The notes beneath the pieces were generated by a model. The model was not told the DNA's origin. It searched no databases and was given only the letters and a program-made list of their open reading frames with translations. A stretch of 21,450 nt of DNA, taken from IMG/VR virus record IMGVR_UViG_3300017917_005344, positions 1 to 21,450 of that record; one strand, given 5' to 3'. A program made the translations under genes and the position numbers. Position 1 is the first letter of the stretch. Each line of letters starts with the position of its first letter. Origin of the DNA: a virus. This document shows positions 1 to 21,450 of the stretch, in pieces.

Positions 1-145
1 AAAGTCTACGAATATGGATTTTTGAAGGGGTAGGAAATCATAAATATTACACAAAATCTTAAAAACAAAAACGAAACATTACTATGAAAAACGAAACAAA
101 TTTCCCTCCGTTGGAGGGGTAGTCGGAGACTGGGGTGGAATATTA
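1..145. other. Host flank with small REP-like hairpin
   Basis: No convincing gene is seen here. Bases 113-127 form a GC-rich 6-bp hairpin (CCCTCC, loop GTT, GGAGGG) followed by a G-rich stretch up to about 139, in otherwise very AT-rich DNA. This looks like a short dispersed intergenic repeat that lies in front of, or has interrupted, the restriction-modification remnant starting near 146. Bases 1-33 read as the end of an open frame (KVYEYGFLKG, then stop), too short to name. The repeat reading is inferred from shape only and copy number is unknown. Confidence 0.3.
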
Positions 146-586
146 GGCAAAGTATTTCATTATGATTTGTATGGAAAACGAGAAATGAAGTATGATTTTC
201 TTTCTGAAAATTCATTAAACAGTATCAATTGTAATGAACTCAACCCGCAAGAACCCGAAATTTTTTTGTAAACAAAGATTTTGATGCTAAAAGCGAATAT
301 GATAATGGGTTTTCGGTGAATGAGCTTTTTCCGTTGAAAAATTTAGGAATTGTGACGGCAAGAGATGGTATTTTGATCAATGAGAATAAAAATGAATTAT
401 TGAAAAATGTTTCTAATTATTATAAAATAGAAGCGAATACTGATTTTGTAAAGAATATAAGTTATCGTCCTTTTGATAATAGAAAAGTATATTTTGATAC
501 TAAATTGATTGAAAGAAGTCGTGAAAAAGTTATGCAACATTTTTTGAAAGGAGAAAATGTGGGGTTGTATAAACGGCAATTCAAAA
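146..586 (+). pseudogene. Remnant of type ISP/IIG restriction-modification enzyme, C-terminal part
   Basis: Two adjoining frames give the C-terminal region of a large restriction-methylase of the type ISP/IIG kind. The first reads KVFHYDLYGKRE and ends at a stop at 269-271. The second reads VNKDF, then NELFPLKNLGIVTARDG, ISYRPFD, and REKVMQHFLKGENVGL. These blocks recall the target-recognition/C-terminal section of such enzymes, where the YDLYGKRE, GIVTARD, YRPFD and LKGEN stretches recur. The frames would join if the 7-T tract at 261-267 had one more T, so a homopolymer deletion probably broke the gene. The family resemblance stops at about 575-586 and the frame continues to 627 in what looks like prophage-end DNA. 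The N-terminal methylase and helicase parts are absent. The gene is non-functional as seen. The class call is from memory of the family and the exact subtype is uncertain. Confidence 0.65.
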
Positions 587-650
587 TGTCTGCTCTTAAA
601 ATGTCTGTAAACGGCTTTTTTTCATAGCTTCTAGTTATTTCAAAATGTAG
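580..650. repeat. Repeated TTcAAAATGT boxes, candidate prophage end
   Basis: Three similar boxes lie at 580-592 (TTCAAAATGTCTG), 596-607 (TTAAAATGTCTG) and 639-650 (TTCAAAATGTAG). They sit exactly where similarity to the R-M gene stops and before the terminator of the last phage gene. Mu-like transposing phages carry several transposase-binding repeats just inside each end, and their ends often begin with TG. A phage end at about 587 (TGTCTG...) would fit. The repeats are seen; their role as transposase sites and the exact junction are inferred. The opposite end is outside the window. Confidence 0.4.
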
Positions 651-660
651 ATTTAAATAA

Positions 661-696
661 AAAAAATAAGCCCCTAGTGTCATTAGAGGCTTATTA
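661..696 (-). terminator. Rho-independent terminator of the leftward late operon
   Basis: On the minus strand, immediately after the methylase stop codon, AATAAGCC (bases 688-695) pairs with GGCTTATT (665-672). The stem continues with three more pairs past one mismatch and has a short loop. It is followed by a run of eight T on the minus strand (bases 667-659 region). This is a strong intrinsic terminator and marks the end of an operon of about 18 kb. Confidence 0.75.
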
Positions 697-1545
697 TTAA
701 TAGTTGAGAGTTATCACTTCAACCTTTCTTTTTGATTCACCCATCTGCGAACCTGCTGACCGATGCATATCAATTTCAATTTGTCTCCAGCCATACTTAT
801 CTTTATACTGCGTCAAAATATCTGAAGGATAAGAACTCAATATGAATTTACCTTTTAACTCCGTGCAGGCTTTCAATAGATTTTCAAAGTCTTCAATTGA
901 ATATCCTTTATAATGCCCACAATTGGAATTAAAATAAGGAGGGTCAATATAGTGGAACGTATGGTCTGTATCGCACTTCTTAAGCACCTTTACTGCGTCA
1001 TCATTAAATATGGTTGTTTCCTGTAATCTCTCAGCATATTGATTTACCACCATATTGATTTTCTTCTGATTAAACTTCCTAGGATTATTATTAATTGAAG
1101 TTCGTCCTCCCGAACGGCAATTAAACGACACGTTAAAAGTATTGCCAAAAATTGACAAATAAGACATGTGGGACAAAACAAAAACCGACCACGCTTTTTT
1201 TAGCTTAACCTGCTCTTCAGGTGCAAAATGCATATCTGCTACCGTAATCTTATCAAAGTGGAGTTTATTGGCAATTCTATGCTCTTCCTGTGCATATAAA
1301 GTCGCTTCAATCTCATTCAACAACTTTTTATTATTTGTTTTAAGTTGCCTGTAAAAATTGATTAAATTATTATTGTTGTCATTGATAACCGATTGACACA
1401 ATGGTTTAACAAAAAATATGGCTCCTCCTCCAAAGAACACTTCGGAATATAATTTATGCTCAGGTATTAATTCTAATATTTTTTTAGATAATTGTTGTTT
1501 GCCACCGTAATATGTTAAAGGGGGCTTTGTTTCATTTAGATTCAT
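697..1545 (-). CDS. DNA adenine-N6 methyltransferase, D12 class (Dam-like)
   Basis: The 282-aa protein transfers a methyl group from S-adenosylmethionine to adenine N6 in DNA. Family motifs are clear: PLTYYGGK at residues 9-16, the SAM-binding VFFGGGA at 36-42, and catalytic DPPY at 201-204. The ATG at 1545 is chosen over one 17 codons upstream because family proteins start shortly before the PLxYxGGK motif and the upstream extension is low-complexity Asn/Lys. It is the last gene of the leftward operon, next to the putative prophage end and followed by a terminator. This is the position where Mu carries its DNA-modification gene mom. Its likely job is to protect phage DNA from host restriction or to mark it. 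Target sequence cannot be read from the protein. No defect is seen. Confidence 0.9.
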   Translation of the reverse strand: MNLNETKPPLTYYGGKQQLSKKILELIPEHKLYSEVFFGGGAIFFVKPLCQSVINDNNNNLINFYRQLKTNNKKLLNEIEATLYAQEEHRIANKLHFDKITVADMHFAPEEQVKLKKAWSVFVLSHMSYLSIFGNTFNVSFNCRSGGRTSINNNPRKFNQKKINMVVNQYAERLQETTIFNDDAVKVLKKCDTDHTFHYIDPPYFNSNCGHYKGYSIEDFENLLKACTELKGKFILSSYPSDILTQYKDKYGWRQIEIDMHRSAGSQMGESKRKVEVITLNY

Positions 1546-1560
1546 TTTATTATTATTTTT

Positions 1561-1593
1561 TTGATTTTGAATGATTTTAAAATTGTATTTTTG
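1561..1593 (+). promoter_or_regulatory. Bacteroidota-type promoter facing rightward, ahead of structured RNA
   Basis: On the + strand there is an exact TAnnTTTG -7 box, TATTTTTG at 1586-1593. Upstream are TTTG at 1566-1569 (16-base spacing) and TTG at 1561-1563 (22-base spacing), both near the usual range for the -33 element. Predicted transcription would start at about 1598-1601, which is exactly where the long inverted repeat begins. It points against the surrounding genes and no convincing protein follows it. Confidence 0.5.
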
Positions 1594-1597
1594 CAAT

Positions 1598-1730
1598 ATT
1601 CCGCCAAGAATAAATTACACAAAAAAAGCACCAAAAGAAGACCTAAGTCCTCCAGTCGGTGCATTTGTGTATCAATTTTCTTGGCGGAAAGTTTGGCTGG
1701 AGGGCTTTTATTTTTTAAAGCCCTGTTTCT
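1598..1730 (+). ncRNA. Candidate pseudoknotted phage ncRNA between terL and dam
   Basis: The + strand can fold into a long arm. CCGCCAAGAA (1601-1610) pairs with TTCTTGGCGG (1678-1687), AATT (1613-1616) with AATT (1674-1677), ACACAAA (1617-1623) with TTTGTGT (1664-1670), and GCACC (1628-1632) with GGTGC (1658-1662). The 25-base apical loop contains AAGTCCTCCAGTC (1645-1657). This can form 13 consecutive pairs with GGCTGGAGGGCTT (1695-1707) beyond the arm, a pseudoknot that includes two G-U pairs. Those wobbles would be A-C mismatches on the minus strand, so the + strand is the sensible reading. A terminator-like hairpin, AGGGCTTT (1701-1708) with AAAGCCCT (1717-1724), shares bases with the loop-tail helix, so the two are mutually exclusive. 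The helices are seen; transcription and function are inferred. It could instead be a processing structure in the terL-dam message. Confidence 0.45.
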
Positions 1731-1732
1731 CA

Positions 1733-3304
1733 TTACATTCTTTTATTATTTACTAAACCATTCCTTCCTAAAGTCCAACTTTCTTGTTTTTGGACCATAG
1801 ATTTTTTTAATTTTGAAATTGCTCCTTCGACGGCATCAGGAGCATCATCATTTATTGAAGAACCTTTTCCAAACGCCTTAAATTGATCATCTAATCTTTT
1901 CATATGAGGATTATCTTTCTCGTTTTCATCAATAAACAACTTTCCATTTGAATTGTATGGCTCAAGAGATTCTATTCTTTGATATTTATCACCTTTTTCA
2001 TCTTCATCTGCTTTCATAGGAATTAAATGACCTCTTTTTTCACCTTCAGCATAGACCTGTTCAACAATAGTACCTTGGAAAAATTTCCCTTCCATCCAAT
2101 ACTTTATGACAGCTTTAGGCGGTTTCGTTTTTTCTATTTCATAAAACCAATCTATCATTGAAGAAATTGGAACTTTATCTACATAAGCTTTTAATATATG
2201 ATATTCTATATTTTTTGTTTGGCCAACCAATACTGTAGCTTTATAATCACTTGTCCTATTATTCTTAAAACTAGGGTCAGTATAGCAAACTAAGTTAACA
2301 TACTTATCCCAGGGAAGAGTTTTTTTGTAAAACATCTGTTTAAAAACTTTTCCAATTGTATTTGGACTATTTTGATATTCTTGATCAAAAAATATTAACC
2401 CTAATGTATCAATAACTTCTCGAATATCCTCTTGTGTGTATTTTTCTTTCCAAGTAATATTACCTTTTTTATCTAAAGCATTTACTATTGAATGATAGAT
2501 ATTTGTAATATTAGCAGATTTAGCAACAATAGAATTTTTAGATATTCTATTCCCGATAATAATAAACCTACCTCTACCCATATCCATTGTGCCATATAAT
2601 GCTGTGAAAATCCATTTAAATAAAGCATCTACTCTGCTTTCATTTAAACATAATTCATCATCATCTATATCATCAATTACAATATAATCAGGGCGTTTTC
2701 CTTTATAGTTAAGACCCCTTGGACTTTGCCCACGACCTAAAGCTCTAAAAGACACTCCTGCTTTTATTTGAAAATTTCCATCCATCCAACTTCCTTTCAA
2801 ATATTGATCTCCAAAATCATGTGTAAAAATTTCATTATACTGAAATTCTGCTTGCAGATTACCTAAAGATGCAATAGATGCATCTTCACTTTTGCCGACT
2901 AAAACCATATTTGAAAAATATGACTTTACAATTTCTTTAGTTTTTCGTACTGACTTTTTATTGTATATTGAATTTGCAACTAACCACATCGGAATAATAG
3001 TAACCATGTGGGTTGTTTTAGCATGTCCTCTAGCCCATTCAAAAAGAGCCTTTAAACGGCGATTAAATTTAATTTTAACAGCTGCCTCATTATGAAATTT
3101 CCCATTTTTAACAATAATACCCTCTTCATCTTTAACTAGATGGGGAAAATAATATTCGCAAAAAAACTGATAATCATTTATAGCTTTTTCGATTCTTTTA
3201 TTCTTTTCTACAATAGGTTCATTTTTGTCAACTCTAGCTGAATTTTCTACTCTTTCTCTATACTCATTCCAGTTTTCTATAAGTTCTTTGCTAACTTTAC
3301 TCAT
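1733..3304 (-). CDS. Phage terminase large subunit (TerL), Mu gp28-like
   Basis: The 523-aa protein is the ATP-driven packaging motor and nuclease that cuts and pumps phage DNA into the prohead through the portal. The ATPase Walker A motif is ARGHAKTT at residues 91-98, the form typical of Mu-like terminases. Walker B is DYIVIDDID at about 206-214. The RNase H-like nuclease domain shows its first acidic residue in YTDPSF (about 341-346) and the late acidic motif DDAPDAVEG at about 486-494. Length fits the family. The start codon overlaps the stop of the gpG-like gene by four bases (ATGA), implying coupled translation. The small subunit candidate is far upstream in the operon (11044-11466) and not adjacent. 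The protein appears intact. Confidence 0.92.
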   Translation of the reverse strand: MSKVSKELIENWNEYRERVENSARVDKNEPIVEKNKRIEKAINDYQFFCEYYFPHLVKDEEGIIVKNGKFHNEAAVKIKFNRRLKALFEWARGHAKTTHMVTIIPMWLVANSIYNKKSVRKTKEIVKSYFSNMVLVGKSEDASIASLGNLQAEFQYNEIFTHDFGDQYLKGSWMDGNFQIKAGVSFRALGRGQSPRGLNYKGKRPDYIVIDDIDDDELCLNESRVDALFKWIFTALYGTMDMGRGRFIIIGNRISKNSIVAKSANITNIYHSIVNALDKKGNITWKEKYTQEDIREVIDTLGLIFFDQEYQNSPNTIGKVFKQMFYKKTLPWDKYVNLVCYTDPSFKNNRTSDYKATVLVGQTKNIEYHILKAYVDKVPISSMIDWFYEIEKTKPPKAVIKYWMEGKFFQGTIVEQVYAEGEKRGHLIPMKADEDEKGDKYQRIESLEPYNSNGKLFIDENEKDNPHMKRLDDQFKAFGKGSSINDDAPDAVEGAISKLKKSMVQKQESWTLGRNGLVNNKRM

Positions 3305-3903
3305 ATTTCAAATAAATTTTTAATAATTCTTGTAATCCCTTTTTCAATATCAGGTGTAATTTTCATAAATGTTCGGGCTTCAATATTAATTTTACTTCCC
3401 ACTTTCTTCAAAGCCATATTGCGCCATAATTCGGCATCATTACTCAGTCTATCGTTCTTTTTGGATTTTGCTAGTTTTTTTGTCCTAACTGAAAACACCT
3501 GCTGTCCTGAATTTTCATAGTACTTAGCCCAAAAAAATGATTTCATTTTTTTAGTTACAATGATTTCTCCACCATTCTGCATAACTTCTGCATATTGCTC
3601 TACTTGTGGGTTATCTATACCCACTACTACCTTATCTTTGGTAATGCTAATAATTCGTATGCTATTCAACATTTTCCCTGTATCATATAATGGATTTTTA
3701 CCTTGAGTTCTAGCAAAGTGTAATTCTCTTCCTCTAAATGGGCGCAACCCACCATTTTCAGGCATACCTCTTCTTGTTGATATATTTTTTTTAAATTCAT
3801 CTCGCATATAGACACCTGCTACACGCACTACTTTGGAGCGGGCATCTACTAGATGCTTTTCAATGTCCTCAATAGTATTTCCAGAATACGTAACCGTTAC
3901 CAT
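3301..3903 (-). CDS. Phage virion morphogenesis protein, Mu gpG-like (tail completion)
   Basis: The 200-aa protein resembles the Mu gpG / HK97 gp10-like family of head-tail connector or tail-completion proteins. Seen in the sequence are an N-terminal amphipathic helix, the family-like LYDTGKMLNSI segment at about residues 73-83 followed by a beta-rich VVVGIDNPQVEQYAEVMQNGG stretch split by short turns, and a Lys-rich C-terminal half that may contact DNA or the virion interior. It sits between the gp37-like gene (3-base gap) and terL (4-base overlap), a typical connector position. The family call rests on motif pattern and context. Confidence 0.75.
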   Translation of the reverse strand: MVTVTYSGNTIEDIEKHLVDARSKVVRVAGVYMRDEFKKNISTRRGMPENGGLRPFRGRELHFARTQGKNPLYDTGKMLNSIRIISITKDKVVVGIDNPQVEQYAEVMQNGGEIIVTKKMKSFFWAKYYENSGQQVFSVRTKKLAKSKKNDRLSNDAELWRNMALKKVGSKINIEARTFMKITPDIEKGITRIIKNLFEI

Positions 3904-3906
3904 AGT

Positions 3907-4386
3907 TTATTTTTTAACAATTTCAACTTCAATAAATGGTGTTGCCTGAACATAATTATAGACCTTTTCTGCACTATAATCCGTATAAGTGGTTTTATAT
4001 GAAAGAACAAAACAGGTATATTGATCTGCTCTGGCTTCTCTGCCCGAAGACGTTCTTACTAATTTACTGAAATGAGTGCCTCGAAAACCTTGTAATTTTT
4101 GATGAATTATGTTTAATAACCCAAGTTGCTTAAATGCATCAAATCTATCTTCTGCAGTTTGATGCGTATCTTCATAGATTGAGAAATAAACTCTTAAATC
4201 AATTGTAACATCCCCTTTTTGGATTTCAGCACCTTGCCAATTAGAACTATAATTAATCAAAACAGCAGGACACACTACAGGATAACTAGTGTCTTGTTTT
4301 TCGATTTGCTGACAATCGAAGTCTATGAAGTTCAATTCTTTGACTTCACTTAACCTGTTTTGAATTTCAGAAAATAAATCTATCAT
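3907..4386 (-). CDS. Phage head-tail connector / gp37-like protein
   Basis: The 159-aa protein has a helical N-terminus (MIDLFSEIQNRL), a proline/beta segment PVVCPAVLINY, and an alpha/beta body ending in VEIVKK. This shape matches the tail-terminator or gp37-type proteins that lie beside gpG in Mu-like phages of Bacteroidota. It starts after a 103-base gap holding a structured element and is closely followed by the gpG-like gene. No catalytic motif is visible. The role as a head-tail joining or tail-terminating subunit is inferred from size, fold pattern and neighbours. Confidence 0.5.
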   Translation of the reverse strand: MIDLFSEIQNRLSEVKELNFIDFDCQQIEKQDTSYPVVCPAVLINYSSNWQGAEIQKGDVTIDLRVYFSIYEDTHQTAEDRFDAFKQLGLLNIIHQKLQGFRGTHFSKLVRTSSGREARADQYTCFVLSYKTTYTDYSAEKVYNYVQATPFIEVEIVKK

Positions 4387-4402
4387 TTTGTGTTTTTTAT
4401 TT

Positions 4403-4410
4403 TATTTTTG
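4403..4410 (+). promoter_or_regulatory. TATTTTTG -7 box facing the second structured element
   Basis: An exact TAnnTTTG box (TATTTTTG, followed by CA as at 1586-1595) lies on the + strand just ahead of a perfect inverted repeat. The only nearby TTTG (4387-4390) is 12 bases upstream, closer than the usual spacing, so the -33 element is poor. The match to the box ahead of the 1598 element is what makes it noteworthy. Confidence 0.3.
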
Positions 4411-4417
4411 CACTATT

Positions 4418-4498
4418 AAAGTGAAGATTAAGAAATTATGGCACTATAGTGAGTGCACTTGAACAGTGTTGGCTACTCAATATTAATCTTCACTTTTT
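4418..4498 (+). ncRNA. Candidate small structured RNA overlapping the MuF gene end
   Basis: A perfect 14-bp inverted repeat, AAAGTGAAGATTAA (4418-4431) and TTAATCTTCACTTT (4483-4496), encloses 51 bases. Inside are the palindrome CACTATAGTG (4442-4451), a hairpin CACT-TGAAC-AGTG (4456-4468) and a closing helix GAGT/ACTC (4451-4454 with 4475-4478). On the + strand the 3' arm runs into a T-rich tail, so the closing helix could itself act as a terminator. The element fills the gap between the 3907-4386 gene and the MuF gene and overlaps the last codons of MuF (stop at 4490-4492). It could be a + strand RNA antisense to that 3' end, or a processing or terminator structure of the leftward message. 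Structure is seen; expression is not known. Confidence 0.4.
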
Positions 4499-5851
4499 AT
4501 TTACTAATATTCCCACTCTAAATTCTTCATAATTAACATTTTCATATTTTTGTTTCTTTCTATTCCAACCATCTAATTTAAACATTGTTCTCGGTTGATT
4601 TTTAGAATCAATCACAACAACAAAAGGAATTTCAGAAAGGAACTTTCCTGTTTCTATTTCTATTGGCTTTTCTAATTTTAAATATTTAATATAAGTTCTT
4701 TGCCATTTTATATTAAATTTTTTACCTTCCCAAATCTCATCAGGATTTTTAATTATATCTAACAAGTTAGGAAAATCAACTTCGTGCTGACTCTTTTGCA
4801 TATGCTTTTTAAATATGTCATTAAACTCATATTCAAAGCCCAATTTACATTTCGCTCTAATTATTCCATCTTTATCTGAAAATATATCCCAATACTTATC
4901 AAAATTCTCTTTGCTTCCTGTTATAGCTATAGGCAAATTGGAACCTTTCAAAATATCTTCTGCCTTTTTCAATCCGTAGTTTCTACTAGCGCTTAATTGT
5001 TTTTTACCTTCACTTGGCATCGCTCTAAAATAGGCTGTATTTTCTTCGTCAAACAAATCACTTGTGCCTGTATTTTTCTTCCAATACTTATCTTTTACTA
5101 CAACTTTTGCCCTATTCATTGAAGCTTCTGTCGTGTCGACTGTATAGCCTTCATGCTCCGCTTGTTTTTTAGAAAGTTGAACGGTTAAACATCTACAATT
5201 CCATCCATTAGGAGGATAATATTGAGTCCAAAACTTGCTATCAATTGACTCAACAATTCCATTAAGAGCTCGATGCGCTTCACGAGTTCTACTATCATTA
5301 ATTGCCACATATTTAAGGTAAGGAAACAAATCTTTATTCTCTTGATATTGAAGCCAATTAACGCCTTGGATTGTACCATTCACAACCGCATTATATTCAG
5401 CCTCTAGCCAATTGGTTCGATATTTTGCTCTGATACCGTCACAATATTTTTTAAAGTCATCAAAACTTCTCATCTCGCCAGTATTGGGATCAATGATTTG
5501 ATTTCTATATTCCAACAGCTCGGCATAGCTTTTGGCAGTAGCAAATTTATAAATATTGTTATGTTGACGATTTAACCACTCCTGTATATTTGCCTGATAT
5601 GAATCCGCTAGTTTTTGTTTTTGAATGGAAGTGACAACACTACTCCAAAGTGTATCTCCATAAAACAACGCCAAATCAGCAATTGTTTGCTCTTCCGATA
5701 TCGATTCATTATAGACAGCCTGTAGTATCAAATTCTGCATATCATCAATCTTATTTGTACTAAATGATAATTGATGATGAACACCACCACATTCGCTACA
5801 CGCTGTTAGATTGATCTGCTGAACCCGTTGGATAGTATCTATAACCTCCAA
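4490..5851 (-). CDS. MuF-type minor head protein fused to BECR-like nuclease domain
   Basis: The 453-aa protein joins two parts. The N-terminal half is a Mu gpF-like head morphogenesis protein with signature DSRTREAH at residues 186-193 and PPNGWNCRC at 213-221. It acts at the portal during head assembly and may be carried in the virion. A CSECGGVHH cluster at 18-26 could bind zinc. Residues about 305-450 are an extra alpha/beta domain with NPDEIW (369-374), an Arg/Lys-rich strand and PFVVVI (about 409-414). This pattern recalls the phage Barnase-EndoU-ColicinE5/D-RelE-like (PBECR) nuclease domains found at the C-terminus of MuF toxins. If so, it could deliver an RNA- or tRNA-cutting toxin. 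No separate immunity gene is seen beside it; a structured element overlaps its 3' end. The MuF call is strong; the nuclease call is moderate. Confidence 0.8.
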   Translation of the reverse strand: MEVIDTIQRVQQINLTACSECGGVHHQLSFSTNKIDDMQNLILQAVYNESISEEQTIADLALFYGDTLWSSVVTSIQKQKLADSYQANIQEWLNRQHNNIYKFATAKSYAELLEYRNQIIDPNTGEMRSFDDFKKYCDGIRAKYRTNWLEAEYNAVVNGTIQGVNWLQYQENKDLFPYLKYVAINDSRTREAHRALNGIVESIDSKFWTQYYPPNGWNCRCLTVQLSKKQAEHEGYTVDTTEASMNRAKVVVKDKYWKKNTGTSDLFDEENTAYFRAMPSEGKKQLSASRNYGLKKAEDILKGSNLPIAITGSKENFDKYWDIFSDKDGIIRAKCKLGFEYEFNDIFKKHMQKSQHEVDFPNLLDIIKNPDEIWEGKKFNIKWQRTYIKYLKLEKPIEIETGKFLSEIPFVVVIDSKNQPRTMFKLDGWNRKKQKYENVNYEEFRVGILVNKK

Positions 5852-5858
5852 CGGGTTT

Positions 5859-7064
5859 TTACGAAAAAAGAGAATACAACTTCTCTAAAAATGATTTTTC
5901 GCTTTTAGTGAAAAATAGCTTTTTGGGGTCATTGTTTTTTTGTGTTTTCATAATCGGCACTCCATAAGTCTCCTCAAAATAACTAGGCTCAATAGGGCAT
6001 GCACTATTAATTTTAATATCTAAGTCAATTCTATCTTTTAGATTAATACTTTCTACAAATGAGAAATCGCCATCAATAGCAATGCCAAATTTTTGGAACA
6101 ATGGAATCAATTGCGAATTCAATACATTCAGGAGCATTTTTTTATCTGCATTGATGATGTCAATTTCACTTTCCTTCATGGTCTCTCCAAGTGAACGATT
6201 GCCTCCGCTACTTCCAACCTCTGTGGTCAATGTATTTCCCAAAACTAATTTTGATACTTCATTATTACATGTTGTAATTAACTTCTCGTATAGATCAGAA
6301 GAACCTGACTGAGACTTTGATTCAATGAAATTAATTTTAGTTCCTTCAGGATGTACAAATACACCAGCACTTCCCATTTCGGTTAAGTCTCTCTTCAATG
6401 CTTCTCTAGCTATGTCATCATATCCATCATAGATCCCCTCTCTTATTGGCTGTCCAAATATTTCTGTATATTGAGCAAAATCACCAAAACCATTTCTCTT
6501 ATAAATGATATAAGGAGTAGCTGCACTCAATAATCCCAAATTCTCTATGTCAGCAACTTCAATTATATTGAAGTTCCCATTTCTATAATCAATTCCATCA
6601 GTATCCGTACTCGTTTTTACAACAATACCTTTGTCAGCTTTCACATGCTTACGAGGAATCAGCGAGTATTGAAATTTCATATTCTCTGTATCCAATGGGA
6701 TTACTTCTATTAGCGTATGCCCCCAATGGCGAGTATCTAGTATATAATGCAGTAGCAAATCAAACTCAATAGTATTTGTGTATTTTTCAATGACTTCTTT
6801 TAATTTTGTATTTTTAGTATTCAATTGAAGTTTTGAATTGAGAATTGGCAATTTTCTTTTTTGGATGACTGCTTTAAGATGCGCATCTAAAAGAGCATTG
6901 GTGTACATATCATACAAAAGCGTTCGATTCGGATTGGTCATACTCTCCGCACTTTTCAACGCATCTTTAAATTTGCCGATATCCATCGCCTGACGATTCA
7001 CTTGGTTAATCGTCAACTGATTTACAATTATTGAAGCATCGCTTCCTTTATTAACTTTTGCCAT
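5859..7064 (-). CDS. Phage portal protein, DUF935 (Mu gp29-like)
   Basis: The 401-aa protein is the likely portal, the dodecameric ring at the head vertex through which terminase packages DNA. Its pattern fits the DUF935 / Mu gp29 family. There is a helical N-terminal stretch (residues about 25-60), a central alpha/beta part containing RHWGHTLIEVIPL and YSLIPRKHVKADKGIV, and a long-helix section ending near QLIPLFQKFG. It lies directly upstream of the MuF gene (7-base gap), the canonical portal-gpF order. It is somewhat shorter than Mu gp29, as expected for Bacteroidota relatives. No defects are visible. Confidence 0.82.
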   Translation of the reverse strand: MAKVNKGSDASIIVNQLTINQVNRQAMDIGKFKDALKSAESMTNPNRTLLYDMYTNALLDAHLKAVIQKRKLPILNSKLQLNTKNTKLKEVIEKYTNTIEFDLLLHYILDTRHWGHTLIEVIPLDTENMKFQYSLIPRKHVKADKGIVVKTSTDTDGIDYRNGNFNIIEVADIENLGLLSAATPYIIYKRNGFGDFAQYTEIFGQPIREGIYDGYDDIAREALKRDLTEMGSAGVFVHPEGTKINFIESKSQSGSSDLYEKLITTCNNEVSKLVLGNTLTTEVGSSGGNRSLGETMKESEIDIINADKKMLLNVLNSQLIPLFQKFGIAIDGDFSFVESINLKDRIDLDIKINSACPIEPSYFEETYGVPIMKTQKNNDPKKLFFTKSEKSFLEKLYSLFS

Positions 7065-7079
7065 ATTCCTTTTTTTTGA

Positions 7080-7991
7080 TTATATTACCCATGAAATTTG
7101 ATTCAATACTATGGATGGATAACCACATTGTGCATAGTAAGAAATTGAGTAATTGTTATTTTCGATTGCTAAAAACCACATATTATTCCATTTGTAAAGT
7201 GAAACTAAAATCGTTCCTTTATTGGTTGGTGGTACATTTGACGAAGGGTTAAAATTATCACACATTGGGCAAATAAATATGCGATTACTTCCATCTCGTG
7301 GCTCTATTTCGGAAGGAATTTGAACGATTATTGGCATTGAATTGATATTGCCTTTAACATCACCAACGAGATGAACTTCTCTTCCTGTTACTTGATAACC
7401 AGCATTTGGAATCGAATTGTTACCAAAGCTCCAATTTGCATTTAAATTAAATTGAGTATAATTACCTAAAGTCATATTATTAGTAACTTTGGAATTCCAA
7501 TCAGATATTTTAGGCTCAAATATACCAGGGTCATATCCAATTTTTTGGGCCAAAACAGAATTTATATTTAGCACTTCATCAACCAATACAGAGTAGGGTG
7601 TCTGCTTAGTATTTGTTATTTCTACATAATATTCAGAATAAACTTCTTGAGTAATTCCATTTTTGTATACTACTGGGGGAAGTGCTTGTGAAGTTTCTAT
7701 TGGAGTAATCCACACAGAAGATCCATTGTTGACAATTGTTTGGTGATAACACATCAGCACCTCATTGCCATCCCAATAGGCACCATCTTCGATGGTATGC
7801 ACATATTGCTGAAAAGGTGGTAATCCAATAATATCTACCTTGTATTCCATCCCCCATATAACACATGGAGTAATACCTGCAATTGCTCGAACAGAACTGC
7901 TGATGCCCTGAAAAAAACTATACTGAATAAATTGAAAATCTTGTAGCGTAAGAGGATGAAGTCCCGAAAAACCTGTTTTAAATCGTTTCAT
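7080..7991 (-). CDS. Uncharacterised phage protein, possible tail-tip or fibre subunit
   Basis: I do not recognise this 303-aa protein by fold. Residues 10-30 (LHPLTLQDFQFIQYSFFQGI) form a conserved-looking N-terminal module, as seen in baseplate-anchored proteins. The rest is rich in Asn, Ser, Tyr and beta-forming residues, and the C-terminal part has two cysteine-containing patches (CPMC near residue 244 and AQCGYP near 290). No signal peptide, membrane segment or catalytic motif is seen. It follows the tail wedge-like gene (4-base gap) and precedes the portal, so in transcription order it ends the baseplate block. A distal tail or receptor-binding role is inferred from that place and the composition. 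Confidence 0.5.
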   Translation of the reverse strand: MKRFKTGFSGLHPLTLQDFQFIQYSFFQGISSSVRAIAGITPCVIWGMEYKVDIIGLPPFQQYVHTIEDGAYWDGNEVLMCYHQTIVNNGSSVWITPIETSQALPPVVYKNGITQEVYSEYYVEITNTKQTPYSVLVDEVLNINSVLAQKIGYDPGIFEPKISDWNSKVTNNMTLGNYTQFNLNANWSFGNNSIPNAGYQVTGREVHLVGDVKGNINSMPIIVQIPSEIEPRDGSNRIFICPMCDNFNPSSNVPPTNKGTILVSLYKWNNMWFLAIENNNYSISYYAQCGYPSIVLNQISWVI

Positions 7992-7995
7992 ATTT

Positions 7996-8502
7996 TTAAA
8001 ATTCTATTCCATTTGAAAAAATAAATTTGGCTTTTTTGCCAGCTAATTTGTAATACTTTACCAATTCTTTAATCATAATAAGCTCTGAAATAGAGTATAC
8101 TCCTTCGGGAACTTCCACAGTAAAGTCTGCTCCTGTATTGTTTTGATACTCTATCCATTGCCCAATATATTGTGGTTGATTTTCAAATATTTGACCTATC
8201 CATAGAGGCCTATTTTCCCATGTTTGACCAATATATTTTTTTCTAAATAGATCAAATGTTGTAATAATTCTAATGCGCCGAAGAGTCACATCAAATCGAT
8301 CGTTCAATAAATTCTCCAGTACTATTACTTGACCATTAAATCGCAATTTCTTTTTGAGCTCTGCTCTTAGTCCTTTAAATTCAATATAAATCGAATTTAA
8401 AGGACTCATCATTGACACTATATAATCTTTAATTCTCCTCATTCTAATAGGAGCTGGGACCATCTCTTCAATCCATTTTTCTATATTCCATTCAAAGGTC
8501 AT
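7996..8502 (-). CDS. Putative baseplate wedge protein (tail protein I / Mu gp48 position)
   Basis: The 168-aa protein comes right after baseplate J (1-base gap), where contractile phages carry the P2 gpI or Mu gp48 wedge protein. Its N-terminal half is helical and basic (WIEEMVPAPIRM, GLRAELKKKLRF). Residues about 90-118 hold three tandem copies of an xIGQxxExxP-like unit (YIGQTWENRP, LWIGQIFENQP, QYIGQWIEYQN). The C-terminus carries SISELIMIKELVKYY. The function comes from neighbours and length; sequence alone would not identify it. Confidence 0.45.
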   Translation of the reverse strand: MTFEWNIEKWIEEMVPAPIRMRRIKDYIVSMMSPLNSIYIEFKGLRAELKKKLRFNGQVIVLENLLNDRFDVTLRRIRIITTFDLFRKKYIGQTWENRPLWIGQIFENQPQYIGQWIEYQNNTGADFTVEVPEGVYSISELIMIKELVKYYKLAGKKAKFIFSNGIEF

Positions 8503-8503
8503 A

Positions 8504-9364
8504 TTATGCTTTTATCATTTCAATATTTGAATTTGAATCCAACTCTATCCATCCACTATCTGCAGTATAATCTTTATAGAAATTATTATAAGAACCTAAA
8601 TAAGATCTGCCTGAAGCAGTCATTATGACTACATCTTTTACTCCTAATACTTTTTGAATTTCATCTACCATTTTGATTATATAAAAAATTCCATCAAACT
8701 CAATGTTCGCGATATAGTTTTCAATAGCATTTTTTACTGATGCTTTTACATTGGCTTCATCTAAAGTACCCTGGTAATATATTTTCAAACTTAAATTTAA
8801 TTTATCAGATTCCTGAGAAATGACATCTGTCTCCACACCAGCAAATTTGATTCTGTCAATATAACTTTGTAAGGATTCAATTTCTATTGGCTCTAATGGC
8901 TTAAGTCCTTGAGGCGTTTCTTTTGCCACTTTGATTTTCAATCCTCTAAAATCTTGACTAAAAACTTCTACTACGGCGACTCTATCTGCAAGTTTACTTT
9001 CTATAGCCAATTGCGAAGTAGTATCATTATAGTAATAGCGATATGTTTGACTATTCCATAATAATAGAAAGCCATATTGCCATTTTTTCACTTCATTTTT
9101 ATACCACTCTAAATTTCCCGCAATAGATTGCTCTGCAATGGCATTAAGCTCTTGTTTGGCATAGTCCCAATATTTTTCATGTACCCAATGAGATACTGCT
9201 ACAACATAGATAATTAGTCGCCAAACAGCCACCTTACTTCCTGAGCTCAACTCCGAAAGAACATTATTATATTTAGCACCTACAGGCAATAAGCCGTCCA
9301 AAGACGACATACTCTCTTTTTCTGCAATAATACTATCATAAATCTCTTGAATGCTTCTAGCCAT
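8504..9364 (-). CDS. Baseplate J-like protein
   Basis: The 286-aa protein is the likely baseplate wedge subunit of the gpJ / T4 gp6 type, which forms the ring that triggers sheath contraction. The C-terminal part follows the family pattern: a beta strand LNLSLKIYY, then a helix with VKASVKNAIENYI, then IIKMVDEIQKVLGVKDVVI (about 235-253). The N-terminal half is helical with aromatic-rich HWVHEKYWDYAKQEL. It sits downstream of the LysM-like and gpW-like genes and before the putative wedge gene, the standard W-J-I order apart from one fibre-like gene placed between them. It is intact. Confidence 0.75.
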   Translation of the reverse strand: MARSIQEIYDSIIAEKESMSSLDGLLPVGAKYNNVLSELSSGSKVAVWRLIIYVVAVSHWVHEKYWDYAKQELNAIAEQSIAGNLEWYKNEVKKWQYGFLLLWNSQTYRYYYNDTTSQLAIESKLADRVAVVEVFSQDFRGLKIKVAKETPQGLKPLEPIEIESLQSYIDRIKFAGVETDVISQESDKLNLSLKIYYQGTLDEANVKASVKNAIENYIANIEFDGIFYIIKMVDEIQKVLGVKDVVIMTASGRSYLGSYNNFYKDYTADSGWIELDSNSNIEMIKA

Positions 9365-9373
9365 AATCTAAAA

Positions 9374-10018
9374 TTAAATTTGCCACCAAATGGAATGCCA
9401 ATAAACAAGTCTTATTTTTTTAAAATTACGAGTCCAAATATTCGATACCGTATCATTGAGCCATCTAACTTCGACTTTCAAATCAATATCTCGATCATTG
9501 TCGAAATTTCTCATTGTTATAGTTCTGCCTTCTACTAGACTTTTTGAAATATCAAATACAGCAAGATTTGTAGTGAAAATTACTTCATCTTCAATATTCA
9601 ATATAGAATCTTCATTAGCATATCTTACATTTACGATTCCTATTCTTGTATTGTATTCGGGCAAATACTCTACAGGAATTTTGCCTTCTTTCAACGAAAC
9701 CTTTTCTTCTAAAGATTTCTCTACATTATCTAACCTACTATTAATTTTTTCGCAATCACAGTCGCTATTTTCTTCAGGTAATAGAGCAGCAGGTATTTTT
9801 CCATTTGCGTCCAACAAGACTACACCGTTCGGCTCATTGACATTATCAAAGTCCACTTTATTCTCAAGTTCATCTTTTAGCCCCTGAACATCGTCAATGC
9901 TATGACGATGTTTTTTGTCGGCTTTATTTTCAACTTTTAAATTTAATATTTCAAAATTATCATCCAACTCATCATGAGTTAGTTTTGATTTTTTGATTCG
10001 TCTAAGTGTTAATTGCAT
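9374..10018 (-). CDS. Tail fibre / collar-like protein
   Basis: The 214-aa protein carries two sequence habits of phage fibres. HRHSIDDVQGL at about residues 37-47 matches the H-x-H-x-hhDhxGL attachment repeat. GVVLLDANGKIPAALLPE at about 65-82 and a shorter copy EGKIPVEYLPE near 116-126 match the 'nGkIP..LLP' fibre motif. Between them lie a DCDCE cysteine pair and a coiled-coil stretch (about 90-112). The C-terminus is beta-rich with several Trp, likely a small globular tip. It lies between baseplate genes, suggesting a short fibre or a baseplate-bound trimeric spike. The exact role is inferred. Confidence 0.55.
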   Translation of the reverse strand: MQLTLRRIKKSKLTHDELDDNFEILNLKVENKADKKHRHSIDDVQGLKDELENKVDFDNVNEPNGVVLLDANGKIPAALLPEENSDCDCEKINSRLDNVEKSLEEKVSLKEGKIPVEYLPEYNTRIGIVNVRYANEDSILNIEDEVIFTTNLAVFDISKSLVEGRTITMRNFDNDRDIDLKVEVRWLNDTVSNIWTRNFKKIRLVYWHSIWWQI

Positions 10019-10027
10019 ACATTTAAT

Positions 10028-10342
10028 TTATAACTCTAAAATATAATCGACTTCTACATAATCTTCATCTACATAAGGACTTTTTGAACCCATCGATGAA
10101 TAATTAGCATTGCCAATCACCCTACCCACATTCTCTAGCTTCATCATTTCCACAATAGTCAAATTTTGATTATTTAAAATCAATTTTTCTCTAATCTCTA
10201 GAGGCTTGCTTGGCTCAAATACTTCTGACAAATCCTCCACGTCATTATCTATCATCAATGCAAATACTCCTTCAATTGCACCATATTCTTGAATGGCTAT
10301 ATCTGCTACACTCTGCCCATAAGTTGTCAAAATTTCGCTCAT
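10028..10342 (-). CDS. LysM-like tail protein (gpX-type)
   Basis: The 104-aa protein begins with YGQSVADIAIQEYGAIEGVFALMIDND (in two parts: YGQSVADIAIQEYG at 8-21, then a helix). This recalls the LysM-like repeat of small tail proteins such as P2 gpX that sit at the tail hub or tape-measure end. A beta-rich middle (ILNNQNLTIVEMMKL) and an acidic C-terminus (DEDYVEVDYILEL) follow. Its start overlaps the stop of the gpW/gp25-like gene by four bases (ATGA). The fold call is moderate; the tail assignment is well supported by context. Confidence 0.5.
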   Translation of the reverse strand: MSEILTTYGQSVADIAIQEYGAIEGVFALMIDNDVEDLSEVFEPSKPLEIREKLILNNQNLTIVEMMKLENVGRVIGNANYSSMGSKSPYVDEDYVEVDYILEL

Positions 10343-10620
10343 ATATTTATCATTGATTCAATGATGTTCAATCGTTCCAATTCAATATCATCATACTCCA
10401 AATGCTTAAAAATTCTTCCTTTCAAAAAAGGATTTTTATCAAAAGGCTGGCTTATATTTCTATTGATTCCTACACCAAGTAACGGACTTTGTTTCCATGC
10501 TCCTTCATGCGAAACAAGGATTAAGTGTATGTCCTGCTCCTTAGATTCATCCAACACAAAATCGCCATTAGCAATATTCAATTCATTGTCTGCATCCAAA
10601 ATCAAATCAACTCTTTTCAT
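10339..10620 (-). CDS. Baseplate wedge protein, gpW/gp25-like (Mu gp46 position)
   Basis: The 93-aa protein fits the small gp25/gpW/GP46 baseplate family, a wedge subunit that may seed sheath assembly. It has the family's opening strand pair (DLILDADNELNIANGDFVL), a helix with IHLILVSHEGAW, and a conserved-looking short turn SPLLGVGI. It is coupled by four-base overlaps to both neighbours (stop of the gp36-like gene upstream, start of the LysM-like gene downstream). Length is usual for the family. Confidence 0.6.
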   Translation of the reverse strand: MKRVDLILDADNELNIANGDFVLDESKEQDIHLILVSHEGAWKQSPLLGVGINRNISQPFDKNPFLKGRIFKHLEYDDIELERLNIIESMINI

Positions 10621-11042
10621 AAATGATTGTCTCTTTTAGTATTGGAGCTAAACAAATATCCACCCTCTGCATTATTGCTTTCTACCTGTAATACAGGCAA
10701 GCCTACAGGAGCATATTTTCCTGATTGAATTTTAACTAAAGTTGTAATAGCATCTTCATATCGCATTCTTCTTACTTCCGTCAATTTTTGCGGATTATGA
10801 ATACAGCAGATATGATACAATGCAATATCCTTAGCCAGCATCAATAGATAATTATTACGATCTTTTCCTTGTTTCTCAAAAATAGAAACTACATCGAAAC
10901 GATTGCTTAAATACCCCGACATCTCTTCCACGGCTACTTGACTACACTCCGCAACCACATGTTGCTTCTGCTTAACAACAGCCATTAAGATGTCGTTATG
11001 GATAGAACTATCAAAATCATCTAATAACACAAATTTGCTCAT
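10617..11042 (-). CDS. Head-tail adaptor, gp36-like (DUF1320)
   Basis: The 141-aa protein matches the pattern of Mu gp36-like adaptor proteins that bridge portal and tail. It has a mostly helical body with AVEEMSGYLSNRFDV (about 37-51), then LMLAKDIALYHICCIHNP, then a VRRMRYEDAITTLVKIQSGKY segment (about 90-110) typical of DUF1320. It lies directly after the TerS-like gene (1-base gap). The position within tail genes, far from the portal, is unusual for Mu but the sequence pattern is good. Confidence 0.65.
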   Translation of the reverse strand: MSKFVLLDDFDSSIHNDILMAVVKQKQHVVAECSQVAVEEMSGYLSNRFDVVSIFEKQGKDRNNYLLMLAKDIALYHICCIHNPQKLTEVRRMRYEDAITTLVKIQSGKYAPVGLPVLQVESNNAEGGYLFSSNTKRDNHL

Positions 11043-11043
11043 C

Positions 11044-11466
11044 TTATAGTTTTTCTTGTATAAATCTGTCTTGAAGTCTCACAATCATTTTTAAGTCTTC
11101 AGAAGATAATTCCGTACCTACCAATTTATTTGCCCATTGCCCAAAATCCATGAAAGACTGAATGTAATTAAACAAGTTGTCTTTTTTCTCTATTTTTTCG
11201 ATAGCACTCGCGATTTTCGATAGTTTATCTGCATCCAATTTGTTTTCGGATACCATATCGGATACTTTCTTTAGGAGTTGATTTACGATTTCGGGACGTG
11301 ATACCTGTACTGCAGCTCTTCGTTCTTTCCATCCAAATCGTTCTGACCATTCACCGATTGTTTTTTCGCTCACTCCTACTCTTTGGGAAATAGACTTGTT
11401 TTGCTCTCCTTGCATGTAGAGAGCAAAAGCCATTTCTTTTTTATTTTCGTCTATTTTTCTTCCCAT
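11044..11466 (-). CDS. HTH protein, probable terminase small subunit
   Basis: The 140-aa protein starts with a clear helix-turn-helix: ENKKEMAFALYMQGEQN, then KSISQRVGVSEKTIGEWSERFGW at about residues 20-42 (written here in two halves of the motif, KSISQRVGVSEKT and IGEWSERFGW). This is the layout of small terminase subunits that recognise phage DNA and hand it to TerL. The remainder is helical with a Lys-rich middle and may drive oligomerisation. It is separated from terL by about 7.7 kb and lies among tail genes. A regulatory role cannot be excluded, but similar short HTH proteins in Mu-like phages are packaging proteins. Confidence 0.55.
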   Translation of the reverse strand: MGRKIDENKKEMAFALYMQGEQNKSISQRVGVSEKTIGEWSERFGWKERRAAVQVSRPEIVNQLLKKVSDMVSENKLDADKLSKIASAIEKIEKKDNLFNYIQSFMDFGQWANKLVGTELSSEDLKMIVRLQDRFIQEKL

Positions 11467-11472
11467 TTTTTT

Positions 11473-11925
11473 CTATTCTTTTTCTTTGATTCTCATCAAA
11501 TAAGGCTTGTCGCTTACTGCCTGTATACTTACCACTTGTCTATTGGAATGAGTTTGCTGTGGTACAGAATACGATTTTACTACAATCTCTGTAATACCGA
11601 AAATGAATAAAAAGTCACTACCGACTTCTATTTCTCTTTTCTCACTCATCAACTTTTCAAAGCTTTTCAATTCTGCTTCGGGGTAAGAGATATTGTCTTC
11701 GCTCTCTATTCCTATTTGAATATCTAATGAAAAATCGCCGTTAGAGATAAACTCCTTGACCGTTCCATCTCTTCCCACTACGACCGTCTCCACAATATTT
11801 TTTTGACGAGACACATTGATTAAAGCTTCATCAAATGAATAAGCCTTCAAAGTAGTCTTATTCTTAAATGATAATTTGGTTAAGGCTGTTTTCCCTAACC
11901 AAATCTCCATTTGTTTTTCGTCCAT
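11473..11925 (-). CDS. Conserved phage tail-region protein (DUF6046-like)
   Basis: The 150-aa protein shows the motif series KNIVETVVVGRDGTVKEFIS (about 39-58), a strand FSLDIQIGI, and C-terminal SNRQVVSIQAVSDKPYL. I associate this pattern with a family found beside the tail tube in phages of Bacteroidota, possibly DUF6046. The function is not established. It starts one base after the tail tube stop, so it is translated together with sheath and tube. A tail-tube accessory or initiator role is a guess from place only. Confidence 0.45.
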   Translation of the reverse strand: MDEKQMEIWLGKTALTKLSFKNKTTLKAYSFDEALINVSRQKNIVETVVVGRDGTVKEFISNGDFSLDIQIGIESEDNISYPEAELKSFEKLMSEKREIEVGSDFLFIFGITEIVVKSYSVPQQTHSNRQVVSIQAVSDKPYLMRIKEKE

Positions 11926-11926
11926 T

Positions 11927-12340
11927 TTATTTTGAAATAACTCTTTGAATCATTAAATCAAAATCCTCTGAACCACTTGTATCACCCTCTTTCCATTTAG
12001 TAGCATCTTTTTTGAATTCTACATTTTTTAGAGTATCATTAATGATTTTACCTCCATTATCTGGCTGATAACTTACCACGATGTCAAATGGCTTCAAATC
12101 AATTAGATTGCGAGTTGGCGATTTTTCCTTAAGTCTTTGAATTGCCTCAAATCCTATAGAAATTTTACCAGCTGTTTTAACCCGTCCTCTTCCTCTTCCA
12201 ATTGGGTATTTTCCAGCTCCATAGACTTCTTCTTTATCTTGATCTGTAGCATACTCTATTGACTTTACATTTTGCTCTAATACGCCTCCAATGTTAAAGA
12301 CAATGTCGCTCCATCCGTATTGTATCCCATTAATATCCAT
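11927..12340 (-). CDS. Tail tube protein
   Basis: The 137-aa protein is the likely inner tube subunit of the contractile tail. It opens with INGIQYGWSDIVFNIGG, continues with SIEYATDQDKEEVYGAGKYPIGRG (a loop rich in Gly and charged residues, read in two parts), then strands IVVSYQPDNGG and FDLMIQRVI. This beta-strand order and size are usual for XkdM/P2 FII-like tube proteins. It follows the sheath gene by 28 bases, the standard sheath-then-tube order. Confidence 0.7.
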   Translation of the reverse strand: MDINGIQYGWSDIVFNIGGVLEQNVKSIEYATDQDKEEVYGAGKYPIGRGRGRVKTAGKISIGFEAIQRLKEKSPTRNLIDLKPFDIVVSYQPDNGGKIINDTLKNVEFKKDATKWKEGDTSGSEDFDLMIQRVISK

Positions 12341-12368
12341 GACTTTATTGTTTTATAAATTAAAAAAA

Positions 12369-13664
12369 TTATTGATTAACTTTTACAGCAAATCCAATAC
12401 TTACCTCAATGTTATCTGCACTTCCATAAGGAACGATTAATACTTTTACTTCTATCAATCCTGTACTCAATACAGGCTGTGCAGGATCAATGGACACTTT
12501 GTACCCACTAATCTCATTATTGGCTACCATTGCATCCAAAGTATTCTCACAAATTCCTTCTAAATATGTGGCTACATCGGGAGCTATCTCTCCTGTAGCT
12601 GGCTCAATTCGGATAGGACTATTCAATTCAGGAAGCAAAGTCTTGCGAAGCACTCTAGTTGCTTTTTGCATCGTTCGCACATTTTGAATTTTAGCAAAAT
12701 CACTTGTACGCTCATCCAATGTAAATGCCTCATTCATATATGTGCCGTCCAAGCCTACAAATTTTCGCATAAATAGATATCCCTTGTCTTGCATGTTGAA
12801 TAAATCGCTTTCGTCAAACTGAGTCAATTTGGCTTCATTGGCGAGCATAGGCTCCATATACATGCGAATATTTGACAATTGAACATTGATGCTTGGATTC
12901 CATTTTTTTAGCAATGGAATTAAAATAGAGTCCTGATTGACATCATCACCATTTGAAGCGGTATAAGGCATAATATTTCGCTCTGCCACCCAAGCAATGG
13001 ATTCTGACACTTTAGATTTTGATAGCAAACCTAACATTCCTCCAATTGCAAATAAGTATGTTCCAGGGACAATGACACCACCTGTAGTAAGAACACTATA
13101 TAGCTCATAGTTACATCCAATGACTGCTGAGAAGTATTTTCCAGCCACATTGTTATTTTTAGCCCAAGTAATCAATGAAGGGTTGGACAACATAGGATTG
13201 TTCATCTCTGTCAATGAAGATACTAAGCATACAGCAGGCATATATTGTTCTTCTAATTCTTTGAATACACTGGATAGACTGCTTATTGTAGCCTCAAAAG
13301 ATGTATATGAATATACTCCAAATTGCCTAATAGAACCTTTAGATTCCAATTGCATTTTTTTAACCGTTGCACCTAATTTGGCATTACTTGAAGTATGCAC
13401 ATACAATGGAGCATCTGGATTCACTCTGAAAAAATCAGCTACAATGAATATTGCATTGACAAAATTCTGCACAAACCAAGTCGAAGCAGGATCATTGACC
13501 CATACCTTAAATTCATTTGAATTTTTAAAATACATTCCTGATGGAAATGCACTGCCAAATGAGGCTTCATCCAATACAATTGCAGATATTGAATCTTCAT
13601 TGATTCCTTTTCTTCCTAGTCCTCCGTTGAGAACTTTAAATGACACATTATTTAATTTTGACAT
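12369..13664 (-). CDS. Contractile tail sheath protein (DUF2586-like)
   Basis: The 431-aa protein is the probable sheath subunit that surrounds the tail tube and contracts to inject DNA. Its features fit the DUF2586-type sheath: N-terminal VLDEASFGSAFPSGMYF-like alpha/beta part (about 30-47), a mid domain with PAVCLVSSLTEM and GTYLFAIGGMLGLLSKSKVSESIAWVAER (two adjoining stretches around 200-228), KGYLFMRKFVGLDGTYMNEAFTL (around 290-312), and a C-terminal strand ELNSPIRIEPATGEIAP then VSIGFAVKVN. It is preceded by two hairpins in its leader (13703-13752) and followed by the tube gene. The length is close to known short sheaths. Confidence 0.82.
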   Translation of the reverse strand: MSKLNNVSFKVLNGGLGRKGINEDSISAIVLDEASFGSAFPSGMYFKNSNEFKVWVNDPASTWFVQNFVNAIFIVADFFRVNPDAPLYVHTSSNAKLGATVKKMQLESKGSIRQFGVYSYTSFEATISSLSSVFKELEEQYMPAVCLVSSLTEMNNPMLSNPSLITWAKNNNVAGKYFSAVIGCNYELYSVLTTGGVIVPGTYLFAIGGMLGLLSKSKVSESIAWVAERNIMPYTASNGDDVNQDSILIPLLKKWNPSINVQLSNIRMYMEPMLANEAKLTQFDESDLFNMQDKGYLFMRKFVGLDGTYMNEAFTLDERTSDFAKIQNVRTMQKATRVLRKTLLPELNSPIRIEPATGEIAPDVATYLEGICENTLDAMVANNEISGYKVSIDPAQPVLSTGLIEVKVLIVPYGSADNIEVSIGFAVKVNQ

Positions 13665-13702
13665 CTCTTTTTACTTTTATTTGTTAAAATTTTGGTTCTT
13701 CC

Positions 13703-13752
13703 AAGTCATACCTCCCAAGAGAGGTATGACTTTTTCCCTACTTGACTAGGGA
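13703..13752. other. Two adjacent hairpins in the sheath gene leader
   Basis: AAGTCATACCTC (13703-13714) and GAGGTATGACTT (13721-13732) form a perfect 12-bp hairpin with a 6-base loop. TCCCTA (13735-13740) and TAGGGA (13747-13752) form a second one. On the + strand the first is followed by a short T run, like a terminator, but no + strand gene or good promoter lies upstream. On the minus strand there is no T run, so in the leftward operon they more likely protect or process the sheath/tube message between the 13764 gene and the sheath start. Confidence 0.6.
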
Positions 13753-13763
13753 TGGATAGAACA

Positions 13764-14105
13764 CTATTTTATTTCCTGAATTTTGTCAGGATTTCCGTTG
13801 ATATTTTTTTCGTGATCAATAGCTAACCATAATTGAGGGAAAGCTACTTTGTCTGAAGTGATATAGAATTGCTTTATATTTGGATTATGTTTTTTCAATT
13901 CTTCAATTTCTGCCTCATTCAAATAGTTTCCCGTAGCAGTAGGTTCTTTTTTTGCTTTTTCTTCAGCTTTTGCTTTTTCTTCAGCATCAGCTTTTGCTTT
14001 TGCCTGTTCAGCTTCATGTTTTGCTAAATTTTCCATATAAACCGCTTTATCGGTATTATTTAATTTAGCAAGTTCTTCTTTTGACAATACTTTAAATTCA
14101 GTCAT
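13764..14105 (-). CDS. Small charged helical phage protein of unknown function
   Basis: I cannot name this 113-aa protein. It starts with FKVLSKEELAKLNNTDKAVY, then a Lys/Ala/Glu-rich helical stretch with repeated KAKAEEKAK-like units (about 32-54), a linker PTATGNYLNEAEIEELKKHN, and a short alpha/beta tail AFPQLWLAIDHEK. There is no signal peptide or membrane segment. It sits between the lipoprotein gene and the sheath gene, separated from the sheath by the hairpin pair. A tail assembly or adaptor role is possible but there is no motif to support it. Confidence 0.55.
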   Translation of the reverse strand: MTEFKVLSKEELAKLNNTDKAVYMENLAKHEAEQAKAKADAEEKAKAEEKAKKEPTATGNYLNEAEIEELKKHNPNIKQFYITSDKVAFPQLWLAIDHEKNINGNPDKIQEIK

Positions 14106-14112
14106 TTTAATT

Positions 14113-14607
14113 TTATTTAAATGGGTTAAAAATCTTACTTAAATAGAGGATAAACAGAATGCCGACTATATGCAGAAAAATCATTTTAATCTTCCAAAAA
14201 AAGCCCTTGTTGGCTTCTATCACTTTATATTCCTTTATCTTTTCAATCTCATGTTCTCGTATTCTTATAATAGAATCACGAGACACTATTTCTAATCGGA
14301 ATGAATCCGATGGACATACAATTTCATAATTGCCATTAGCCAGAGCTCTAGTAGCTATTTGCTTCCCTGTGCTAGGACGGCTTACCTCTTCTATTCTTCC
14401 TTTCCCTGTACTATCGCATATAATGCGAATCGTTTTCACGATACTATCTCTAGTGATAAGAGTATCTATCGTTCTATATTTGACCTCATAGTTTGTTTCT
14501 GTAGTTTTGCTTTTCGTACTTTCAGTATAAGTATGTATTATCTTCCTAGCACAACTGCTAAGAAGACAATACATACCAATAATGATCAACAATTTTATTT
14601 TTTTCAT
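14113..14607 (-). CDS. Lipoprotein with C-terminal membrane segment, u-spanin candidate
   Basis: The 164-aa protein begins with a lipoprotein signal, KKIKLLIIIGMYCLLSSC, with the lipobox cysteine at residue 19. The middle (20-135) is hydrophilic with predicted strands and a helix. At the C-terminus residues about 138-158 form a strongly hydrophobic segment (IFLHIVGILFILYLSKIF) with basic residues on the inner side. An outer-membrane lipid anchor plus an inner-membrane anchor in one chain is the plan of unimolecular spanins (T1 gp11 type), which fuse the two membranes at the last step of lysis. The endolysin and holin candidates lie 1.2-2.8 kb upstream in the same operon. The architecture is seen; the spanin role is inferred. 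Confidence 0.6.
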   Translation of the reverse strand: MKKIKLLIIIGMYCLLSSCARKIIHTYTESTKSKTTETNYEVKYRTIDTLITRDSIVKTIRIICDSTGKGRIEEVSRPSTGKQIATRALANGNYEIVCPSDSFRLEIVSRDSIIRIREHEIEKIKEYKVIEANKGFFWKIKMIFLHIVGILFILYLSKIFNPFK

Positions 14608-14628
14608 AACCTCCTCCTGAAATAATTG

Positions 14629-15264
14629 CTATAGACCTCTTGCTTCGAACTCTTTATTGATATATTCACGCAATTCCTCTGTCAATTTATCATAATCAAC
14701 AGCATTATTGCTCAATGTATCAATTCTTGAATTGACATTTGCCAATTCTTCCGAAACATATTGTTGTGAAGCTGCTCCGATATTATCTCGTGCAGTACCC
14801 TGTTGTGTTGCATCAAATTCTTGACGGCCAGCAGTAGAAACTAACCCTTTGTCTGCCTGGGCTAATGCCGTTACATTGTCAACTAATTCTTGTAATCTGC
14901 CGTCATCTTCGCCTATTTTTTTAACTAAATCTGCTACTTCTGATTGAATATAACTAGTTAGTTCTGATTTTAGACTATTAATCTTCTCTGTTAGAGCAGA
15001 GTTAAGATTCTCTATAGCGGCGCTCAAGCTTGAAACCTCTGAAGAGACTCTTTCCGAAAGAGCACTGATTGCATCAAATGCTTGCGGGATTTTAGTATCT
15101 ACATAGTTTACTACATTGTCAACGCTTTTTGACAAATCGGCGACTTGCTGACTCAACGAATCTTTTACGTTCGAAATTTCTTTACTTAGAGTATCTCTCA
15201 ACTCTGCCATTTTTCCTACAATTACACCAATCAATAGGATAAATAATTTTTTTACACTTTCCAT
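14629..15264 (-). CDS. Coiled-coil fibre-like protein
   Basis: The 211-aa protein has long heptad-like coiled-coil stretches across residues about 20-135 with SxxxDSLSQ and SALSERVSS patterns, implying a trimeric rod. Residues about 143-168 contain GRQEFDATQQGTARDNIGAA, split by the usual 'QxxAxxNIGA' fibre signature, typical of phage tail fibre attachment segments. The first 18 residues (ESVKKLFILLIGVIVGK) form a hydrophobic segment. An alternative ATG at 15210 (MAELRDTL) would remove it. With the first start it is a membrane-anchored rod; with the second a soluble fibre-like one. It lies between lysis genes and the spanin candidate, an odd place for a fibre. Function is uncertain. Confidence 0.55.
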   Translation of the reverse strand: MESVKKLFILLIGVIVGKMAELRDTLSKEISNVKDSLSQQVADLSKSVDNVVNYVDTKIPQAFDAISALSERVSSEVSSLSAAIENLNSALTEKINSLKSELTSYIQSEVADLVKKIGEDDGRLQELVDNVTALAQADKGLVSTAGRQEFDATQQGTARDNIGAASQQYVSEELANVNSRIDTLSNNAVDYDKLTEELREYINKEFEARGL

Positions 15265-15326
15265 TTTTCTTTTTTTATTGTTTTTTAAATTTTTACTCTT
15301 TTCTTTTTGATAAATCCAAGAGGAGG

Positions 15327-15512
15327 TTACAAATTTCTTTTTTCGGCTTCTTGAAGAAAATATGCAGCTGGATCAAAATCCAAATTCACATCCTCTTCAC
15401 TATCTCCATAAGTGATCAAAACTTCTTTATCACTCACCTTTCTTGAATTAGCGAGGAGTTTGCCACTTATCTCTACTATGTTGCTTTTTTCTGATTCTAC
15501 CACTATCGTCAT
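15327..15512 (-). CDS. Small hypothetical phage protein
   Basis: The 61-aa protein (MTIVVESEKSNIVEISGKL..., ending AEKRNL) has two short strands, an acidic centre (YGDSEEDVNLDFD) and a C-terminal helix. No motif is recognised. Its start overlaps the stop of the preceding 100-aa gene by four bases, so it is translationally coupled and probably real. The pair may act together. Confidence 0.55.
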   Translation of the reverse strand: MTIVVESEKSNIVEISGKLLANSRKVSDKEVLITYGDSEEDVNLDFDPAAYFLQEAEKRNL

Positions 15513-15811
15513 ACTATGGTCATTTTTCCTTTTAAATAATTTTTGACAATTCCATCTAAAGTGCCAATGATTTTATATTCAAAATATCTACCGTCCAATT
15601 TCCATTCTTTGGCTTTAATAGATACTTTTATTTTGGTATCATTAACATTGAGTTTCTCTTCATATACCTTGTCTCCATCTTGATATATTTCCATTGTGAA
15701 ATCTCCATCAAATGGCTCTGACCCTTTAATCGTAAATGTACCTTCAGCATTGGAAGGAACATCTGCCAAGTCCAACTCTATACAGGAATCTACAATTAGT
15801 GTTTGTCTCAT
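15509..15811 (-). CDS. Small beta-rich hypothetical phage protein
   Basis: The 100-aa protein looks like a single Ig-like beta sandwich. Strands run through GTFTIKGSEPFDGDFTMEIY, DKVYEEKLN, IKVSIKAKEW and FEYKIIGTLDG, with no signal peptide or catalytic motif. Such domains decorate capsids, tails or fibres in many phages. It starts directly after the endolysin stop and overlaps the next small gene. A virion decoration role is possible, but there is no direct evidence. Confidence 0.5.
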   Translation of the reverse strand: MRQTLIVDSCIELDLADVPSNAEGTFTIKGSEPFDGDFTMEIYQDGDKVYEEKLNVNDTKIKVSIKAKEWKLDGRYFEYKIIGTLDGIVKNYLKGKMTIV

Positions 15812-16282
15812 TTATTTATAGGGCAAATATTTTGTAACTCCATTTACTTTGATACCTTTAAGGATTTGTTTACGTTGAAAAACACCTTCGGTAGCTTCAT
15901 AGCTTACATGTACCCATGCAGGGTTTTTATCATTTCCAAACTCCCATATCAATTGGTCAAAATCCAAGTTTTTTCTCACAAAATCAAATATCTCAGCATT
16001 GGTTATTTCTGTACCATCCATATCTATATCACCTGCCTCTCCTGTACAATGTTGTGATGTAGAACTAGATCCAGGAGTTGCAATATTAAGTGCATGACTT
16101 CGGTATCCACTAGAGAGATAGATGGGGCGTCCAAAATGATTACGAATAGGCTCGAATATGTTTTTAGCCCAAATTTTCATATTTTTCAAATGCTCCTCTG
16201 TAGGCATATTAGATATACCCAAGCGTTTGGCTCGCTCACTGCGAATCATTTCGCTTAATTCAAGATGTGCCGATAATTCCAT
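15812..16282 (-). CDS. Peptidase M15 family endolysin
   Basis: The 156-aa protein is a zinc peptidase of the M15 (D-Ala-D-Ala carboxypeptidase / M15_3) type that cleaves peptidoglycan peptides. Metal and active-site motifs are complete: YLSSGYRS at residues 55-62, SQHCTGEAGDID at 76-87 giving the zinc ligands H78 and D85, and WVHVS at 123-127 giving H125. There is no signal peptide, so release needs a holin. Two small membrane proteins lie immediately upstream in the operon (2-base gap), making a lysis cassette. The length is usual for a single-domain phage M15 endolysin. Confidence 0.88.
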   Translation of the reverse strand: MELSAHLELSEMIRSERAKRLGISNMPTEEHLKNMKIWAKNIFEPIRNHFGRPIYLSSGYRSHALNIATPGSSSTSQHCTGEAGDIDMDGTEITNAEIFDFVRKNLDFDQLIWEFGNDKNPAWVHVSYEATEGVFQRKQILKGIKVNGVTKYLPYK

Positions 16283-16284
16283 AA

Positions 16285-16575
16285 TTAGTTCTTTTTAATA
16301 AATTTGAAAAAATCAATGTGAAACGATAGCAACCAAAAAGCCAATATGAAATTGGTAATTGTTTCAAAAAAATTTAATCGTTCATTAAATGGTCCAGCGA
16401 GGATGTTATCATAATCTTTTACTAAATAAATGACCATAAAGGCATTCCAAAAGAACATCATGAAATTGATGAATCTAGTAGAATAGTTTCCATCTTTAAT
16501 AGATACTTCCATCGCTTTATAAGCTCCAAAAGTCATAAGTGTATAAGCAATAATATTGAGAATTAATCCGTACAT
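16285..16575 (-). CDS. Small membrane protein, holin or antiholin candidate
   Basis: The 96-aa protein has three hydrophobic segments (about residues 3-21, 34-53 and 70-90) with charged loops between them (KDGNYSTRF, KDYDNILAGPFNERLN) and a basic C-terminus (FFKFIKKN). It sits between the LydA-like holin candidate and the M15 endolysin. Size, topology and position suit a second holin or an antiholin, but there is no family signature. Confidence 0.55.
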   Translation of the reverse strand: MYGLILNIIAYTLMTFGAYKAMEVSIKDGNYSTRFINFMMFFWNAFMVIYLVKDYDNILAGPFNERLNFFETITNFILAFWLLSFHIDFFKFIKKN

Positions 16576-16593
16576 TTTTTTGAATTTTAAAGG

Positions 16594-16878
16594 TTAAAGT
16601 GAGTCTATTTTGTCTTCTAATTTTTTTGGCAATTTCTTCTCGACAATATCAATAAGAGCTTCGCTACACATGGTAGAGAAGCAAGTAAGTGCAAGTCCAA
16701 TTTTAACAGACAAGTTAAAATACTCCATCACTGCAGGAATGATCATCACTGATATTATCAATCCTATGAGAATTTTCATTGCAATATTTTTTGTGGTGTA
16801 ATCTTGACCACGAAGCAACTTGAAAGCTGTGGTGACGATGCCTCCTACTGCCATTATTATGTATTGCTTAAATTCCAT
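16594..16878 (-). CDS. Putative holin (LydA-like)
   Basis: The 94-aa protein has an N-terminal hydrophobic segment (YIIMAVGGIVTTAF), two more in the middle (IAMKILIGLIISVMIIPAVM and IGLALTCFSTM, about residues 33-52 and 60-72) and a charged C-terminus (VEKKLPKKLEDKIDSL). This layout is holin-like and recalls phage LydA-type holins. The ATG at 16878 is chosen because the longer open frame upstream reads through the tRNA gene, giving the familiar false peptide GVEQLVARRFHNP. It is the first of the lysis genes, followed by another small membrane protein and the endolysin. Confidence 0.65.
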   Translation of the reverse strand: MEFKQYIIMAVGGIVTTAFKLLRGQDYTTKNIAMKILIGLIISVMIIPAVMEYFNLSVKIGLALTCFSTMCSEALIDIVEKKLPKKLEDKIDSL

Positions 16879-16910
16879 TTTTCCTTTTTTTTGGGTTTTA
16901 TAAAAATTTG

Positions 16911-16983
16911 TAGCGGAGACAGGACTCGAACCTGTGACCTTCGGATTATGAAACCGACGAGCTACCAACTGCTCTACTCCGCA
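16911..16983 (-). tRNA. tRNA-Met (CAU anticodon)
   Basis: A full cloverleaf reads on the minus strand in 73 bases. The acceptor stem is GCGGAG/CTCCGC, the D stem GAGC/GCTC with loop AGTTGGTA, the anticodon loop TTCATAA with CAT, the T arm ACAGG-TTCGAGT-CCTGT, and the discriminator A. CCA is not encoded. Position 1-72 is U-U and position 31-39 is U-U, so two stem ends are unpaired. It lacks the three G-C pairs of an initiator. It may be an elongator Met tRNA or, if modified at C34, an AUA-reading Ile tRNA. It lies between the capsid and holin genes in the late operon. Confidence 0.9.
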
Positions 16984-16986
16984 ATG

Positions 16987-17016
16987 TTTGGGCTTGGCTA
17001 TTACCTCAAGCCCAAA
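16987..17016 (-). other. Hairpin between capsid gene and tRNA
   Basis: TTTGGGCTTG (16987-16996) and CAAGCCCAAA (17007-17016) form a perfect 10-bp stem with a 10-base loop. On the minus strand it lies 3' of the capsid gene and ends four bases before the tRNA 5' end. There is no T run, so a partial terminator is less likely than protection of the capsid message 3' end or a guide for tRNA processing. Confidence 0.6.
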
Positions 17017-17067
17017 AGCACCCCCGATAAATGCGCACAACAAAAAACGAGGGCAATGGCTTATTTT

Positions 17068-17967
17068 CTATGACTTTTGGATGATATTGATGACACCAAT
17101 ATTATCTTGTCTACGTCTTCGACCACCATATCTTTGCTCGAAGGAGAACACGTCCGCAAAAAATTGAGGGTCTTTTTCTCTTGAGAAAAAGTCTAGGCTT
17201 CCCAATGCATGCTCTACTTTTGAAGGATCATAGCAAACTACTACTTCATTGTCATTTGCAGAAGCTAATGAGCCTACAGGCTTAATTTCGCCATTTGCAT
17301 CAGCAAAGATTCTTGTAGTCATTGGAATGATAGAAAATCCTTCTAATCTTGCAACGATTCCACTTCTACGCTCTTCATCTGTCAAATAAGTTGCTTTGTC
17401 AGGATCTACCAAGTCTCCCAACATCGTTACAGGAACTAAAGCAACTAAATTGCCTCCAATTACTTGACCTTTGGAATCATTTGCTAATTTAATAAACGCT
17501 TTTTTGAGGTCAGCTCTTACAAGAGCTTTTCTCGTACCTGAAGCACCTGCCAATGTGGCGTCAATATCTGCCCCTGAAGTTCTAACAACAGAAGCGGCAG
17601 ACAATCCTGATGCCCATTTGTATAAAATGTCCGATCCGATAAATTCTGTCATTTCACCTCTTGTATCACCCAATACAGAATTTTTCTTATCATATGACAA
17701 TTCGTATTGATCAATGTTTGGAATTCTTACAGGATTAGATGTATAACTATCTAATGCGTAAGTAACTTCGCCATCTGCACGTGTTACCACTCCTGCAGGG
17801 AATTGTGTTCTGTTTTTCTCACCTCCTACTCCTGCACCTGCTTGAGGAATGTGTACGATTTTTCCATTGATAACCATTGAGGTTACATCGGTAGATAGTT
17901 TCAAATGTGGATTAGAAGCATAAAACTTCTCCATAATAAACTGGTGCCAAATTTCTTTCTGTAGCAT
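17068..17967 (-). CDS. Major capsid protein (HK97-fold, Mu-like)
   Basis: The 299-aa protein is the likely shell subunit. Its size, N-terminal helix (MLQKEIWHQFIMEKFYASN), beta-rich core (VHIPQAGAGVGG, VVTRADGEVTYALDSYTSNP) and a long-helix segment with LKKAFIKLANDSKGQV fit capsid proteins of Mu-like phages of Bacteroidota. The C-terminal FSFEQRYGGRRRRQDNIGVI is also typical of late strands. It follows the protease/scaffold gene by 45 bases, the canonical order, and is followed by a hairpin and a tRNA. It is intact. Confidence 0.8.
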   Translation of the reverse strand: MLQKEIWHQFIMEKFYASNPHLKLSTDVTSMVINGKIVHIPQAGAGVGGEKNRTQFPAGVVTRADGEVTYALDSYTSNPVRIPNIDQYELSYDKKNSVLGDTRGEMTEFIGSDILYKWASGLSAASVVRTSGADIDATLAGASGTRKALVRADLKKAFIKLANDSKGQVIGGNLVALVPVTMLGDLVDPDKATYLTDEERRSGIVARLEGFSIIPMTTRIFADANGEIKPVGSLASANDNEVVVCYDPSKVEHALGSLDFFSREKDPQFFADVFSFEQRYGGRRRRQDNIGVINIIQKS

Positions 17968-18012
17968 CTTTCTTTTTTTTTGCGGTTTAAAAATTATTTA
18001 AAAAGTGCGTTT

Positions 18013-18426
18013 TTATTTTTCGTATTCTGCCTTGAACAGCCTTTGATACTCTGCATTGTTTTCCTTTTTCAATTTCAACAATGCATCAGGATCTTTTTTG
18101 GTATAATCCGAAAAAGTCCAATTTTTTCTTGGATTGTTTGTGTCTACACCATCACCTAATTGTTCAGTAATTGTTGTGTTTTTTGTAGATGCTACAGGAG
18201 CATTTTCAAGGAAACTTTTCAAGTCCAAAACCTCCATTTTTAGCAAAAATGGCTTTTGAGCTTCAGTAACTTTAGATGCATGAAGTGTAATCAAAGATTC
18301 TTTTTCAGCATTCAACTTTTCGGTTTTAATCGATTCGTTTTCGCTCAATAGAGCATCTACTTTGGCTACGATTTGATCTTCTGTAGCATCTTCGGGAAGT
18401 CCGAATTTAAGGGCAATCTTTTTCAT
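18013..18426 (-). CDS. Possible in-frame scaffold from an internal start
   Basis: An ATG at 18426 inside the protease gene would give a 137-aa helical, charged protein starting MKKIALKFGLPEDAT and lacking the protease domain. The A/T-rich stretch just before it resembles the leader of other genes here. In Mu the scaffold (Z) is made this way from the protease gene (I). The separate product is inferred by analogy, not shown. Confidence 0.4.
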   Translation of the reverse strand: MKKIALKFGLPEDATEDQIVAKVDALLSENESIKTEKLNAEKESLITLHASKVTEAQKPFLLKMEVLDLKSFLENAPVASTKNTTITEQLGDGVDTNNPRKNWTFSDYTKKDPDALLKLKKENNAEYQRLFKAEYEK

Positions 18427-18894
18427 GTCTTTATTTTTTGATGAATTAATTGTGGGGATGGAGTCATACGATTTATTATCATTGCTCAAGTATACTCGAA
18501 GTGCAGACTTATTAGAAGGTATATCTACGACTGATATCTCTTTCAGAAGACATTTGGTTACGGTAGCTCTTTTTTGTCCAGCTATTACATTTTCCTCTGA
18601 GGTTTCTATTGCTTCTATACCCATAGAGCAGGCACTCAGTATTTTTTGATCTACCTTACTTTGTATTTTAAGTGCAAATTCATCTTTGGTGTCAAAAGTC
18701 AAGTCAGCAAGTAGCTTGTCTCCTTCTTTTCTCAGATTGTCCCATCTTCCTATAGGAAGAGTCCAATCTGCTCTATCATGCATAAAAAGAGCTACAGGAT
18801 TTTTCTGAAAATCTGAAAAATCAATACCATCAGTCAGGACTCGAAATCCGTAACTATTGATACTTTCGTCTGTAATAATAAATGTATACTTCAT
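18013..18894 (-). CDS. Prohead protease with C-terminal scaffold (Mu gpI-like)
   Basis: The 293-aa protein combines a serine maturation protease and a scaffold. Residues about 1-135 match the HK97-like (S78) prohead protease: NPVALFMHD (32-40) with the likely catalytic H39, SACSMGI (87-93) carrying the candidate serine, and LLKEISVVDIPSN (116-128). After a Ser/Asn-rich linker, residues 157-293 are helical and charged like a scaffold. An ATG at 18426 (M157, KDMKKIALKFG) could start a separate scaffold in the same frame, as gene Z does within gene I in Mu. It is the first gene of the leftward operon, behind the divergent promoter region. Confidence 0.75.
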   Translation of the reverse strand: MKYTFIITDESINSYGFRVLTDGIDFSDFQKNPVALFMHDRADWTLPIGRWDNLRKEGDKLLADLTFDTKDEFALKIQSKVDQKILSACSMGIEAIETSEENVIAGQKRATVTKCLLKEISVVDIPSNKSALRVYLSNDNKSYDSIPTINSSKNKDMKKIALKFGLPEDATEDQIVAKVDALLSENESIKTEKLNAEKESLITLHASKVTEAQKPFLLKMEVLDLKSFLENAPVASTKNTTITEQLGDGVDTNNPRKNWTFSDYTKKDPDALLKLKKENNAEYQRLFKAEYEK

Positions 18895-18938
18895 CTTTAT
18901 AATCGTGATTGCAAAAATGAAGCCTTTCGTGTGGACTA

Positions 18939-18946
18939 CAAAAATA
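18939..18946 (-). promoter_or_regulatory. -7 box of the leftward late promoter
   Basis: On the minus strand TATTTTTG matches the Bacteroidota TAnnTTTG -7 element. A start at about 18932 would leave a leader of roughly 38 bases before the protease ATG at 18894. There is no TTTG or TTG at the normal -33 position. Instead a dyad (GTCCG-N5-CGGAC) lies there, so an activator may be needed, as for Mu late promoters. Confidence 0.5.
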
Positions 18947-18948
18947 CC

Positions 18949-18966
18949 GTCCGAACTGCGGACTAC
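18949..18966. promoter_or_regulatory. Operator-like dyad in the divergent promoter region
   Basis: GTCCG (18949-18953) and CGGAC (18959-18963) form a dyad around AACTG. The right half extends to GGACTAC (18960-18966), which is repeated directly at 18933-18939. The dyad sits at about -17 to -31 of the leftward start and about -44 to -58 of the rightward one. The local GC content stands out. It is a plausible site for a late activator or regulator serving both operons. Confidence 0.45.
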
Positions 18967-18992
18967 TTTTTTTTAATCATTAGATATACAGA

Positions 18993-19000
18993 TACTTTTG
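18993..19000 (+). promoter_or_regulatory. -7 box of the rightward tail promoter
   Basis: TACTTTTG on the + strand matches TAnnTTTG and stands 31 bases before the chaperone ATG at 19032, so a start near 19007 is expected. As on the other side, no clear -33 box is seen. Confidence 0.45.
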
Positions 19001-19031
19001 TGCTTTATTATTCACCAAAAAAATAAAGAAA

Positions 19032-19352
19032 ATGTCACAAAATCTTATTGGAATCACAGCAGAGCAATTGAAAAAATGGAAAGCAGAGCATAAAAAAGTC
19101 TTTTGTATAGAAGTAGAAGGAGACAATAATGATATATATGCAGGATATTTTAAAAGCCCTGATATCCAAACCCTAAGAGCAGCTAACAAAAATCTTAAAA
19201 ATGATGAGATTGATGCAGGACTTACGATCTACAATAACTGTAAACTATGGGTAAGCCCCGAAATAGAGGAAGATGACATGCTTAAAATGTCAGTAATGGC
19301 TAAGATGTCAGACATTATGGCAATAAAAAAGGCTACCATAAAAAACTTATAA
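19032..19352 (+). CDS. Tail assembly chaperone, short (unshifted) form
   Basis: The 106-aa protein sits between the divergent promoter and the tape measure gene, the place of lambda gpG-type tail chaperones. It begins ITAEQLKKWKAEHKKVFCIEVEGD and includes YAGYFKSPDIQTLRAAN and a helical C-terminus MSVMAKMSDIMAIKKA. This is the pattern of phage proteins that read 'peptide-to-position then KxP' around residues 35-50. Codons 104-105 (AAA AAC) form part of a slippery heptamer, after which the 0 frame stops at once (TTA TAA). The protein is thought to coat the tape measure during tail assembly. Confidence 0.7.
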   Translation: MSQNLIGITAEQLKKWKAEHKKVFCIEVEGDNNDIYAGYFKSPDIQTLRAANKNLKNDEIDAGLTIYNNCKLWVSPEIEEDDMLKMSVMAKMSDIMAIKKATIKNL

Positions 19353-19540
19353 GCCCTCCAAGTGAGGGCTGGGGAGAGACTTTAGATTTTTGGCATTTGG
19401 AAGCCATTGTCCTAAAGAATTTCTCAATAGATATTAGCGGAATGGACGATGAAAGGTATTGTGATTTTGTAAAAAAAGCACTTTATATTGAATACCGAGA
19501 GATGGATAAATGGAGGAGATTAATTAGTGATTTTCTATAA
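19032..19540 (+). CDS. Tail assembly chaperone, -1 frameshifted long form
   Basis: A -1 slip at A AAA AAC (19340-19346) joins the first 105 codons to a second frame of 64 codons, ending at the TAA at 19538-19540, for about 169 aa. The added part reads ISPPSEGWGETLDFWHLEA, then IDISGMDDERYCDFV and EMDKWRRLISDFL. It has no start codon of its own until an ATG deep inside at about 19441, so expression by frameshift is the simple reading. This mirrors lambda gpGT, in which the T part binds tail tube subunits. Confidence 0.75.
19340..19370 (+). promoter_or_regulatory. Programmed -1 ribosomal frameshift signal
   Basis: The slippery heptamer A AAA AAC (19340-19346) is in the correct 0-frame phase (codons AAA, AAC). 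Five bases further, AGCCCTC (19352-19358) pairs with GAGGGCT (19364-19370) around the loop CAAGT, a 7-bp GC-rich stimulatory hairpin. The 0-frame stop TAA is at 19350-19352, at the foot of the hairpin. Confidence 0.8.
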
Positions 19541-19630
19541 ATATTTATCAGGATTTTTATACATATCCTTAGTCATAAATATTGCAAAAATTCCACCAAT
19601 TACTAATACTAAGACAAACAACACTACCAT
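19535..19630 (-). CDS. Possible 31-aa single-pass membrane microprotein
   Basis: On the minus strand, opposite the gap between chaperone and tape measure, an ATG at 19630 opens a 31-aa frame. It reads VVLFVLVLVIGGIFAIF, a full membrane-length hydrophobic stretch, then a polar tail TKDMYKNPDKYL. The tail is protein-like and not random AT-rich translation. A TATATTTG box lies just upstream on the same strand (at about 19652), but with no proper -33 element. It is antisense to the 3' end of the chaperone frame by three bases only. The function is unknown, and it may be a chance frame. Confidence 0.3.
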   Translation of the reverse strand: MVVLFVLVLVIGGIFAIFMTKDMYKNPDKYL

Positions 19631-19655
19631 AGGTTAATTTTAAAAATACAAATAT

Positions 19656-21450
19656 ATGTCAAATTCACTAAACTATAATATTAACTTTCAAAGTAATCTT
19701 GGAGACACCTTTGTTCAGATTAATAATACGGTAGGAAAAGCAACAGAAGGGGTAAATAAACTAGGGAAATCATTTAGTAGCTGTTATCAATTTTTTATTG
19801 CTTTTGAAGGCATTACTAATGGTCTCAATAATATCAAAGCAGGTATAGAATCTATTGTAACTCCTGGAGCAGATCTCAATCATAACATGATGGAACTATC
19901 AGCAATTACTGGAGTTACTGGAGATAAGTTAAAAGAAATTGAGGGATATGCTAGAAATACAGCCAAAGCCTTTGGGATAGATGCAAGCCAACAGGTAGAA
20001 TCGTACAAACTTATTTTGTCTAAACTTGGTCCAGAAATTGCCCAAAATAGTCAAGCCCTCAAAGCGATGGGCGATAGTGTAGCTATTACAAGTAAACTTA
20101 TGGGTGGCGATGCTACACAAGCTACAGAAGTATTGACTACCGCAATGAATCAATACGGAGTAGACCTCAGTGACCCTATACAGGCGAGCAAAGAAATGGC
20201 TAATATGATGAACATCATGGCAGGAGGCGCAAAAGTAGGCTCAGCCGAACTGCCACAAATCAAACAGGCTTTGGAGCAGGTAGGAATGGTCGCTAAAAAT
20301 ACTGGAATTTCATTTTCCGAAACTAATGCTGCTATTCAAGTCCTTGATAAAGCAGGAAAACAAGGTGCAGAAGGTGGCGTAGCACTCAGAAATGTATTGT
20401 CCATATTGGGCGAAGGTCGTTTTATGGCTAAACAAAGCAAACAGGCTTTGGAACAATATGGAATATCTGTAGAACAACTAGGAGACAAAAATTTAACATT
20501 AAAGCAAAGGCTAGAGCTTCTTAAGCCGATCATGAATGATTCGGCTTTGGTTTCTCAGATATTTGGTCGCGAAAATCAGGCATCTGCTATGGCATTAATA
20601 AACGGAGCAAATACTATTGATGAGTACAATAAGGCAATTCAGAACACAAATACAGCAAAGGAGCAGAGTAATATTATCATGGAATCCTACCAAGAAAAAA
20701 TGGCTCGAATCAAAGCTGGATTCAATGACTTAAAAATTTCAATTTTTAATGCTACTGAACCTTTTATGCCTTTTGCACAGAACGCTATAGATTCAGGCAT
20801 AGCACTAGGTCAATTTTCGCAATCTATGTACTCTGTTCATACTGCTTTCGGAGGAATTAAAAATTTTACAAAATCTTTATCTTTTGCACCTATCATTACC
20901 TCATTCACTTCTATGTGGGCTACTCTTACCGCAACTACAGCTACAGGTGCTACAGGTATTTCTGCAATTATTGCTAATATTCCTATAATAGGATGGATAG
21001 CTGTAGCCATAGCAGCCATAGCGGCACTTGGATATTATTTATACAATAATTCTCGAAAATTTAATGAGATTATTGGAGGTATTTGGGCAGTTACCAAAAT
21101 GCTATTTACTGGACTTTGGGAATTTATCAAAGGGTTTTTCACATTCCTATATGACGGCTTTATGATGCATGTAAAATTAGTTCAATGGGTCGCCAATGCT
21201 ATTTTTAACGGTTTCAAATTTGCCTTTGAAAAAATAAAAGGAGTAGCTGTATGGCTATGGAATGGATTCAAAAGTATTTTTGGAGGCGTGGCAGGATTGG
21301 TATCTCAATATATTATCTCTCCAATATCTACAGCCTTTGATTGGATTATGGGTAAAGTCAATGCAGTGCTTGGATGGTTTAAAAAAATCATCAAACCGCT
21401 TACCGACACCTTTAGTGCAGGAGCAAAAGCAGGAGGTGATGCTTATGATA
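19656..21450 (+). CDS. Tail tape measure protein (partial, runs off the window)
   Basis: The open frame starts at the ATG at 19656 (MSNSLNYNINFQSNLGD) and is still open at the last base, giving about 598 residues. It resembles the TP901-type tape measure core: YARNTAKAFGIDASQQVESY near residues 97-116, then MNQYGVDLSDPIQASKEMANMM split by Pro, VGSAELPQIKQALEQVGMVA, GGVALRNVLS and IFGREN, all recurrent in that family. Residues about 430-465 hold a long hydrophobic stretch (ISAIIANIPIIGWIAV, then AIAAIAALGYYLY), as usual in tape measures. The downstream part is rich in Trp/Phe helices. It sets tail length and passes through the host membrane on injection. Confidence 0.85.
   Translation, partial: MSNSLNYNINFQSNLGDTFVQINNTVGKATEGVNKLGKSFSSCYQFFIAFEGITNGLNNIKAGIESIVTPGADLNHNMMELSAITGVTGDKLKEIEGYARNTAKAFGIDASQQVESYKLILSKLGPEIAQNSQALKAMGDSVAITSKLMGGDATQATEVLTTAMNQYGVDLSDPIQASKEMANMMNIMAGGAKVGSAELPQIKQALEQVGMVAKNTGISFSETNAAIQVLDKAGKQGAEGGVALRNVLSILGEGRFMAKQSKQALEQYGISVEQLGDKNLTLKQRLELLKPIMNDSALVSQIFGRENQASAMALINGANTIDEYNKAIQNTNTAKEQSNIIMESYQEKMARIKAGFNDLKISIFNATEPFMPFAQNAIDSGIALGQFSQSMYSVHTAFGGIKNFTKSLSFAPIITSFTSMWATLTATTATGATGISAIIANIPIIGWIAVAIAAIAALGYYLYNNSRKFNEIIGGIWAVTKMLFTGLWEFIKGFFTFLYDGFMMHVKLVQWVANAIFNGFKFAFEKIKGVAVWLWNGFKSIFGGVAGLVSQYIISPISTAFDWIMGKVNAVLGWFKKIIKPLTDTFSAGAKAGGDAYD

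Follow-up and report, generated by a model that had tools for sequence, protein, structure and literature searches.

A predicted pseudoknotted RNA family encoded head-to-head with exchangeable DNA-modification genes in Mu-like phages of Bacteroidota

What is encoded opposite the late genes, in the gap between terL and a DNA methyltransferase gene of a Mu-like phage? The DNA analysed here (the window) is a 21,450-base partial record of such a phage, a virus of Bacteroidota bacteria, and encodes Mu portal and Mu F proteins. The locus of interest is flanked on one side by terL (1733-3304, minus strand) and on the other by a D12-class adenine DNA methyltransferase gene (697-1545, minus strand), which is divergent from the element described here and is the last gene before the right end of the phage. 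The product of the latter matches Pfam PF02086 (5e-23) and a PHROG annotated as DNA methyltransferase. A partial Type ISP restriction-modification gene (PF18135) occupies positions 1-627; this DNA at the right end of the phage is probably that of the host. Elsewhere in the window, the Mu F-like head protein encoded at 4490-5851 (minus strand) includes a nuclease domain of the PBECR2 type (barnase/EndoU/colicin-like), and a tRNA gene lies inside the late-gene region (16911-16983, minus strand).

We conclude that the element in this gap is a member of a widespread, undescribed family of structured RNAs, with a predicted knotted fold of ~110-115 nt. The original prediction, made from the window alone, had proposed that a TAnnTTTG box on the plus strand leads into a multi-helix arm whose loop pairs with a tail outside the arm, and each of these parts was recovered. 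The box, TATTTTTG at 1586-1593 (plus strand, as are all features below), fits this pattern as a promoter-like -7 box and would place the RNA 5' end at ~1598. Fold prediction gave an arm consisting of P1 (12 bp, 1599-1610/1678-1689; also found in parsed homologues), P2 (8 bp, 1616-1623/1664-1671) and an additional 5-bp helix (1628-1632/1658-1662), topped by small apical pairs. The loop at 1645-1657 pairs with the tail at 1695-1707 over 13 positions, two of them G-U; this loop-tail helix, PK1, crosses P2. A mini-hairpin in the apical loop, P3 (GAC-CUAA-GUC, 1640-1649), overlaps the loop strand of PK1. By inspection of the sequence, a further helix, P4, can be drawn at 1673-1680/1687-1695 with one bulged base; it is weak in the window, with either four contiguous pairs or eight with a bulge that overlap P1, and strong in other members. 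Immediately 3' of PK1 lies a T-tract, TTTTATTTTT (1706-1715), the likely 3' end of the RNA. The fold of the window element had a z-score of -7.1, with none of 200 shuffles as good. A joint descriptor of box, P1, loop-tail helix and T-tract scored 35.9 at the element; the highest score at any other place in the window was 17.4, and 2000 dinucleotide shuffles did not exceed 22.1.

The search for homologues could not rely on nucleotide similarity. Plain DNA comparison with phages returned nothing useful, relatives of terL gave no DNA-level match, and the region after terL in those relatives was likewise unproductive; the adjacency to terL is incidental. The RNA was present in six of 22 terL-related records, some of which may be incomplete. 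The family was instead reached via the methyltransferase, a relative of which (43% identical in alignment) is encoded by the Winogradskyella phage Peternella_1. Here, in sequence that looks unrelated, the same parts were found in the same place and orientation: a TATCTTTG box, a stem, a loop (CCTCGGCTT) pairing with a tail (AAGTCGAGG), and a tail hairpin. Aligning the window methyltransferase with its Peternella_1 relative led to 80 viral loci, of which 30 scored above the descriptor threshold on the RNA strand, compared with 0 of 80 on the other strand and 0 of 400 shuffles. A covariance model, R1, built from a 26-member MAFFT alignment recovered members outside its training set, and matched 17 of 397 Flavobacteriaceae and 19 of 393 Bacteroidales genomes.

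In total, 72 homologues were parsed from IMG/VR contigs, Flavobacteriaceae and Bacteroidales genomes and five isolate phages, i.e., Peternella_1, F. columnare fF4, Elizabethkingia TCUEAP3, the hankyphage-like Bacteroides jmh47_hp and P. gingivalis phage007a; some members are closely related and hence not fully independent. Box, P1, P2, PK1 and T-tract follow one another in fixed order in the window and in more than 70 homologues. The TAnnTTTG box was exact in 51 of 54 parsed members, 0-5 nt 5' of P1, and corresponds to the consensus that PMC7366714 quotes for the housekeeping sigma factor of Bacteroidota. Across members, the comparison shows a predicted RNA gene of ~95-130 nt made up of this box, P1, P2, PK1, P4 and a terminal T-tract. 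A separate scan of viral contigs with a stem-sequence pattern gave 27 loci, of which only L094 looked similar; it was set aside as a family member, having no R1 match and no T-tract. At this locus (9777-9905), a TATAAT motif accompanies a stem of at least 18 bp, the loop of which is complementary over 20 bp to the ribosome-binding region of an HNH endonuclease gene. A second site was also seen in Peternella_1 itself (L255, ~12499-12660, plus strand), with another TATATTTG box, an 18-bp stem, a T-rich stretch and an 8-bp loop-tail match (CCCAGAGG/CCTCTGGG); it lies just upstream of gp24, a 'transcriptional regulator', and has no R1 match.

Across the family the sequence is largely unconserved and the pairing is conserved. 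RNAalifold, run unprompted on a plain MAFFT alignment of 26 members, returned PK1 as the only helix; of its nine pairs, eight had both partners replaced in one or more sequences. In an alignment of 21 model-fetched matches that had been fitted to PK1, 98.9% of PK1 cells were paired and 45 cells carried double changes, compared with 13.2 after shuffling; the signal collapsed when the strands were slid. Compensatory changes in the loop-tail helix, the absence of which among homologues was to have counted against the original prediction, were thus found. P2 and P4, both of which lie outside the R1 model, were ruined by exchanging strands between members. For P2, the observed value was 13.3 versus 6.5 swapped (at most 7.1), and 17.3 versus 8.0 in the Bacteroidales set. 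P4, which joins the 3' junction of P2 and P1 to a segment 3' of P1, gave 7.22 versus 4.59 swapped (the largest of 2000 being 5.14) and 7.79 versus 4.72 in a second set. Perfect and mutually unrelated versions of P4 occur, e.g., CTTGATGG/CCATCAAG in L203 and TACCCG/CGGGTA in L217, as does a version with one G-U pair in L263 (TTGTTAGTAGAA/TTCTACTAATAA). Support for P3 was weak (4.37 versus 3.92 swapped, with a largest swap of 4.25).

These helices bear on how the RNA would end. In the family, PK1 has a GC content of 0.68, and 5.7 of the 8 nt that follow it are T, versus 3.2 further on, i.e., the GC-rich helix and U-tract of an intrinsic terminator. The original prediction had assigned termination to a hairpin at 1701-1724 (GGGCTTT..AAAGCCC), the 5' arm of which is overlapped by the tail strand of PK1, and had proposed that the two compete. 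The hairpin is indeed present; its T-run lies in the loop with none after it, which makes it a poor intrinsic terminator, and it would form only in read-through transcripts. The rivalry for the tail was borne out, in that the tail can pair downstream in many members (7.43 versus 6.49 swapped for the family), more weakly than in the loop-tail helix. The original prediction had also allowed that the loop might control termination; since the loop-tail helix is the one beside the T-tract, it would, if anything, promote termination. A second competition involves P4, whose hairpin loop would be the 3' strand of P1 (1678-1689 in the window) with a slack of 0-10 nt, so that a long P1 and P4 are incompatible in full; where P1 is short (6-8 bp), it might base-pair with this loop in the manner of a kissing complex.

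We next consider what accompanies the RNA. MuA-type transposases matching that of Peternella_1 (E<=1e-5) were found in 22 of 26 RNA-bearing records; the Peternella_1 protein served as query, the Pfam model Mu-transpos_C having failed to detect these transposases. In the five isolate phages, the RNA lies opposite the late genes, at a distance of 0.9-2.2 kb from the record's right end, and has a tail gene or a hypothetical gene to its left; the terL neighbour named in the original prediction is incidental. On the other side the picture was constant. In 39 of 39 records, a divergent ORF begins close to the 5' end of the RNA, and within ~105 nt in 34 of these, with start codons being guessed; the records comprise the window, the five isolates and 33 retained genome loci, 32 of which the RNA model had picked out from a sample blind to the neighbouring gene. 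Partner proteins, typed by tests on ten representatives and by motifs in the others, were D12 (two branches), C5 and N6/N4 methyltransferases, Mom, a thymidylate-synthase-like protein and an ABC/GNAT protein; we know of no link between the last of these and DNA modification. The partner gene swaps between members and the RNA stays. In Elizabethkingia TCUEAP3, for instance, the RNA adjoins a true Mom protein (PF25680), and in Peternella_1 the box abuts the ATG of the modification gene, leaving no space for a separate promoter. There were departures from this layout: in L158 and L161, the RNA is found beyond the methyltransferase, on its far side, and is without a clear P4 or a clean parse, and the same probably holds for L190, which was not resolved by the parser. 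L231 and L246 have truncated modification genes (102 and 108 aa) and intact RNA helices. In L158, a CRISPR-looking repeat array (4960-5810, reading VSIPVWFDWE) starts beside the RNA at the phage end. P4, the exchangeable head-to-head modification gene and the spread across Bacteroidota Mu-like phages had all been absent from the original prediction.

The strand was assessed from wobble pairs in the 72 members, using a strand-neutral rule. G-U and A-C pairs numbered 79 and 2 in PK1 and 26 and 2 in P4, i.e., 105 versus 4 together, which fits only the plus (anti-late-operon) strand; PK1 members were first chosen with G-U allowed, which favours G-U, and P4 played no part in that choice. This bias places the RNA opposite the late genes, as had been proposed, and together with the 5' box the family comparison supports a compact phage RNA there. 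The same count for the arm gave 16 G-U and 12 A-C in P1 and 25 and 19 in P2, or 41 and 31 in 1824 pairs, so that these stems are almost purely Watson-Crick and show no strand preference. This neutrality, and the more stable minus-strand fold of the window arm (-57.1 versus -49.5 kcal/mol) favour an alternative in which the other strand is functional, as the methyltransferase mRNA leader or as a DNA inverted repeat, with the plus-strand features being incidental. The better minus-strand fold also means that one sequence alone cannot give the strand, and the two G-U pairs that the original prediction had taken to fix it were insufficient by themselves. We nevertheless consider this alternative very improbable and largely refuted, given the wobble bias in PK1 and P4, the confinement of descriptor hits to the RNA strand, and the box and T-tract, which stand at the correct ends on the plus strand only. 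The neutrality of P1 and P2 suggests selection on both strands or hairpin-templated repair; it looks as though the hairpin had a role in the late mRNA, or at the DNA level, too.

Since the RNA stands head-to-head with a DNA-modification gene that varies, it probably controls that gene. To this we add a specific proposal to which we give an even chance, namely that a self-terminating antisense RNA holds the modification gene back until the late operon reads through, and the geometry of the locus in the 39 records fits an RNA that is cis-antisense to the modification-gene leader. The putative RNA promoter would occupy the space ahead of the modification gene, which would then probably be transcribed only by late read-through of the RNA locus. 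In the prophage state, the RNA would be made and would end itself at PK1 and the T-tract; its transcription would counter stray rightward transcription, and the RNA would base-pair with the late mRNA, at the complementary hairpin of its leader beside the start codon, such that the potentially toxic modifier stays off. Strong late transcription would override this repression. PK1 and P4 would bring about termination, protect the RNA from decay or attack, and either mask its loop or leave it accessible. Strand-neutral P1 and P2 are expected if the late mRNA must form a mirror hairpin too, an argument weakened in that hairpin-templated repair could also give strand-neutral perfect stems. Counting against the antisense proposal are the far-side RNAs (L158, L161 and probably L190) and the truncated genes (L231 and L246); moreover, a cis-antisense RNA requires just complementarity, which leaves the conservation of PK1 and P4 unexplained.

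A rival reading is a trans-acting phage RNA, protein-binding or a sponge, perhaps for counter-defence, that merely travels with a right-end anti-restriction cassette. Speaking for it are the promoter-like box and T-tract end that the RNA has of its own, its compact fold with several covarying, crossing helices, its retention where the neighbouring gene is swapped or truncated, and its position beyond the methyltransferase in L158 and L161. We regard this as possible though doubtful, because a nearby head-to-head modification gene in every one of the 39 records is a tighter association than a free-standing gene needs. P4 may also be read as part of a termination switch, in which P1 and P2 would allow read-through antisense into the late operon, P2, PK1 and P4 would form the terminator, and a factor binding the 5' end would choose. 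The covariation of P4, the finding that full P1 and P4 rarely fit together, and the ability of the tail to pair downstream in a read-through RNA are in its favour. However, the energies of P1 and P4 are anticorrelated (rho -0.41) rather than balanced, which weakens a balanced two-state switch, the kissing interaction described above could reconcile a short P1 with P4, and no ligand or factor is known; we consider this switch improbable. A further reading, which we think unlikely, would make the family a dedicated, universal off-switch for exchangeable, potentially toxic modification genes of transposable phages, a doubly knotted RNA with two incompatible folds (P1, or P4 with PK1) deciding whether antisense transcription ends and hence whether DNA is modified.

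None of the 4227 models of Rfam 15 reached its gathering score on the window element or on 15 homologous loci, the best sub-threshold matches of a low-threshold scan were at chance level, and in the open-licence literature we found no paper describing such an RNA. Several known systems are nevertheless similar in part. RNA-OUT of IS10, FinP and CopA are cis-encoded antisense RNAs with stable stem-loops. They resemble the RNA predicted here in being short, self-terminating and directed against a leader near the start codon, with near-perfect stems; to our knowledge, none has a conserved, covarying loop-tail pseudoknot together with P4. The pRNA of phi29 is alike in being a phage RNA of ~120 nt that is closed by a stem and has exposed segments complementary to one another. 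It differs in belonging to other phages and to a packaging motor, whereas the RNA described here follows modification genes and not terminase; a phi29-like packaging RNA was rejected on the grounds that no terminase link exists in the isolate phages. In Mu, a leader structure in the mom mRNA restrains mom, and Com opens this structure (PMC6483171), which makes it a functional precedent for the repression proposed here. As in com-mom, a DNA-modification gene lies at the right end with an RNA structure near its start, although repression is here a prediction. Mu uses the protein Com and a structure within the mom mRNA (PMC6483171), while the phages studied here have a separate, divergent and conserved structured RNA gene before unrelated modification genes. 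What is new is the RNA family itself, and its mode of action may be a variant of known antisense control.

Taken together, the data describe a structured RNA family that covaries strongly, has no relative in Rfam and keeps to one class of genetic partner. Its carriers are prophages, among them a hankyphage-like phage of human-gut Bacteroides, in ~4-5% of the Flavobacteriaceae and Bacteroidales genomes sampled. If the universal off-switch were true, one module would govern Mom, methyltransferases and thymidylate-synthase-like modifiers. The RNA offers a concrete, testable part for the control of toxic DNA-modification genes in transposable phages outside enterics.
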